Source: Bacteroidia bacterium (GTDB taxonomy: Bacteria > Bacteroidota > Bacteroidia > M30B66). Taken from it: a stretch of DNA of 64,000 nucleotides. Below, piece by piece: positions 1 through 64,000 of this stretch; the stretch's first letter is position 1, and every line of letters starts with the position of its first letter. The notes beneath the pieces are model-generated. The model was not told the origin of the DNA, searched no databases, and saw only the letters and a program-made list of their open reading frames with translations. The position numbers and the translations under genes are program-made. Where the stretch lies: positions 124,001 to 188,000 of the forward strand of contig JAGYKL010000003.1 of assembly GCA_018401705.1 (NCBI GenBank), read 5' to 3'.

Positions 1-262
1 GTCCAATGCCAATTATATTGAAAGGTTTACGAAAAAAGACTAATGCAACATAAATCAACATTGCATAATAAGTATGCAGAAAGTGAAAGTTAATGCTACA
101 TCTATTTGCTTGAAAAATTGGATTAGCAAACAAATGATCTAAATCCACTAGCATTGTTGCCATAAGAATTAGATACACTTTTTTCCAATCTTTTCTAAAG
201 AATGCAAATGCAATAAATAGCGGAAATACGAAGTGTAAAAAGTAATGAGTTAATGTTTGCAT
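1..262 (-). CDS. DUF6122 family membrane protein (3' part missing)
   Basis: Reading the minus strand from an ATG at 262 gives 87 uninterrupted codons up to the window edge, beginning MQTLTHYFLHFVFPLFIAF. The sequence is hydrophobic and carries LVDLDHLFANPIF and NRCSINFHFLHTYY, the Asp/His-rich signature I associate with DUF6122, a small Bacteroidetes membrane protein family of unknown function. The conserved Asp and His residues look like metal-binding or catalytic groups at the membrane, but that is inference. The C-terminus lies outside the window. The next gene on the same strand, the WG-repeat protein, is upstream, with a 67-base gap. Confidence 0.8.
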   Translation of the reverse strand, partial: MQTLTHYFLHFVFPLFIAFAFFRKDWKKVYLILMATMLVDLDHLFANPIFQANRCSINFHFLHTYYAMLIYVALVFFRKPFNIIGIG

Positions 263-329
263 AAAAGTTGGAATTTCTGCGCATCATTAAAATTCCGGAT
301 AAAATAAAGTTTGAACTGAGCAAACAAGT

Positions 330-2036
330 TTACTTCCTGTATACTTTTCCATTACTTCCAACTAAATAGTAGTATAGGTTCTCAGGGATTGCCACATTGT
401 ATAAATCAAACCCATTTAAACCACTATAATTGGGGTATTTGAACACAGGTATATTAGGAAAAATCAGACCTGTGTCTTCAATCTTTTCGTGTTTGGCATT
501 TATCTTAAAAACTCCATAAAGATTACCTTTTTTATAGACACTGAATTTATCCTCAATGCGCATCGTATTCAAGAAATTAAGTCCATTCTCCCAAATGAAA
601 TCGTATTCAAATGGCATAATGGTTTTGTTGTTTAAGTCAATCACCCCAAATTTCCCATTGAGTTGAGCAGTTAGAATTCCTTCATTCTGAAGCTTCAAGG
701 GCTCTATATTGTTTTTTGTGTATGTATATGGCTGTCGAAAATCAAATTTTTCTTCCTCAGCTTTTTCATCTCTTTCAACATATATCTCAAGGAGGTTAGG
801 TTGCAAATCTTCATAAATCATTGGTATGATTTCATTTCCATTTTCATCGAGAATCCCAAATAAATAATTTCCAGTTTTCTCGCCTTTACTACCAGCCAAA
901 TAGATATACGTATGATTGGCAGAGAAAATTCCAAATTGATTTTTTATATATCTCAGAGAGTCATATTTCAAATCAGTTCTTAAAATTTCTGAGAAAATTA
1001 AACCTAGTTTTCCTTCTTTCGAAACAATTAATGGGTGCTTCTGTGATTTTGAATACCTATCGGCAAAATTCACGGTTTCACCTTCATTCAATTTTAATGT
1101 GTCACTTCCATATGCAGCAAAGCCATTTTCGAGTTTATAGAAATAAATAATTGGCTTTGGTTTTTCTCTTTGACTTGAGAAAATCTCTTTGTGATTAGGC
1201 ACTTCCTTGATTTCACCCATAATTTCAGGCGCTTCAATAACATAATCGCCAGACGATCCATAATTCATGCCTTCCTCAACTTCATAATCATCTCTATATG
1301 ACTTATTTATTATGCTAGCAGGCTTGATTATAAAGCGCTTTAATTCTTCATCAAATAGAATAGCTTCCCGATGAAAGGAGTATTCTTTATCTGTGTATGA
1401 ACATACGAAGTAGTCTTCGGTGCTATTTTCTCTGTCAATCTCAAAGTCTGTAACATGATCCAAAAGTGGTATCATCATCTTTTGATTGACTTTGTCAAAC
1501 AAAAGAACACTCACTGATTTGTCAAAATGCTCGGCAAAAATGGTAATGTAATTATCAGCCTCAGGACTTGATCTTTCGCGGCCAAGAAACCTGAATTTCA
1601 TAACGTTTTCGGGAAGCAATTTTTTGCCTTTCAGAGTATAGAAGTTGCTGTTTTTGCTAACATACGATTCTTGCGAGCCAATAATAATACCTTGGTCAGA
1701 ATACGTGAAATGATTGTGATTACTATTTTCAATAATCACCTTTGTGCCTTGCAGAAGGCCTGTGGAAGTGATTTTTTTCTCTTTGATTTCTGTTCTGCCG
1801 TCGTAATAACGAATGGTGTCAGGAACCTTAAAGCTATTTGAATATTTGAAATATCCATTCCCGATAGGCTGTATGAAATCATAATCAGCCTTGAGTTTTT
1901 GCTTGCCATTTAAATCTGCCAAACCAAATAAATCTCCATCACGATATGGTATTAATACATCGTTTTGAGTAAACCCAATGAGCGATTTTATTAAGAAAAC
2001 GAGTAAAAGATACTTGTGCATTGAATGGAGATTCAA
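330..2036 (-). CDS. WG-repeat-containing secreted protein
   Basis: A 568-residue protein with an N-terminal signal peptide (MHKYLLLVFLIKSLIGF then TQ), so probably exported. WG-type repeats are recognisable at the start (DGDLFGLADLNGKQKLKADY), near residue 390 (NYLFGILDENGNEIIPMIYE) and near residue 460 (GKFGVIDLNNKTIMPFEYD). Each has the G-x-hydrophobic-D-x-x-G pattern of the family. The middle third is a less regular beta-rich stretch that I do not recognise. WG proteins are common in Bacteroidetes and no enzymatic function is established for them. An internal Met at residue 6 (MHKYLL) is a more natural signal-peptide start than the first Met. Confidence 0.75.
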   Translation of the reverse strand: MNLHSMHKYLLLVFLIKSLIGFTQNDVLIPYRDGDLFGLADLNGKQKLKADYDFIQPIGNGYFKYSNSFKVPDTIRYYDGRTEIKEKKITSTGLLQGTKVIIENSNHNHFTYSDQGIIIGSQESYVSKNSNFYTLKGKKLLPENVMKFRFLGRERSSPEADNYITIFAEHFDKSVSVLLFDKVNQKMMIPLLDHVTDFEIDRENSTEDYFVCSYTDKEYSFHREAILFDEELKRFIIKPASIINKSYRDDYEVEEGMNYGSSGDYVIEAPEIMGEIKEVPNHKEIFSSQREKPKPIIYFYKLENGFAAYGSDTLKLNEGETVNFADRYSKSQKHPLIVSKEGKLGLIFSEILRTDLKYDSLRYIKNQFGIFSANHTYIYLAGSKGEKTGNYLFGILDENGNEIIPMIYEDLQPNLLEIYVERDEKAEEEKFDFRQPYTYTKNNIEPLKLQNEGILTAQLNGKFGVIDLNNKTIMPFEYDFIWENGLNFLNTMRIEDKFSVYKKGNLYGVFKINAKHEKIEDTGLIFPNIPVFKYPNYSGLNGFDLYNVAIPENLYYYLVGSNGKVYRK

Positions 2037-2146
2037 AATAAATTAAGGTTTGATTTTCAGGCGAAAGTTAATCAAGCTTTTATTTTGTTTGCTCCCTCGA
2101 ATCCACCAAAGAAATGCGAACTTCAAGTTTAATGCTTTGTGAAGAC

Positions 2147-2824
2147 CTATTTTTTTAGCTTATCTCCAAATACCTTTCTAAATTTTTCAACCTTCGGTTG
2201 GATGACCATCCGGCAATAGCCTTGCTCACCATTCTGGTTATAGTAATTCTGATGGTAGTCTTCTGCTACATAAAATTTTTCATCAAATGGAAGGATTTCA
2301 GTCACTATCGGGGCTTCAAATGCTCCAGCTGCATTTAATTCGGATTTGTACTTTTCAGCTGTTTCTTTTTGACTATCAGAAATGTAATAAATTCCTGAAC
2401 GATATTGGGTGCCAACATCAGCTCCTTGTCTATTTAATGTTGTTGGGTCATGTGTTTTCCAGAATACTTCCAATAGCTCATCAAAGGATAAAACAGAAGG
2501 GTCGTAAATTATTCTTGCCGCTTCTGCATGACCTGTGGTGCCAGTGCAAACTTCTTTATAACTTGGATTTTTAACTGAACCACCGGTGTAACCCGACGTT
2601 ACAGAAATAACACCATCTAATTGCTGAAAGATGGCTTCAATGCACCAAAAACATCCTGCTGCTAAATATGCAGTATCGGTTTGTTGACCAGTTTTTATTT
2701 CCATGTCGTTGTAAATAGTAGTTGATTCAGTTGATCCACAAGCTTGCAAGCTAAAGAGAAAGCCTAAAACAAAGGTAAGAGTGGGAAAGCTGGGTTTACT
2801 CATAATCATCATAAATAACTTCAA
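2147..2824 (-). CDS. msrA: peptide methionine sulfoxide reductase MsrA, lipoprotein form
   Basis: MsrA reduces the S-epimer of methionine sulfoxide in proteins and peptides. The catalytic GCFWC motif is at residues 57-61, with Cys58 as the attacking residue, followed by GGSVKNPSYKEVCTGTTGHAE and DVGTQYRSGIYY, both family signatures. The protein has an extra N-terminus with a hydrophobic segment and a lipobox ending at Cys29 (SLQAC). It is therefore probably a lipoprotein acting in the periplasm or on the envelope rather than the usual cytosolic enzyme. The start is ambiguous: Met at residues 1, 5, 6 and 8 all precede the signal sequence. It is transcribed alone, downstream of the TetR gene on the same strand. 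Confidence 0.93.
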   Translation of the reverse strand: MKLFMMIMSKPSFPTLTFVLGFLFSLQACGSTESTTIYNDMEIKTGQQTDTAYLAAGCFWCIEAIFQQLDGVISVTSGYTGGSVKNPSYKEVCTGTTGHAEAARIIYDPSVLSFDELLEVFWKTHDPTTLNRQGADVGTQYRSGIYYISDSQKETAEKYKSELNAAGAFEAPIVTEILPFDEKFYVAEDYHQNYYNQNGEQGYCRMVIQPKVEKFRKVFGDKLKK

Positions 2825-2887
2825 TTAATTGAAAATGTTTAGATGAATGTCTCAACTGTATGTAATTACTTACAGTTTCACAGAGTT

Positions 2888-3514
2888 TTAATAAACCGTT
2901 TCCTTGGAATATTTGCGCACCGTTTGCTTTATACCATGAATCATTAATCGAATAAGTAATTCAGTATCCTTCTCAATTCTTTCATAATCAGGTTCGTCTT
3001 CAATACTTTTTCTGTTGTGCAATATTTCATCATGCTTAATCGCATCTGCTGATTTGATAATTAATTCAGCGGTTATTGATGCCATTTTTGTACTAAGCTG
3101 TTCATCTATTTTTCTAAGTTCTCGAGCCACAAAAACTACTTCTCGCTGCATAAGTGAAGAGTATAGGTCATGAAATCCAGGCTGAATTTGCCTAAGGCTT
3201 TCTGCTTCTAATTTATGCAATCCCAGTACTTTTCTGTAATAAGTGAGTCTCTTCTTCATGTAAACCTGAATCTTCTCTTCAGGCTGTTCTTTATGCTCAA
3301 ATTCATTTTGTAAATCATCAACTATTTTCTCCGCTTCCTTAACAACTACTGCTGTGAAAATCTCTTCTTTATTTTTAAAGTAGTAATAAAGTGATGACTT
3401 ATTCAGGCCTAATTTCTTTCCTATATCTTCTAAGGTAGTTTTTTCATAGCCAAACTGAGTAAAACAGGATTTTGCTGCTTCCAGAATTTTAATTCGCTTT
3501 TCCGTTGCTTTCAT
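2888..3514 (-). CDS. TetR/AcrR family transcriptional regulator
   Basis: A 208-residue regulator with the TetR N-terminal helix-turn-helix at about residues 10-52 (FGYEKTTLEDIGKKLGLNKS followed by SLYYYFKNKEEIF), including the usual Tyr-Tyr-Phe helix that contacts DNA. The C-terminal two-thirds is helical and charged, as expected for a ligand-binding and dimerisation domain, but its ligand cannot be told from sequence. The nearest genes on the same strand are msrA downstream and, 150 bases upstream, the end of the five-gene PqqD/ATP-grasp operon. It could regulate either, itself, or a distant target. Confidence 0.88.
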   Translation of the reverse strand: MKATEKRIKILEAAKSCFTQFGYEKTTLEDIGKKLGLNKSSLYYYFKNKEEIFTAVVVKEAEKIVDDLQNEFEHKEQPEEKIQVYMKKRLTYYRKVLGLHKLEAESLRQIQPGFHDLYSSLMQREVVFVARELRKIDEQLSTKMASITAELIIKSADAIKHDEILHNRKSIEDEPDYERIEKDTELLIRLMIHGIKQTVRKYSKETVY

Positions 3515-3630
3515 ACATTAACAATCAATTCAAACTTTATTTATCAACGTAAAATAACGTGTTTGTGGTTCTACGTATTGCATATTTTAAGTGAATTATT
3601 TGTTAAAGATTTCGGATTCTTCTATAAATC

Positions 3631-3649
3631 AGAGAGATAATTTCTCTCT
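3631..3649 (-). terminator. possible terminator of the PqqD/ATP-grasp operon
   Basis: A 7-bp perfect inverted repeat (AGAGAGA / TCTCTCT, 5-base loop) lies 15 bases beyond the stop of the last operon gene. The T-run after it on the minus strand is weak, so this may be only a processing or pausing hairpin. Confidence 0.35.
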
Positions 3650-3664
3650 TAGAATCACTTATTT

Positions 3665-4273
3665 CTACTTTAATAAACTTAAACCTTCGGTCGCAGAAGC
3701 ATCATCTGGCCTAATTAGTAAAGCTTTATTGAATAAGATTCTTGCTTCTCTTGTTTTACCCATCTGAAAGTAGCTCCATGCATTCATCACTACACTATCA
3801 TAATCAAAAGGGTAAAGATTCATCACTCTTTCAAAATACTTTTGCGCTGTTGGGTAATCTTTTCTTTCGTAATAAATCATACCTAAGCGATAGTTAACCA
3901 GTGTGTTTTGAGCATCAAAGTCAAGGATTTTTTTATATGTTGTTATTACTTGATCCCAGTTACCTAATGCTGCAGAGGGCAAAACATATCCAAGACGCGC
4001 TTCTATTGAATATGATTTAAGCGAAATTGCCTTTTGATAATAAGTCATGCTTTGAGTAAACTGCCCTGCCTCATAGCATAACCAGCCTAATCTTAAGTTT
4101 TCTTCATAAGACTCAGTTTTATAAATTTTCTGAATAGCAGCTATTGCTTTTGTGTATTCGGCTTTCTCTTCCAAAGCATAACTCTCCTTAAAGGCATCCA
4201 TATCTGTGTTTTGAGCATTTAGACAAAGCGAAAACACAAGCATGCTCAGTATATTAATAAGTTTCATAAACAT
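3665..4273 (-). CDS. periplasmic tetratricopeptide-repeat protein
   Basis: A 202-residue protein with a signal peptide (MKLINILSMLVFSLCLNAQ) followed by about four TPR motifs: GWLCYEAGQFTQSMTYYQKA near residue 64, then A/G-x-Y repeats around 95-130, NYRLGMIYYERKDYPTAQKY near 127, and AWSYFQMGKTREARILFNKA near 165. TPRs mediate protein-protein contacts, so it is probably a periplasmic scaffold or adaptor. It is the last gene of a tight operon, starting 5 bases after the urea-transporter/M23 gene. That coupling suggests it works with the exported M23 domain. Its specific function is unknown. Confidence 0.82.
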   Translation of the reverse strand: MFMKLINILSMLVFSLCLNAQNTDMDAFKESYALEEKAEYTKAIAAIQKIYKTESYEENLRLGWLCYEAGQFTQSMTYYQKAISLKSYSIEARLGYVLPSAALGNWDQVITTYKKILDFDAQNTLVNYRLGMIYYERKDYPTAQKYFERVMNLYPFDYDSVVMNAWSYFQMGKTREARILFNKALLIRPDDASATEGLSLLK

Positions 4274-4278
4274 CAGTA

Positions 4279-6513
4279 TTAGTTAGGTAAAAAGTCTTCT
4301 GGCTTATCCTGCATTAGAAATGCAGTGATTTTTCTTTGGTTGGTCTTTACTTCGAAACTTAAAAACCGGTTGTTCGATAATTCAATCGTATAAGAATTTC
4401 TCTTTTGGGCGACTCCCCAAACAGAGGTTCTCACCCGTGAGCGTAAGATGATAGATTTAGGATTAACAGGATTATCAATTCCTGAATATTCCATTTCATA
4501 GTTTATTCTTATCAATCTTTTAAAAGGTGCTATGAAATCCTGAATTACTGTTATTGGGCTTGCGGGTATTGATGAAATTGGCAACTGATCTTTTACAACA
4601 ACTTTAGGGTAGTAGCCTAGCAGTACTTGATAACAACCCATATAAAAATGATAGAGCAACGATTGGGTATCGCCTTTAAAACTTAGAAAATAGAACATAG
4701 TTCCGTTATTAAGTAGATAGGCATATGAACTTGTTTTCTCGCAGAAAAGATAACTCTGATTATAAGCATTAACTCCAACAACCCATTTTACAATGCTTGA
4801 CTTTCCCTTTTGATTTATCTCCCAGCGAAGTATCTGACCAGGCGTAAACAGAAATGACTCTTTAAGCAGGGAGCAAGTCTCTACATTAGATATGATATCC
4901 TCTTTACTTGGAGTTTTGAATGAAACTAATTGCGTATCTCTGTTTTCATCTTTCTTCAAATAATAACTGATTGGCCAGGCTATTGTAGGCGAACCAACAA
5001 AGGGAGTGCTCTGAACCTGAAAGTGAATATGAGGGTAAGGCGATCTTCCTGAATTTCCAAGAGTAGCAATTATATCGCCTCTTTTTACATAATCACCGAG
5101 AGAAACCTTAAAAGAATTAATGTATAAATGGCTCAATTGAGAATATAGATGCTCGCTATGTTTGAGGACAATGCTATTTCCCCAATTGTTTTCAAGATTT
5201 ACTTTTCCGGGAGGGTTTTCCTCCACATGGGCATGAATGTCAACAACTAATCCATCTGCCGGAGCTGTTACGGGCTTTTGCCAAGAGTAATAATCTTTGA
5301 GTTCAAGACCTCCATTTTGGTAAAAATTGCCGTATTCATCACAAATCATAAAGTCAAGGGCATGACGCCACTCTTCTTTATGAGTATGCTCTCCATCATA
5401 ACCTTGTGTAACCTTCCAATTGCCATAAAATGGCAATTCCATTAGTACATATGTCGAATTTCTAAATCGTTCTAAGCCTGTTGAAAAGGTATATAGGTTT
5501 TCTTCAGGAGAATAATGTTGAATACCAGTTAGATGTAGTCCATTTGGAAATATTCTGAATCTTAAGAAGTAAATAAGCATCACAACCATGAGGTTGAATG
5601 GCATTGAATATAAGGGAAGTTGCACCACTGAAAGTGCTACTGCCAGTGAACTATTTAAGACTGCAATTAGCGGAGTAACAATGAGAACTAAAACAAATGA
5701 TGCTGTAGAAGGAATAATAAAGAAACCTCCAATTGCTATTGCACTAAGTATAAAGTTAAAGCCAATATAACTGTAAGTCAATTCAGTCATGTTTCCACCT
5801 ACGGCAGAGTAAAAAAGAAAACCGGTGTAGAATCCAGTAAGGCTTAACATAAATGCAATACGGGAATATAGCAATAATGCTAATGAAGCTATTATACCAA
5901 CACTTAAAGAATACTGGAAAAAGATTGCGCCAACAGACTTAAAATAGATATCTAGATAGCCGGGTAAGGACATCGTTTCAAAACTCATAATGGCATCAAC
6001 GAAGCCCTGTCCACCAAAAGAATATAAATCATTATAACTGTAAATTCCTCTTTCGCTTAAAAGTAAAGCTGCATATGAGCGAGCAGCAAGTAGAATTAGC
6101 CATACACTGAGAATAAAAGGGAAACTTAAGAAAGGCAGGCCTTTTGGCGCCAATGAACCATAAAACCAAACTGTAAAAAGTAAACTTAATAGCGCACCAC
6201 AAATGAGTATTGCAAGAAATGGAAGATTAAATTGGTAGTAAGTACCCAAACAGAGGCCCACAGACAGACTGTTAAAACTGTAAACACCTGTTCTAATACC
6301 TTCATGATCTAGCCCAAGTAGATGAGATGTAACTTGGGTTACAATAACCGCAACTAGTCCGCTAAGTCCAGCATATCCATCAATGAAAGAAACAAAAAGA
6401 AGAATATATGCAAGTAACTTTCTTTGTGAAAAAAAGAGTTGACCGTAACTTAGAAGAGTTCCTTCCAATAAGCGGTTCAACCCAAGGTTCAAAGATGCAG
6501 CCTTGCCCGACAT
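4279..6513 (-). CDS. urea-transporter-like membrane domain fused to M23 metallopeptidase
   Basis: A 744-residue fusion. Residues about 1-330 are strongly hydrophobic, with many membrane spans and two internally similar halves. The half-motifs GVYSFNSLSVGLCLG near residue 76 and GFNFILSAIAIGG near 250 resemble the GxxGxNxxLxG signature of bacterial urea channels (PF03253 type). Residues about 365-510 form an M23/LytM domain with HTHKEEWRHALDF near 375-385, the late PYPHIHFQ pair near 493, and a biotinyl-like APADGLVVDI stretch. These include the His/Asp and HxH zinc-ligand signatures, so it may be active. The last ~230 residues are beta-rich and unrecognised. It lies 3 bases after the PLP decarboxylase and 5 bases before the TPR gene. 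Substrate and peptidase target are inference. Confidence 0.8.
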   Translation of the reverse strand: MSGKAASLNLGLNRLLEGTLLSYGQLFFSQRKLLAYILLFVSFIDGYAGLSGLVAVIVTQVTSHLLGLDHEGIRTGVYSFNSLSVGLCLGTYYQFNLPFLAILICGALLSLLFTVWFYGSLAPKGLPFLSFPFILSVWLILLAARSYAALLLSERGIYSYNDLYSFGGQGFVDAIMSFETMSLPGYLDIYFKSVGAIFFQYSLSVGIIASLALLLYSRIAFMLSLTGFYTGFLFYSAVGGNMTELTYSYIGFNFILSAIAIGGFFIIPSTASFVLVLIVTPLIAVLNSSLAVALSVVQLPLYSMPFNLMVVMLIYFLRFRIFPNGLHLTGIQHYSPEENLYTFSTGLERFRNSTYVLMELPFYGNWKVTQGYDGEHTHKEEWRHALDFMICDEYGNFYQNGGLELKDYYSWQKPVTAPADGLVVDIHAHVEENPPGKVNLENNWGNSIVLKHSEHLYSQLSHLYINSFKVSLGDYVKRGDIIATLGNSGRSPYPHIHFQVQSTPFVGSPTIAWPISYYLKKDENRDTQLVSFKTPSKEDIISNVETCSLLKESFLFTPGQILRWEINQKGKSSIVKWVVGVNAYNQSYLFCEKTSSYAYLLNNGTMFYFLSFKGDTQSLLYHFYMGCYQVLLGYYPKVVVKDQLPISSIPASPITVIQDFIAPFKRLIRINYEMEYSGIDNPVNPKSIILRSRVRTSVWGVAQKRNSYTIELSNNRFLSFEVKTNQRKITAFLMQDKPEDFLPN

Positions 6514-6516
6514 GCA

Positions 6517-7884
6517 TTAAGAAAGTTTAAATGACTTAAGGTGTTCGGGCATTTCTTCCATTTTATTCAAGTCTTCAACCGTTTCGCGGTTACGAATAAT
6601 GTGAGTTTGACCTTTTTCATCAATGAGGATAACATTAGGTCTCATTGCAATAAATTGCATCCATTGTGTCATATTGTAAGCACCTACGGTGTGGATAACC
6701 ACATGATCTCCCTTTTTTAGTAGTGGTAAAGTTACACTTTCACGAAGTATGTCAATATTCATGCATAATGGACCATAAATTACAGTATTTTCTGTCTGCG
6801 ATCCAGCTTGCTCAACAGGTGAAATTCTGTGGTCATACCAAAATGAAGTAAAGAGAATGTTCACACCTGCATCCATCACGATGGCTCGTCTGCCATCAGA
6901 TAATCGTTTGTTTGCAATAACTGATGCAGCTAAATAGCCTGCCTCATCAATAAGAGCTCTTCCGGTTTCAAGAATGAGCAAAGGTAAATTCTCGCGAGTA
7001 AATCCTGCGTTTAGCAGAGTCGAACAAATTGCTTCTGCATAATCATCAAAACTGGGTATTACATCAGTTCCTGGTAGAAAAGAACCTTTCAAAGTGTTTT
7101 TTGATGCGAAACCTCCTCCTAAATCTAAGTATTCAAGTGTCTTTTTATGTTTTTGAATAATTCCGAGAGCCAAATCAGCAAGTTTATTTGCTGCAATTGC
7201 ATACGCATTTGCTGAAAGCATGAATGTGCCAATATGACAATGCAATCCAACTAAATCCATTTTATCGGTTAGCATTATTTTATTGATAGCATCCCAGGCC
7301 TGGCCTGATTCATAATTAAAACCAAATCTATCCCACATAGGATAAATCCCTGTGTCCATATTAACTCTAATTGCTACTCGGGGTCTAACTTTTAATGTAT
7401 CACTAAGCTCAATGATTTGATATAACTCATCAAGATGATCAATATGAATTACTGAGCCATGTTGAATGGCTGTTTTTAAATCATCATCTGTCTTTTCCGG
7501 CCCGTTAAATAGAATGTTCTTGCCTTCAACTCCGTTCTTTAATGCTTTTTGATATTCGAAAATTGAAACTACCTCAGCCCATGCTCCTTCTTGATGGAAA
7601 ACATTACATACGGCATTGATGTAGTTGGTTTTATATGACCATGCAAATTGCACCTTAGGGTAGCGGGTAGCAAAAGCTCTATAGGCTTCACGGTAAGTTT
7701 GTCGAATCTTTCTTTCAGAAATGATAAAAACCGGTGAGCCATACTTTGCAATGATTTCTTTAACAGAAACACCATCTATAGTACTAACTGGAGCATGCAA
7801 AGATTTTGTTCCAAATTTATTAGTTACTCCTGCATTTAACGTAGTAATAACGGGGCGTTCATATCTTAATTTTTCCATAACCAT
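6517..7884 (-). CDS. fold-type III PLP-dependent decarboxylase (DAP/ornithine decarboxylase-like)
   Basis: A 455-residue alanine-racemase-fold enzyme. The PLP lysine sits in FAWSYKTNYINAVC near residue 86. HCHIGTF near 206, the phosphate-binding DLGGGFASK near 244, ETGRALIDEAGYL near 300 and GPLCMNIDILRE near 362 follow in family order. The last supplies the catalytic Cys and Asp. It belongs with diaminopimelate/ornithine/carboxynorspermidine decarboxylases, but the substrate cannot be assigned. It sits 5 bases after the ATP-grasp gene and 3 bases before the transporter-peptidase. A role in making or modifying an amino-acid-derived metabolite in that operon is likelier than housekeeping lysine synthesis. 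The second such enzyme here (52.2 kb) is a different subfamily. Confidence 0.88.
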   Translation of the reverse strand: MVMEKLRYERPVITTLNAGVTNKFGTKSLHAPVSTIDGVSVKEIIAKYGSPVFIISERKIRQTYREAYRAFATRYPKVQFAWSYKTNYINAVCNVFHQEGAWAEVVSIFEYQKALKNGVEGKNILFNGPEKTDDDLKTAIQHGSVIHIDHLDELYQIIELSDTLKVRPRVAIRVNMDTGIYPMWDRFGFNYESGQAWDAINKIMLTDKMDLVGLHCHIGTFMLSANAYAIAANKLADLALGIIQKHKKTLEYLDLGGGFASKNTLKGSFLPGTDVIPSFDDYAEAICSTLLNAGFTRENLPLLILETGRALIDEAGYLAASVIANKRLSDGRRAIVMDAGVNILFTSFWYDHRISPVEQAGSQTENTVIYGPLCMNIDILRESVTLPLLKKGDHVVIHTVGAYNMTQWMQFIAMRPNVILIDEKGQTHIIRNRETVEDLNKMEEMPEHLKSFKLS

Positions 7885-7889
7885 ATCAA

Positions 7890-8933
7890 TTAAAGTTCTC
7901 CGATGGTAGAGATTTTTTGAAAATCACTTAGATCAACGATATTGTCGAATGAATACCTTACAAACAGTTTACCTACATCATAAGTGGTAAAAGCGTTAAC
8001 GTTTTCTCCGAAAGCCAGTTTAACAGCTGCAGCAGGCATGTTCTGGCCCGCAGCTACAGGCAAATACACCCAAGCAGGGAATCTGGGATTTATTTCAACA
8101 AGAAATAGCTTATTGTTCTTATCCTTAATGAGTTCAATCTCCATTCCTCCACGCCATTTACTGGCGGATATTAATTTCTTAGTCATATCAATGAGTGCCG
8201 GTTCGTCAAGGGTAACTCCTGCCCAAGCTTTACCTTTATCAGTGATAAATTTTTTTCTCATTGGAACAGCCCCAATTGTATTCCCTTTACCATCACCCAA
8301 GGCAGTAACGTTGTATTCGTTGCCATAAACGAATTGCTGCAAAATTATAGGCAAACCCCATTTAGCCTGAATTTTATGGAAATAGGAATATACTTGTTCC
8401 TGATTATAGGCAATATATGCATCATAGAACTTGCCTTTTACTACAACCGGAAATTCAAATTGTTTTAGAACTTCTGGTACCTCAGAAATAGAGTGAATCG
8501 TGGTAGATTTAGGTACATTTAATCCATACTTCTCGCCGTACTCATAAAGGCGATATTTTTGTCTTTCTTCAAACTGCTCTAGTTCTGGAAGGTAGGTCTT
8601 TATTCCCATAGCTTCTAGCCTTGGAGCTAGTTTAATGAAGGTGAACAATTCAGCATCGAAATTTGGAAAAATGAAATCGAGTTGCTCTTGTTCGTGAATA
8701 TATTCGAGTCTAAGTAAAAGGTTATCTGCTCCTTCCGAGGGAAAAGGAACAGAGTAGCTCTTGTCGACTAGATCGTGCATATATAAGCCTGGTTCAAGAT
8801 GGTCGTAAGAGATGCCAATAATTCTAACGTCAATTCCTTTCCAATCTTTAAGAGCTCGTATCACGGGAATTCCGGGACCAGGGTTGTCAGTATTATTTAA
8901 TCCTGAAACAGCTATTGTGAGTTGCTTTTTCAT
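7890..8933 (-). CDS. ATP-grasp family carboxylate-amine ligase
   Basis: A 347-residue protein with a pre-ATP-grasp Rossmann-like N-terminus (AVSGLNNTDNPGPGIPVIRA), then the ATP-grasp fold: FPVVVKGKF near residue 160 (nucleotide lysine), LQQFVYGNEYNVTALGDGKG near 204 and the Mg-binding LVEINPRFPAW near 285. ATP-grasp enzymes activate a carboxylate as an acyl-phosphate and join it to an amine or thiol. The start overlaps the stop of the PqqD-like gene by 4 bases (ATGA), indicating translational coupling. The layout is carbamoyl-phosphate-synthase-like rather than D-Ala-D-Ala-ligase-like. Substrates are unknown. With the PLP decarboxylase it could build or condense an amino-acid product. Confidence 0.88.
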   Translation of the reverse strand: MKKQLTIAVSGLNNTDNPGPGIPVIRALKDWKGIDVRIIGISYDHLEPGLYMHDLVDKSYSVPFPSEGADNLLLRLEYIHEQEQLDFIFPNFDAELFTFIKLAPRLEAMGIKTYLPELEQFEERQKYRLYEYGEKYGLNVPKSTTIHSISEVPEVLKQFEFPVVVKGKFYDAYIAYNQEQVYSYFHKIQAKWGLPIILQQFVYGNEYNVTALGDGKGNTIGAVPMRKKFITDKGKAWAGVTLDEPALIDMTKKLISASKWRGGMEIELIKDKNNKLFLVEINPRFPAWVYLPVAAGQNMPAAAVKLAFGENVNAFTTYDVGKLFVRYSFDNIVDLSDFQKISTIGEL

Positions 8934-9181
8934 GCATTCTCGGCTAATTGATAATTCTGGAGCAGATTTAAAAAGTCATATAAGTCTTTTTCTACTGTTT
9001 TTGAGTCGATATCATATGTTTCAATGATCTGATTAATAACTTCCGCTTCCGTATCGTAGGTTTTCATCCATCTGATGATATCAACCCCTATTGGATTTAC
9101 AGAATATGAATCGCCTGTAGCAGGGTCGAAAACAAAACCATTATCACTAACGGCAATGTTGCTTTTGAGTTTGATTCGCAT
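8930..9181 (-). CDS. PqqD-like / RiPP recognition element protein
   Basis: An 83-residue protein with the pattern of the PqqD/RRE winged-helix fold: a short beta region (NIAVSDNGFVFDPATGDSYS), a hydrophobic helix with NPIGVDIIRWM, then EAEVINQIIETYDI and VEKDLYDFLNLLQNYQL. PqqD-like domains usually present a peptide substrate to a modifying enzyme, either as stand-alone proteins or fused. Here it is the first gene of a five-gene operon and overlaps the ATP-grasp gene by 4 bases. No candidate precursor peptide is visible in the 120 bases upstream, so the substrate may be encoded elsewhere or may not be a peptide. Assignment is by sequence pattern only. Confidence 0.78.
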   Translation of the reverse strand: MRIKLKSNIAVSDNGFVFDPATGDSYSVNPIGVDIIRWMKTYDTEAEVINQIIETYDIDSKTVEKDLYDFLNLLQNYQLAENA

Positions 9182-9301
9182 AATGGCTAGGTATTTAATC
9201 TTGTAAAGAAAATCGTAGCAATGCCAGTGCAGACCTTAGGATCGTGCAAAAGGTTTAACAGTTCATGAAATTTCTTTAAATCCCGCAAGAATTTAGGCAG
9301 G

Positions 9302-10102
9302 TTATAGCTTGAATTTTTCTTCTATGGTCAGCATTAGTTCTGCATTCATAAGACCATTGCCTGCTAATAGCTCTTTCCCGAAAAGCCAGTTGTCTTTTCC
9401 TGAAAAGTCACTTACTGTTCCTCCTGCCTGTTTTACTATGAAACCTCCTGCAGCAACATCCCAAGGACTTAAGCCATATTCATAAAATGCTTCAAATCGT
9501 CCGCAAGCAACATAGGCAAGGTCTATCGCAGCAGAGCCTAACCTTCTTACTCCGTGGGTGTTTTGGAGTAAATGGATAAATAAGTGCATCCAGGCTTCAA
9601 GCCTACCTTCATCTCTATATGGAAAACCTGTCACAATAAGAGAGTCGGCAAGATGTTTCTTTTTTGATACAAATATTTCCTTTTCATTCAAATAGGCTGG
9701 ACCTCCCAAAATGCTGTGAAAACATTCATCGTTTGTAACTTCAAGTACGATACCTAGAACAATTTCCTTTTTAAACATAAGCGCAATGCTTATGCTGAAG
9801 AGAGGAAGTCCATGAATGAAGTTGGTTGTTCCATCAATAGGGTCAATTATCCAAATGTATTCTTTGTCTTCCTGTGAAACAGTGTTTTCTTCAGTAATAA
9901 ATCCGCTGTCGGGCAACAATGCTCCCAGTTCACTAACAAGGAGAGTTTCAGCCGCTTTGTCAACATAAGTTACAAAGTCGTTTTTTCCTTTTGATTCTAT
10001 GTTCTGAGTGCCAAGTCTCGATTGTTCATGCTTGATAAATTTGCCGACTTCACGACTTATTTTTATTACATCGTCACGAAGGGCATTTAGGTCAATCTGC
10101 AT
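9302..10102 (-). CDS. suhB: inositol monophosphatase family protein
   Basis: A 266-residue member of the Mg-dependent inositol-phosphatase family. Motif 1 (WIIDPIDGTTNFIHGLP near residue 79) supplies the metal-binding acidic residues and motif 2 (SPWDVAAGGFIVKQAGG near 211) is intact. ITEEN near 62 carries the expected Glu. Bacterial members act on inositol phosphates, nucleotide 3'-phosphates or other sugar phosphates, and SuhB also has a role in rRNA transcription in enterobacteria. Which of these applies here cannot be told. It is the last gene of mtaB-lgt-suhB and its start overlaps the end of lgt by 11 bases. Confidence 0.9.
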   Translation of the reverse strand: MQIDLNALRDDVIKISREVGKFIKHEQSRLGTQNIESKGKNDFVTYVDKAAETLLVSELGALLPDSGFITEENTVSQEDKEYIWIIDPIDGTTNFIHGLPLFSISIALMFKKEIVLGIVLEVTNDECFHSILGGPAYLNEKEIFVSKKKHLADSLIVTGFPYRDEGRLEAWMHLFIHLLQNTHGVRRLGSAAIDLAYVACGRFEAFYEYGLSPWDVAAGGFIVKQAGGTVSDFSGKDNWLFGKELLAGNGLMNAELMLTIEEKFKL

Positions 10103-11258
10103 GATTTAGTTTTTTTGATTCATCAAGTTTACGTGTGTACCAGATTCCTACAATACCAGCAATTACTAGGGCCGATGATATTAATTGAGCTTGAGTTATT
10201 TCGTATCCAGCAATATGATATTTTGTATTTACTCGAATAGATTCAATTAAGAAACGTTCCACTCCGTTTAGTAAAAGATAAATGCTAAAGAGTAATCCAG
10301 GTACTTTGATTTTTTTTCTGATATACCATAATATGGCAAATAAGACAATAGCCATAAGGGTTTCGTAGAATGAAGTAGGATAAACAGCTTGCGGGAGTTC
10401 GTGACACCATTTACCTACACAACCTGGTATTGGAACGCCCTCATTATTCACATTGTGAGGGAATTTAAATGCCCACATCCAGTCAGGAAGAAAGCTCATC
10501 CAGTCAGGCTTAGGATTAGTATTTACGATTCCCCAATCGCCATCACCAGACATCTGACATCCAATTCTTCCTATTCCATAAGAAATCATTAATGCGGGTG
10601 CAGCAGCATCCGTGAGGTGCAATGCAGGTAGACCGTTTTTTCTCCCATATCTAATTATTAAAAATGCAGCAACGATAAGCCCTCCGTAAAACGTAAGGCC
10701 AGAAAAAGATAGCAAAGCCCCAACTGGATCAGCCATGAATTCTGATGGATTCTCAAGATTGTGAAAGACTTTAGCACCAATTAGTCCACCAACAACACCA
10801 AGTAAAATGATGTTTCCGACATGATCTTCTGCATTAAGGGTGATTTTTTTTATTCCTTTCTTTTCCTGCTTTTGTTTCTCGCTTTCTCTGTGTCTGAGGT
10901 AAACAAAAGCCCCTGCAATTAGCAACCCCCCGAATAAATTACCTTTAAGAGAAAGCAAAGTGCTTTGTGGGTCATCAACAAACTCTGAATAATTCAGAAT
11001 CATGAATATGATTTTAAAGCCAACAATAAATCCAATTATTCCGTTTTGAATGTAGTCTGAAATAGTTGCTTGTTTGCCTGTTTCTATTTCTTTAGTGCTT
11101 GGCTTAATTAAGCCATCTTTTTGTTTCCTTTTGAGCTCTAAACCAATAAGCCAAGCCGCAACCATAAAAGCAACAGCGACAAAGAATCCAAAGGTTTGGA
11201 TTGGTAGGGCAATGTTAATGCCGAATGTTTTTAAGAATTCGCTTATTGTTGGATACAT
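10092..11258 (-). CDS. lgt: prolipoprotein diacylglyceryl transferase, with internal duplication
   Basis: Lgt transfers diacylglycerol from phosphatidylglycerol to the lipobox cysteine of prolipoproteins in the inner membrane. The protein has 388 residues, far more than the roughly 270-290 typical of proteobacterial Lgt. It has many membrane spans and the Lgt signature in the form YGIGRIGCQMSGDGDWG near residues 227-243, followed by YPTSFYE. The usual Asn-containing GRxGNFxN is thus replaced by GRIGCQMSGDG, a variant I associate with Bacteroidetes. Residues about 73-122 and 152-204 look like two versions of one transmembrane unit, separated by a charged loop. It overlaps mtaB by 16 bases and suhB by 11. 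At least five lipoprotein genes in this window would be its clients. Confidence 0.9.
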   Translation of the reverse strand: MYPTISEFLKTFGINIALPIQTFGFFVAVAFMVAAWLIGLELKRKQKDGLIKPSTKEIETGKQATISDYIQNGIIGFIVGFKIIFMILNYSEFVDDPQSTLLSLKGNLFGGLLIAGAFVYLRHRESEKQKQEKKGIKKITLNAEDHVGNIILLGVVGGLIGAKVFHNLENPSEFMADPVGALLSFSGLTFYGGLIVAAFLIIRYGRKNGLPALHLTDAAAPALMISYGIGRIGCQMSGDGDWGIVNTNPKPDWMSFLPDWMWAFKFPHNVNNEGVPIPGCVGKWCHELPQAVYPTSFYETLMAIVLFAILWYIRKKIKVPGLLFSIYLLLNGVERFLIESIRVNTKYHIAGYEITQAQLISSALVIAGIVGIWYTRKLDESKKLNHAD

Positions 11259-12592
11259 AATGTAGGGTTAGAGTATATTGAGTTGGCACTATCAATCTCA
11301 GAGCAAATGCAAATGCCATCTGTGTCAATTTGATCGATTGTAACCGTGCATATTTTGTTAACCTTATCCATCTGATAAGGCGTCTTTAATTTCACATAAT
11401 TAGAAGAGAAGCCATACATGAAGTCGCCATTTCTCTCTGCTTCCCATAGAACTTCAGTAGTTTTACCAAGTTGAGATTCGTAAAAGGCTCTTTTTTTCTT
11501 ATCAGAAAGAGAATGTAATTGTTTACTCCTAATGGCTCTGACAGAATCAGGAACTATTTCATCAAGTGTAATTGCATGCGTATTAGCTCTTTCAGAGTAT
11601 GTGAAAACATGCAAATAAGAGATGTTTAGTTCAAGTAGGAAATTGTAGGAGTCTAAGAATTCTTCATCAGTTTCTCCTGGGAAACCTACAATCACATCTA
11701 CACCAATGCAGCAATCTGGAATAAGAGTTTTGATGAGTTCAACCCTGCTTTTGTATAATTCGCGTTGATATCGTCGTCTCATCCTTCTCAAAGTTGCATT
11801 GCTGCCAGATTGCAAAGGAACATGAAAGTGAGGAACGAATCGCTTTGATTCTGACACAAATTTAATTACTTCATCAGTGAGCAGGTTGGGTTCAATAGAT
11901 GAAACTCTAAATCGATCAACCTCGATTTCGGCATCAAGCCTTTTAATCAGGTTGTAGAAGTTCTCGCCATTGTATTTGCCAAAATCTCCTGTATTAACAC
12001 CTGTTAGCACAATTTCTTGCACTTGTTCTTTGGCTAGTAGTGTTTTGGCTTCTAGAATAGTTTCGTCAATTGTAGCACTGCGGCTTTTCCCTCTAGCGAG
12101 GGGGATTGTACAAAATGAACAAGAGTAATCGCAGCCATCTTGAATCTTGAAGAAAATTCTCGTTCTGTCTCCAGAGCTATACGAAGGAATAAATGTATTA
12201 ACACTCTCTATTTCACAAGCATGGACGGTTGATTCCAGAGATTTTTCATTGTTTTCAATATACTGAACAACATTGAATTTTTCGTTAGCTCCTAAAACAA
12301 GGTCAACACCAGGGATTTCTGCAATTTCTGAAGGTTTTAATTGAGCATAACAACCAATAATAACAACATATGCATGAGGTGAAATGCGCATAGCTCTTTT
12401 TACAAGGCTTTTGCATTTCTTATCAGCATTCTCAGTTACAGAACAAGTATTAATTATATATACGTCCGGACTTTCTTCAAATTCAACCCTTATATATCCA
12501 GCATCATTAAAGCTTCTTGCAATGGTAGATGTTTCTGAGAAATTCAGCTTGCAGCCAAGAGTATAAAATGCAACGCGACGAGAAGTTTTCAT
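11243..12592 (-). CDS. mtaB: tRNA t6A37 methylthiotransferase MtaB
   Basis: A 449-residue radical-SAM methylthiotransferase that converts t6A37 to ms2t6A37 in ANN-decoding tRNAs. The N-terminal UPF0004 domain has three cluster cysteines (TLGCKLN at Cys14, INTCSVTENADKKC, IIGCYAQ). The radical-SAM motif is DGCDYSCSFCTIPLARG near residue 150, and a TRAM-like C-terminus follows. The RVAFYTLGCKLNFSETS start is characteristic of MtaB rather than MiaB or RimO. It is the first gene of the mtaB-lgt-suhB operon, and its reading frame runs 16 bases into lgt. Confidence 0.95.
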   Translation of the reverse strand: MKTSRRVAFYTLGCKLNFSETSTIARSFNDAGYIRVEFEESPDVYIINTCSVTENADKKCKSLVKRAMRISPHAYVVIIGCYAQLKPSEIAEIPGVDLVLGANEKFNVVQYIENNEKSLESTVHACEIESVNTFIPSYSSGDRTRIFFKIQDGCDYSCSFCTIPLARGKSRSATIDETILEAKTLLAKEQVQEIVLTGVNTGDFGKYNGENFYNLIKRLDAEIEVDRFRVSSIEPNLLTDEVIKFVSESKRFVPHFHVPLQSGSNATLRRMRRRYQRELYKSRVELIKTLIPDCCIGVDVIVGFPGETDEEFLDSYNFLLELNISYLHVFTYSERANTHAITLDEIVPDSVRAIRSKQLHSLSDKKKRAFYESQLGKTTEVLWEAERNGDFMYGFSSNYVKLKTPYQMDKVNKICTVTIDQIDTDGICICSEIDSANSIYSNPTLCIQQ

Positions 12593-12738
12593 AAAATCGG
12601 GCGCAATTTACCACAATTTTGGGCGTCAAATACCTCTCATGTATTAATAATTAATGCCTGATTCATAATTTTAACAAATTTAAATTGCTGATATACAGTT
12701 AATAAGCTATTAATGTTTTGGCAATTGTTGCTCTGTTA

Positions 12739-12768
12739 TTGTAAGAAATGATTTTTCCCCTACATTTG
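12739..12768 (+). promoter_or_regulatory. Bacteroidetes-type promoter for tRNA-Glu/rpsT
   Basis: TTG at 12739-12741, a 19-base spacer, and TACATTTG at 12761-12768 match the -33 TTG / -7 TAnnTTTG consensus of the phylum. The predicted start of transcription lies near 12774, about 14 bases before the tRNA. Confidence 0.75.
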
Positions 12769-12787
12769 CAGTCCCAAATTAAAAAAT

Positions 12788-12860
<73 letters not shown>

Positions 12861-12882
12861 ATCTTAAAAAGAGATAATACTC

Positions 12883-13137
12883 ATGGCAAATCATGCTTCT
12901 TCAATTAAGCGAATTCGTTCTAACGACGCAAAGCGTCTTCGTAATCGCTATATTCACAAAACAACTCGTAATGCTGTTAAAGCTTTACGTTCTACAACTG
13001 ATAAAAAAGAAGCTGCTAAGCAGTTGATTACAGTTACCTCAATGCTAGACAAATTAGCAAAAAGAAATGTTATCCATAGAAATAAAGCGGGTAATGTGGT
13101 AGGGAAGCTTACTAAATTTGTAAACTCTCTTAGCTAA
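12883..13137 (+). CDS. rpsT: 30S ribosomal protein S20
   Basis: An 84-residue, strongly basic helical protein starting MANHASSIKRIRSNDAKRLR, which is the S20 signature (MANxxSAxKRIR). S20 binds 16S rRNA early in 30S assembly. It follows tRNA-Glu by 22 bases and is followed 23 bases later by a strong intrinsic terminator, so the transcript is probably tRNA-Glu/rpsT only. Confidence 0.97.
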   Translation: MANHASSIKRIRSNDAKRLRNRYIHKTTRNAVKALRSTTDKKEAAKQLITVTSMLDKLAKRNVIHRNKAGNVVGKLTKFVNSLS

Positions 13138-13160
13138 TTAGAATTAAAATAAGAATTGAA

Positions 13161-13186
13161 GCCTCGCATTTGCGGGGCTTTTTTAT
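13161..13186 (+). terminator. intrinsic terminator after rpsT
   Basis: A 7-bp stem GCCTCGC/GCGGGGC (one T-G pair) with a 4-base loop, followed directly by a run of T residues from 13179. It lies 23 bases after the rpsT stop. Confidence 0.9.
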
Positions 13187-13235
13187 TTTATAAACTCTTG
13201 AAGAAATTATTTGTTTCTTTAAGAAAAACAATAGC

Positions 13236-13454
13236 GTGAAGCGCATTATAATCCCAATAGGAATAGCAACCATTTACCTAACTATTTACTTGCTCTTATT
13301 CATTTACAAGCAGCATTATTGGGCATCTCATTTGTTTAAATTCTCACCCCTTTTAATAATCTGGCTTGTTTTTTCTGTTTTAAAGAAAGGTGAGTACCCC
13401 AAGGAATTGTATTTCTCTGAAGATCAAAAAGAAAATCTTTATGAGAATTTCTAG
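13236..13454 (+). CDS. small two-span membrane protein, unknown
   Basis: A 72-codon frame from a GTG at 13236. It encodes a basic start (KRII), a hydrophobic span (IPIGIATIYLTIYLLLFIY), a short loop (KQHYWASHLFKFS), a second span (PLLIIWLVFSVL) and a charged, acidic C-terminal tail. This plausible two-helix topology is the main evidence that it is real. I do not recognise a family. It lies between the rpsT terminator and the convergent OmpA gene, whose stop is 8 bases away. A non-ATG start and short length keep confidence modest. Confidence 0.55.
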   Translation: MKRIIIPIGIATIYLTIYLLLFIYKQHYWASHLFKFSPLLIIWLVFSVLKKGEYPKELYFSEDQKENLYENF

Positions 13455-13461
13455 TTTATAA

Positions 13462-15846
13462 TCATTTACTTAAAATTACCTTCATCTCAACTCTCCTGTT
13501 TTTCAGTCTGCCTGCGGTAGTTGAATTACTAGCAATCGGTTTACTCTGGCCAAACCATTCTACTTCTAATCTTCCTGCAGAGATTCCGCCTGAAATAATA
13601 TAGATAGAAACTGCTTTAGCTCTTTCTTTACTAAGTTTCATATTTGCAGAAGGGTTTCCAACATTGTCTGTGTGTCCTGAAATCAAAAGCCCCCAATCAG
13701 GTCTTTTTTTCAATAATTCAACAAGTTCATCCAATGATTCAAATGAAGAGCTGGATATCACTGCTTTTCCAGACTCAAATTCAAGGTCCTTAAATGCTGT
13801 GTTAAGAACTTCCTGCTCTGTTTTAGTTATCTCAGGACACCCTGCATTAAATATAGATCCAGGAATTGCTGGGCATTTATCTATCTTGTCGGGAACTCCA
13901 TCTCCATCTGAATCCTCAGAAGGACAACCTCTGTTAGATTTTTCTCCATACAATTCGGGACAACGATCGTTTTGATCAGAAAGTCCATCCCCATCAGTAT
14001 CTGGGCAACCCATATACTCCTTTAAACCGGCTGTTTGCGGGCATTCATCGGAATTGTCAGGAATGCCATCTCCATCAGTATCTGGACAACCTCCATATCT
14101 TAATTCACCCGCCAAATCAGGACATTCATCATCAATGTCTCTAATTAAGTCACCATCTCTGTCTGGGCAGCCTTTCAACTCTTCACTACCTTTTAGTAAT
14201 GGGCATTCGTCTTTAGAGTCAATAATTCCATCATCATCACTGTCAGGGCAACCTGCAAAAACAGGTTTGCCTTTTATTTCAGGACAATCATCTTTCTTGT
14301 CAATTACCCCATCCCCATCTTTATCAGGACAACCAAATAGTTCAAGAGGACCAAATTCTAGCGGGCAATCATCAAACTTGTCGGCTATGCCATCTCCATC
14401 TGTATCAGGACAGCCAAGTAAGTTTATTGGTCCCGGGTCTGAAGGACAGTCGTCTTCATTATTAGGAACTCCATCATTATCCCTGTCGCAAAAATCAGGT
14501 CTATCTTCACCATATCCAGAAACTAAGGTTATGCCTGCTCTAACAGTTGTACCTCTCGCATTATATGCTCCAAAGAGTGCAGGCACGTTGTCGGCAAGTA
14601 TCGTAAACTGGGTTAATCCTAAATTGAGTGTAAAGCCTGCCCCGAAATTCGCCGCCGAATTATTATGCACTGCCCATTGAGCAGATAGCTCAAAGATGTC
14701 GTTGAAATTTTTTGTATAAGACAGTGCAACAGAAGAGTATATCTTTTTTCTAAAAGTATTCCCTAGGTAGGTTAAGCGGAAATTATTGTTTTCTCCTAAT
14801 TTATAATTTGCACTCAAGTACATTCTTGATGGAAGTCTAGTGAAGTATTGATTGTTGCTTTCCTTAATAGAGAATATGTTTCCGAGTGAATCGAGGTAGT
14901 TTTCAACTCCAGATTGAATGCTATCGGCAGATGTGCTCAAGAATTGATTGAGTGATATCCCAGAGAAAGCAAATGAGCTAACTTCGTTTTGATAATTTAC
15001 AGGGCGATATTTCCATCTCATTCTTCCAAGGTCCAATAAACTTCCTGCGAACTGAATCTTTTCGTTGAGAGTATAGGTTGCACCTATATCAACAGAATAT
15101 CCTCTATTTTTTCTTTGGAATAAATAAGGCCATGTTCTTAGTGAGTCAGTGCTAAACTCATCAATGCCTGAAGTGTTAATGAGGATATTTGATTGACCAC
15201 TTAGGTCAAATGTTATTGGATCTGTTAAAAGAGTGATGTTGCTTCTTTGCACATCAAGATTCTCCATTCCATATAAGTAGGCCAAATTAAAGCCCAGACG
15301 AAATTTGCAGTTGAAATCACGCGAAAGATTAATAGCATACTTTCTATAATGACTGGCTTGCACAAAGAGTTTTCCTAAATCTTGAACAATTCCAGCATAT
15401 GGAGCATTTCCATTTACAGCCACGTTCATTAAGTCTTTACCAAACCGAATCCTAAAATCAGCAACCTCGGTAATTCGCCCGCCGACATACCAGCGCCCTT
15501 CGCGCCAGCCAATGCTGAACAAGTCGGTATTAAGTCCTGCATAAATGAAATTGTCGCGTTTCAATGAAGCTAGGTAATTATCAAAGTTCAATAGAATTGA
15601 ATCGGTTCCTGCTTTTTGTTGAATTAAATCTCTGTAAGTGAAACTGTTATTAGAAAATCCTGCAAATGAATTTGAAATTACTGGTAAACCAATGTAAAAG
15701 TCAGCTTGTGGCAAAATTGAAGGATTCACAACCAGCTGTTGTGGACTGAGCGATTGAGAGTGGAGTAAAAAATCGGATTGCCCTGCAACTTTGTTTTGAA
15801 TCAAACTCAGACAAATAAGAAAAAATAGAATTGACCTAGTTTTCAT
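13462..15846 (-). CDS. outer-membrane protein: beta-barrel-like N-domain, TSP3 repeats, OmpA C-domain
   Basis: A 794-residue protein with a signal peptide (MKTRSILFFLICLSLIQNKVAGQ). Residues about 25-445 form a beta-rich, barrel-like region resembling the DUF5723 (PorP/SprF-like) group. Residues about 452-665 contain eight Asp-rich calcium-binding type 3 repeats of the form DxDGDGxxDxxDxCP, separated by G-CPD linkers. Residues about 690-794 are an OmpA-like peptidoglycan-binding domain (ISGHTDNVGNPSANMKLSKE, then RAKAVSIYI and GRLKNRRVEM). It would tie the outer membrane to the wall through a stiff Ca-loaded stalk. Its start overlaps by one base the stop of the upstream lipoprotein gene, so the two probably work together. 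Confidence 0.88.
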   Translation of the reverse strand: MKTRSILFFLICLSLIQNKVAGQSDFLLHSQSLSPQQLVVNPSILPQADFYIGLPVISNSFAGFSNNSFTYRDLIQQKAGTDSILLNFDNYLASLKRDNFIYAGLNTDLFSIGWREGRWYVGGRITEVADFRIRFGKDLMNVAVNGNAPYAGIVQDLGKLFVQASHYRKYAINLSRDFNCKFRLGFNLAYLYGMENLDVQRSNITLLTDPITFDLSGQSNILINTSGIDEFSTDSLRTWPYLFQRKNRGYSVDIGATYTLNEKIQFAGSLLDLGRMRWKYRPVNYQNEVSSFAFSGISLNQFLSTSADSIQSGVENYLDSLGNIFSIKESNNQYFTRLPSRMYLSANYKLGENNNFRLTYLGNTFRKKIYSSVALSYTKNFNDIFELSAQWAVHNNSAANFGAGFTLNLGLTQFTILADNVPALFGAYNARGTTVRAGITLVSGYGEDRPDFCDRDNDGVPNNEDDCPSDPGPINLLGCPDTDGDGIADKFDDCPLEFGPLELFGCPDKDGDGVIDKKDDCPEIKGKPVFAGCPDSDDDGIIDSKDECPLLKGSEELKGCPDRDGDLIRDIDDECPDLAGELRYGGCPDTDGDGIPDNSDECPQTAGLKEYMGCPDTDGDGLSDQNDRCPELYGEKSNRGCPSEDSDGDGVPDKIDKCPAIPGSIFNAGCPEITKTEQEVLNTAFKDLEFESGKAVISSSSFESLDELVELLKKRPDWGLLISGHTDNVGNPSANMKLSKERAKAVSIYIISGGISAGRLEVEWFGQSKPIASNSTTAGRLKNRRVEMKVILSK

Positions 15847-17510
15847 TAAAACGTGGTGCTGAGTTTGATTCTAGCTCCAATACGAATCGTAAGGAGATTG
15901 TTATCTAATACACGCACATCGAGAGTGCCTAAATCACTTGTTGTGAGCCTTGCATTGATTAAAATTCTATTGCAATTGTTGTCCTTCAATTTCAGCCATT
16001 TTGCGGAATTAATCACAGCATCAGTAATTTGCTTAGCAGTTCCTTGAGCTTCTCCATTAGAATCAATCTCCGGAGCTTCCATTACAACAAGATTGCCCTG
16101 AGTATATAATGAATCCACTATTAATGGATTGCTTCCCGGTATATTTTCATTTTGATATGCAAAGTAAACCTGCAACAATCCACCCACAGGAAACCCGTTG
16201 TCAATATTTAATCTTAGAAGCAACTCTTCAATATTCCTGTTAATTGCATCGAAATTAAACTCAATTGTATCTCTAAGTTGCAGGTCGAGTGTAATCCCAT
16301 TTAAAGGAAGAATCAACTTCTGGTAAATTCTAATAGAAGAAATATCTGATAAAAACTGATTCTGTACTGTGTTTCCTTGGAGTGAATAGTTTTCCTCGCG
16401 GGTTATGAAACGGGGAAAAAGATTAATCATATCTTCAAGATTACTATTGTTTGCATCAAACAAATAGTCTTGTTGGGATGGAGCGCTCTGAATGGATGAT
16501 TGTGGGAATATTGTTTGTGGAAAACTGTAAGCAGAAATGTCAAGGTTGGGAATGAATGCATTATTTCTAAAACCATTCACCGATAGAAGATTGTAATTAG
16601 CTTGTATTCCAGTTGAATTTTGAATGCTAATCGTAGTTTCAGCGTTTTGAAAACTGAGGTTTTGCGCGCTTATTGCGTTTCTAAAGATTCTGAGCTGTAG
16701 AGTGTCATTGGTGATGAATGGCATTTGAAAATCACCGAAATTTCCACTTAGCTTTCTGAATTCGGGGTTGCTAAATGAACTTTCTGTATCTAAAGCCCCA
16801 TTTAAAGGTAATGATGATGCATTGGTTCTTTCGATTGTAAATCTTAATTTAACTTCAATTTGCTCAGTAACGCCAGGCAAAAGGTAAGCTGAAGTTAAGT
16901 TTCTGCTAATGTTTATTGCCTGATCTGGAATGCCTCCTGAAAGAAATGTGTGTGTGTGCACAAAAGGCTCATTCTGCAGAAACAATTGAGGGATTTCAAT
17001 CCTCACCTCTGTATTTTGGGTGATTGTTGAACTCAAAATGAAATTAAAGATTCCTGATTTAAAGAAAATGGTGTCAATTGATGCTCCCGCATCAATGGCA
17101 CTTGAAATCGGATAACTAAATTGATATGTAATAGAGTCAGTAACCGTGAATCCAATATTCTGATTATTTTCAAACGTTTGTATGGTTTGCGGCGATAGAT
17201 TTAACACTTGATTGCTTTCTCCCGAAGGGAGAATTATTAAATTTTCAGCTGTGTTTGAGTAATTGTCGCTGTCATAAATTATTCTCACAAGACCACTTAA
17301 GTCAGCATCAATCACTGTTGGTGATTTATCCTGTATCAAAATGTCATTAACTGACATTTCTGAGTTTACAATAGGAAAAGCTAAATCGGGGCTCCACTGC
17401 GTTTCGCTTAATTTACTGAAATCATCGCGTAAGCAAGCCTGAAAAAACAATAGTGTAAAAAGGGCAAATAATTTAAGTGAGAATTTCAAAGCAGATTCTG
17501 ATGATTTCAA
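15846..17510 (-). CDS. lipoprotein of unknown function
   Basis: A 554-residue protein with a hydrophobic leader and a lipobox ending at Cys26 (LLFFQAC), so it is predicted to be lipidated. The rest is beta-strand-rich with many Asn, Ile and Ser, including WSPDLAFPIVNSEMSVNDIL near the mature N-terminus, a pattern seen in large Bacteroidetes surface lipoproteins. I recognise no named domain. It lies 19 bases after rnhB and its stop overlaps the start of the TSP3-OmpA gene by one base. A shared role in the outer envelope with that protein is the best guess. Confidence 0.8.
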   Translation of the reverse strand: MKSSESALKFSLKLFALFTLLFFQACLRDDFSKLSETQWSPDLAFPIVNSEMSVNDILIQDKSPTVIDADLSGLVRIIYDSDNYSNTAENLIILPSGESNQVLNLSPQTIQTFENNQNIGFTVTDSITYQFSYPISSAIDAGASIDTIFFKSGIFNFILSSTITQNTEVRIEIPQLFLQNEPFVHTHTFLSGGIPDQAINISRNLTSAYLLPGVTEQIEVKLRFTIERTNASSLPLNGALDTESSFSNPEFRKLSGNFGDFQMPFITNDTLQLRIFRNAISAQNLSFQNAETTISIQNSTGIQANYNLLSVNGFRNNAFIPNLDISAYSFPQTIFPQSSIQSAPSQQDYLFDANNSNLEDMINLFPRFITREENYSLQGNTVQNQFLSDISSIRIYQKLILPLNGITLDLQLRDTIEFNFDAINRNIEELLLRLNIDNGFPVGGLLQVYFAYQNENIPGSNPLIVDSLYTQGNLVVMEAPEIDSNGEAQGTAKQITDAVINSAKWLKLKDNNCNRILINARLTTSDLGTLDVRVLDNNLLTIRIGARIKLSTTF

Positions 17511-17529
17511 AGATACTTGAAATAAATGG

Positions 17530-18153
17530 TTAGTGGTTTTGAGAATCGAACAAGCTCATCTGATCAGGCAATAACTTAAATGACTTTCTGTGCCAAGCGC
17601 AAGGCCCAAATTCTCTTATCGCATCTCTATGAGCCGCAGTGCCATAACCTTTATTCTTTCCCCAGTCATAATGTGGATATTCATTGTTCAGATTTCTCAT
17701 GATTGCATCCCTTTCAGTTTTAGCAAGAACTGATGCTGCTGCTATGGATAAGTATTTTCCATCTCCACCAATAATGGTTTCATGTGGTATTCTTTGAAAT
17801 TGCTTAAACCTATTTCCATCAATGAGCAGCAAGCCCGGCGTGGCTTTTAATCCTTCAATTGCGCGATGCATCGCTAGAAAACTCGCCTGAAGAATGTTAA
17901 TTCTATCTATTTCTTCTACAGTTGCAATACCTATACTATAAGCAAGACTCTCTGCTTCAATAATTCGTCTGAGCTCCATTCGTTTATTCTCATTTAGCTT
18001 TTTCGAATCATCAAGAATATCGTTCTTGAACTTTTTCGGAAGAATCACTGCTGCGGCAACTACAGGTCCTGCAAGACATCCTCTGCCGGCTTCATCAACA
18101 CCAGCCTCCAATAATGTCTTCTGATAGAATGCTTTAAGTGGCGACTTTTTCAT
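17530..18153 (-). CDS. rnhB: ribonuclease HII
   Basis: A 207-residue enzyme that cuts the RNA strand at ribonucleotides embedded in duplex DNA and in RNA-DNA hybrids. The family motifs are clear: EAGVDEAGRGCLAGPVVAAA near residue 16 (the DEG catalytic start), LLIDGNRF near 110 and AAASVLAKTERD near 138, with the remaining acidic metal ligands. It is the first gene of a three-gene transcript with the lipoprotein and the TSP3-OmpA protein, and is divergent from the secreted protein at 18228. Confidence 0.96.
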   Translation of the reverse strand: MKKSPLKAFYQKTLLEAGVDEAGRGCLAGPVVAAAVILPKKFKNDILDDSKKLNENKRMELRRIIEAESLAYSIGIATVEEIDRINILQASFLAMHRAIEGLKATPGLLLIDGNRFKQFQRIPHETIIGGDGKYLSIAAASVLAKTERDAIMRNLNNEYPHYDWGKNKGYGTAAHRDAIREFGPCAWHRKSFKLLPDQMSLFDSQNH

Positions 18154-18227
18154 CCCCCAAAATAATATAAAATCAACTTGTAGTAATGAATATAAGTATT
18201 TGTATTTTAGAAGGCTTATTTCATTCT

Positions 18228-20027
18228 ATGAGAAAACTTTACCTGCTGCTGATATTCTTTTCTTTTACGTTTTCTGCATACTCGCAATGCGAGGGATGTC
18301 AAATTAATCCGGCTTGTACAGCTAGTCCGGCGGCTCCTGCTCTTTGTCCCGAAGTTTTGCCTGACGCAATTCAAGGTGAATATTATGAGATAGATCTTAC
18401 CTTCTTCATGCCTAATCAGTTTGATGATCCCGGTGCAGGAGTTACAGTTACACTTTCACAGATTTCTATCACCTCCGTTTCTGGATTGCCTGCAGGAATT
18501 AATTGGACAGCCAGCGAAACTGATAATACTTACGACATAACATCTGATCCTGCTAGCCAAAGAGGCTGTGTTAGAATGTGTGGGATTCCCAATGCAATTG
18601 GTTCTTATACAATTTCAGTAAATGTTATAGCTTCTGTTACAGCCCCTATTTCCACTGATGTGCCCCAGTCATTTACATTGCCTTTACTCGTAGTACCTGG
18701 GGGTGGAGGGAATTCTGGATTTGCTTTCGGACCATCTTCAGGATGTGACTCAATTGCAGTTGGCTTTGAAGCTTTAATTACTAGTCAAACTCAGCCAGTT
18801 ACTTATTCCTGGGATTTTGGAAACGGAAGCACTTCAAACTTAGCCTTGCCAGATACACAGCTCTATCTTTTACCCGACACATACTTTGTTAGTCTTCAAA
18901 CTGATTTGCTTGAGTTTGTGCTTACAGATGTCAGTTTTAATGCAACTGGTTCGAATTGGTGCGGAGATATTGAAGAGCCTTCAATCCCTTTTATAGGAAC
19001 ATGTACCGGAAATCCTGATATATATTTTATTTATACCGTTGGTTCATCTAACCAGCAAAGTGGAACTGTTGATAATACAACAGACTTTTCTGCTTCAGGC
19101 TTAGAATATGTAATAAATCAACCATCCTTCAGCCTTGCCTTTTTCGATGAAGATGTAGTAACGGCCGATGACAATCTCGGTTCTACAGTAATTCAAGTAA
19201 ATGACGTTGGAACTTTTAATTTCAACACAAGTCAAGGTTTTGGCTCTTACACTATAGGAACGCGAGTGAGTCTTTCATTTAATAATGAAGATACAGTTAT
19301 TGTTTACGCCTCTCCCGAAACACCGATTATAGAATTGTCAGATTCTCTTGTATGTGAAGGCGATTCAATAGTACTCTCAACATCATTTGCAGATTTCTAT
19401 CAATGGAATTCCAGCGGTGGTGAGGCAATTTTCGGTGCAAATGATTCATCATATACAGTATACAACTCGGGGGTTTTCTCTGTTGAGGTAAGAAGTGAAG
19501 CCGGTTGCATTTCAACATCCGATTCAGTTGCCGTGCAAGTGGCTTTTTTACCTGATGCACCGAGTGTGTTCTTCAATCCGATTACCGAAAAGTTAATTTG
19601 TAATCCTGGAAGTAATTTCACCTGGAAATGGTATGTAAATGGAGAAGAGCTAAGCGAATACGAAAATCAATCTTCATTTACACCTGAAATAGTGGGGGAT
19701 TATGTAGTTATTCTTGAGAATGAATTTGGTTGTGTTTCAGAATCTGAGCCTTTTGCGTGGACTAACGTAGGAATTGCTGAACTCGGTAAGTCCTTCAAAT
19801 TGTTTCCTAATCCTTCGCAAGGTGGTTCAGTCTATTTAGAAGGTTTTACCGAACAAGTTCAGATGTTTATTCAAGATGCAACAGGCAGGTTAGTATTTAA
19901 TCAAGGCCTTTCGGCCGGATATAGAAAGGAGTTCAATCCAGGCTATTTGCAACCCGGAGTTTATTTCGTTAATATTATTACTTCAGATAAAGCAATTAGT
20001 ACTCGTTTGGTAATTACTCAAAGGTAA
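18228..20027 (+). CDS. T9SS type A sorted secreted protein with PKD-like domain
   Basis: A 599-residue protein, counting from the ATG at 18228, which begins a clean signal peptide (MRKLYLLLIFFSFTFSAYSQ). An ATG 42 bases upstream adds an unlikely prefix. A Cys-rich mature N-terminus (CEGCQINPACT) precedes beta domains with a PKD-like YSWDFGNGST near residue 200 and Ig-like CEGDSIVLSTS near 385. The final ~80 residues have the type IX sorting pattern (FKLFPNPSQGGSVYLEGF, PGVYFVNIITSD). It is therefore exported across the outer membrane by T9SS. Its activity is unknown. The end overlaps the convergent response-regulator gene by 14 bases. Confidence 0.85.
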   Translation: MRKLYLLLIFFSFTFSAYSQCEGCQINPACTASPAAPALCPEVLPDAIQGEYYEIDLTFFMPNQFDDPGAGVTVTLSQISITSVSGLPAGINWTASETDNTYDITSDPASQRGCVRMCGIPNAIGSYTISVNVIASVTAPISTDVPQSFTLPLLVVPGGGGNSGFAFGPSSGCDSIAVGFEALITSQTQPVTYSWDFGNGSTSNLALPDTQLYLLPDTYFVSLQTDLLEFVLTDVSFNATGSNWCGDIEEPSIPFIGTCTGNPDIYFIYTVGSSNQQSGTVDNTTDFSASGLEYVINQPSFSLAFFDEDVVTADDNLGSTVIQVNDVGTFNFNTSQGFGSYTIGTRVSLSFNNEDTVIVYASPETPIIELSDSLVCEGDSIVLSTSFADFYQWNSSGGEAIFGANDSSYTVYNSGVFSVEVRSEAGCISTSDSVAVQVAFLPDAPSVFFNPITEKLICNPGSNFTWKWYVNGEELSEYENQSSFTPEIVGDYVVILENEFGCVSESEPFAWTNVGIAELGKSFKLFPNPSQGGSVYLEGFTEQVQMFIQDATGRLVFNQGLSAGYRKEFNPGYLQPGVYFVNIITSDKAISTRLVITQR

Positions 20028-20712
20028 ATCGATAACCTACACCTCTAATTGAGTGAAAATGCTTAGGTGTTTTTGAATTAGGTTCGAAGTATTTTCTAAA
20101 TGCCAGAATGTAATTGTCAATAGTTCTGGTAGACGGGAATATATCATAACCCCAAACTATTTCAAGAATCTGTCTGCGTGAAACAACTTCTCCTCTGCGG
20201 TCAATAAGTAGCTTCAACAATTGAATCTCTTTTTTTGATAACGTTAATTCTTGACCCTGAAAAGTGTTAACGACAAAACTATTGAAATCAATTTTGTTTC
20301 CACCAAACTCAAATACGGAAGGGGTAGGGGCGCCTTTGCTTCGATCAAGTCCTCTTTGAATTAAAGCAGAAGCTCTAAGCAATAATTCCTCGAGGTTGAA
20401 GGGTTTCGATAAATAATCATCAGCACCAAGTTTTAATCCTTGAACCCTTTCCTGACCCGTGTTCTTGGCAGTTAAAAAGATAATAGGTACTTGTTTGTTC
20501 TCAAGTCTTATACGTTCACATACTTCAAATCCATCCATTTCGGGTATCATAACATCAAGAATAATCAGATTGAATCTTTCGTTTAATGCTTTTTCAAGAG
20601 CGGTTTTCCCATCCTTAACCGCCACAACATGATACCCTTCTAATTCAAGATTTAGTTGAATAGCTTCCAAAAGATGCTCCTCATCTTCTACCAATAAAAC
20701 TCTATGCGACAT
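20014..20712 (-). CDS. OmpR-family response regulator
   Basis: A 232-residue two-component regulator: receiver domain with LLVEDEE, phospho-acceptor Asp53 in LIILDVMIPEMDG, the Thr in FLTAK and Lys103 in LSKPFN, then a winged-helix DNA-binding domain (ELTLSKKEIQLLKLLIDRRG, RTIDNYILAFRKYFE, GVGYRFTFE). I chose the start at 20712 (MSHRVLLVEDEE); the frame is open 16 codons further but that prefix is not family-like. No histidine kinase lies nearby, so it is an orphan in this window. It resembles the RprY-type regulators of Bacteroidetes, but that name is only a suggestion. Confidence 0.92.
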   Translation of the reverse strand: MSHRVLLVEDEEHLLEAIQLNLELEGYHVVAVKDGKTALEKALNERFNLIILDVMIPEMDGFEVCERIRLENKQVPIIFLTAKNTGQERVQGLKLGADDYLSKPFNLEELLLRASALIQRGLDRSKGAPTPSVFEFGGNKIDFNSFVVNTFQGQELTLSKKEIQLLKLLIDRRGEVVSRRQILEIVWGYDIFPSTRTIDNYILAFRKYFEPNSKTPKHFHSIRGVGYRFTFE

Positions 20713-20716
20713 GTTG

Positions 20717-20749
20717 CAAAAATACTCCGAAACCAACGCTTGTTCACAA
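20717..20749 (-). promoter_or_regulatory. predicted promoter of the response regulator, very close to its start codon
   Basis: On the minus strand, TTG (20749-20747) and TATTTTTG (20724-20717) are separated by 22 bases and match TTG / TAnnTTTG. Only 4 bases separate the -7 box from the ATG at 20712, so the mRNA may be leaderless or nearly so. Confidence 0.5.
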
Positions 20750-20857
20750 ATACTTTTCACTCAGTATGCAATTTGTAAGATTCTATTAAGAAATTTGGTC
20801 TTTATTCTTGAAACGAAGTTCAGTCTACACCGTTCAAGTGAACAACAAATAATTCTC

Positions 20858-22663
20858 ATGAAGCTATCTACACTACTCATATTTATCAATATTTTTTTGG
20901 GAGTCTCTTTGCTTTCTGCTCAAAACAGAAATTGTGGAACTATGCCATTGTATGAGCAAAATTTGATTGAATATCCTGAAATACAGAAGTTTAGGGATAG
21001 AATTGACGAGCAAGCAGCCTCTTACAGCAGTTCAAAAGCAGATGTCATTTTTATTCCTGTGGTTGTTCATGTAGTTTACAGAACGGCTGCTGAAGACATT
21101 TCATTAAGTCAGATTCAATCACAAATAGATGTTTTAAATGAGGATTTTGGCCGAACTAATAGCGATGCTTCTCAAACTCCAGCAGAATTTCAAAGCTTAG
21201 CAACAGATACCGATATTCGATTTTGTTTAGCTCAAAGAGACCCTTCAGGTCTTCCAACCAATGGTGTTACGAGAACTCAAACCACTGCGATGTCATTTGG
21301 TTTAGGAGGGGCAGTAAAAACTGAATCTTCAGGAGGTAAAAGTCCATGGCCTTCAGATCAATACCTTAACATATGGGTGTGCAATCTAAGTTCTAATTTA
21401 ATTGGCTTTGCCACTTTGCCTGGGGCAGCAGCTCCTGGTCAGGACGGGGTAGTTATTGCCTACAAACACTTCGGAAGAACCGGTAATGTGGAGGCTCCAT
21501 ACAACCGAGGAAGAACCGCAACTCACGAGATTGGACATTGGCTTAATCTTCTTCATATCTGGGGTGACGATGAAAATACCTCAAACAATTGCGCTGGAAC
21601 TGATCAGGTTGTTGATACTCCTAATCAAGGTGGCCCTTACTTTGGTTGTCCAAATGCAGGAACTTCTTCATGTGGTAGTAATGATATGTATATGAATTAT
21701 ATGGATTACACTGATGATCAGTGTATGAATCTTTTTACTCGTGATCAAAAGGCAAGAATGCTAGCCACATTAAACGGATTCCGCTCATCAATTAAAAATT
21801 CAGAAGGATGCTCAGCTCCACCTGTAGCAAACGATTGTGATACATTGAATAATATATTTGGAGGAGATGGCTTAGTCTATTATCTGGCGAACGAATATTT
21901 TCCTGATGAAACCGGCTACCTTACCGGTACAAATTCATTGGGTGACTTAGCTTTCGCCGAGAAATTTAACACAACAGAAGAAAAAGCTATTTACGGGGCA
22001 ATTATTGACTTTGCATATGCTTTAGAATCTGCTCCGGGTGCATTTGTAAAAGTTGTTCTTTGGGATTCCGATGGAGTTGATGGATCTCCTGGTTCAATTT
22101 TGAATCAAATAACTTATCCTATCTCAACAGTCGTTGCCGACATTGACAATTTCATGTCATCCAATGTAGAGTTTACATTACCTGCTTTGGTATTAGGCGA
22201 TTACTATCTCGGTTTTGAAACTAACGCATTTACGGGTGATTCAATTGCGATTTACACAAATCAGTTTGATGAAATTAATGTGAATACTGCGTGGCAAAAG
22301 CAAAGTAGCGGCAATTGGCTACCCTGCAACGATGACTTGGCATTAGGAAATGCAGTTACATTAGCGGTAAAGTCTATTCAGTGTTCTACCGTTGGAATTG
22401 AAGAGGGCTCAAATAAAGCCCAAGTTAAGATTTACCCAAATCCATCTCTTGATGGGAACTTTACAATTGAGTTTCCATCCCAATTTGGTAAAACAAATTG
22501 GCAGTGCTTTGGTATAGATGGCAAACTCAATTCAGAGGGACAGCTTTATGCAGAGAAATATCAGACAGTAACAGGACCAAAAAATCCTGGTATTTATTAC
22601 TTAAGATTAATTCCTCAGAATGGATTGCCGCAGGTTTTTCCTGTGATGATTTCAGGTAATTGA
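20858..22663 (+). CDS. secreted M43 (pappalysin-type) zinc metalloprotease, T9SS cargo
   Basis: A 601-residue protein from the ATG at 20858 (MKLSTLLIFINIFLGVSLLSAQ, a signal peptide); the frame is open further upstream without a sensible start. The zinc motif ATHEIGHWLNLLHIWGD near residue 220 matches the metzincin pattern HExxHxxxxxH, and YMNYMDYTDDQCMNLFTRDQ is the Met-turn region of M43 proteases. A beta-rich domain follows, and the end has a type IX sorting domain (KIYPNPSLDGNFTIEF, PGIYYLRLIPQNG). It is a secreted endopeptidase of unknown substrate. A relative lies at 26263-28350. Confidence 0.9.
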   Translation: MKLSTLLIFINIFLGVSLLSAQNRNCGTMPLYEQNLIEYPEIQKFRDRIDEQAASYSSSKADVIFIPVVVHVVYRTAAEDISLSQIQSQIDVLNEDFGRTNSDASQTPAEFQSLATDTDIRFCLAQRDPSGLPTNGVTRTQTTAMSFGLGGAVKTESSGGKSPWPSDQYLNIWVCNLSSNLIGFATLPGAAAPGQDGVVIAYKHFGRTGNVEAPYNRGRTATHEIGHWLNLLHIWGDDENTSNNCAGTDQVVDTPNQGGPYFGCPNAGTSSCGSNDMYMNYMDYTDDQCMNLFTRDQKARMLATLNGFRSSIKNSEGCSAPPVANDCDTLNNIFGGDGLVYYLANEYFPDETGYLTGTNSLGDLAFAEKFNTTEEKAIYGAIIDFAYALESAPGAFVKVVLWDSDGVDGSPGSILNQITYPISTVVADIDNFMSSNVEFTLPALVLGDYYLGFETNAFTGDSIAIYTNQFDEINVNTAWQKQSSGNWLPCNDDLALGNAVTLAVKSIQCSTVGIEEGSNKAQVKIYPNPSLDGNFTIEFPSQFGKTNWQCFGIDGKLNSEGQLYAEKYQTVTGPKNPGIYYLRLIPQNGLPQVFPVMISGN

Positions 22664-22696
22664 TCAGTTGGCAACTAATTCCTGACTTGCTTGTTG

Positions 22697-22704
22697 TAAG
22701 TTTG
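22697..22704 (+). promoter_or_regulatory. putative -7 box of mqnE
   Basis: TAAGTTTG matches TAnnTTTG, 16 bases upstream of the mqnE ATG. No TTG is found at the usual distance upstream, so only half of the promoter is supported. Confidence 0.4.
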
Positions 22705-22720
22705 CACTCTTACACGATTT

Positions 22721-23863
22721 ATGGAATCAGTACTTAACAACGTATCAGATCCGAAACTCCTTGAAATAGCTAGAAAAGTTCAAGATAGAATTAGGGTTTC
22801 ACCATCAGAGGGTCTTTATCTATATGAAAATGCAGAATTAGGTTTTCTTGGAGCTCTTGCAAATCAAATCAGGGAAAAGCGTCACGGGAATTTTACATAT
22901 TTCAATAGGAATTTTCACGTTGAACCTACAAATATTTGCGTTTACGATTGCAAGTTTTGCTCCTATTCTAGGCTGTTAAAACACAAGAACGATGGCTGGG
23001 AAATGTCGGAGGAGCAAATTCTTGATATAGTAAGAAGCTATGCAAACAAACCAGTTACCGAGGTTCATATTGTAGGCGGCGTGCACCCTAAAATGGGTTT
23101 GCATTATTTCGCGTCACTCATAAAGAAAATAAAAGAAATTAGGCCAGATATTCACGTAAAAGCTTTTACTGCTGTGGAGCTTCACTATATGTGTAATAAA
23201 GCTAAAGTGAGTTATGAAGAAGGCTTGCGAATACTTAAAGAGCATGGTCAAGATTCATTGCCTGGCGGAGGTGCAGAAATTTTTGATGAAGCACTTCGTG
23301 CGGAAATAGCTGGCGACAAATGCACTGCAGCCGAATGGCTGGAAATTCATGAAACAGCTCATCGTTTGGGTATGCCTTCTAATGCAACAATGCTATACGG
23401 TCATGTTGAGAAATTCGAACATAGAATTGATCATATGGAGCGCCTAAGGACTTTACAGGATAAGACAGGAGGATTTAATACATTTATTCCATTGAAATTT
23501 AGGAATAAGGATAATCAAATGAGTCATGTTCCTGAAGTATCTGTAATTGAAGATTTAAGAAATTATGCAATTTCAAGAATCTACATGGATAATTTTGGAC
23601 ACATCAAAGCATATTGGCCAATGATTGGAAGGTCAACGGCCCAACTGTCACTTTCATTTGGTGTAGATGACATTGATGGAACCATAGATGATTCCACTAA
23701 AATCTATTCAATGGCAGGTTCTGAGGAGCAAAGTCCTTCATTAACCACAGCTCAGTTGGTTGACTTAATTGCACAAGCCGGAAAAATTCCTGTCGAAAGA
23801 GATACATTGTATTCGGTTGTAAGAGATTATTCAAAGCAACCCATAACAGAAGAAACAGTATGA
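22721..23863 (+). CDS. mqnE: aminofutalosine synthase MqnE
   Basis: A 380-residue radical-SAM enzyme of the futalosine menaquinone pathway. It adds the 5'-deoxyadenosyl radical to 3-[(1-carboxyvinyl)oxy]benzoate to make 6-amino-6-deoxyfutalosine. The cluster motif is NICVYDCKFCSYSR (Cys73, Cys77, Cys80), with HIVGGVHPKMGLHYF, LPGGGAEIFDEALR and ATMLYGHVE as family blocks. The last block set distinguishes it from MqnC and CofG/H. Its presence implies futalosine rather than classical Men synthesis in this organism. The downstream biotin carrier gene overlaps its stop by 4 bases. Confidence 0.94.
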   Translation: MESVLNNVSDPKLLEIARKVQDRIRVSPSEGLYLYENAELGFLGALANQIREKRHGNFTYFNRNFHVEPTNICVYDCKFCSYSRLLKHKNDGWEMSEEQILDIVRSYANKPVTEVHIVGGVHPKMGLHYFASLIKKIKEIRPDIHVKAFTAVELHYMCNKAKVSYEEGLRILKEHGQDSLPGGGAEIFDEALRAEIAGDKCTAAEWLEIHETAHRLGMPSNATMLYGHVEKFEHRIDHMERLRTLQDKTGGFNTFIPLKFRNKDNQMSHVPEVSVIEDLRNYAISRIYMDNFGHIKAYWPMIGRSTAQLSLSFGVDDIDGTIDDSTKIYSMAGSEEQSPSLTTAQLVDLIAQAGKIPVERDTLYSVVRDYSKQPITEETV

Positions 23864-24357
23864 TAAAGGCCATCATTAAAGACAAGGAGTATTCAGTTGA
23901 ATTTGATAATTCAGGCAACGCAGGAAATATCAATGATGACATATTTCAGTGGGATATTTTGACAACTGGCGATAGAAAAGCGAACGTTATTTATAAGGGA
24001 CAATCTTTCAATTTGATTCTTGAGCATCAAGAAGGAAATGATATTACACTTCGTGTAAATGGTAAGAAAGTGTTAGTTAAAACTCGTGATAAACTGTCAT
24101 TGTTACTTGAATCGATGGGGCTTAATGTAGCAACTGAACAAAAAATCAATCATGTAAAAGCTCCAATGCCAGGGCTCGTATTGAGAGTCTTGGTTGAACC
24201 AGGAGATACAGTTAAGAAGGGAGATGGTCTTTTCGTACTAGAAGCAATGAAAATGGAGAATATGATAAAATCTCCTGCTGATGCAATAGTCTCAAAAATA
24301 TCAGTAAACTTGGGTCAAGCAGTTGAGAAAAATCATATTCTCATTGAGTTTGAATAA
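23860..24357 (+). CDS. biotin/lipoyl attachment (biotin carboxyl carrier) protein
   Basis: A 165-residue protein. The C-terminal ~70 residues are a biotinyl domain with the canonical EAMKMEN motif, the biotin-accepting Lys131 and the APMPGLVLRVLVEPGD hairpin. The N-terminal ~90 residues form a beta-rich domain like the one preceding the biotinyl domain in propionyl/acetyl-CoA carboxylase alpha chains. It would carry CO2 between a biotin carboxylase and a carboxyltransferase, but neither is encoded in this window. The 4-base overlap with mqnE couples their translation, though no biochemical link to menaquinone is known to me. Confidence 0.88.
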   Translation: MIKAIIKDKEYSVEFDNSGNAGNINDDIFQWDILTTGDRKANVIYKGQSFNLILEHQEGNDITLRVNGKKVLVKTRDKLSLLLESMGLNVATEQKINHVKAPMPGLVLRVLVEPGDTVKKGDGLFVLEAMKMENMIKSPADAIVSKISVNLGQAVEKNHILIEFE

Positions 24358-25383
24358 TTACTCTCCTGTAAACTGCTTTAGAAAACGAATGTCGTTTTGC
24401 GAAAATAATCTCAAGTCTTTAACTTGATATTTAAGGATAGCAATCCTTTCAATACCCATTCCAAAGGCGAAGCCTGTGTACTCTTCCGGGTCTATGTCAC
24501 AATTTTTTAACACATTCGGATGAATCATTCCACAACCTAATATTTCAACCCAGCCCGTGTATTTGCAAATGTTGCATCCCTTTCCTTTACATACCGTGCA
24601 AGAGATATCCATTTCGGCCGAAGGCTCAGTAAATGGGAAATAAGAAGGTCGCAGTCTGATTTGAGTATCGGCACCAAAAAGTTCTCTTGAAAAGTAAAGC
24701 ATTGTTTGCTTTAAATCTGCAAACGAAACGTTCTTGTCTATGTAAATTCCCTCAACTTGATGAAAGAAACAGTGAGCCCTTGCCGAAATTGCTTCATTTC
24801 TGTAAACCCTTCCTGGCATAATCATTCTTAGAGGAGGCTTTCGCGTTTCCATCATTCTTACCTGAACACTCGATGTATGCGTTCTTAAAGCCATACTTGG
24901 ATCATTCATAATAAAAAAGGTATCCTGCATATCTCGTGCAGGATGTTCCTCAGGAAAGTTTAAAGCAGAGAAGTTATGCCAGTCATCTTCTATTTCAGGT
25001 CCTTCTGCAACAATAAAACCGATTCTGGAAAAAACTTCATATAATTGATTCGCAACTAGCCTTAGAGGGTGTCTACTTCCTGTAGAGAAAGGTATGCCTG
25101 GAGCACTTGCATCAAATGTGGCCTCTGGTGCTGAAGAAGTTGTTTCAATTTCATCTTTAGCTACCTTAAATAGGTCTTCAGCCTGGTTTTTTAGAACGTT
25201 TAATACTCGGCCTACTTCTTTCCTTTCAGAAGCGTCAACTTCTCTGAATCGTTGGAACAAAGCAGGGATTTTGCCCTTCTTACTGAGGTATTCTAATCGA
25301 AATGATTCTAACTGCTCACTTGTTTTGAGTGCTTGAGATTCTACCTCTTTGGTTAGCATTTCAATTTCTTGCTGAATATTCAT
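24358..25383 (-). CDS. pheS: phenylalanyl-tRNA synthetase alpha subunit
   Basis: A 341-residue class II synthetase subunit that charges tRNA-Phe with the beta subunit (pheT, not in the window). An N-terminal coiled coil (residues about 1-85) binds tRNA. The catalytic core has FPEEHPARDMQDTFF, MPGRVYRNEAISARAHCFFH (motif 2), the Cys-containing CTVCKGKGCNICKYTGW stretch and the motif 3 region GFAFGMGIERIAILKYQ. Its stop is adjacent to the stop of the convergent biotin carrier gene with no spacer. It is transcribed alone. Confidence 0.97.
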   Translation of the reverse strand: MNIQQEIEMLTKEVESQALKTSEQLESFRLEYLSKKGKIPALFQRFREVDASERKEVGRVLNVLKNQAEDLFKVAKDEIETTSSAPEATFDASAPGIPFSTGSRHPLRLVANQLYEVFSRIGFIVAEGPEIEDDWHNFSALNFPEEHPARDMQDTFFIMNDPSMALRTHTSSVQVRMMETRKPPLRMIMPGRVYRNEAISARAHCFFHQVEGIYIDKNVSFADLKQTMLYFSRELFGADTQIRLRPSYFPFTEPSAEMDISCTVCKGKGCNICKYTGWVEILGCGMIHPNVLKNCDIDPEEYTGFAFGMGIERIAILKYQVKDLRLFSQNDIRFLKQFTGE

Positions 25384-25512
25384 TCCAATTCTTATTTAGG
25401 CTGCAAAGATAGTCAAGCTCTCTTGCCTATGAAACAAAGAAGATAGCTATGCGTTAAAGAATTAAGCGATTATCAATTTAATTGCTATTTTTACCAAGCT
25501 TATTCTAAACAC

Positions 25513-25896
25513 ATGGCAAGCTTACTTAAAACATTTGCTCTTTTTTCTATCCTTTTCTCCATAGGAATAACTTCCTCGTGTAAGAGGGAAGACGAAACTT
25601 GTACCGCTATTATAAAGGTTATTCGTCCCACAGGAGTTGCGGTTTCGGGCGCAAACGTAGTGCTTATGTCTAATTGGGCATTGTCTTCTGGAGAAGGAGA
25701 ACTAGCTCCTTATTTAACAGATACCGCGAAAACAAACAAGAAAGTAACTGATGCTAATGGAGAAGCTAGATTTGAGTTCAAATATCCAGCTATACTTGAT
25801 ATTGAAGTAACTCATATCGCTTACGGACAAGCTTCAGACTTAATTAAGTTAGAACCTGGTGAAACTGTTTCAAAGACAGTTATTCTTGAGCAATAA
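25513..25896 (+). CDS. small lipoprotein with carboxypeptidase-regulatory-like fold
   Basis: A 127-residue protein with a lipobox ending at Cys23 (GITSSC). The mature part is one beta-sandwich of the transthyretin/CarboxypepD_reg type: VIRPTGVAVSGANVVLMS at the start, TDANGEARFEFKYPAILDIE near the middle and EPGETVSKTVILEQ at the end. Such domains are usually structural in outer-membrane proteins, and here the domain is alone. The 3' end overlaps the convergent unknown gene by 17 bases. Confidence 0.78.
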   Translation: MASLLKTFALFSILFSIGITSSCKREDETCTAIIKVIRPTGVAVSGANVVLMSNWALSSGEGELAPYLTDTAKTNKKVTDANGEARFEFKYPAILDIEVTHIAYGQASDLIKLEPGETVSKTVILEQ

Positions 25897-26263
25897 AGCT
25901 TTCTCCAAAATAATCCAAAACTGAAGATTTCATTAATGCCATTTGCTGCCCTGCCTTTAATGGAGGTAGCATTTCATTAACTTCCCAATGCGGGTATCCA
26001 TCTTCATCAAGCCCCAAGAAACTATAATAACCATAAGGCTCAAGCAAAGTGCATATGGCAATATGCATTAGTTCGAGTTTTTGGTCTTTGTTGTATTTTC
26101 TATGCCCTTTGCCTAATTCTTGAACGCCAATCAAAAACAAAATAGCTTCTAAATCTAAATCAGCTTCAAAGCGTTTATTAAGCTTTATAACAAGCTTCTT
26201 CCAATCTTGCTCAAGAGATTGCAGATAGGTTTCTGTCAACCTTTCATTAAAAATATCCTTCAT
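25880..26263 (-). CDS. conserved Bacteroidetes protein, unknown function
   Basis: A 127-residue soluble protein without a signal peptide or membrane span. It is mostly helical and acidic, with ELGKGHRKYNKDQKLELMHI in the middle and a C-terminal LDEDGYPHWEVNEMLPPL. I know similar short proteins from other Bacteroidetes but no function for them. Its start overlaps by one base the stop of the M43 protease gene on the same strand. It may be co-transcribed with the protease, although the products act in different compartments. Confidence 0.75.
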   Translation of the reverse strand: MKDIFNERLTETYLQSLEQDWKKLVIKLNKRFEADLDLEAILFLIGVQELGKGHRKYNKDQKLELMHIAICTLLEPYGYYSFLGLDEDGYPHWEVNEMLPPLKAGQQMALMKSSVLDYFGESFIAQE

Positions 26264-28350
26264 TAATTACTCACCCACTTCTTCACCAAACGGGAATTTC
26301 CGTTTTCAATAGTAATTAAATATATACCAGGATTTAATCTGGATTCTGATATGTCAGACAAATTAAATTGATAATCACCCGGTTGTTGCACACCCAGTTC
26401 TATAGCTCCAAGAAGTCTTCCAGAAATATCCTGTATTGAAATTTTAATAGCTTGTTTTTGCAATATAGAATAAGCCAAGGTAGCATCTGAATTTCCGGGA
26501 TTAGGGTATATGGAGATATTAGAATCTTCTATAACTAAATCATTTATCCCGATTGGCCCATCAACAATATTAATATCATCGATGTAAATATTGTTTCCAC
26601 CACCATCAATAAAGGTAAATCTTACCATTGCTGTTTGTTTTCCTGCCAACGGCGTAACACTAACGCTTTCTTCTCTCCATTGCGTTGTATTGGGAATCCA
26701 TGACGCTGATACATATCCTCCAGTGGTAGCTAATGCAGAGCCGTTTTTCTGAAATCTTCTTGTCCATGACCTTCCACAATCAAATGAAATCCACATTTCT
26801 AACTGGTCGGTATTGCTTGGTCCTCTTTGAGCGTGAGCTACGTTGAATTTTACCCTTGCAGGAGTTCCAACATATTGACAATTAATTACTGGAGAATAAG
26901 CGTGACTTACTGTGCCATCGGCAACTAACATATTATTATATATTAGTGAAGCTGTGCCTGAAGTAGATGCAGCAGTGCTTCTTGCTAAAGCATTATTATT
27001 TGTTGATTCAAATCTCCATGAGATATCAGAATAACCATTGTTTGGGAATCCTGTATTTTCCATTCCTTCAACAATTGGAGCTAGTAGTGGAGGATTATTA
27101 GTTACTATGGTAATAAAATCAGTTTTTGTTTTGGAGTTACTCCCTTGTGAGTTACTCGCAGTTAATGTAACAGGATATGTTCCTGGTTCAGCATACTGAA
27201 CACTTGGATTTTGATCACTTGATGTAGCAGGGTTACCACCAGGAAATGTCCAAGACCAAGACCATGTTCCATCAACATCAGCATTGTAACTTAAATCGGT
27301 GAAAATGATATCATTATTTGAACAGCTTTGATTGCTATTTGCTTGAAAATCAGCAATAGGGGAACAAATCTGAGGCGTCCCGTTAACTCCTGTAGCCTGC
27401 AAATTTGCTGAAGACCATAATTGATTTCTTCCTGCAGTGGAAGAAGTTATAGCAGCAATCATTCTTTCTTTTTGTCCTTCAGTAAACATGATGGCACAAC
27501 TAGAATAGTCCATGAAATTCTGGACATTATCAAGGCTTCCACAGGTGTTCTGACTTAGGTTGCAATTTTGATTTGCAACACCCAATGTATTTGGAGTGTC
27601 ATCAACATTGTCATCAATGTCGCAATTGTCAACTTCTCCTGGAGAATTAGATCCCCCCCAAGGGTGTCTCAAATTAAAGAAGTGACCTATTTCGTGAGTG
27701 AGTGTTCTTGCTGAGAAATTTGATCCATTTGAAGTTCCTATGCTTCCAAGCTGTTCGTGGAGGCAAACAATCCCGTCATCCTGCGCTGAAGGCGCAGATC
27801 CCGGTAAATAAGCATATCCTCCAGCTCCAAATGAAATTTTATCAACTACCCAAATATTAAGGTACTTATTTCGAGGCCAAGAAATCAATTCCTTAACGTT
27901 ATCGTCTGCTGCGAAAGTTAATTCAGAAACTGTGCGAGTAATTCCTTCAGTGCAGTTTCCACTTGGATCTATGCGAGCTAAACGAAATTCAAACTCAACA
28001 TCAGCTACAATGCCTTGAAAGGCGGAAATTACTGAGCTTTGATCTTCATTTTCCAGATTATAATCTTCATTGATTATCCTAACTGCATCTTCAATTTGTT
28101 CTTTGGAAATATTTTCTACTCCATAATTATGAATGACATGAAATACAACTGGAATAACACGTGTTACTCTTTCTCCTGTATTTTCAAATTGAGCCGTGTA
28201 AGACTCAAGTGCCTCCATTTCCTGTAAAAGTTCGGGGTGCTCAGCAAGAGCTTTATTAATGGCAAATGTGCTTCCGCATTCTAGGTTTTGAGCATTTAGT
28301 GATAAGATTGACGAAAGACCTAGAACAATTGCCAGTATTAATTTATTCAT
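26263..28350 (-). CDS. secreted M43 zinc metalloprotease with PKD domain, T9SS cargo
   Basis: A 695-residue protein: signal peptide (MNKLILAIVLGLSSILSLNAQ), M43 catalytic domain with TLTHEIGHFFNLRHPWGG near residue 217 (HExxHxxxxxH) and the Met-turn QNFMDYSSCAIMFTEGQKER near 275. A PKD domain follows near 335-410 (WSWSWTFPGGNPATS, VTLTASNSQGSNSKT), then a MAM/jelly-roll-like beta domain (about 430-590) and a type IX sorting domain (ISIYPNPGNSDATL, PGIYLITIENG). It is a probable secreted endoprotease and shares the catalytic layout of the protein at 20858, but has an added PKD module. Confidence 0.92.
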   Translation of the reverse strand: MNKLILAIVLGLSSILSLNAQNLECGSTFAINKALAEHPELLQEMEALESYTAQFENTGERVTRVIPVVFHVIHNYGVENISKEQIEDAVRIINEDYNLENEDQSSVISAFQGIVADVEFEFRLARIDPSGNCTEGITRTVSELTFAADDNVKELISWPRNKYLNIWVVDKISFGAGGYAYLPGSAPSAQDDGIVCLHEQLGSIGTSNGSNFSARTLTHEIGHFFNLRHPWGGSNSPGEVDNCDIDDNVDDTPNTLGVANQNCNLSQNTCGSLDNVQNFMDYSSCAIMFTEGQKERMIAAITSSTAGRNQLWSSANLQATGVNGTPQICSPIADFQANSNQSCSNNDIIFTDLSYNADVDGTWSWSWTFPGGNPATSSDQNPSVQYAEPGTYPVTLTASNSQGSNSKTKTDFITIVTNNPPLLAPIVEGMENTGFPNNGYSDISWRFESTNNNALARSTAASTSGTASLIYNNMLVADGTVSHAYSPVINCQYVGTPARVKFNVAHAQRGPSNTDQLEMWISFDCGRSWTRRFQKNGSALATTGGYVSASWIPNTTQWREESVSVTPLAGKQTAMVRFTFIDGGGNNIYIDDINIVDGPIGINDLVIEDSNISIYPNPGNSDATLAYSILQKQAIKISIQDISGRLLGAIELGVQQPGDYQFNLSDISESRLNPGIYLITIENGNSRLVKKWVSN

Positions 28351-28373
28351 GAGTGATGGTTTGATTCAAAGTT

Positions 28374-28381
28374 CAAATATA
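28374..28381 (-). promoter_or_regulatory. putative -7 box of the M43-PKD protease
   Basis: TATATTTG on the minus strand, 23 bases upstream of the ATG, matches TAnnTTTG. No TTG stands at the usual distance. Confidence 0.4.
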
Positions 28382-28405
28382 GCATATTTGAATACTTATT
28401 TGTTG

Positions 28406-29122
28406 TTAACCTTCTTTACTTAACTCCTTTAATAACATTCTTTTCGCTATCGGCAAATAAGATTCTTCAAATGGGATTGGCTTTGAAGACCTGAAAAAAT
28501 AGGTAGCAGGGTTGGGCAGATTTTTATTCTGCTTTAAAAGTTCATGCTTTAATTTTTCTGCGGTAGAAAAAGAAGAATTTGTTATTGTAGTAACATATTT
28601 GGTGCTTAGGCTTCTGAAAGTGTCGTTTGAAGAAGTATACAGACTAACTGAGTATTCATACACTTTTGTTTCTTTAGGTTTGAAAGTGTCAATGAGTAAA
28701 TATCCATCTTCAGACCATAATGGAATAATACCTACAGGCTCCAAAATTAGCGTACTCTCTAAGTCGATGTAGATATTTTTACCTTCTTCAAGCGCTTGCT
28801 TCATTTGAGGTATGGAGAAGTCAATTATCTGCTCAAGTTCAAGCATCACGGCATCATTGCTAATCATTTTTTGATATGATATTTTAAACTCCTTCAAATC
28901 AAGAGCATTGATCTCGCTAGGGAATTTTAGGTAAAGGCTTTCAATTTCCTTTCTTATCTTATTTAGATTGTTGTAATGTTCAATTAAGTCCGACAAACTC
29001 GGGTAAAGTAATTGCTTTTGGAATTGATTTCTAATACTGTCTAAATAAGCGAGCAAAACGAATTGTTTATATTCAAAATCTATATGACTCTCTGTAAGCC
29101 AATCTTTGCTTAGATTATTCAT
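28406..29122 (-). CDS. hypothetical protein, unknown function
   Basis: A 238-residue soluble protein with no signal peptide. The first half is helical and charged (HYNNLNKIRKEIESLYLKFP and surrounding). The second half is mixed alpha/beta (IYIDLESTLILEPVGIIPLW, GYLLIDTFKPKETKVYEYSV). I do not recognise a domain. It is transcribed alone between the M43 protease and the divergent OmpA lipoprotein, and base composition matches its neighbours, so there is no sign of transfer. Confidence 0.72.
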   Translation of the reverse strand: MNNLSKDWLTESHIDFEYKQFVLLAYLDSIRNQFQKQLLYPSLSDLIEHYNNLNKIRKEIESLYLKFPSEINALDLKEFKISYQKMISNDAVMLELEQIIDFSIPQMKQALEEGKNIYIDLESTLILEPVGIIPLWSEDGYLLIDTFKPKETKVYEYSVSLYTSSNDTFRSLSTKYVTTITNSSFSTAEKLKHELLKQNKNLPNPATYFFRSSKPIPFEESYLPIAKRMLLKELSKEG

Positions 29123-29276
29123 AAGGAAATGTTGTTTAATGTTCTAAGTTATTAAACGTAAATACTTTCTAATGTGTTGCATCTGTTAATTACTAACAGT
29201 TTTATTTATTTATTGAATTAACCTGAATCTGTTTATTAATTATTTGTAAAATAGTATTCCTCGCTGTTCAAATCTC

Positions 29277-29284
29277 TATGTTTG
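29277..29284 (+). promoter_or_regulatory. putative -7 box of the OmpA lipoprotein gene
   Basis: TATGTTTG matches TAnnTTTG, 17 bases upstream of the ATG at 29302. No TTG is well placed upstream. Confidence 0.4.
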
Positions 29285-29301
29285 CAATGTAAAGCAAGTG
29301 T

Positions 29302-30336
29302 ATGTTATCAGTCTCAAAGGTTTATCAATCGTTAATTTTTATTTTCTCAATAGCTTTCCTAAGCTCATGTGTTCCTCAAAGACAGTATGAGGACGTGAGA
29401 ATTTCTAGAGACAGCTGTGAAACTCAAATGAAGAAATTCAGAGCTGAGTATGAATCATTTACTGCTCGGGAGAAGGAGATGAATTCAAGATTAGAGGAAT
29501 TGGGGAAGCAAGTTTCAACCTTGATTCGCGATACGACTGGTATGGGTATTACTTACAGGCGGTTAACTTCTTCATACGATAAGCTTAATCAAACATATGA
29601 TCAGCTTCTGGCAAACAACGCCGCTTTGATGAAAGGCAAAGAGAATGACAACCGAGAGTTAATGGGGAAATTTCAACTTACGCAGGAAGAATTGCAAAAG
29701 AAAGAAGATAGGCTCAGAGAATCTGAGAGAGCTTTGGAAGTGAGAACTGAAGAAATAAATAAGTTAAGTGCTGATTTAAAATTGTTTGAAGAAGAACTTA
29801 ATTCAAAAGAACAAAGGGTTAGAGAATTAGAAGGAATTCTCGCTCGCAAAGATTCAACCGTAAATGCTCTATTCGATAAAGTTGAAAAAGCTTTATTAGG
29901 TTTTAAAGATAATGGTTTGAGTATGTCTGTTAAGAATGGTAAAGTATACGTTTCGCTTGAAGAACGATTGCTTTTTGCTTCTGGCAGCACAGAAGTCGAT
30001 ACTAAAGGTGTTGAAGCGCTGAAGAAACTATCTAAAGTTCTTGAAAACGAAACGGATGTAAATGTTCTTATTGAAGGTCATACCGACAATGTGCCGATAA
30101 AAAGTGCCAAGATTAAGGATAACTGGGATTTATCAGTGCTTCGAGCCACATCTATTGTAAGAATTCTAATTGGAGCTTCAAAAGTAGACCCTAAGATTTT
30201 TACAGTAGCTGGTAGAGGTGAATATTATCCTGTAGATACAGAAAATTCTGCTGAAGCAAGGAAAAAGAATAGAAGAACTGAAATTATATTAACTCCTGAT
30301 CTTGATGAGTTATTCAAGATTTTGAAGATGGATTAA
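29302..30336 (+). CDS. OmpA-like lipoprotein with coiled coil
   Basis: A 344-residue protein with a lipobox ending at Cys23 (IAFLSSC). Residues about 30-190 are a long charged coiled coil (many K/E/R/L heptads). Residues about 225-335 form the OmpA peptidoglycan-binding domain (VNVLIEGHTDNVPIKSAKIK, NWDLSVLRATSIVRIL, VAGRGEYYPV, ARKKNRRTEIIL). It would bridge the outer membrane to the peptidoglycan. Its stop overlaps that of the convergent permease gene by 4 bases. It is one of three OmpA-domain proteins in the window, each with a different N-terminal part. Confidence 0.9.
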   Translation: MLSVSKVYQSLIFIFSIAFLSSCVPQRQYEDVRISRDSCETQMKKFRAEYESFTAREKEMNSRLEELGKQVSTLIRDTTGMGITYRRLTSSYDKLNQTYDQLLANNAALMKGKENDNRELMGKFQLTQEELQKKEDRLRESERALEVRTEEINKLSADLKLFEEELNSKEQRVRELEGILARKDSTVNALFDKVEKALLGFKDNGLSMSVKNGKVYVSLEERLLFASGSTEVDTKGVEALKKLSKVLENETDVNVLIEGHTDNVPIKSAKIKDNWDLSVLRATSIVRILIGASKVDPKIFTVAGRGEYYPVDTENSAEARKKNRRTEIILTPDLDELFKILKMD

Positions 30337-31556
30337 ATCTCCGCTAAGCTTCTCAAACTTCTTTTATTAACTGCTCTAGATGCAGGAAACCAAGATGCTG
30401 CTGCGCCAATAGTTATAACAGTAATGCAAATGGCAAGTATATCTTTTGCCTTTACTAATACAGGATAGGGGTCTTCGCCATTAATTAATACAATGCCTTG
30501 CATTTCCTGAAAAGTAACAATAATAAGTCCACAGACTAATCCTGTTATTAAGCCAATAACTGTAATCATTAATCCTTCGGCGAAAAAGACGCCCTTTATT
30601 GTGCTTTTGTCTGCTCCCATGCTTTCGAGCGTTCTGATGTCTGCTGATTTTTCTACAACCAGCATGGTTAGTGAACCCGTAACATTGAAAACTGCAATTA
30701 GCAGGATGAAGCACAAAACAAGAAAAACAGCCCATTTTTCAGCATTAATTACCTTATAAAGTAATTCATGCTGCTCAAAACGGTTCTTTACAACGTACTT
30801 TTCGCTCAACTGCGCTTTCAGAGCTTTCTCAATTGCTTTTTTATCCGCAGAAGGCGAGAATTGAACTTCATAAGCAGTTCTTCTGTTTTTTCCTTCCGTT
30901 AATTTATCTGCAAAATCAATAGGTGTAAAAATATATCGGGCATCAAACTCAGGTTGAATTTCAAAAATGCCTGAAGGGAAAATAGCTTCACTTCGAAAAG
31001 CATCTGCCGGATTCAAGGTGCTGCCAATGTTTGTCTTAGGCACATAAAGAACTAATGCTTTGTCAATAGCATTTAGGCTCATTGATAAAGAATAAGCTAC
31101 GCCGCTCCCAACAACAGCCATTGAACCTGACTTGGATTTAATTCTAAATGCGCCATCCACCATCATGGTGTCAACTCCTGTCATAGCTACATAATCATCA
31201 CTAACACCTTTCATGGTGCATACATATTGATTGTCGCCATAAATTACGAGGCAATTCTCTTCAAGAACTTCAGCTACATGAGATATTCCATCAATTTGTC
31301 TCAAGCTATCAAGCGGAAATTCAGCAGCATCAATCCATTTTCCTTGCGCAGATTCTATCCGAATGTCAGAATCAAATGAATTATAAAGTCTAATGACCCA
31401 ACCTTCCAGTCCGTTAAATGCAGAAAGCAAACAACCAAAAGCTGCCGTTCCGATAACATAAAGCTCAAGCACTGAAATCCATGAAATCAAAGAGATTACC
31501 TGAATTCTCTTTTTGGAAAAAAGATATCTTGAGGCGATGAAAAGTATAAATCTCAC
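30333..31556 (-). CDS. LolC/LolE-like ABC transporter permease (FtsX family)
   Basis: A 407-residue inner-membrane permease. It has one span near the N-terminus (SLISWISVLELYVIGTAAFG), a large periplasmic domain (about 45-270) and three C-terminal spans in the FtsX fold (WAVFLVLCFILLIAVFNVTG and two later). This is the layout of LolC/LolE, which extract lipoproteins from the inner membrane for LolA, or of related MacB-type permeases. No partner ATPase is adjacent. It follows rbfA by 7 bases on the same strand. LolA is encoded in this window at 57 kb. Confidence 0.85.
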   Translation of the reverse strand: MRFILFIASRYLFSKKRIQVISLISWISVLELYVIGTAAFGCLLSAFNGLEGWVIRLYNSFDSDIRIESAQGKWIDAAEFPLDSLRQIDGISHVAEVLEENCLVIYGDNQYVCTMKGVSDDYVAMTGVDTMMVDGAFRIKSKSGSMAVVGSGVAYSLSMSLNAIDKALVLYVPKTNIGSTLNPADAFRSEAIFPSGIFEIQPEFDARYIFTPIDFADKLTEGKNRRTAYEVQFSPSADKKAIEKALKAQLSEKYVVKNRFEQHELLYKVINAEKWAVFLVLCFILLIAVFNVTGSLTMLVVEKSADIRTLESMGADKSTIKGVFFAEGLMITVIGLITGLVCGLIIVTFQEMQGIVLINGEDPYPVLVKAKDILAICITVITIGAAASWFPASRAVNKRSLRSLAEI

Positions 31557-31563
31557 GGGCTTT

Positions 31564-31899
31564 TTAGCTCAGTAAACGGTCAATGTTTTCAAGGTAGTCT
31601 AAAGAATCGTCGACATAAAAATCAAGGTCTGGAACAATCCTTAATTGATGCCTTACTTTCTCTCCAAGGCGCTTCCTGATTTCTTTCTTTAATCCCTGAA
31701 TCTGGCCTAATAGTTCTTCGGGCTTTTCTACTTTAAACATGCTCAAATAAATCTTTGCATGCCCAAGATCGGGACTGATTCTAGCTGTTGTTACAGTAAT
31801 GAATGCTCCGTTAAATAAATTGCGACTTTCTTTTTGAAACAATTCTGCCATTTCTTTTTGCACTAGTCTTGCAACTTTCTTTTGTCTTGTACTTTCCAT
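31564..31899 (-). CDS. rbfA: ribosome-binding factor A
   Basis: A 111-residue KH-like protein that helps mature the 30S subunit and its 16S rRNA 5' end. Family blocks are visible: TRQKKVARLVQKEMAELFQK at the N-terminus, ITVTTARISPDLGHAKIYLS in the middle, and RKRLGEKVRHQLRIVPDLDF. I take the start at 31899 (MESTRQKK); the frame is open 12 codons upstream but those do not fit the family. It is co-directional with the permease gene, 7 bases away. Confidence 0.93.
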   Translation of the reverse strand: MESTRQKKVARLVQKEMAELFQKESRNLFNGAFITVTTARISPDLGHAKIYLSMFKVEKPEELLGQIQGLKKEIRKRLGEKVRHQLRIVPDLDFYVDDSLDYLENIDRLLS

Positions 31900-32036
31900 T
31901 TTGCTGAGGGTTCCCGATTCTAAACTAAAACGCAAAGTTACAATATTATAGTGCCACAGTTAGTTATTGATGCTTTTAGCCCTAGCCAAGGCTCGATTAA
32001 TTTGTAATTTGCGGACTTTCCGCATAAATTGATTAT

Positions 32037-33860
32037 ATGCAACAACTGAAACGCTTGCTATCATACGTCAAGCCTGTTCACCATTATTTCCCTGAGTATT
32101 TTGTTTATACAATACTTGGAATTCTTTTCGGCTTGGTCAATTTTACAATGCTTGTTCCGCTTTTAAACCTTCTTTTTAATGAGGGTGGGCATGCGGCCGA
32201 TGTTGTAACTAAGCCCGAATTTTCATTCAGCATCTCTTGGATTACCGAAAGTTTTAATTACTACTTGAGTGATTTTGTGCAAACACAAGGAAAGCTTTAT
32301 GCTCTAGCATTTGTTTGTGTATGTATTGCCATAGCTACTTTATGCGCAAACTTATTCAGGTATCTGGCCAATCGGGTTATGGTGAGATTAAGGATGAACA
32401 TGCTCGAGCGAATCAGAAATCAGCTATATGATAAGATTGTTACTCAGTCAATGTCTTTTTACAACAGAATAAAGAAGGGGGAGCTTTTGTCAACTATGAC
32501 CGCAGATGTTCAAGAGATAGAAGGTTCGGTGGTAAGCTCATTTCAAAGCCTTTTGCGCGATCCTTTTGTTATCATAGCGTATTTTACGACCTTATTTTAT
32601 TTGTCGCCACAGCTTACGGTGTTTACCATTCTGTTTTTCCCAATTTCGGGTATTCTAATTTCTTCACTTGCTAGGAGGCTCAAAAAGAAGGGGTTTTTCA
32701 GCCAGGAGTATTTAGCGAGAATTGTACATCATACCGACGAAACAATTTCTGGAATTCGTATAATAAAGGCATTTGGGGCTTCCTCTCTTTTTAAGAAGAG
32801 ATTTGCTGATATTAACGGGAGTTTTAGCAAAGTAAGTAAGGAGCTTTTTAATCAGCGAGAGTTAGCATCTCCAATTTCAGAAATATTGGGAGTTTTAGTT
32901 ATTGTAACCGTGGTTATGTATGGTGGACATTTGGTTATAATCAATGAGCTTTCAGGTTCGGTTTTTATCACTTATCTGGCTTTATATTCACAGATTATGC
33001 AACCTGCAAAGAATATTAGTACAGCTATAACTAGTATGCAAAAAGGTTTCGCTTCAGCAGATAGAATCTTTTTAGTGCTTGATGAGGATGTTCAAGTTAA
33101 AGATCCTGATAGTCCTGTTAAGGTTGAAGAATTTAGCAAGTCAATAGAACTGTCGGATGTTAAGTTCGCCTATGGCGAGAAGGATGTTTTGAATGAAATT
33201 AACTTTTCGTTGAGGAAAGGGAACATGATTGCATTAGTTGGCAGGAGTGGTTCAGGGAAATCGACATTATCTGACCTTATTTTAAGGTTTTATGATGTTA
33301 CTGGTGGCTCTATTTCCATAGACGGGATTGATATAAGGAAAATGTCTCAGGATGATTTACGCTCAATGATTGGGTTTGTTAGTCAGGACCCTGTTATGTT
33401 TAATGATACGGTTTGGAATAACATTACAATGGGCGATCCTTCGGCTACGCCGGAAAGGGTTAAAATGGCTGCTGATAATGCCAATGCAACAGAGTTTATT
33501 TCAGGTTTGGAGGAATTATATGAGACGAGAATTGGGGATAGAGGCTCAAGATTAAGCGGAGGGCAGAAGCAAAGAATAGCAATAGCTAGGGCGATTTATC
33601 GAAACCCTCCTATTTTGATTCTCGATGAAGCTACTTCTGCCTTAGACACTGAGAGTGAACGTTTGGTTCAAGATGCAATTAGCAAGCTAATGGAAAGCAG
33701 GACATCTTTAGTCATTGCCCACCGATTATCTACAATTCAACATGCAGATGAGATTTTAGTGATGGATGAGGGTCAAATTCTTGAGCGTGGAAAGCATGAA
33801 GACTTGTTAAATTTGAAGGGTTTGTATTATCGCTTGCATGAAATTCAACATTTGAGTTGA
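32037..33860 (+). CDS. MsbA-like ABC exporter (fused permease and ATPase)
   Basis: A 607-residue half-transporter. Six membrane spans lie in residues about 20-320 and the nucleotide-binding domain about 345-600, with Walker A GRSGSGKST near 401, the signature LSGGQKQRIAIARAI, Walker B PILILDEATSALD and the H-loop IAHRLST. It works as a dimer and most resembles lipid flippases of the MsbA type, though drug or peptide export cannot be excluded. It stands alone, followed by tRNA-Asn about 106 bases downstream. Confidence 0.92.
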   Translation: MQQLKRLLSYVKPVHHYFPEYFVYTILGILFGLVNFTMLVPLLNLLFNEGGHAADVVTKPEFSFSISWITESFNYYLSDFVQTQGKLYALAFVCVCIAIATLCANLFRYLANRVMVRLRMNMLERIRNQLYDKIVTQSMSFYNRIKKGELLSTMTADVQEIEGSVVSSFQSLLRDPFVIIAYFTTLFYLSPQLTVFTILFFPISGILISSLARRLKKKGFFSQEYLARIVHHTDETISGIRIIKAFGASSLFKKRFADINGSFSKVSKELFNQRELASPISEILGVLVIVTVVMYGGHLVIINELSGSVFITYLALYSQIMQPAKNISTAITSMQKGFASADRIFLVLDEDVQVKDPDSPVKVEEFSKSIELSDVKFAYGEKDVLNEINFSLRKGNMIALVGRSGSGKSTLSDLILRFYDVTGGSISIDGIDIRKMSQDDLRSMIGFVSQDPVMFNDTVWNNITMGDPSATPERVKMAADNANATEFISGLEELYETRIGDRGSRLSGGQKQRIAIARAIYRNPPILILDEATSALDTESERLVQDAISKLMESRTSLVIAHRLSTIQHADEILVMDEGQILERGKHEDLLNLKGLYYRLHEIQHLS

Positions 33861-33919
33861 TTTATTTGATTGATAATCAGAGCGACTGTGTTTTTTTACA
33901 GAAATCTAACATTTTTCAT

Positions 33920-33950
33920 TTGCATGATGTCTTTAATCGCTGTATTATTG
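33920..33950 (+). promoter_or_regulatory. predicted promoter of tRNA-Asn
   Basis: TTG at 33920-33922, a 20-base spacer and TATTATTG at 33943-33950 match TTG / TAnnTTTG with one mismatch. The tRNA begins 17 bases after the -7 box. Confidence 0.55.
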
Positions 33951-33966
33951 CACCCGTTTTGAAAAT

Positions 33967-34040
33967 TCCTTCTTAGCTCAGCTGGTTAGAGCATCTGACT
34001 GTTAATCAGAGGGTCCTTGGTTCGAGCCCAAGAGAAGGAG
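33967..34040 (+). tRNA. tRNA-Asn (anticodon GTT)
   Basis: A 74-base cloverleaf: acceptor TCCTTCT/AGAAGGA, D-arm with GCTCAGCTGGTTAGAGC, anticodon stem TCTGA/TCAGA with loop CTGTTAA (anticodon GTT), T-arm CTTGG/CCAAG with TTCGAGC, and discriminator G. CCA is not encoded. The last 17 bases of this gene are repeated five more times in the array immediately downstream, and a strong terminator begins 9 bases after its end. Confidence 0.97.
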
Positions 34041-34048
34041 CAAAACAA

Positions 34049-34074
34049 AAGACCGCCCACAAGGCGGTCTTTTT
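34049..34074 (+). terminator. intrinsic terminator of tRNA-Asn (first array copy)
   Basis: Perfect 7-bp GC-rich stem GACCGCC/GGCGGTC (extended by A-T pairs), 5-base loop CACAA, then five T residues. It starts 9 bases after the tRNA and is the founder or best-placed copy of the repeated terminators. Confidence 0.92.
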
Positions 34075-34461
34075 CGTATAAGAGGGCGAAGTTCCCCGAG
34101 CTTGCCTCGGGGAGCCCAAGAGAAGGAGCAAACAAGACCGCCCACAAGGCGGTCTTTTTCGTATAAGAGGGCGAGAAGTTTACCCCGAGCTTGCCTCGGG
34201 GAGCCCAAGAGAAGGAGCAAAACTAAAGACCGCCCACAAGGCGGTCTTTTTCGTATAAGAGGGCGAGAAGTTCTCGAGCTTGCCTCGGGGAGCCCAAGAG
34301 AAGGAAAAGACTGCCTTTTAAAGGGCGTTTATCCGAGTGGGGGAGCCCAAGAGAAGGAGCAAAACTAAAGACCACCCACAAGGCGGTCTTTTTCGTATAA
34401 GAGGGCGAGAAGTTTACCTCGAGCTTGCCTCGGGGAGCCCAAGAGAAGGAGCAAAACTAAA

Positions 34462-34485
34462 GACCGCCCACAAGGCGGTCTTTTT
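34462..34485 (+). terminator. last intact terminator of the array
   Basis: The same stem GACCGCC/GGCGGTC at 34462-34480 followed by five T residues; no copy follows it. Any transcript reading through the array would end here. Confidence 0.85.
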
Positions 34486-34627
34486 CGTATAAGCTTTGAG
34501 TAGAAAAAGGATCCTGATGGTTATCGGCATCCAATAGCATCATTTAGCAGAGGGAGCAAAATTTGCTACATGATAATCAAAAAGAGACATTTGTTCATGA
34601 AGGTTAGCTTTCAGAAATATTAAATAT

Positions 34628-34641
34628 CCCTTTTCAAAGGG
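34628..34641 (-). terminator. weak hairpin downstream of the peroxiredoxin gene
   Basis: CCCTT/AAGGG with a 4-base loop lies 12 bases beyond the peroxiredoxin stop on the minus strand. Only a short AT-rich tail follows, so terminator activity is uncertain. Confidence 0.3.
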
Positions 34642-34652
34642 TTAAACAGTGG

Positions 34653-35309
34653 CTAAATCGACTTTTTTGCCAAATAGAAATCAACTTTTTCTAAAGTGTT
34701 GTCAGCGTTGCGAGCCTCCAGTTCAGAAAGAGTTTTTGGTGGAGGCACAATTACCTTATCACCTGGTTGCCAATTTAGCGGCATAGCAACTTTATGATTA
34801 TCGCTGAATTGCAAAGCTTTTAAGGCTCTAAGGATTTCATCCATATTCCTTCCCACGTTAAGTGGGTAATACATAATCAATCTGATTTTTTGAGCAGGAT
34901 CAATAAAAAAAACAGCCCTTACTGCAGCAGTCTCACTTTCATTTGGCATTAACATTCCAAATAATTTCGAAACTTTCATATCAATATCTGCAATGATTGG
35001 AAAGCTTAAGTAAACTCCAGTCTTCTCTCTAACATTATTCACCCAGGCAAGGTGACTGTGTATACTGTCGATGCTAAGGCCTATAAGTGCAGTGTTTAGT
35101 TCTTCGAATTCATCTTTTCTTAAGGCAAATCCGCTCATTTCTGTTGTGCAAACTGGCGTGAAATCAGCTGGATGTGAAAACAGAACTTTCCATTTCCCTT
35201 TTTCAAATTCAGAAAATTTAATTTTTCCTGTTGTTGTTACTGCATCAAAATCGGGTGCGATATCGCCGATTCTAGGCATGCTATTTAAAGCTTCATTTAT
35301 TTCCTCCAT
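34653..35309 (-). CDS. 1-Cys (Prx6-type) peroxiredoxin
   Basis: A 218-residue peroxidase that reduces H2O2 and organic hydroperoxides. The active-site motif is HPADFTPVCTTE with the peroxidatic Cys54. MPRIGDIAPDFDA at the N-terminus, SIDSIHSHLAWVNN in the middle and the C-terminal NWQPGDKVIVPPPKT are Prx6-group features. The long C-terminal extension and the lack of a resolving-Cys motif (VCP) set it apart from AhpC. It is transcribed alone. A TAATTTTG box on the minus strand at 35333-35340 lies 23 bases upstream of the start. Confidence 0.93.
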   Translation of the reverse strand: MEEINEALNSMPRIGDIAPDFDAVTTTGKIKFSEFEKGKWKVLFSHPADFTPVCTTEMSGFALRKDEFEELNTALIGLSIDSIHSHLAWVNNVREKTGVYLSFPIIADIDMKVSKLFGMLMPNESETAAVRAVFFIDPAQKIRLIMYYPLNVGRNMDEILRALKALQFSDNHKVAMPLNWQPGDKVIVPPPKTLSELEARNADNTLEKVDFYLAKKSI

Positions 35310-35619
35310 AATTTCGGTCTTTAATGTTTCTGCAAAATTAGATTGGCCAATTGGTTCTGAAAGTGACCTTTGTTACATATGCTTTATTTGAAGTTTCTGA
35401 CAAACTAAAACGCTTGCAGTCTCTATAATTTCTCGTTGGGAATTGCCTGGCTATTAAACCTCTGTTGAGTTTTTATTTCGTGAAGAAGAAAATTGAAAGG
35501 CTTCATTCATAATATGTTTTACCGTTAAAAGGCATAATATTCAATTTACCTAATGTCATTCATGCCTGATTTTCGCTTAATTTCCTTAATTTTGCCGCCG
35601 ATTCATAATCCCAAAATCT
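35310..35619. other. 310-base divergent intergenic region
   Basis: It separates the peroxiredoxin and E2 genes. On the minus strand TAATTTTG (35333-35340) and on the plus strand TAATTTTG (35587-35594) fit the -7 box TAnnTTTG for the two genes; no TTG is correctly spaced for either. I see no ORF, RNA or repeat in the ~245 bases between them. Confidence 0.5.
35587..35594 (+). promoter_or_regulatory. putative -7 box of the E2 operon
   Basis: TAATTTTG, 25 bases upstream of the E2 ATG, matches TAnnTTTG. The -33 element is not evident. Confidence 0.4.
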
Positions 35620-36915
35620 ATGGCTCAATTTGATTTAATTATGCCCAAAATGGGCGAGAGTGTCGCTGAAGCAACTATCATTAAATGGCTTAAGCAGCCT
35701 GGAGATGCCATAGAGTTGGATGAACCAGTATTAGAAATCGCTACAGATAAAGTTGATTCGGAAATTCCATCTCCTGTTGAAGGGGTGCTTTCTGAAATAC
35801 TTTTTAATGAAGGTGATGTTATTCAAGTAAATGCAGTAATTGCCAGAATAACTACTGATGCAGCTGTGTCTGCAGGTTCTCCTGTAGCTCCACAGGCTCC
35901 TAATAAAGAAGTTGTAGAAGAAGTTGCATCAGTTTCTTCTGAGGCTCCTTCATTGATTAGCTCAGAATCTCCATCAGGAAGATTCTATTCTCCTTTGGTT
36001 AGAAATATTGCCAAAGAAGAGAATGTAAGCATGGCAGAACTGGAATCAATTAACGGTTCTGGTGCTGAAGGAAGAGTTACTAAAAAGGATATTCTGGCTT
36101 ACCTACCTAATAGAGGGAATGGTGCTGCTGCACCGAAGCCTCAAGTTCAAACATCTTCACAACCAGCGCCCTCTAAACCTTTGGCTCCTGCAGTTTCGAT
36201 AGGTTCAGGTGATGAAATTATTGAGATGGACCGAATGCGTAAACTGATTGCCGATCATATGGTAATGTCAAAAGCGGTTAGTCCACACGTTACTTCTTAT
36301 GTAGAGGTAGACATGACCAATATGGTGATGTGGCGGGATAGGGTTAAGAAGGACTTTGAAAAGCGTGAAGGTCAGAAAATTACATTTACTCCAATGATCA
36401 TTGAAATGGTTGCAAAAGCCATTCGTGATTTTCCTATGATTAATATATCGGTTGATGGAACAAACATCATCAAACGGAAGAATATCAATATCGGGATGGC
36501 AACAGCTCTTCCATCTGGAAATCTTATTGTTCCTGTAATTAAGAATGCCGACAGCATGAACCTTCTTGGAATTACCAAGACTGTGAATGATTTGGCCTCA
36601 AGAGCTAGAATAAATAAGTTGAGTCCGGATGAGATTTCAGGAGGAACTTTCACAGTTACTAATGTTGGCTCCTTTGGCAATGTAATGGGCACCCCAATTA
36701 TCAATCAACCGCAGGTTGCGATTCTAGCAGTAGGTGTTATTAAAAAGAAGCCTGCTGTAATTGAAACTCCTCAAGGCGATTTAATTGGTGTACGCCATAT
36801 GATGTATTGTTCATTATCTTATGATCATAGAGTAGTTGATGGATCACTTGGAGGAAGTTTCCTCCGCAGAATTGGTGATTACCTGGAAGCATTCGATCCT
36901 AATACTTCAATCTAA
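35620..36915 (+). CDS. dihydrolipoamide acyltransferase (E2) of a 2-oxoacid dehydrogenase complex
   Basis: A 431-residue E2 core subunit. The lipoyl domain (residues 1-76) carries the lipoylated Lys44 in IATDKVDSEI. An Ala/Pro-rich linker leads to an E3-binding domain near 127-165 (SPLVRNIAKEENVSMAELES, EGRVTKKDILAYL). The catalytic domain (about 200-431) ends with the SYDHRVVDGSLGG motif holding the catalytic His and Asp. It transfers acyl groups to CoA. The single lipoyl domain and sequence style suggest a branched-chain or 2-oxoglutarate type rather than pyruvate dehydrogenase, but this is not settled. The exonuclease gene starts on its stop codon (TAATG). Confidence 0.92.
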   Translation: MAQFDLIMPKMGESVAEATIIKWLKQPGDAIELDEPVLEIATDKVDSEIPSPVEGVLSEILFNEGDVIQVNAVIARITTDAAVSAGSPVAPQAPNKEVVEEVASVSSEAPSLISSESPSGRFYSPLVRNIAKEENVSMAELESINGSGAEGRVTKKDILAYLPNRGNGAAAPKPQVQTSSQPAPSKPLAPAVSIGSGDEIIEMDRMRKLIADHMVMSKAVSPHVTSYVEVDMTNMVMWRDRVKKDFEKREGQKITFTPMIIEMVAKAIRDFPMINISVDGTNIIKRKNINIGMATALPSGNLIVPVIKNADSMNLLGITKTVNDLASRARINKLSPDEISGGTFTVTNVGSFGNVMGTPIINQPQVAILAVGVIKKKPAVIETPQGDLIGVRHMMYCSLSYDHRVVDGSLGGSFLRRIGDYLEAFDPNTSI

Positions 36916-37730
36916 TGGAATTAAATCTTAGCAAACCAATCGTATTTTTCGACATTGAATCAACAGGTACCATGGTAGCTGCTGATAGGATTGTTGAGAT
37001 TTGTGTTTTGAAAGTAAATCCCGACGGGACGGAGGAAGTAAAAACCAGAAGAATAAATCCAACGATACCAATTCCGAATGAGGTTTCACTCATTCATGGT
37101 ATTTATGATGAAGATGTAAAAGATGAGCCTACTTTTAAAGCAGTAGCCAAATCCTTGGCGGATTTTATTGGGGATGCTGATTTAGCAGGTTATAACTCCA
37201 ATAAGTTTGATGTTCCAATGCTTTTGGAGGAATTTTATCGTGCTGACATTGATTTTGAAATGGAAAATCGCCGTTTGGTTGATGTTCAGAACATTTTCCA
37301 TCAAATGGAACAAAGAACATTAGCTGCCGCACTTCAATTTTATTGTAATCGTGAATTAATCGGAGCGCATGGTGCTGAAGCAGATGTTAGGGCAACTTAT
37401 GATGTGCTTAAAGCTCAACTTGATAAATACCAAGAAACCGTTTACACAGATAAGCAAGGTAATCAATCAATTCCTGTAGTGAATGATGTTCAGAAACTTG
37501 CTGATTTCTCGACCAATAAAGATTGGGTTGATTTTGGAGGTAGAATGATTTACGACAAAGAAGGAAACGAACTGTTCAATTTCGGCAAGCACAAAGGCAA
37601 GAAAGTAGCAGATGTTTTAACAAGAGAACCTAGCTATTATGATTGGATGATGAATGGTGATTTTGCTCTTTCAACCAAAAAAGCTTTAGAGAAAATTAAG
37701 CTTAGAGCCCTAGCCAACAAATTCAAGTAA
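36915..37730 (+). CDS. DnaQ-like DEDDh 3'-5' exonuclease
   Basis: A 271-residue protein whose first ~170 residues form an RNase-T/DnaQ exonuclease: VFFDIESTG (first Asp-Glu pair), AGYNSNKFDVPMLLEEF (second Asp) and HGAEADVRATYDVL (His and last Asp). A C-terminal module (LFNFGKHKGKKVADVLTREP, SYYDWMMNGDF) matches a short domain often attached to such exonucleases in Bacteroidetes and may bind nucleic acid. It is a DNA repair or proofreading-type nuclease, though probably not the main replicative epsilon subunit. It is translationally coupled to the E2 gene and 8 bases before the FAH gene. Confidence 0.9.
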   Translation: MELNLSKPIVFFDIESTGTMVAADRIVEICVLKVNPDGTEEVKTRRINPTIPIPNEVSLIHGIYDEDVKDEPTFKAVAKSLADFIGDADLAGYNSNKFDVPMLLEEFYRADIDFEMENRRLVDVQNIFHQMEQRTLAAALQFYCNRELIGAHGAEADVRATYDVLKAQLDKYQETVYTDKQGNQSIPVVNDVQKLADFSTNKDWVDFGGRMIYDKEGNELFNFGKHKGKKVADVLTREPSYYDWMMNGDFALSTKKALEKIKLRALANKFK

Positions 37731-37738
37731 TAAAGTTT

Positions 37739-38350
37739 ATGAAGATTGTTTGTATTGGTCGCAATTATGCAGATCATGCTAAAGAACTTAATAACCCTTT
37801 ACCTTCTGCGCCAGTCTTTTTTTTGAAGCCGGATACGGCAATCTTAAAAGATTCAGCTCCTTTTTATCACCCCGATTTCTCTAATGATATTCATCATGAA
37901 ATGGAGATTGTTCTTCGGATTTCTAAAGCGGGTAAACATATTGAAGAGCAATTTGCAAATAGATATTTTGATCAAATTGGAGCAGGGATAGATTTCACTG
38001 CTAGAGACTTGCAAGCAGAATGTAAAGAAAAGGGTCTTCCCTGGGAAATTGCTAAAGCTTTTGATCACTCAGCAGTTCTTGGCCACTTTTATCCAACGAG
38101 TGATTTTGAAGATTTTAAAAATATAGACTTCCGTCTGGATGTGAACGGTGAGACTCGTCAAATTGGGAGCACCTCAGATATGATTTTTTCTTTTGAGGCC
38201 ATAATAGCTTACGTCTCAAAGTTCATCACTTTAAAAACAGGCGATTTGATTTTTACAGGAACTCCAGCAGGTGTTCAAGCTGTTAAGCCTGGCGATAAAC
38301 TAACAGGCTACATCTGTAATAAGCAATGCTTTGATTTCGAAGTAAGGTAA
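37739..38350 (+). CDS. fumarylacetoacetate hydrolase family protein
   Basis: A 203-residue single-domain FAH-family enzyme of the FAHD1/YcgM type. Typical blocks are KIVCIGRNYADHAKEL, PVFFLKPDTAI, HHEMEIVLRI (metal-binding Glu pair), GAGIDFTARDLQ and FTGTPAGVQAVKPGD. Family members hydrolyse or decarboxylate small beta-diketo or oxaloacetate-like acids using Mg or Mn. The exact substrate is not evident. It is last in the E2-exonuclease-FAH operon and its stop faces that of the convergent OmpA gene 4 bases away. Confidence 0.92.
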   Translation: MKIVCIGRNYADHAKELNNPLPSAPVFFLKPDTAILKDSAPFYHPDFSNDIHHEMEIVLRISKAGKHIEEQFANRYFDQIGAGIDFTARDLQAECKEKGLPWEIAKAFDHSAVLGHFYPTSDFEDFKNIDFRLDVNGETRQIGSTSDMIFSFEAIIAYVSKFITLKTGDLIFTGTPAGVQAVKPGDKLTGYICNKQCFDFEVR

Positions 38351-38353
38351 AGC

Positions 38354-40321
38354 CTATTTTGAAGGAAGTATCTTGAACTCCGTCCTTCTATTTATAGCTC
38401 TGCCCGTTTCAGTTGCATTAGTTGCCAGCGGGCTTTTCTCACCATAGCCTTTGGCTTCAAGTCTGGCAGCTTCAATTTTATTTTCTGTCAGATAATTCAC
38501 AACGGAAGTTGCTCTTTGCTCACTTAACTTTTGATTGAATTCATCATTTCCAACATCATCGGTATGTCCACCAATCTCAATGCGTACATCGGGATTGGAT
38601 TCTAAAAACTGAACAAGTTTGTTTAGTTCCACCTTAGATTGCGATTTCAGTTTCGCTTCTCCAAATTCAAAGAAAATATTGTTGAGAACTACTTTAGAAC
38701 CAGCTTTAACTGGAGACAAGAGAATATCAACTTTATATTCGTCTTTCTGAGTAAGCTCCTTACCAAGAGTGTAGTTGCCAGAATAAAAGAGGAATCCTTT
38801 GGCGTCTGCATTAACAGCATAACTGCTGCCAGAAGGCAGCGATATAAGAAACTCACCATTGATTGCATCAGATTTGGTGCTGGCTTTTAGCTCTCCTGTT
38901 TCTAGATCAATAACCTCAATATTAGCTGCAATTGGTTTAAAACTTACTTCCTCTCTAACTTTTCCGCGCATGAAAGTAACAGCTTGAGGTCTTGCAGCTT
39001 CGTAAAGGTCAAACATGTAGAGATCTCGTTTTCCAATACCACCTTCACGGTCAGAACTAAAGTACCCCTTTTTACCATCAGCACTAACAATCATATGGAA
39101 TTCTTCATCTTTTGTATTTATTGGGTATCCAAGATTAACCGGAGTTGACCAGGTTCCATCCGCCTTTAGGCGAGAATAGAAAATGTCTTTGCCGCCCATT
39201 CCAGGATGCCCCGATGAAGAGAAATAAAGAGTCTTACCATCAGGATGAAGGAATGGACCGAATTCATCAAATGGGGTGTTAATAGAATCACCAAGGTTCG
39301 TTGGCATTGTCCAGGTGCCATTATCTCTTTTGCGGCTCATCCATAAATCGGCCATGCCATAACCGCCTTTTCTTTTACTTGTAAAAACGAGTGTTTTTCC
39401 ATCAGGGCCAATGGTTGGTTGAGCATCCCAGGTTGAAGAATTGATTAATTCACCTAAGTTTTTGGGTTTTGACCATTTATCTCCTGCTTTTTCTGAAACG
39501 TATAAGTCGCATGAACCAAACCCTTCTGGTCTTTCACAACCTGTAAAATAAAAATATCTCCCATCTGGAGAAATTGAATGCGCTCCTTCATTTCCATGAG
39601 TATTTATAGGTTCTCCCAATGGGATTGCTGGCAACCATTCGCCATTTCTTCTTCGACTTATATAAAAATCTTCCTCAACCATAGAACCTCCATTATCTGT
39701 TAAGCCATCTGCAGGCCTCATGCGTGTGAAGATCAAAAGGTCTTCATCTACAGTTAATGAAGGGTGATAATCGTTATGAATTGAATTAATGGCTTCTCCA
39801 AGATTAACTGGAATAAATGGAACCGGGTTGGCAAAAGCTTTTTCAGCGAAAACGGCACTGGCAAATCGTTGTTCCCCTTTTGTGCGCAAATCTTTACTGA
39901 TGGTTTTGATGCCAAGAAACTGTTGCATATGTTGCACAGCGTCGCTGTATAGATTCATATCCATCTCTACACCTGCAAGATTGTAATAAACTGGCGGGAA
40001 TCTTAGTGGAGCAAGGCTAATAGCTTTCTTATAGTGAGTAATTGATTCTTCGTTTTTCTTTAAATCATTGCATACATCCGCCAAGAGCATATGAGCTTCG
40101 TAGAAATTATCATCTTGTTCTACTGCTTTACTTAACAATTCGTAAGCCTCTTCATTTTTTCTATACTCAAATTGCATTCGGCCTTCTTGAAAAAGGCTGA
40201 TTGCCTTTTTGTTTTTAGTGCTTAATTGACCTGGCTGTGCTAAAGCCATGAATGGATTAACGAGCATTAATATCAAAAAAGAAAGTGAGAATACTGATGT
40301 GGAAGGTTTAATAGCAAGCAT
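38354..40321 (-). CDS. PorE-like TPR / PD40 / OmpA outer-membrane protein
   Basis: A 655-residue protein with an N-terminal signal sequence, then TPR repeats (about 35-135), a PD40 beta-propeller (about 180-430: ARDxx/SxDGK-type blades such as SPDGRYFYFTGCERPEG and GPDGKTLVFTSKRKGGYG), a carboxypeptidase-regulatory-like domain (about 445-530) and a C-terminal OmpA domain (IEIGGHTDDVGNDEFNQKLS, RATSVVNYL, INRRTEFKIL). This order matches PorE of the type IX secretion machine, a peptidoglycan anchor. Bacteroidetes also encode several paralogues of this design, so it may not be PorE itself. It is monocistronic. Confidence 0.88.
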   Translation of the reverse strand: MLAIKPSTSVFSLSFLILMLVNPFMALAQPGQLSTKNKKAISLFQEGRMQFEYRKNEEAYELLSKAVEQDDNFYEAHMLLADVCNDLKKNEESITHYKKAISLAPLRFPPVYYNLAGVEMDMNLYSDAVQHMQQFLGIKTISKDLRTKGEQRFASAVFAEKAFANPVPFIPVNLGEAINSIHNDYHPSLTVDEDLLIFTRMRPADGLTDNGGSMVEEDFYISRRRNGEWLPAIPLGEPINTHGNEGAHSISPDGRYFYFTGCERPEGFGSCDLYVSEKAGDKWSKPKNLGELINSSTWDAQPTIGPDGKTLVFTSKRKGGYGMADLWMSRKRDNGTWTMPTNLGDSINTPFDEFGPFLHPDGKTLYFSSSGHPGMGGKDIFYSRLKADGTWSTPVNLGYPINTKDEEFHMIVSADGKKGYFSSDREGGIGKRDLYMFDLYEAARPQAVTFMRGKVREEVSFKPIAANIEVIDLETGELKASTKSDAINGEFLISLPSGSSYAVNADAKGFLFYSGNYTLGKELTQKDEYKVDILLSPVKAGSKVVLNNIFFEFGEAKLKSQSKVELNKLVQFLESNPDVRIEIGGHTDDVGNDEFNQKLSEQRATSVVNYLTENKIEAARLEAKGYGEKSPLATNATETGRAINRRTEFKILPSK

Positions 40322-40339
40322 AGAAGCAATGTAGCAGTA

Positions 40340-40371
40340 AAAAGCAAAACCCCGGCCAAACTTGACCGGGG
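40340..40371 (-). terminator. intrinsic terminator after the CHU_C adhesin gene
   Basis: A GC-rich stem CCCCGG/CCGGGG at 40350-40371 with a 10-base loop that has further CAA/TTG pairing. On the minus strand it is followed by TTTTGCTTTTT. It lies 27 bases beyond the stop of the adhesin gene and before the next gene on that strand. Confidence 0.85.
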
Positions 40372-40397
40372 TTTTTTAACAAACTTATTTGTATTGT

Positions 40398-43300
40398 TTA
40401 TTTTCTAATAATGGTTACGTCGCCATTGATTTTTTCTCCATTAAATAGTTCTAAGATGTAGAAGTAAGTTCCATCAGGGGCATCGCTAGCATCCCAATTA
40501 TTGGTATAAGAACTTACTGAGTAAACTTCTGATCCCCATCTGTTAAAGATGGTAAGCTTTGTATTAGGGAATGCTTCTAAACCTTGAATCACAAATAAAT
40601 CATTAAATCCATCACCATTTGGAGTGAAAGAATTTGGAACAGCCACTGAGTTAGAAATTGTGTAAACTATTGATTCATTGTCAGAGCATCCATTTTCGTC
40701 AGTTACTGTTAGAGTAACGGTATATTCTCCTTGGTTGCTATATGAATGCGTAGCGTTTTGGACTCCCGAAGATGCATTGTCTCCAAAATTCCAACTCCAA
40801 GTAACAGGATTTCCTGTTGACTCATCTGTAAATGTAATTATGCCATCTACTTGAGCTCCGGTTGTTGGAGATGAAGAGAACGCAGCTGTAGGTCCACCTT
40901 CAGAAACCAGAATCTGATCCTGGGCATCACAGCCATTTTCGTCAGTTACTGATAGTTCGTATGATCCAGCACCTACCGCAACAGAAGCAGTTTCAGCGCC
41001 ATTACTCCAGTTGTAAGAACTAAACCCTACAGGTCCTTCAATTACAACTTCTCCTTCAGGACAGATAACAAGATCGTCACCAAGTTCAATGCTAGGGTTT
41101 TCGTTAACAACGATTTGAGCAAAAGTTGTATCAGATTTACATCCGTTAAGTTCGGCACTCAAAGTATATTCGCCTTCCTGACCTTCATTTGCTGAAGGAA
41201 TAGTTAAAGTGTTCCCGCTTGTATTTACACCAGGACCACCCCAACTGTAATTAACTCCTACTTGAGCATTTGAGTTCAGAATAATATCGTCTCCATCACA
41301 AACACTAAGGTTACCAGAGATAACCGGAGTTTCGGGAATTGGATTGAAAGTAACATTTACAGTATCACTGCGGCTGCATCCAATTTCATTTTCAACTTTT
41401 ACCCAATATTCACCTGATTCTGTTACTGTATAAGTTGAGTTATTTGAATTGTCTTGCCATAAGTAGTTAACTATATCAGACGTTTCGGCGGATAATATTA
41501 CTTCACCATCACCACAAAGAGTACTATCAGAGAAAGCAAATTCAAACTCTGGGCTTTGTTGCACTTCAATTGAAATTGAATCAGTAAATGAAGGACATCC
41601 ATTCAGTCTGTAATAAGCGTAATAATTTCCTGCTTGATCAACAACAATGTTATTCTGAGTGAACTGGTTATCTGGAGTTTGAATGGTATCTGTAGGGCTT
41701 ACCCAAAAATATCCAGCTCCTGATAAGGTAGGTATAGAAAGTAGCAATGCCTCACCCTCACAGAGTGTATCCGTGTCGGCAATAATTCCTGAAATGCTTA
41801 TTTCAGGGATTTCTGGTCTAAGTGAGAAGAAAATATCAACCGAATCTCTTTCAGAGCATCCAAAAGTGTTCGTTACTTCAACCCAGAATAATCCAGATTC
41901 AGAAACAGTAAATTGTTGATCTGCACTACCATCTTGCCATTCATAAATATAGCCAATTCCGCTTCCAGCATCAAGCAAAGCTGTTTGTGTATCACAGATT
42001 GTATCAGCTAAGCCAATATAAACTTCTGGAGATGGGTTAACTGTAATTGAGACTGTATCGAAGAAGCTTTCGCAACCAGCAACAGTAAAGAAAGCAAGAT
42101 AATCTCCACTTTGATTTACATTGATTGGGTCTATTGAAATATTTTGTCCGCTGTAAAGTGTGTTATTTGGACCTAACCAGGCGTAAGAAGCATTTTCAAT
42201 TGCATTCATTCCCAAGCTTACTTGATCACCTGCACATACAGTATCTGATACAACAGTTTCTGGGAAAGGATTGATGAGTGCAACTGGGGTTTCAGGTCGT
42301 GGAGATGTATAAATATTTATAGAGTCTCTTGCCTTACAGCCTTGAAAGTCTGTTACTTCAACATAATACAAACCGCTATCACTAGCAATATAGAAAGGGT
42401 CAGTTGAACCATCTTGCCATTCGAAAAGATAAACTCCAGGTACATTTAATAATAATGAAGCACCTTCACAGATAGTGTCTCTTGCAGCAAGAATTGTCAC
42501 AGGTGGCTCATAGTAATTAACAGTTACTGTATCAGTAGCAACGCATTCGTTACCACTAAGAGTTGTTACATAATATTCTCCTGGAGTTGTAACTACAATT
42601 TTTTGAGTTGTATCACCAGTACTCCACAAGTAAGAAGTTTTACCTGGTCCTGCATCAAGAATTGCAGTATCACCTAAACATAATTCCTGATTAATACCTA
42701 GTTCTAGGTAAGAGAAGTTAGTGAAATAACCGAAGTTACAACTAGCCCCTTGTTGATAGGTAATTCCCATATGGAAAAGTTCTTCACTAAAATTAGTAAG
42801 CAATGAACCTTGACCAACAGGAATTTCAGCGGTACTGAAAGCCTTTCTCATGTATACCCATTCGCCATTACTGCCGGGTACCGGCAGGAAATCAGCTGCG
42901 GTTATGAAGTTTGGATCGCCATTCAATTCAAATTGATCTTCAAAACCTGCGCGAATAGTTAAATTTAATTTAAAATTAGCGTTGCCCGTTCTGGTAAAAC
43001 CAACTTGATTTGATCCTGTACATTCCAAAGAAGGAATAATTGCACCTGCAATCTGATCTGTTACTCCAGAGATGTGAAGGACATAAATAGGTTTGCTTCC
43101 TTCAATAAATCCTGCAGCATCTGAAAATGAATAGATATACTGTTCACCAGTGTCTAAAGTGTCAACTGCCACAGCATTACCGTCAATAAAAATTTCAGTA
43201 GAATCCTCAATAGCTAATACATAAACTTTATCACCAGGATTACCTAAATCTCCACGAACCACAATGTGCTTGAAACCGCATTGCTCAGCTGCAATTAGTT

Positions 43301-44078
43301 GATCGCCAGCTAAATCTGCTCCGCCATCGGTAGCAAGGTTCAAGTCAATCATATCATCCTTTATTGTAACTGCAATAGGACGATCCGATTCAATCTTGGT
43401 TCCTGCAGGCTTTGAAGGACCTTGCTGATCTAATGCTTCGCAATAATATGTTTGCCCCCTGTTCATATAAACATCAAAAGGCACACCTGCTTGGTGATTC
43501 AAGATGTCGATAGAAGGAGTAATAGTTACAGTTGTAGAATCATCTGTTGCGACAATAACGAAACCTGTTCTTGGAGGAGGGAAATATGCATTACCACCTA
43601 AGGACTGGTCATTTTCCCAAAGATTTTGGAATGGAGTATAAAATAAATTACCCGTTGCGTTTTTACCTTTCAGGGCAATAATATCTCTGTTTGCTGCAGC
43701 TCCCAACTCATAATAAGCTGTAATTGGAGCTGTTGAGCGAATGAGAATTCCTCTGTTCAACACAGTGTCAGCTAAAGAGGTCTCTATCTGATTAATCCAG
43801 TTTGTGAGGTTCACGGTTTGAGTTGAACTAGCTCCTAGGTTAACAACAATTGGTTGAAATGATAAATTCGCCGGTTGCCAAATCGTTATTTGGGCCGGGT
43901 CAACTAAAGTTGATAATACTAATTGGATGGGTCTGTCTCGGTAGTTACCGCTGTTAAATTCGCCTGGTGTACCTTGTGTAAGGTCAGGTGCAGCAAACCA
44001 GAATTCTTGGTCTATCTGTGCAAAGCCTGAGATAGAAACGAATGTTGATAGGATTAGAACAAGTAGCGTGTTTCGCAT
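40398..44078 (-). CDS. T9SS type B (CHU_C) giant secreted adhesin-like protein
   Basis: A 1226-residue protein from the ATG at 44078, a clean signal peptide (MRNTLLVLILSTFVSISGFAQ); a GTG 42 bases upstream is possible but adds a hydrophilic prefix. Residues about 20-450 form an IgGFc-binding-like beta domain (EFWFAAPDLTQG at the start). Then come about six Ig-like repeats (for example LCLGDTAILDAGPGKTSYLW, ICEGASLLLNVPGVYLFEWQ), a PKD domain near 1060-1140 (FTDESTGNPVTWSWNFGDN), and a C-terminal gliding-motility-associated CHU_C domain (VPNSFTPNGDGFNDLF, FNRWGSEVY) that directs T9SS type B export. It is probably an adhesin or surface filament; gliding is not proven. A strong terminator follows. 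Confidence 0.9.
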   Translation of the reverse strand: MRNTLLVLILSTFVSISGFAQIDQEFWFAAPDLTQGTPGEFNSGNYRDRPIQLVLSTLVDPAQITIWQPANLSFQPIVVNLGASSTQTVNLTNWINQIETSLADTVLNRGILIRSTAPITAYYELGAAANRDIIALKGKNATGNLFYTPFQNLWENDQSLGGNAYFPPPRTGFVIVATDDSTTVTITPSIDILNHQAGVPFDVYMNRGQTYYCEALDQQGPSKPAGTKIESDRPIAVTIKDDMIDLNLATDGGADLAGDQLIAAEQCGFKHIVVRGDLGNPGDKVYVLAIEDSTEIFIDGNAVAVDTLDTGEQYIYSFSDAAGFIEGSKPIYVLHISGVTDQIAGAIIPSLECTGSNQVGFTRTGNANFKLNLTIRAGFEDQFELNGDPNFITAADFLPVPGSNGEWVYMRKAFSTAEIPVGQGSLLTNFSEELFHMGITYQQGASCNFGYFTNFSYLELGINQELCLGDTAILDAGPGKTSYLWSTGDTTQKIVVTTPGEYYVTTLSGNECVATDTVTVNYYEPPVTILAARDTICEGASLLLNVPGVYLFEWQDGSTDPFYIASDSGLYYVEVTDFQGCKARDSINIYTSPRPETPVALINPFPETVVSDTVCAGDQVSLGMNAIENASYAWLGPNNTLYSGQNISIDPINVNQSGDYLAFFTVAGCESFFDTVSITVNPSPEVYIGLADTICDTQTALLDAGSGIGYIYEWQDGSADQQFTVSESGLFWVEVTNTFGCSERDSVDIFFSLRPEIPEISISGIIADTDTLCEGEALLLSIPTLSGAGYFWVSPTDTIQTPDNQFTQNNIVVDQAGNYYAYYRLNGCPSFTDSISIEVQQSPEFEFAFSDSTLCGDGEVILSAETSDIVNYLWQDNSNNSTYTVTESGEYWVKVENEIGCSRSDTVNVTFNPIPETPVISGNLSVCDGDDIILNSNAQVGVNYSWGGPGVNTSGNTLTIPSANEGQEGEYTLSAELNGCKSDTTFAQIVVNENPSIELGDDLVICPEGEVVIEGPVGFSSYNWSNGAETASVAVGAGSYELSVTDENGCDAQDQILVSEGGPTAAFSSSPTTGAQVDGIITFTDESTGNPVTWSWNFGDNASSGVQNATHSYSNQGEYTVTLTVTDENGCSDNESIVYTISNSVAVPNSFTPNGDGFNDLFVIQGLEAFPNTKLTIFNRWGSEVYSVSSYTNNWDASDAPDGTYFYILELFNGEKINGDVTIIRK

Positions 44079-44313
44079 ATATGGAAATCTTAAATGATGT
44101 GAACTGTTGGGTTTTTTCACAAAAAAATTCTTGCCTGTTTACTATATATTGAACATAAAGGTTACAATCATTTGCCTCAAAAATTTCTATGCTAATTAAG
44201 TAATGCCTGAATTGTAAACATTTGAATATGTTCCAAAAAATAACATAGTCAAAATTCCATAAAATAAAAAAGTAAAATGCTAAACTTTTGGGATTTTTAT
44301 TAGCAATTAGAAC

Positions 44314-46260
44314 TTAATGTCTGCCGAGGTTACGCCAACTAGATGATATTATATTCAAATCTTGCTGGATTTTGTAGTCTTTAGCGTAAAGTAAGTTAGC
44401 CTGAAAAGCAAAGTTAGGATTTAATTTCTCTCCAAATGGATCTAAAGGATGAAGCACTCCCTTTCTCAAATTGGGTAAACCATGAGTTTTATCGATCGGT
44501 ACATAACCAACCCATGTGCTCTGCCCTGATAATACTCGAAGAATATTTTTTATTAGCCCGCTGCCTGAAATTACTATAAAGTACATCATAGGCAGTAGAA
44601 TTAATAAAGCAATACTAATCGCTATATCTAATACTCTTTTCTTTCTTTTGTTTGTTGGTTTATCAACAGCATTTAGTCCAACTGTATACAAATCGCCATG
44701 GGCTTCGATCGAGTTACTCCCAATAATATATAAGCTTTCAGGAGGAGCTATCTTATATTCAAGTTCCGGATGGTTAATCATCATCATCTGATCCATAATT
44801 TGTGCAGAGCTTAAATCTTTGCCACAAAAAATTAATTCATTGATTTTAAAAATCTCTACCATCTCCTTTAGATTCTCGATAGATCCTGTGTATAAGTCTC
44901 TATCTATTTGAAGTTTATCTGGTTTAATGAATCCAACAAAAGATGTTTTTACTGGTGATTGATTAAGCAATGTTGCTACTCTCTCGGCTTCATTTTTCTC
45001 ACCCACAATTAGAATGCGCTTCATTTCTAAAGTATCTGGAAAGATGCTTTTATAGCTTATCAAATTAGCTATGATTCTAATTGCTGTTGCAGATATGGCT
45101 GCCCAGCCTGCTCCAATTAAAGTGAGAAACCTGGAATATCTGTATTGCTCGTCTAGTAAAGCATAAACAAGAAGAATTATAACCGTGCCAACAACAATTC
45201 CTCTTAAAGAGCGAATTAGTTTAAGAGGCTTGTCATAAGCTCCGTTAAGCCAAGAACTGATAATCCATGAGAAAATATATAATGGAACAGCTATGCGTAT
45301 GAAGGCATAGGGATAATAAATGCCAGATTTTAAAGCCCAGTAATCTTTAAGGAAGTACATCCCCATGAAAAACACTGCCGATTCTATAACAGGAAGCCAA
45401 ATCTTTTCAATAATTCTTTTTACGACCGATAAGCCTGCTCTGAGATAAACAGCGAGCTTTATTATTAGCGAGAAAAGTCTAGCTCTACCAGGCATGAAAT
45501 GCTTATTAGCGAAAATGATCATTGCCTGATAAAACACAAAAACATAGTTAACACTGCTCTTTTTTGTACTTTCTCCTCGGTAGTGAATTACCCTTGTTTT
45601 TGGATGGTAATAGATTTTATAGCCACTTTGAGTAATTCTATAGCTTAAATCAATGTCTTCACCATACATGAAAAAGGTTTCATCCAAAAGTCCTGTCTTA
45701 TCAAGGGCGGCTTTTCTAATAAACATAAAAGCTCCTGAAAGAATTTCAATTTCATTGGTTTCATTTTCAGGAAGATAGCCTAAGTGATACTTTCCAAGCC
45801 TCTTAGATTTAGGGAAAATCTTAGACAAGCCTGAAATTTTATAGAAAGCAACTTCCGGAGTGGGTAATCCTCTTTTCGATTCAGGTAAAAAGACCCCTTT
45901 CCCATCAATTAGTTTAACGCCTAAAGCCCCTGCATCGTTATGGGCATCCATGAAATCAATACAAACCTGAAAAGTGTCTTCTTCCACAACTGTATCGGGG
46001 TTTAGTAGTAAAATATATTCACCCTTCGATTCCTTAATTGCCTGATTATTCGCTTTTGAAAAGCCAACATTGTCTTTGTTGTCGATTAACTTTACTTGTG
46101 GAAATTGTTCCTTAAGCATCTCCACCGAACCGTCAACAGAATGGTTGTCAACTACAAAGACTTCTCCCTCAATATTCTTTAGGCTTCTGAATACAGATTG
46201 AAGGCACTGGTCAAGGAAGTGCCTCACATTATAATTAACAATGACCACAGTTAACTTCAT
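44314..46260 (-). CDS. GT2 glycosyltransferase fused to a sugar-phosphotransferase-like membrane module
   Basis: A 648-residue fusion. Residues about 1-250 are a GT-A family 2 transferase (VVIVNYNVRHFLDQCLQSVF, GEYILLLNPDTVVEE, GEDIDLSYRITQSGYKIYY, then HYRGEST), typical of rhamnosyltransferase-like polysaccharide enzymes. From about 270 to 400 are several membrane spans. From about 410 to 530 is a Rossmann-like CoA-binding-type domain (RILIVGEKNEAERVATLL), as in WcaJ/WbaP-type enzymes. The end (KRVLDIAISIALLILLPMMY, LSGQSTWVGY) looks like a degenerate polyprenyl-phosphate sugar transferase, without the usual PxRPG tail that I can see. It closes the ffh-folD-queE operon, 7 bases after queE. 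Confidence 0.85.
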   Translation of the reverse strand: MKLTVVIVNYNVRHFLDQCLQSVFRSLKNIEGEVFVVDNHSVDGSVEMLKEQFPQVKLIDNKDNVGFSKANNQAIKESKGEYILLLNPDTVVEEDTFQVCIDFMDAHNDAGALGVKLIDGKGVFLPESKRGLPTPEVAFYKISGLSKIFPKSKRLGKYHLGYLPENETNEIEILSGAFMFIRKAALDKTGLLDETFFMYGEDIDLSYRITQSGYKIYYHPKTRVIHYRGESTKKSSVNYVFVFYQAMIIFANKHFMPGRARLFSLIIKLAVYLRAGLSVVKRIIEKIWLPVIESAVFFMGMYFLKDYWALKSGIYYPYAFIRIAVPLYIFSWIISSWLNGAYDKPLKLIRSLRGIVVGTVIILLVYALLDEQYRYSRFLTLIGAGWAAISATAIRIIANLISYKSIFPDTLEMKRILIVGEKNEAERVATLLNQSPVKTSFVGFIKPDKLQIDRDLYTGSIENLKEMVEIFKINELIFCGKDLSSAQIMDQMMMINHPELEYKIAPPESLYIIGSNSIEAHGDLYTVGLNAVDKPTNKRKKRVLDIAISIALLILLPMMYFIVISGSGLIKNILRVLSGQSTWVGYVPIDKTHGLPNLRKGVLHPLDPFGEKLNPNFAFQANLLYAKDYKIQQDLNIISSSWRNLGRH

Positions 46261-46267
46261 GCTTCAA

Positions 46268-46909
46268 TCAGGGAATGTGCATGTATTTATGTGTTTGTAA
46301 AGATACTTCCCAATCAGTATTTGACTTCACAAACTCAATGATTTCGGGAAGGATCTTGTCAATCTTACTCCATTCAGGCTGAAGGTATTGCTTGCATTCT
46401 GAACGAATATTCTGAGCATGTTCCTGAGCCCACTTAAAATCACTAGAATTAAAAACTATCACTTTTAATTCGTTTGCTGAAGCAAGCCAATCTTTACTTG
46501 GAGCTTTAAACTTCTTAGGGGAAACGCAAATCCAGTCGAATTGACCTGTTAATGGATAAGCTCCGGAAGTTTCAATAAATATTTTAATTCCTTTCGCCTT
46601 TAAGCTTTTGCACAAAGGGTCAAGATTGTATAAAGAAGGTTCTCCTCCTGTAATCACAACCGCTTTAGCGGGATAAGCAGATGCTCTTTCTACAATTTTT
46701 TCGATAGATGTTAACGGATGAACACTTGCATCCCAAGACTCTTTAACATCGCACCAGTGGCAGCCTACATCGCAACCTCCAAGACGAATGAAATATGCGG
46801 CTTTCCCTGTGTTAAATCCCTCACCCTGAATAGTGTAGAAGTCTTCCATCACTGGTAAGATTTCTCCAGCATCTAATAGCTTTTGTTGATCATGGCTTAG
46901 CCCGCTCAT
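46268..46909 (-). CDS. queE: 7-carboxy-7-deazaguanine synthase
   Basis: A 213-residue radical-SAM enzyme that converts 6-carboxytetrahydropterin to 7-carboxy-7-deazaguanine in queuosine synthesis. The cluster motif is CDVGCHWC (Cys46, Cys50, Cys53), in QueE's CX3CX2C spacing. FYTIQGEGFNTGKAAYFIRL before it is the typical start, and VVITGGEPSLYNLDPL and FIETSGAYPL follow. QueC, QueD and QueF are not in the window. Its start overlaps the stop of folD by 4 bases. Confidence 0.94.
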   Translation of the reverse strand: MSGLSHDQQKLLDAGEILPVMEDFYTIQGEGFNTGKAAYFIRLGGCDVGCHWCDVKESWDASVHPLTSIEKIVERASAYPAKAVVITGGEPSLYNLDPLCKSLKAKGIKIFIETSGAYPLTGQFDWICVSPKKFKAPSKDWLASANELKVIVFNSSDFKWAQEHAQNIRSECKQYLQPEWSKIDKILPEIIEFVKSNTDWEVSLQTHKYMHIP

Positions 46910-47796
46910 ATATCTGCTGTGGTATTTCTTCTAATAAAGGCATGCACTGTGTTTTTCATCAAAGCCGCAATTGTCATGGCTCCAACTCCTCCGGGAACCG
47001 GAGTGATATATGAGCACTTTGTAGATACTTCAGTAAAATTTACATCTCCTTTAATAACGTATCCTTTGCTTGAACTGCTATCTTCAACACGAGTGATTCC
47101 TACATCTATAACTACAGCTCCATTTTTAACCATATCTGCCGTTAAAAATTCTGGTTTGCCTAATGCTGCTATAATTAAGTCGGCTTGTAAGGTTAATTCC
47201 TTTAAGTTCTTTGTTCTCGAATGAGCCAAAGTTACTGTGCAGTTGCCTGGAGCAGAGTTTCTGCTTAAAAGTAAACTCATTGGTGTTCCTACAATCGCAC
47301 TTCTGCCAATTACAACTGCATGCATACCTTCAGTATTTATCTTATATTGAGATAAAAGCATCATAATGCCCAATGGAGTAGCCGGAGTATAAGATTCAAC
47401 ACCGAGCACCAAACGCCCGAGATTCTCAGGATGAAATCCGTCTACATCTTTAATGGGCGCAATTGCAAGTGTTATTCTTTCTTCGTTAATATGTTTTGGA
47501 AGTGGCAGTTGAACCAAAATCCCGTCAACAGTATCATCAGTATTAAGCTGATTAACGATTAAGAGCAATTCGTCTTCAGATATGTTTTCGGATTCTCTTA
47601 TCAAGAGCGATTCAATACCTATCTCTTTACAAGACCTAACTTTTGCTCCTACATATGTTTCCGAAGCACCATCATTTCCGAGCAAAACTGCTGCTAATTT
47701 TGGGGCTCTTCCAAATCTTTCTGCTAAAGTCTCTATTTCTACTTTGAGCGACTGTTTTACAGAAGCCGCAGTTGCCTTGCCATCGAGAATTGTCAT
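46906..47796 (-). CDS. folD: methylenetetrahydrofolate dehydrogenase/cyclohydrolase
   Basis: A 296-residue bifunctional enzyme converting 5,10-methylene-THF to 10-formyl-THF with NADP reduction. Family blocks are clear: AVLLGNDGASETYVGAKVRS near the N-terminus (Tyr and Lys of the catalytic site), DGILVQLPLPKHI, KDVDGFHPENLGRL, VIGRSAIVGTPMSLLL (nucleotide binding) and TPVPGGVGAMTIAALM at the end. It lies 2 bases downstream of ffh and overlaps queE by 4, in a four-gene operon. Confidence 0.97.
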   Translation of the reverse strand: MTILDGKATAASVKQSLKVEIETLAERFGRAPKLAAVLLGNDGASETYVGAKVRSCKEIGIESLLIRESENISEDELLLIVNQLNTDDTVDGILVQLPLPKHINEERITLAIAPIKDVDGFHPENLGRLVLGVESYTPATPLGIMMLLSQYKINTEGMHAVVIGRSAIVGTPMSLLLSRNSAPGNCTVTLAHSRTKNLKELTLQADLIIAALGKPEFLTADMVKNGAVVIDVGITRVEDSSSSKGYVIKGDVNFTEVSTKCSYITPVPGGVGAMTIAALMKNTVHAFIRRNTTADI

Positions 47797-47798
47797 TC

Positions 47799-49136
47799 TT
47801 AATTGTTTTTCATTCCCTGCATTCCTCTCATCATCCCAGCCATTTTGCCTGGGTTAGACATCACGCGCATCACTTTCCTAGTTTCTTCAAATTGTTTCAT
47901 CAACTTGTTCACCTCTTGGATATTTGTGCCACTGCCATCAGCAATTCTCTTTCTTCTGCTACCATTAATAAGAGAAGGTTCTTCTCTCTCTTGCGGAGTC
48001 ATAGATTGAATTATTGCTTCAATACCTTTAAATGCATCATCATCCACGTCAACATCTTTCATCGCCTTTCCAATTCCAGGAATCATCCCTACGAGGTCTT
48101 TGATGTTTCCCATCTTCTTTATTTGCTGAATCTGATCGTAGAAATCATTGAAGCTAAATTGATTTTTGGCAATTTTCTTCTGAAGCTTTCTGGCTTTTTC
48201 TTCATCAAAATTCTGTTGTGCTCTTTCAACAAGTGAAACAATATCACCCATGCCCAGAATTCTGTCGGCCATTCTTTCAGGATAGAAAGCATCAAGAGCT
48301 TCCATTTTCTCACCTGTACCAACAAATTTAATTGGCTTTTCAACAACTGATCTTATCGTTAAGGCTGCTCCACCTCGTGTATCTCCATCTAATTTGGTTA
48401 GAACTACACCCGTGTAATCTATCCGTTCATTAAAAGCTTTAGCAGTGTTTACTGCATCCTGACCAGTCATTGCGTCAACCACAAAGAGTGTTTCCTGAGG
48501 ATTCACAGCTTGTTTCACTTTTGCAATTTCCGACATCATTTCTTCGTCAATCGCTAAACGCCCGGCGGTATCTACAATTACAATTTGTTTTCCGGTTGCT
48601 TTTGCATGAGCAATAGCTTTTTGAGCTATGTCTACTGGGTTTTTATTGCTTTCATCGGCAAAAACCTCAACACCTATTTGCTCTCCTAATACCTTTAACT
48701 GATTTATAGCCGCAGGTCTGTAAACATCACCCGCTACTAAAAGAACGCTCTTCTTTTCTTTGTTTTTCAGTAAGTTAGCGAGCTTTCCTGAGAAAGTTGT
48801 CTTACCCGAACCTTGAAGCCCCGCAATTAATATAACAGAGGGATTTGCAGAGATATTTAATGGCTCACGTTGACTTCCCATTAACTTGGTTAGCTCTTCG
48901 TGAGTTATTTTTACAAGTAATTGCCCCGGAGAAACAGCTGTTAATACATCCGCGCCCAGCGCTTTAACTTTTACACTGTCAGTAAATTCTTTGGCAATTT
49001 TATAATTAACGTCAGCATCAAGAAGTGCTTTTCTAACTTCTTTAAGTGTTTCAGCAACGTTGATTTCTGTGATTTTTCCCTGACCTTTTAATAGCTTAAA
49101 CGCACGGTCAAATTTTTCACTTAAATTCTCAAACAT
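47799..49136 (-). CDS. ffh: signal recognition particle protein Ffh
   Basis: A 445-residue SRP54 GTPase that delivers nascent membrane proteins to FtsY. It has an N-terminal helical domain (MFENLSEKFDRAFKLLKGQG), then G-domain motifs GLQGSGKTTFSGKLA, DTAGRLAIDEEMM, TKLDGDTRGGAAL and GTGEKMEALDAF. The C-terminal M domain is methionine-rich (VMRVMSNPGKMAGMMRGMQG). The start at 49136 is chosen because it is family-typical and a -7 box lies at 49164-49171. A start at 49166, which the frame also allows, would precede the predicted transcription start. It heads the ffh-folD-queE-GT operon. Confidence 0.97.
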   Translation of the reverse strand: MFENLSEKFDRAFKLLKGQGKITEINVAETLKEVRKALLDADVNYKIAKEFTDSVKVKALGADVLTAVSPGQLLVKITHEELTKLMGSQREPLNISANPSVILIAGLQGSGKTTFSGKLANLLKNKEKKSVLLVAGDVYRPAAINQLKVLGEQIGVEVFADESNKNPVDIAQKAIAHAKATGKQIVIVDTAGRLAIDEEMMSEIAKVKQAVNPQETLFVVDAMTGQDAVNTAKAFNERIDYTGVVLTKLDGDTRGGAALTIRSVVEKPIKFVGTGEKMEALDAFYPERMADRILGMGDIVSLVERAQQNFDEEKARKLQKKIAKNQFSFNDFYDQIQQIKKMGNIKDLVGMIPGIGKAMKDVDVDDDAFKGIEAIIQSMTPQEREEPSLINGSRRKRIADGSGTNIQEVNKLMKQFEETRKVMRVMSNPGKMAGMMRGMQGMKNN

Positions 49137-49163
49137 ATGATTTGCAGGCTTTTTTAAGGATTG

Positions 49164-49171
49164 CAAAAGTA
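49164..49171 (-). promoter_or_regulatory. putative -7 box of the ffh operon
   Basis: TACTTTTG on the minus strand matches TAnnTTTG, with the predicted mRNA start about 22 bases before the Ffh ATG at 49136. No well-spaced TTG is seen. The site supports the shorter Ffh start. Confidence 0.45.
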
Positions 49172-49269
49172 CAAAAAAGCTCCCTTGAATTAAGCTTCAT
49201 TTGAGCGAATATGTCTACTTGCTTTTTTCCTTTGTTTACAGGCGAAAAGACATTATCTATTATAACTGA

Positions 49270-51162
49270 TTACATTCTTTCAGGCATCTCCATGCCAAGC
49301 AACTTGCCGCACTTGGCCAATGTTTCTCCTGTTTTTCTTGCTATTTCTAGTCTGAAAGCTGCCAGCGTTAAATTTTCTTCTTTCAAAACCGGATAGTCAT
49401 GATAATAGGAATTATAATCCTTTGCCAACTCGTACATGTAATTTGCAATCATTGCAGGAGAGTATCCTTCAGCTGCCGTTTGAATAGTTTCTGAGTAAGC
49501 TTCAAGCATCCTAATCATATACCTGGCAGAAGATTCTTCGGGCATTTCATCTAAGCTAATTTCAATTTGGCTTAGTGCTTTGGCTTTGTTTAACAATGAT
49601 TGAATTCTGGCATATGTGTATTGAATAAATGGACCTGTATTTCCTTGTAAATCAATAGACTCCTCAGGGTTAAATACCATCCTCTTTTTAGGGTCAACTT
49701 TTAGTATATAATACTTCAAAGCTCCCAATCCAAGTTTTCTAAATAGTTGATTCTGATCATCCTCGCTCATGTCCTCCGTTTTTCCTAACTCCAGAGCCCG
49801 GTTTCCAGCTTCCTCTATAACCTCGTCAATCAAATCATCAGCATCTACCACCGTTCCTTCACGCGACTTCATCCGCCCAGAAGGCAAATCTACCATGCCA
49901 TACGAAATGTGATAAATGCCATCAGCAAAAGAATAACCCATTTTTTGAAGGGTCTTCTTAAGCACATTGAAATGGTAATCCTGCTCGTTGCCAACTACAT
50001 ATGCGTAAGTGGAGCAATTCAATTCCTTATTTCTTAGCACTGCCGTGCCGATGTCTTGAGTCATATAAACCGAAGTTCCATCCGACCGAAGCAATAGCTT
50101 CTGGTCAAGACCTTCATCACTTAAATCTATCCAAACTGAACCATCATCCTTTTTATAAAGTACGCCTTTTGCTAGTCCCTCTTGAACAATGTCTTTCCCC
50201 AAAATATAGGTATCAGATTCATAATAGAACTTATCAAAATCAACTCCTAATCTTTTGTAAGTAAGATTAAATCCTTCATACACCCAAGAGTTCATTGTTT
50301 TCCAGAGCTCAATTGTATCTGTATCGCCTCTTTCCCAAAGCATAAGCATTTCTCGCGCTTCCTTCATTAAAGGAGTTTGATTATTAATTTGCTGCTTTAA
50401 AGTGCTATTGAGATCTTTTTGCTTTTGAGAATCCTCAGCTTTTTCAATTTCTGCAAGTAGTTTTTTTATGCCTTCTTGCGACTCATTATCAATGCCTTGC
50501 CAATCGTTCGAGTCGATTTTAGCCCTAAGCTCATTAGTTTCTGCTGAAAGCATTTTGTCAAATTCGACATAATACTTTCCTACCAAATGGTCGCCTTTCA
50601 TTCCTGAAGAAGATGGAGTTTCTCCGTTACCTTTCTTTTGCCAGGCAATCATCGACTTACATATATGTATACCTCTATCGTTTATCAGGTTTACTTTTGA
50701 AACAAAATGGCCACATTCAGAGAGGATCTCTGCGACTGAGAATCCTAAGAGGTTGTTCCTAATATGTCCAAGGTGAAGAGGTTTATTGGTATTAGGCGAT
50801 GAATATTCAATCATCACTCTTCTTCTGGCTTTTTCGGGAAGCTTTGCATCGGGAGTATATCCTTGTAAATAGTTTACCCAGTAGCTGTAATTTAGCTCAA
50901 TGTTTAAGAAGCCGTTTACGACATTAAATCCAGAGATTCTGGAGTCCGCTTTTACTAATGCCTCTCCAATTTCCTGAGCGGTTTCAGGTGGTTTCTTGCC
51001 AGAATATTTACTAAGACCGAAACAAACTAAGGTTGAATCTCCTGCAAATTCCTTTCGGGTTTTTTGAAGACTAATCGCATCCTGCGGGATGGTTTTATTA
51101 TAAAGTGATTCAAGAGTTTCTTGAATTAAAGGTGTAAGCCAGATTTCTTTATTCAGATTCAT
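49270..51162 (-). CDS. argS: arginyl-tRNA synthetase
   Basis: A 630-residue class I synthetase. The N-terminal tRNA-binding domain is followed by the HIGH motif in NTNKPLHLGHIRNN near residue 115 and the KMSKS counterpart in LPSGRMKSREGT. The C-terminal DALR anticodon-binding domain ends in RKTGETLAKCGKLLGMEMPERM. A long charged helical insertion (about 185-270) fits the Bacteroidetes form. Its start overlaps the end of the arginase gene by 14 bases, coupling the two. Confidence 0.97.
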   Translation of the reverse strand: MNLNKEIWLTPLIQETLESLYNKTIPQDAISLQKTRKEFAGDSTLVCFGLSKYSGKKPPETAQEIGEALVKADSRISGFNVVNGFLNIELNYSYWVNYLQGYTPDAKLPEKARRRVMIEYSSPNTNKPLHLGHIRNNLLGFSVAEILSECGHFVSKVNLINDRGIHICKSMIAWQKKGNGETPSSSGMKGDHLVGKYYVEFDKMLSAETNELRAKIDSNDWQGIDNESQEGIKKLLAEIEKAEDSQKQKDLNSTLKQQINNQTPLMKEAREMLMLWERGDTDTIELWKTMNSWVYEGFNLTYKRLGVDFDKFYYESDTYILGKDIVQEGLAKGVLYKKDDGSVWIDLSDEGLDQKLLLRSDGTSVYMTQDIGTAVLRNKELNCSTYAYVVGNEQDYHFNVLKKTLQKMGYSFADGIYHISYGMVDLPSGRMKSREGTVVDADDLIDEVIEEAGNRALELGKTEDMSEDDQNQLFRKLGLGALKYYILKVDPKKRMVFNPEESIDLQGNTGPFIQYTYARIQSLLNKAKALSQIEISLDEMPEESSARYMIRMLEAYSETIQTAAEGYSPAMIANYMYELAKDYNSYYHDYPVLKEENLTLAAFRLEIARKTGETLAKCGKLLGMEMPERM

Positions 51163-52111
51163 TTCTATTGAGTGCAGCGTCTGTAGCTGCTTCTAAAATT
51201 TTAAATGCTGTTTCAGCCATGGAATTTTCTGTGTCGAGCGTTGGATTTATCTCTACAATCTCAAAACAACAAACTTTCTCATTTGCAACAAGGCCTGTCA
51301 TAAGGTCTTTAGCTTCTTTTATTCTTAAGCCATTCGGAACTGGTGTGCCAGTTCCGGTAGAAATCTTTGGATCTAAACTATCTACATCAAAAGAGATATA
51401 GATTTTATCGCAGTGCTTTAAATATTCAAAAACTTCATCAATTACGGCAGGCACTCCTTTGGTGCGAAGCTGCTTTGTAGTAATGTTCTTGATGCTGTTT
51501 TTCTCAATTAGATAATCTTCTTCCTCCTCTGTATCTCTTACTCCTATGTAAACCAGGTCGCGATATTCAATCTTTGGACAAATACCACCTGAGTTTTTAA
51601 GCTTCTCCCACTGATTAAGTGTGTCTTTATCTATGTCGTTGGTTTTCTTGTCGGGGTTGTCTTCTCCAAGCGCTGTAGCTAGAGGCATGCCGTGTACATT
51701 ACCCGAAGGTGTTGTGTATGGAGAATGTAAATCAGCATGCGCATCAATCCAAATAACCCCAATTCTATCATCCGGATACGAAGTTTTAATGCCAGCAATT
51801 GTTCCTCCGGCTGTGCTATGATCACCTGCTAAAACTATTGGGAAGGCATTGTTTTTTAGCAATACTTTTTGAACTGCTTTTGATAAACGTTCGTAAATCT
51901 TAGTGATACCGCGTATTCTTTTGGCATACTTGAATTTTACACTTTCTAGGAGAAGCCAGTTTTCGTCACTTATTTCAATCTCATCGTGTTCTCTGAAATA
52001 GTTGCTTTTAAGGTCAATAGCTGCTATTTTAAGTGCGTCTACTCCCATGCTCGCGCCTCTTGTGCCTGCACCAAGTTCTGATCTGAGTAGTATAAGTTTC
52101 GCTTTTTTCAT
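51149..52111 (-). CDS. rocF: arginase
   Basis: A 320-residue binuclear-manganese ureohydrolase. Metal-binding motifs GDHSTAGGT, WIDAHADLHSP and SFDVDSLDP are all present. The TTPSGNVHGMPLA block and the TGTPVPNGL block follow the arginase pattern rather than that of agmatinase, so the product is expected to be ornithine plus urea. It precedes argS with a 14-base overlap and is divergent from the arginine decarboxylase at 52216. Confidence 0.87.
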   Translation of the reverse strand: MKKAKLILLRSELGAGTRGASMGVDALKIAAIDLKSNYFREHDEIEISDENWLLLESVKFKYAKRIRGITKIYERLSKAVQKVLLKNNAFPIVLAGDHSTAGGTIAGIKTSYPDDRIGVIWIDAHADLHSPYTTPSGNVHGMPLATALGEDNPDKKTNDIDKDTLNQWEKLKNSGGICPKIEYRDLVYIGVRDTEEEEDYLIEKNSIKNITTKQLRTKGVPAVIDEVFEYLKHCDKIYISFDVDSLDPKISTGTGTPVPNGLRIKEAKDLMTGLVANEKVCCFEIVEINPTLDTENSMAETAFKILEAATDAALNRNESE

Positions 52112-52159
52112 ACAAGTAAATTAGTTGCATTTGGGAAATTATTCTGCATGTAAGTTGTT

Positions 52160-52167
52160 TACATTTG
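52160..52167 (+). promoter_or_regulatory. putative -7 box of the arginine decarboxylase gene
   Basis: TACATTTG matches TAnnTTTG, 48 bases upstream of the start codon. The nearest upstream TTG is 25 bases away, longer than usual. Confidence 0.4.
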
Positions 52168-52215
52168 CAAAACCGATTTAAAGCCAACAGTATTTCTTAA
52201 AATTCCGTCCATAGC

Positions 52216-53628
52216 ATGAACATGAAAAATAAGTACGAAGACCTAATCAAGCAAACTTTTGAGTTTCCTCAGCCGGGTTTCGAAGTCGTTGAAAATGAAT
52301 TACAATTCAATGAAATTCCATTGATGGATATTATCCATCAATATGGCACCCCTTTGAAAATAACTTATTTGCCTAAAATCAGTGAGCAAATTCAGCGGGC
52401 TAAAATAATGTTTAATGTGGGAATGGCAAAGGCTGATTATAACGGTAAATATCACTATTGCTACTGTACAAAAAGTTCGCAGTTTTCTTTTGTGCTTGAA
52501 GAAGTGTTAAAGAATGATACACACTTAGAGACTTCTTCTGCTTATGATATGCCGATCATTAAAGAATTGCATGCAAAAGGTCTTTTAACAAAGGATAAAT
52601 TCATAATCTGTAACGGTTACAAGAGACCAATGTATCAAGAATTTATTGTAGAGCTCATTCAAGACGGTTTTGAGAACCTGATTCCAATTCTTGATTCCAA
52701 GCGAGAGATTAATTATTACAAGGAGCATCTTAAAACAAAGACTAAAATCGGTATTCGTATAGCTTCTGAGGAAGAACCTTCTTTCGAATTTTATAGCTCA
52801 CGATTAGGAATTAGATATAAAGACATCATCCAATTCTACAAAGATCAAATCGAAAAGGACGATCGTTTTGAATTAAAGATGCTTCACTTTTTTATCAATT
52901 CAGGTATTCGCGATACCGTTTATTATTGGAGTGAATTAGCTAAGTGTTTGCAGGTATACTGCGATTTGAAAAAAGTTTGTCCCGAGCTTAGTTCTTTGAA
53001 TATTGGTGGTGGACTTCCTATCAAAAACTCACTTGGCTTTGAGTATGATTATGAATATATGATTGAAGAAATCATACGTCAAACAAAGATTTTTTGCAAC
53101 TCGCAAGGAGTAGACGAGCCTGATATTTTTACAGAATTTGGTTCATATACCGTGGGCGAAAGCGGAGCTACATTGTATTCTATCATTGATCTAAAACAGC
53201 AGAACGATACCGAAAGTTGGTATATGATAGACAGCTCGTTTATTACAACATTACCCGACACTTGGGGAATTAACCAGAGATTCATCCTGCTCGCTATAAA
53301 TAAATGGGATAAAGAATATAAGCGTGTGAATTTAGGGGGACTAACTTGCGATAGTTTAGACTATTACAATGCAGAAGCTCATATTTCGCAAGTTTTCTTG
53401 CCAAAGTTGTCGGAAGAAACTATGATTGATGATCCACTTTACATTGGTTTTTTCCATACAGGTGCGTATCAAGAGTCATTAGGCGGTTATGGTGGAATTC
53501 AGCATTGCCTTATTCCAGCACCAAAACATGTTATTATTAATAAAGATGAAGAAGGCAATTTGAACACCTACATTTTCGGTAAAGAACAGAGTTATAAATC
53601 AATGTTGAAAACATTAGGATATTCCTGA
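52216..53628 (+). CDS. arginine decarboxylase, alanine-racemase-fold type
   Basis: A 470-residue fold-type III PLP enzyme of the short arginine decarboxylase group found across Bacteroidetes. YCYCTKSSQFSF carries the PLP lysine near residue 80. HLETSSAYDM, IGIRIASEEEPSFEFYSSRL, LNIGGGLPIKNSL and FTEFGSYTVGESG follow in order, and GGLTCDSLDYYN supplies the catalytic Cys and Asp. It would make agmatine, the first step to putrescine. No agmatinase or agmatine deiminase is visible here. A different lineage of the fold occurs at 6517-7884. Confidence 0.85.
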   Translation: MNMKNKYEDLIKQTFEFPQPGFEVVENELQFNEIPLMDIIHQYGTPLKITYLPKISEQIQRAKIMFNVGMAKADYNGKYHYCYCTKSSQFSFVLEEVLKNDTHLETSSAYDMPIIKELHAKGLLTKDKFIICNGYKRPMYQEFIVELIQDGFENLIPILDSKREINYYKEHLKTKTKIGIRIASEEEPSFEFYSSRLGIRYKDIIQFYKDQIEKDDRFELKMLHFFINSGIRDTVYYWSELAKCLQVYCDLKKVCPELSSLNIGGGLPIKNSLGFEYDYEYMIEEIIRQTKIFCNSQGVDEPDIFTEFGSYTVGESGATLYSIIDLKQQNDTESWYMIDSSFITTLPDTWGINQRFILLAINKWDKEYKRVNLGGLTCDSLDYYNAEAHISQVFLPKLSEETMIDDPLYIGFFHTGAYQESLGGYGGIQHCLIPAPKHVIINKDEEGNLNTYIFGKEQSYKSMLKTLGYS

Positions 53629-53663
53629 TATTTGACACCTTCAAATACACTTAACCCAATTTT

Positions 53664-54329
53664 ATGAAACTGATTTATTCTTTGTTATTCATTGCCATTA
53701 ATGTATTGGCTTTAAATGCGCAGCCTTTTGAAGGTAAAATTACTTTTGGCATTAGCTTTCCAACAATTGACGACCCTCAAACTATGGCAATGCTGCCAAA
53801 GGAGGCAACCACTTATTTTAAGGGAGAGAAAAGTCGTATGGAAATGAATATGGCTATGGGCATGAAGCAAGTGACTATTTCTGATCAAGCTAAAAATGAA
53901 ACTGTGAGTTTGATGGATATGATGGGTCAGAAATATGCAATTGAAATGAAAGCTGACGTTGAGGAAAATAAGAAGATGGAAGAGAAGGTGAATGTTAAAA
54001 GCACAAAAGAAAAGAAGAAAATAGCTGGCTATGAATGCAATAAAGCAGTGATTTCATACCCTAACCCTGAAAAAGAAGGTGAGAATGTTGAAATGACTGT
54101 GTGGTTTACCAAAGACCTTCAGGCTAATAAGGGTTTTATTTCAGGACCTATGAGTAAAATAGAAGGAGCTATTTTAGAATTTAACATTGATCAAGGTGCC
54201 ATGTCTATGATTCTTTCAGCAAAAGATGTAAAAAAGCAAGAAGTGAAAGATGATATGTTCGTTGTACCTGCAGATTATAAGAAAATGACTCAGGAAGAGT
54301 TAAAGAATATGATGGGAGGAGGGAGATAA
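53664..54329 (+). CDS. DUF4412 family secreted protein
   Basis: A 221-residue protein with a signal peptide (MKLIYSLLFIAINVLALNAQ) and the DUF4412 pattern: PFEGKITFGISFP at the mature N-terminus, TYFKGEKSRMEMNMAMGMKQ, and KKIAGYECNKAVISYP. It is Lys- and Met-rich and probably periplasmic. Function is unknown; a role in the envelope is assumed from the family's beta-rich, lipocalin/LolA-like appearance. A strong terminator follows 26 bases downstream. Confidence 0.85.
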   Translation: MKLIYSLLFIAINVLALNAQPFEGKITFGISFPTIDDPQTMAMLPKEATTYFKGEKSRMEMNMAMGMKQVTISDQAKNETVSLMDMMGQKYAIEMKADVEENKKMEEKVNVKSTKEKKKIAGYECNKAVISYPNPEKEGENVEMTVWFTKDLQANKGFISGPMSKIEGAILEFNIDQGAMSMILSAKDVKKQEVKDDMFVVPADYKKMTQEELKNMMGGGR

Positions 54330-54354
54330 AAACTTCTGTTGATAAGACTGTAGA

Positions 54355-54380
54355 AAAGCCTTCACAACGAAGGCTTTTTT
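54355..54380 (+). terminator. intrinsic terminator after DUF4412
   Basis: A 9-bp stem AAAGCCTTC/GAAGGCTTT with a 5-base loop and a T6 tract at 54375-54380, separating the gene from ftsK. Confidence 0.9.
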
Positions 54381-54430
54381 GTTGCCCTAAGTCGACGAAA
54401 TTTGTAAACGAATTAATCCGTTAATACGGA

Positions 54431-56989
54431 ATGGCTGAGAAAACAAATAGACTAAAGAATAAAACATCTGAGAAGGCTGAGAAAGCTGAAAAAGGAAGTC
54501 CTGAGAAGAATGAACCAAAAACGGCTGTGCCTAAAAGAGAGCGCAAGAGGTCAGTAATTCCTGGTTTCCTTAAAAGCGAAGCTTTTATGAGGGTAACGGG
54601 TTTGTTTCTGTTGCTATTTTCATTGTTTCTGGTATTTGCTTTCGTCTCTCATCTATTTCATTGGAAATCTGATTTTAGCATCGCAAAAGATTCATCTCTT
54701 GGCGAGTTGCTAGCTGATAACTCAATCCATGTTAATAATACTATGGGAAAAGTAGGTGCTTGGTTTGCCTATAACTTTTTTCACTTAGGCACCGGTCTCG
54801 CTGCTTTCCTTATTCCTTTTGTGCTATTTCTGGTTGGTTTTAGATTCTTCTTTTCTATAACTCTTCTGCCTTTCAGGAAGACATTTTTCTACAGCCTTTT
54901 TTCACTTGTTTTCATATCCTTAGCCCTTGCTTACATTTTTAGTGATGACAAGCAATTATTGGGAGGAAACTTTGGCTTTCATTTGAATAGCTATCTTGTT
55001 TCGGTAATTGGAAATGCTGGCGTAGGTTTTCTTCTATTCTTTTCAGCCTTAAGCTTTGGTATAATTAACTTTAACTGGACATTCAGACTTCCTGATAAAG
55101 AAAAAGTTGGTTCTTTATTAAAGAAGCCTGCTTTTATGAATGCTCAAAAGGACCCTGAGGAAATTATTGAGGATGAGGATGAAGAGGAGCTCATCGACGA
55201 AACTGAAGAAGAACAAGAAGATTCAAAAATTGAGGTGTTATTACCTGACGAAGAAGAGGAAGAAAAAAGTGTAATAGAATTGGATGTTGAAGTTCCTCCA
55301 GTTATTGAAACTAAACCTTTGGCAGGGATTGCTCTTACTATTGAAGAAGTTGAACAAGAGGATATTCCTGAGCTTGAGATAAATGAAGAGGGGCTTAGTC
55401 AAGAAGACAAAGACAGAATGAATCTCAATGAGGTGCTTTCTGAAGATGAAGAAATTGATTTCACTGCTTTTGACCCAACTTTAGACCTTTCTGAGTATAA
55501 GTATCCTACGTTCGATTTGCTTGACAATCATGGAAGCGGTAAAGCCAAAGTAGATAAAATAGAACTCGAAGCTAATAGCAACCGGATTATTGAAACTCTT
55601 AAGAATTACAATATTGAGATTTCTAAAATCAGTGCAAGTGTTGGGCCTACAGTAACATTATATGAAATTGTTCCCGCCGCAGGCGTGAGGATATCAAAAA
55701 TAAAGAACCTAGAAGATGATATTGCACTAAGCCTTTCGGCTTTAGGGATTCGTATTATAGCTCCTATGCCAGGTAAAGGAACTATTGGTATTGAAGTCCC
55801 GAACCAACAACCAGAAATTGTAGCTATGCGAACCCTGCTTGCAGGCGATAAGTTCGTGAATACAACCATGGACTTGCCTATAGCATTGGGTAAAACAATT
55901 TCAAATGTTGATTTCGTAGCCGACCTTGCAAAAATGCCTCACTTACTTATGGCAGGTGCAACAGGTCAGGGAAAATCTGTTGGCTTAAATGCAATTCTGG
56001 TTTCTCTACTTTACAAAAAGCATCCTTCAGAAATTAAGTTTGTATTGGTTGACCCCAAAAAGGTTGAATTAACCCTTTTCAATAAAATTGAGAGACATTT
56101 CCTTGCAAAGCTTCCTGGAAATGAAGATGCCATTATCACCGATACTAAAAAGGTAGTTCATACGCTTAATTCTCTCTGTATTCTAATGGATGATCGCTAT
56201 GAACTCCTTAAGGCAGCAATGGTGAGAAATATAAAAGAATACAATGCTAAGTTTATAGCTAGAAAATTAAATCCAAACAACGGCCATCACTTCATGCCTT
56301 ACATTGTTTTGGTGGTGGATGAATTTGCCGACTTGATAATGACAGCTGGAAAGGAAGTGGAGATTCCAATTGCACGACTTGCTCAACTAGCCAGAGCTAT
56401 TGGAATTCACCTAATTATAGCTACACAAAGACCTTCAGTAAATATCATCACTGGTACAATTAAGGCTAATTTTCCTGCGCGTATCGCATTTAGAGTGACT
56501 TCTAAAATTGATTCAAGAACAATTCTAGATTCGGGAGGGGCTGATCAACTTATTGGTAGGGGCGATATGCTTTATTCAACAGGAAGTGATTTGATTCGCT
56601 TGCAATGTCCTTTCGTAGATACACCAGAAGTCGATAAAATTTGTGAGTTCATTGGTTCTCAAAGGGCTTATCCTTCTGCTTATGAGCTGCCTGAATACAT
56701 TGATGAAAATGGAGAGGGTTCTGAAATGGATGAAGACCTTGGAGAAAGAGACGCAATGTTCGACAAAGCAGCACATATTATTGTTGCTCATCAACAAGGC
56801 TCAGCTTCATTGCTTCAAAGAAAATTGAAACTTGGTTATAACCGTGCTGGTAGAATTGTTGATCAGCTTGAAAAAGCTGGAATTATTGGCCCATTTGAAG
56901 GCAGTAAAGCGCGCAAGGTTTTAATAAAAGACGCATTAACACTGGAACAGTTTTTGAACAATAGCGAAAACGATACATTTGCATCATGA
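54431..56989 (+). CDS. ftsK: FtsK/SpoIIIE-type DNA translocase
   Basis: An 852-residue motor that pumps chromosomal DNA through the division septum. A basic N-terminal tail (1-50) precedes four predicted membrane spans (about 55-215) and a highly acidic linker (about 240-350, including EEDEEDEDEEELIDETEEE-like stretches). The ATPase follows with Walker A AGATGQGKSVGLNA near 507 and Walker B YIVLVVDEFADLI near 622. The C-terminus has a gamma winged helix (SASLLQRKLKLGYNRAGRIV) that reads KOPS-like DNA. Its stop overlaps lolA by 4 bases. Confidence 0.96.
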   Translation: MAEKTNRLKNKTSEKAEKAEKGSPEKNEPKTAVPKRERKRSVIPGFLKSEAFMRVTGLFLLLFSLFLVFAFVSHLFHWKSDFSIAKDSSLGELLADNSIHVNNTMGKVGAWFAYNFFHLGTGLAAFLIPFVLFLVGFRFFFSITLLPFRKTFFYSLFSLVFISLALAYIFSDDKQLLGGNFGFHLNSYLVSVIGNAGVGFLLFFSALSFGIINFNWTFRLPDKEKVGSLLKKPAFMNAQKDPEEIIEDEDEEELIDETEEEQEDSKIEVLLPDEEEEEKSVIELDVEVPPVIETKPLAGIALTIEEVEQEDIPELEINEEGLSQEDKDRMNLNEVLSEDEEIDFTAFDPTLDLSEYKYPTFDLLDNHGSGKAKVDKIELEANSNRIIETLKNYNIEISKISASVGPTVTLYEIVPAAGVRISKIKNLEDDIALSLSALGIRIIAPMPGKGTIGIEVPNQQPEIVAMRTLLAGDKFVNTTMDLPIALGKTISNVDFVADLAKMPHLLMAGATGQGKSVGLNAILVSLLYKKHPSEIKFVLVDPKKVELTLFNKIERHFLAKLPGNEDAIITDTKKVVHTLNSLCILMDDRYELLKAAMVRNIKEYNAKFIARKLNPNNGHHFMPYIVLVVDEFADLIMTAGKEVEIPIARLAQLARAIGIHLIIATQRPSVNIITGTIKANFPARIAFRVTSKIDSRTILDSGGADQLIGRGDMLYSTGSDLIRLQCPFVDTPEVDKICEFIGSQRAYPSAYELPEYIDENGEGSEMDEDLGERDAMFDKAAHIIVAHQQGSASLLQRKLKLGYNRAGRIVDQLEKAGIIGPFEGSKARKVLIKDALTLEQFLNNSENDTFAS

Positions 56990-57633
56990 AAAAAATTCTT
57001 CTCCTTTTAATAGTTCAGATTTTCTCCGTTTCAATTTCAGAAGCACAGGTTGATAAAAAGGCGAAAGATATTCTCGATAAACTAAGCGCTAAAACAAAGG
57101 CTTATTCTAGTATAAAATCTGAGTTCACTTATTCTTTAGAGAATAAGGATAGAAATATAAACACTTCTCAAAAGTGGAAGCTTGCTTTAAAAGGCGATAA
57201 ATACCGATTGGAAATGGGTCAGCAAGTAATACTTTCTGATGGCAAAACAATGTGGAAAGTGCTTAAGATGGATGAGGAGGTTGAGGTTAGCAATCAGTCT
57301 AATGATGAAGATGCTCTTAATCCCAAAAGCATCTTTACTATGTACGAAAGTGGATTTAGAAATAAATACGTGAAAGAGCAAAAGCTCGGTACTAAAGTCG
57401 TACATGTAATTGATCTCTTCCCACTTAACCCTAAAGAAAAAGATTTTGTGAGCATTCGACTTTTTATTGATAAAACCGCAATGCAAGTGCTAAAGTCAGA
57501 AATCAAAGGAAAAAATGGCAATCTCTATACTTATGAGATTACATCTTTCGATACAAATAAAGCCTTGGCCGATAGCTACTTTGTATTCAGTTCTACAGAG
57601 TTTCCTGGTTTTGATGTTAATGACCTTCGATAA
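56986..57633 (+). CDS. lolA: outer-membrane lipoprotein carrier protein LolA
   Basis: A 215-residue periplasmic chaperone that ferries lipoproteins to the outer membrane. It has a signal peptide (MKKILLLLIVQIFSVSISEAQ), SSIKSEFTYSLENKDRNI and KWKLALKGDKYRLEMGQQVI, a DGKTMWKV turn, and a C-terminal strand set typical of the LolA open barrel. It is coupled to ftsK by a 4-base overlap. Its supposed client proteins include several lipoproteins in the window. Its 3' end faces hemF, 8 bases away. Confidence 0.92.
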   Translation: MKKILLLLIVQIFSVSISEAQVDKKAKDILDKLSAKTKAYSSIKSEFTYSLENKDRNINTSQKWKLALKGDKYRLEMGQQVILSDGKTMWKVLKMDEEVEVSNQSNDEDALNPKSIFTMYESGFRNKYVKEQKLGTKVVHVIDLFPLNPKEKDFVSIRLFIDKTAMQVLKSEIKGKNGNLYTYEITSFDTNKALADSYFVFSSTEFPGFDVNDLR

Positions 57634-57641
57634 GACCGGGT

Positions 57642-58541
57642 TTATCCGTTTATCCAGTCAATTCCCTTTTTTAGAGCATTAAGAGTGAGCTCTTCATCAC
57701 TGCCTTCGGCAGGATGATAGTCATATTCCCATGAAGCCTGGGCTGGTAAGCTCATCAAAATAGATTCTGTTCTTCCTCCCGTTTCTAAGCCAAATTTGGT
57801 GCCTCTATCGAAAGCTAGATTAAACTCTACATATCGACCCCTTCTTAAAGATTGCCAATGCTTATTTTCATCCTGAAATGGAGTAGTTGAATTTTTCAGC
57901 ATAAAATGCGCATATAAAGGAGCAAACAAATTGCCTAATTCAATTACAAAAGCTGCTAAATCCTCTTTCTTAAGACTCGTACTTTCTTCATTAAGTCTAT
58001 CAAAGAAAATCCCTCCAACTCCTCTAGTTTCATTTCTGTGAGGCAGAAAGAAATAATTATCAGCCCAAATCTTGAATTTGGGATAAAATGAATCACTGTA
58101 TTTATCACAAACAGCTTTCAATTGTTTATGAAAATACTTCGCATCTTCTTTGTTAATATAGTGGGGAGTGAGATCAATTCCTCCTCCAAACCAGTAATTG
58201 CCGTTTTCGGTTTCGAAATACCGCACATTCATATGTATTATCGGCACAAAAGGGTTTGCAGGATGTAACACAATCGAGACGCCTGTTGCAAAGTATTCTT
58301 TAGCCTCAATTTCAAGTGCTTTTGATGCAGCTAAGGTTAATTCTCCGCTAACCGCTGAGAAATTAACGCCTCCTTTTTCAATGATGTTTCCGTTGGTGAA
58401 AACTCTAGTAATGCCTCCACCGCCTTGGTGGTGTTGCCATGTGTCGCTGCCAAAATTTCCAGCCCCATCAGCCATTTCCAGCTGATTAATAATTGACTTT
58501 TGCAAATCAAGAAAATGAGCCTTAATCTCTTCCTTATTCAT
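57642..58541 (-). CDS. hemF: oxygen-dependent coproporphyrinogen III oxidase
   Basis: A 299-residue oxygen-dependent enzyme converting coproporphyrinogen III to protoporphyrinogen IX in heme synthesis. Family blocks include WQHHQGGGGITRVF, KGGVNFSAVSG, HMNVRYFE, WWFGGGIDLTPHY-like WFGGGIDLTPHYI, HRNETRGVGGIFFDRL and RRGRYVEFNLAFDRGTKFGL. The choice of HemF indicates an aerobic setting. It overlaps by 8 bases the end of the LysM protein gene, last in a three-gene operon with guaA. Confidence 0.96.
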   Translation of the reverse strand: MNKEEIKAHFLDLQKSIINQLEMADGAGNFGSDTWQHHQGGGGITRVFTNGNIIEKGGVNFSAVSGELTLAASKALEIEAKEYFATGVSIVLHPANPFVPIIHMNVRYFETENGNYWFGGGIDLTPHYINKEDAKYFHKQLKAVCDKYSDSFYPKFKIWADNYFFLPHRNETRGVGGIFFDRLNEESTSLKKEDLAAFVIELGNLFAPLYAHFMLKNSTTPFQDENKHWQSLRRGRYVEFNLAFDRGTKFGLETGGRTESILMSLPAQASWEYDYHPAEGSDEELTLNALKKGIDWING

Positions 58542-60195
58542 AGTCGCTTAATCGAACAACTTTGAAATCATCAAGTTTTAAAATATTGATGTAGCTATTT
58601 TCAAAACCATCGTTTTCTCTTGTTCGCTTGAATAAATAGCAGCTGTTGAAGCCACATTCTAAACTTAAGCTTGGCAAACAAGTGCTTAAATTATCGCCAT
58701 GGCAAGCAAGTTTCTTAATGAAATAGTAAGCAATGTCAAAGCCCTGATATGCGTAAAATGTAGGCTCTCCTTTGAACTCAGATCTATAGTTGTTTTGAAA
58801 TTTCAGAGAAGCTCCTGAAGTAAAATCAGAATGTACCGCTGATGCATAAGTAAAGTGCAGTGCATTTAGTAACTCATAATCTAGATTGTCATAGGAATTC
58901 CAGTCGTTTAATCCAGCCAACTGAATCCTATAGGTTTCTTTGACTTTCTCTAGCTTTGAAGTTATGTCAATTACCTTTACTTCATCTGTGCATAGAAAAA
59001 CAACAATGTTTTGCTTAACAAAATCAAGTGATTTTAATTCGGTTTTGAATGATGAGTATTTTTCTTCAAAAAGCAAAGGCCTCCTCAGAGAATCAGAAGA
59101 GTTCCAGGCATTTTTAAATGCGGCATTCAAACTCATGTCTTTTGAAAGTTCTGAGTTTACCAATATGAATTTTCCACCAGGGAATTTCTTCTGTAATGCA
59201 GGAACTAATGCTTCAATTTGACTTTCGGTTGAAGGTGTTACTTTGATAACGTTAGGGTAACCAGAGATTAAAGCTTCGCTTTGAGAGAAAGGAGTAATGG
59301 CGGGGATATTCAATTCTTTTGTTTCATCAGCTACCCTTATAAAAGCAGCACTATATAATGGTCCAATAATTAAATCGGATGCTCTAAAACTTGGATTGTT
59401 AAGTACCGCATTTACTGTGGAAGAATCATTCTGAGTGTCAAAAACATGAATATCTACAGAAAAACCTTCTTGTTTAAGAGAGTCGAGAGCTAATTTTACT
59501 CCTCCGTAGAAATCCAATCCAATCCTTGATCGTGGATTAAATTCTTCTCCTGCAGGCAGATAAAATGGAAGAAGCAGACTGACATTAAGTTTTTTCTTTT
59601 GCTCTTTAAGCGGGACTTCATTGCAGTTAAATATTTCTTTGACTTTTGGAGGCAATGCTATGCTGTCTTTGGCTAATGATTTGTCTAACTCAATAGGCTG
59701 AACAGAAGGTTTTGGGTAAATGGTTAATTCCATGCCTGTTTTAATTCCTTCTTTTGCCTCAGGGTTTAGCGCATAAACGTCGTCCACAGAAACTCCATAC
59801 ATTTTTGCAATTCCAAAGACGCTTTCTTTCTTTTTAACTTTATGTTTAATCGCTCCAGTTAGACGGGGTGTCTTTTGAATTGATTCTTCTGGAATTGCAG
59901 TTTCCTTTTGTTGTTCTTCTTTGATTTCTGAAGACTTTCCTGGAATTCTGATTTTCATGCCTGCTTTAAGGCCATTTTCTTTTAGCTCAGGATTTAATCT
60001 GAAAAGTTCAGCTTCACTTACCTCAAAAGTCTTTGTGATGTTATAAACCGTTCGGCCTTTCTCAACTTCTAAGTCACGAACATATTCTCCATTCCATAAA
60101 TAGCTGGCAGATGGATTACTTTGTCCGATAAGATTATTAGACAGTCCTATAAAAGTGATAACTATAATTAAAAAAGTTCTCGTGACTATTCCCAT
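58534..60195 (-). CDS. LysM domains fused to a periplasmic-binding-protein-like domain
   Basis: A 553-residue protein with a signal peptide, two LysM domains (residues about 40-85: [20 protein letters not shown]; about 113-160: [20 protein letters not shown]), a linker, then a type I periplasmic-binding fold (about 200-540: [52 protein letters not shown]). LysM binds peptidoglycan GlcNAc. The second domain resembles branched-chain amino acid receptors, but without a transporter beside it. It may sense or bind a ligand at the cell wall. It overlaps guaA by 10 bases and hemF by 8. Confidence 0.88.
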
Positions 60196-61712
60196 TCGAT
60201 TGTTGCTGGAGGTTTGGAGCTGATATCATAAACAACGCGATTTATGCCTTTTACCTTATTAATGATATCGTTAGAAATTTTACTCAACAAATTAAAGGAA
60301 AGATGCGAGAAGTCTGCTGTCATCCCATCGTGAGATGTAACCGCTCTTAAACATATTACATGTTCATAGCTTCTTTCATCACCCATAACACCAACACTTT
60401 TAACTGGGAGAAAGATAGCTCCTGCTTGCCAAACTTCATCATAAGCACCACTTGACTTTAAGTGATTCATGAAAATTGCGTCAGCTTCCTGGAGCATATT
60501 GATTTTCTCTTGAGTAATATCTCCAAGAATTCTAATTGCAAGTCCCGGACCGGGGAATGGATGTCTATTTAGCAACTCAGAAGGTAAACCTAAAGCAAGA
60601 CCAACTTTTCTTACTTCATCTTTAAATAAGGAACGTAAAGGCTCAACAACTTTTAGCTTCATAAGCTCAGGTAAGCCACCAACATTATGATGTGATTTAA
60701 TCGTAGCCGAAGGACCTTTTACAGAAACAGATTCAATTACATCAGGATAAATGGTTCCCTGAGCAAGCCACTTTACATCAGAGATTTTATGGGCTTCTTC
60801 TTCAAAAACCTCGATAAACGTTCTTCCAATAATTTTCCTCTTTTGCTCAGGGTCACTAATTCCCTTAAGTTCATGAACGAATCTGTCTGCGGCATTTACT
60901 CCATGGACTTTAAGGCCCATATCTCGGTAATCGTGAAGTACTTGTTTATATTCATCCTTGCGCAGCAAGCCGTTATCTACGAAAATACAAAATAGATTAT
61001 CCTCAATAGCTTCATTAAGAAGCATTGCGGCAACTGATGAATCAACCCCTCCACTTAACCCTAAAACAACACGCTCATTGCTTAATTGATTTCGAAGTTG
61101 ATCAATTGTGCTTTCTATAAAAGATGCAGGCGTCCAGTTTCCGGCACAGCCGCAGATATCATAAACGAAATTTGCTAATAGCGTCTTCCCGTCGGTACTG
61201 TGTGTAACTTCAGGATGGAATTGGATAGCAAAAATCTTATCACTTTCATTTTCGAAAGCAGCAACTCCAATATCTTCTGTTGCAGCTGTTAAGGCATAAG
61301 ATGGAGGAATAGAGCTTATAGTATCTCCATGTGACATCCAAATCTGCGAATTATCAGGTATCCTTCTCAAAAGTCTACTCTCTCTTAAGGGTTTAAGAAG
61401 AGATCGGCCATATTCTCTGGTATTTGAGCGCTGCACTTCACCTCCTAATGTTTCAGCAATATATTGCGCTCCATAGCAAACGCCTAAAATTGGATTCCCA
61501 TTTGCAATTTGCTTCAAGTCAATGTTTGGTCTTCCCGCTTCCTTAACAGAATATGGACTTCCAGAAAGAATTATTCCTTTTACGTCACTTGAGATTTTTG
61601 GTAAATGATTATATGGATGGATTTCACAATAAACATTAAGCTCTCTAACTCTACGAGCAATAAGCTGAGTATATTGAGAGCCGAAATCGAAAATCAGAAT
61701 AGTTTCCTGCAT
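60186..61712 (-). CDS. guaA: GMP synthase (glutamine-hydrolysing)
   Basis: A 508-residue enzyme from the ATG at 61712 ([20 protein letters not shown]), which converts XMP to GMP. The class I amidotransferase domain has the nucleophile Cys79 in [11 protein letters not shown] and the His/Glu pair in [10 protein letters not shown]. The ATP-pyrophosphatase P-loop is [13 protein letters not shown], and the C-terminal dimerisation domain ends PPATIEWE. The frame is open 10 codons upstream but those do not fit the family. A promoter -7 box almost abuts the start codon. Confidence 0.97.
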
Positions 61713-61715
61713 GCG

Positions 61716-61742
61716 CAAATATAGAATCTTGTGGCAATTCAA
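61716..61742 (-). promoter_or_regulatory. predicted promoter of guaA, abutting the start codon
   Basis: On the minus strand TTG (61742-61740) and TATATTTG (61723-61716) match the phylum consensus, with a shorter-than-usual 16-base spacer. Only 3 bases (CGC) separate the -7 box from the ATG at 61712, which predicts a leaderless or near-leaderless mRNA. Confidence 0.5.
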
Positions 61743-61884
61743 TTCCCTTATTTGCAGGGATTTTATCCAAAAAAAATAATAACACCTGATTAATTTTTTC
61801 TTGAATTTAAGTTAATTTTACAAAATTAATGCGGTACTTTCAATGTATAAGGTAAATTCGCAACTTGTCTAGAAATAAATAATC

Positions 61885-64000
61885 ATGAAACACATTGCCT
61901 CCTTTATAGCTTTATTGCTCTCTGTTTCTGTTTTCTCGCAATCAAATACTTGCGTAGAGATAGAAAGTATTTTAGTAGATGCTTGTGCACCATCCAATGA
62001 AGAAGGGTTAAATGAAATGGTTCGTTTTAGAGTTGGTCCTAATCCTCTCGACGCAAATGATCTTAACGTATCATGGGCAACTACTGCAAATTCTTGGGAA
62101 GGCGTATGTCAAACTAATCAAACTGCAGCTTTAGTTTTTGAACTTAATTCAACCATTCAATCTTGTGGTGTATTGATTCAACCGGTTGACTTTATTTTGC
62201 CGGCCAATAGTAATGTTCTCTTAGTTTCAAGTCAGCAGATGAGCCCTTCATTTAATTCATTCGCTGGTTTAAGTGATACATTATATATTCTATTTCATTG
62301 TGGAGCGAATTCTACCGGGAATTTTGCAAACTATAATTCAGCCGGAGGCTTGAGAACTTTATCAATTAATTTTGGTGTTCCTGGTGCTTGTGAGGATATT
62401 GTTTCATATGATAGAGGAAATCTTGTTACTACTGCAGGAACTATTGGAAGTGAAGATGGAGCTGTTGTTAATTTCAGCCCTGATGGAACTCCCGAATATG
62501 TCAACTTTGGATGCATTGCTCCGTTTGTACCTCTTTCTGCCGATTGGCAGCCTCCAGCTGGAATATGTCAGTCATCAGAGCCTGTTGATTTGAATGATTT
62601 TGTTACAGGAATTACAGGCGGTACTTGGTCAGGAGATGGTGTAACAGGTTCTATGTTTAATCCTGCAGGCTTAAGTGGTTTTGTTGAAATTACTTATGCA
62701 GTAGAACTTGGTTCTTGTGCTGCACAATTAACAGAATCAATTGAAATCTTAACAAGTAGTGATGCTTCTTGGACAAGCCCTGGTGAACTATGTGCTTCTT
62801 CAACACCAATCGATTTAGCTGTTTTTGTAACAGGCGACTTAGGAGGTGTTTTTAGTGGCGATGGTGTTGCCAGTAACATTTTTAATCCATCAGGCTTAAG
62901 CGGGGATATTGCTATTACATATAGTGTAGGCGAAGGTGATTGTATTTCTTCTGAGCAGCAATTAGTTACAGTTTCAGCTGGGCCTGATGTTACTTGGAGT
63001 TTTGCTAACCCTACAATTTGTTCCGAAAATGGAGAAATCAATTTAGATCAACTAGTTTCTGGAACTGCTGGTGGAAGCTGGAGTGGAGATGGGGTATCTG
63101 GAAATATTTTTAATCCTCTCGGATTAGAGGGTGATATTACAATTACCTATTCTATAGTTGAAGGAGATTGTTCTGCATCTTTATCTAATATAGTAAGTGT
63201 TTTGGGAACTCCTTCAGCAGCATGGGATATCCCTGATTTTATTTGTGCAACAGCCGGTGATTTTATTTTAGATGATTTAGTTACAGGTACCGAAGGAGGC
63301 ACTTGGAGTGGCGATAATGTAATTGGTAACATTTTTAATTCGAATGTTAATTCTGGAACATATTCAATTACTTATTCTGTAGGTTCAACTGGATGCTTTG
63401 ACGAACTCACTCAACTTCTTGTCGTTATTCCAGCTGCCAATGCTCCTGCCATAATAGGAGACAGGAGGTATTGTTTAGGGGGAGAACTTCCAACTTTAAC
63501 TTCCTCTGCAGGAGCAAATTCTAATTGGTTCTCTGATGCTTCCTTATCAAATGAAGTGTTTGCAGGAGAGACCTTTCAACCAGCAAATGATAATGTAACT
63601 ACCTTTTATGTAACATCAGGCTCGCCTGATTGTAGAAGTAATGTTGCTGAAGTTACTTTAGACCTTGAGCTAAGAGTCGATTTAGAAATTGAAGCTTCAG
63701 CTACTCAGCTTTGCCAGGGAGAATCAATCAACTTAGATGCAATATCTGAAGGCTCTATAGCTTGGTCAACAGGCTCAAACAATTCTTCAATTTTGATAAC
63801 AGAAGCAGGGGTTTATGAAGCAACGGCAACTGGTTTTTGTAACTCTATTTCAGACTCAATTACTATTGTAGATGTGAGTGTAAGTGTTACACTTGATTTA
63901 TCAACTTATTCGGGCCCAACAACCTTAGTTGTAGATGTTAATAGCACAAGCGTTGGGGGAGACAACTGCATTTATTTATTGGATGGGGTGGAAACTGAAT
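61885..64000 (+). CDS. large secreted repeat protein, 3' end outside window
   Basis: An open frame from the ATG at 61885 to the window edge (705 codons, no stop). It has a signal peptide (MKHIASFIALLLSVSVFSQ), an N-terminal lamin-tail-like domain (about 20-215), then four consecutive repeats of ~75 residues with the pattern GGxWSGDGVxGNIFNPxGLSG...ITYSVxxGxC, centred near nucleotides 62630, 62850, 63080 and 63305. Further Ig-like repeats follow (ATQLCQGESINLDAISEGSI). By layout it should end in a T9SS sorting domain, but that part is not in the window. Likely a cell-surface or released adhesin. Confidence 0.85.
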   Translation, partial: MKHIASFIALLLSVSVFSQSNTCVEIESILVDACAPSNEEGLNEMVRFRVGPNPLDANDLNVSWATTANSWEGVCQTNQTAALVFELNSTIQSCGVLIQPVDFILPANSNVLLVSSQQMSPSFNSFAGLSDTLYILFHCGANSTGNFANYNSAGGLRTLSINFGVPGACEDIVSYDRGNLVTTAGTIGSEDGAVVNFSPDGTPEYVNFGCIAPFVPLSADWQPPAGICQSSEPVDLNDFVTGITGGTWSGDGVTGSMFNPAGLSGFVEITYAVELGSCAAQLTESIEILTSSDASWTSPGELCASSTPIDLAVFVTGDLGGVFSGDGVASNIFNPSGLSGDIAITYSVGEGDCISSEQQLVTVSAGPDVTWSFANPTICSENGEINLDQLVSGTAGGSWSGDGVSGNIFNPLGLEGDITITYSIVEGDCSASLSNIVSVLGTPSAAWDIPDFICATAGDFILDDLVTGTEGGTWSGDNVIGNIFNSNVNSGTYSITYSVGSTGCFDELTQLLVVIPAANAPAIIGDRRYCLGGELPTLTSSAGANSNWFSDASLSNEVFAGETFQPANDNVTTFYVTSGSPDCRSNVAEVTLDLELRVDLEIEASATQLCQGESINLDAISEGSIAWSTGSNNSSILITEAGVYEATATGFCNSISDSITIVDVSVSVTLDLSTYSGPTTLVVDVNSTSVGGDNCIYLLDGVETE

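Follow-up and report, generated by a model that had tools for sequence, protein, structure and literature searches.

Tandem direct repeats right after a tRNA gene, each unit of which holds the 3' end of that tRNA, are known from the tyrT/tyrV-tpr locus of E. coli K-12 (rttR/rtT RNA, NC_000913.3). The units there are 178 bp long, and GGTTCGA and AATCCTTCCCCCACCACCA are parted by a hairpin-rich insertion. An array of the same plan lies behind a tRNA-Asn gene in the window, by which we mean the whole 64-kb stretch of DNA that was analysed. The tRNA copy begins at T-loop position 58 in E. coli and at position 57 in the window, and in both cases the T-loop is split by an insertion that bears a hairpin. 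The parallel with tyrT drawn in a preliminary description of this DNA is thus real and goes deeper than had been noted. The two arrays also differ. The E. coli units encode CCA and lack intrinsic terminators on the same strand (none was found on the tRNA strand of that array), whereas the window units are 88-92 bp long, carry the tRNA's own terminator in most cases and do not encode CCA.

SegB, a GIY-YIG nuclease of phages, cuts within tRNA genes, with RAWTSGAAC as an enriched motif, and is needed for the tandem amplification of a tRNA segment via homologous recombination (PMC13096335). Integrative elements leave attR-type fragments (PMC9897764, PMC4383910) that resemble the copies in the window in comprising 17-18 nt of a tRNA 3' end, starting in the T-loop and lying 3' of an intact tRNA; in contrast to these, the window locus has neither integrase nor cargo and is built of units in tandem that contain palindromes and the terminator of the tRNA. 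The palindromic repeats of REP/RAYT systems (PMC3733652) are, like the hairpins of the window, short, GC-rich and extragenic. However, the hairpin core of the window is not dispersed over intergenic regions but confined to units that contain a tRNA copy.

Anatomy of the tRNA-Asn array

The tRNA-Asn(gtt) gene, on which ARAGORN and Rfam agree, extends from 33967 to 34041 or 34040. On its 3' side, five extra copies of its last 16-18 bases follow in tandem. The 18-mer GAGCCCAAGAGAAGGAGC starts at 34024 (inside the tRNA), 34112, 34201, 34343 and 34435 and has no further match on either strand of the 64-kb window; the copy at 34290 is a 16-base version. With these starts, the units are 88, 89, 89, 53 (decayed), 92 and 60 (last, truncated) nucleotides long. 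Tandem Repeats Finder (TRF) reports a period of 89 with a score of 486, and the repeat family D1 has spacings of 85, 92, 142 and 92. The 18-mer matches, D1 and TRF thus bear out exactly the positions given in the preliminary description, including that of the copy at 34290, described there as one base short. The features, all on the forward strand, are as follows:

33919..33948 (+): promoter-like site of tRNA-Asn (TTTG ... TATTAT), of which the TATTATTGCACCCG part is conserved in the sister locus L005
33967..34041 (+): intact tRNA-Asn(GTT), 3' CCA not fully encoded (ARAGORN, Rfam)
34024..34111 (+): unit 0, the 3' end of the real tRNA, terminator 34047-34073, spacer, hairpin 34093-34113
34112..34200 (+): unit 1, copy of the tRNA 3' end (position 57 to end), terminator 34134-34156, hairpin 34183-34201
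34201..34289 (+): unit 2, copy of the tRNA 3' end, terminator 34225-34249, imperfect hairpin ~34271-34291
34290..34342 (+): unit 3, decayed, with deletions; 16 nt of the tRNA end, terminator and hairpin degraded
34343..34434 (+): unit 4, copy of the tRNA 3' end, mutation-weakened terminator 34367-34391, imperfect hairpin 34417-34435
34435..34494 (+): unit 5, last copy of the tRNA 3' end, terminator 34459-34483; the repeat stops at ~34494

A full unit consists of the tRNA end, a short A-rich spacer, the terminator GACCGCC..GGCGGTC-TTTTT, a second spacer and the hairpin CCCCGAG-CTTGC-CTCGGGG, after which the next tRNA end begins. Since the tRNA-derived part is 18 nt long and begins at T-loop position 57, the hairpin occupies the place of the T-loop. 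What is amplified in tandem here is a cassette that combines part of the tRNA, from T-loop position 57 to the 3' end, with the tRNA's terminator and in which a palindromic hairpin replaces the T-loop. By eye, the 24 nt 5' of the hairpin were also compared with the anticodon-T region of tRNA-Asn, with an unconvincing result.

Folding confirmed that most units carry the terminator and a GC hairpin, as had been proposed, with decay or weakening in units 3 and 4. Four of the terminator stems have folding energies between -15.4 and -17.2 kcal/mol; a mutation has reduced the stability of another, at 34369, to -10.8 kcal/mol, and the one at 34306 has decayed. The hairpins have energies of -13.9, -12.9, -8.6 and -9.9 kcal/mol, and the hairpin of unit 34290 is gone. 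The units differ among themselves: unit 3 has suffered many deletions and unit 4 has a mutated terminator stem, with compensation in neither. There is no annotated RNA or ORF in the array.

Similar arrays behind other tRNA genes

We searched a sample of 863 kb of the window's genome, containing 19 tRNAs, for tandem arrays with a period of at least 60 and found seven. Four of these begin at most 24 nt from the 3' end of a tRNA (tRNA-Asn, -Val, -Leu(taa) and -Leu(caa)). As the 400 nt behind each of the 19 tRNAs make up only ~0.9% of the sampled sequence, a chance association is excluded, and the genome is therefore generally prone to tandem growth 3' of its tRNAs. The unit of the tRNA-Val array is composed of GTTCGAATC, the hairpin GCGAGCTTGCCTCGTG, TTGCTCCCAC and a terminator. 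The arrays behind tRNA-Leu taa (L057) and tRNA-Leu caa (L064) have units of ~72-73 bp in which a terminator-like sequence is repeated, with no recognisable tRNA part.

At tRNA-Asn, the sister genome (G001) has a single, older unit with the hairpin TCCCGAGCTAGCCTCGGGA and a degenerate tRNA end, compared to the five extra copies in the window. The gene order upstream (ABC transporter) is kept in the sister locus L005; the sequence downstream of the array (34494-35309 in the window) differs, the peroxiredoxin of the window being absent there. The array thus marks a break in synteny. Elsewhere in the family, tRNA ends repeated in tandem and accompanied by terminators were found behind tRNA-Cys in genome G003 and behind tRNA-Arg (two extra copies) and tRNA-Ser in G005, where tRNA-Asn is followed by one hairpin-split copy. 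None of the 31 tRNAs tested in G006 has copies of its end behind it. The arrangement had been called new in this phylum, a view that no longer holds, as it recurs at several tRNAs of the family and, together with GIY-YIG genes, in several phyla.

The points at which the copies begin fall into two classes, which were counted on copies that lack a GIY-YIG gene. A start at position 57/58 is found in the tRNA-Asn array of the window, tRNA-Cys of G003, tRNA-Arg and tRNA-Ser of G005, and tyrV of E. coli, and a start at 65/66 in the tRNA-Val array of the window's genome and at two tRNA-Asn loci. Tandem arrays of tRNA ends, so far a lone curiosity of E. coli, thus emerge as a pattern that recurs and whose breakpoint is fixed (T-loop 57/58 or 65/66).

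A search of 60 genomes for the 13-nucleotide core of the hairpin, CGAGCTTGCCTCG, gave seven exact matches. Of these, four are in the window array, one is in the tRNA-Val array of the same genome, and two are in an element of the sister genome that combines tRNA-Met with a GIY-YIG gene (G001:C3). In these 60 genomes, all seven are confined to this genus and lie inside units with a tRNA copy. We considered that the hairpin might be a dispersed REP-like element and rejected this, as GC palindromes occur about once per 11 kb and the core only in tRNA-copy units.

GIY-YIG genes linked to tRNAs

At the tRNA-Met locus of the sister genome, the tRNA is followed by a terminator, a GIY-YIG ORF, a copy of the 3' half of tRNA-Met, a tRNA end, a terminator and a second GIY-YIG ORF, and it is the 3'-half copy that is split by hairpins carrying CGAGCTTGCCTCG. 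In the window's own genome, a tRNA-Met gene (L164; G000:C89, 103693-103767, minus strand) has five tandem units, each with a terminator, a GIY-YIG ORF and a hairpin-split tRNA-Met copy. These ORFs, one of which lies at 103441-103623, decay progressively along the array through many small deletions, which indicates a route to arrays without a GIY-YIG gene. The proteins of the tRNA-Met loci in both genomes match the Pfam GIY-YIG family. On contig G000:C4, tRNA-Met (L044) has an intact GIY-YIG gene at 28064-28273, directly 3' of it, with no tRNA copy after the gene; its product is 66% identical to the protein of the sister genome.

A homology-based scan of 84,980 species genomes for this family yielded 65 loci. 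In 40 of them a tRNA on the same strand lies at most 500 nt upstream, a figure that describes this GIY-YIG family rather than GIY-YIG proteins overall, since the query was taken from tRNA-linked genes. One locus has a tRNA on the opposite strand, and at none of the 65 was a tRNA found 700-2500 nt upstream. The linked tRNAs comprise Met, Arg, Ser, Gln, Asn, Asp, Thr, Phe, Val, Leu, Lys and Ala, and the hosts belong to Bacteroidota, Chlorobiota/Ignavibacteria, Acidobacteria, Cloacimonadota and others. Tandem arrays of tRNA ends are thereby tied to a chromosomal nuclease family that adjoins tRNAs of many isotypes.

A tRNA copy follows the GIY-YIG ORF in 25 of 37 testable loci, two of these (L117, L127) probably being ordinary neighbouring tRNAs, and is absent in the remaining 12; the exact tRNA 3' end is kept in 20 of 37. 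The copy is usually split by a hairpin and accompanied by a terminator. Palindromes beyond those of shuffled sequences are present at 23 of the 37 loci, and 11 have more than one GIY-YIG copy. By manual assignment, the palindromes (TCCCG..CGGGA, TCCGCCGCGGCGGA, CCCCGATAGCTATCGGGG) fall within the anticodon arm, variable region or T arm, or within two of them; at many loci the hairpin is within the anticodon arm and the T-loop is intact. Five loci (L104, L105, L107, L109, L118) have the reversed order, with the split copy first, then GIY-YIG and the real tRNA downstream. Between tRNA-Met, -Arg and -Ser, the GIY-YIG proteins are ~66-68% identical. The few cases available are suggestive of a break position that tracks the nuclease subtype, with the T-loop used in L099-L103 and the anticodon arm in most tRNA-Met elements.

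In T-even phages, free-standing GIY-YIG homing endonucleases of the SegB type are likewise associated with tRNA genes and with the amplification of tRNA segments in tandem (PMC13096335), as we propose for the present family. The elements described here differ from that system in being chromosomal, in containing partial, hairpin-split tRNA copies and not full tRNA genes and, in the case of the window array, in having no nuclease gene. They were not found in viral contigs, where no relative of the GIY-YIG family could be confirmed, and we thus rejected a phage origin of the family. In the open-access full-text literature we found no account of chromosomal elements that combine a tRNA-linked GIY-YIG gene with hairpin-split copies of the tRNA, which is not proof of novelty.

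Origin of the window array

With these elements the window array shares a hairpin-split tRNA copy and the tRNA's terminator, on the same strand and directly 3' of the tRNA. It is a member of a recurring class of hairpin-split tRNA copies behind tRNAs, many members of which carry a small free-standing GIY-YIG gene. We consider it somewhat more probable than not (roughly 55%) that it is a relative of the tRNA-linked GIY-YIG elements which lacks the GIY-YIG gene and has grown by break-induced or unequal recombination. By analogy with SegB, a nuclease of this GIY-YIG family, encoded formerly at this locus or else elsewhere in the genome, would cleave within tRNA genes or close to them. Recombinational repair, in which the repeated tRNA ends and terminators pair with one another, would then duplicate the segment in tandem. 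The hairpin would make the copy useless as a tRNA and perhaps also as a nuclease target. Now that the locus is without a nuclease gene, its units would expand and decay by unequal recombination and deletion. We take the reverse complement of the SegB motif, GTTCSAWTY, to be T-loop sequence.

A profile search of 33800-35000 of the window in six frames gave no GIY-YIG remnant in or near the array, and the link to the nuclease is thus drawn from the hairpin and the architecture that they have in common. Several observations count against the nuclease model. The tRNA-Val copies keep the motif GTTCGAATC, with which a role of the hairpin as a shield against a SegB-like cut is inconsistent; many GIY-YIG loci have their hairpin in the anticodon arm and an intact T-loop; 12 of the 37 GIY-YIG loci have no tRNA copy; and the tRNA-Leu arrays contain no recognisable tRNA sequence.

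Ordinary slippage during replication or unequal crossing-over between short repeats could be enough to produce the window array, with no nuclease involved and with the extra terminators tolerated or mildly useful as insulation. Generic recombination would suffice for this, the units of the window are decaying, and the tRNA-Leu genes have terminator arrays of the same tandem kind even without a tRNA part. Growth by unequal crossover, as considered in the preliminary description, is indeed plausible and is supported by the single unit in the sister species, by the decaying copies and by the arrays at several tRNAs. However, purely neutral growth leaves unexplained why long-period arrays cluster at tRNA 3' ends, why five independent sets of copies all begin at T-loop position 57/58 and why the same hairpin core is found at tRNA-Asn, -Val and -Met sites and nowhere else in the 60 genomes. 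We therefore think it rather unlikely that such growth is the whole explanation.

The tandem plan shared with E. coli tyrT and the stable fold of each unit (z -3.3) would also fit an operon of the rtT type, in which the array is co-transcribed with tRNA-Asn and processing yields stable small RNAs with a tRNA-like 3' end. The release of such RNAs had been suggested before and is weakly supported. However, a strong intrinsic terminator follows ~10 nt after the tRNA and others are present in most units, so read-through into the array should be rare; the E. coli array has none on this strand. In addition, no forward promoter-like site was found within the array, the decay of terminators and hairpins in units 3 and 4 is uncompensated, and the sister has a single degenerate unit. 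An RNA operon is thus improbable, and the data suggest that the array is not a new RNA gene but a trace left where DNA was broken and copied again at tRNA genes.

Slightly less probable still are tandem attachment-site fragments left by a tyrosine integrase that integrates into the T-loop. Recombination by such integrases takes place in the T-loop and leaves behind 3' fragments of the tRNA (PMC1762012, PMC4383910), and copy starts at 57/58 would fit. However, the neighbours of the array are solely housekeeping genes (ABC transporter, peroxiredoxin), no integrase or cargo lies between the repeats, and an integrase domain is absent from the array-carrying contigs of G000, G003 and G005; units of just 88-92 bp containing the tRNA's own terminator do not suit this origin, and the hairpins would remain unexplained. 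An assembly artefact, conceivable in a metagenome-derived draft genome of 95 contigs, is hardly credible, as the units carry distinct differences, the array sits on a 227 kb contig, tRNA-Asn of the sister genome is followed by a unit as well, and similar arrays occur elsewhere, including the complete E. coli K-12 genome.

The window array is a variant of the rtT-type array that is probably related to a widespread class of tRNA-linked GIY-YIG elements undescribed in the open literature. More tentatively, and with somewhat less than even confidence, we propose that these are minimal mobile elements present in several phyla. They would consist of a GIY-YIG gene behind or before a tRNA and a tRNA copy disarmed by palindromes in the anticodon and/or T arm; they may move from one tRNA type to another, multiply in tandem, shed the nuclease gene and leave behind arrays like that of the window, the E. 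coli rtT repeats being a related footprint. If the link to the nuclease is true, the rtT repeats would gain a testable origin, and bacteria would have both a new minimal mobile element associated with tRNAs and a counterpart of the SegB-driven amplification in phages.

Some further repeats were seen in the course of the analysis. Behind tRNA-Cys of the window's genome (L059, 1585-2075) a short repeat of the type TCGACAAGCTCAGGGGGACTCAAAAT occurs more than 12 times, and its first copy forms the terminator hairpin of this tRNA, CCCCTGAGCTTGTCGAAGGGG. Directly 3' of tRNA-Arg cct in G003 (L246), there are AT-rich tandem and inverted repeats of ~130 bp. In the window itself, TRF also reports two short tandem repeats with a period of 24 (31820-31883 and 44231-44278), which are unrelated to the tRNA-Asn array.
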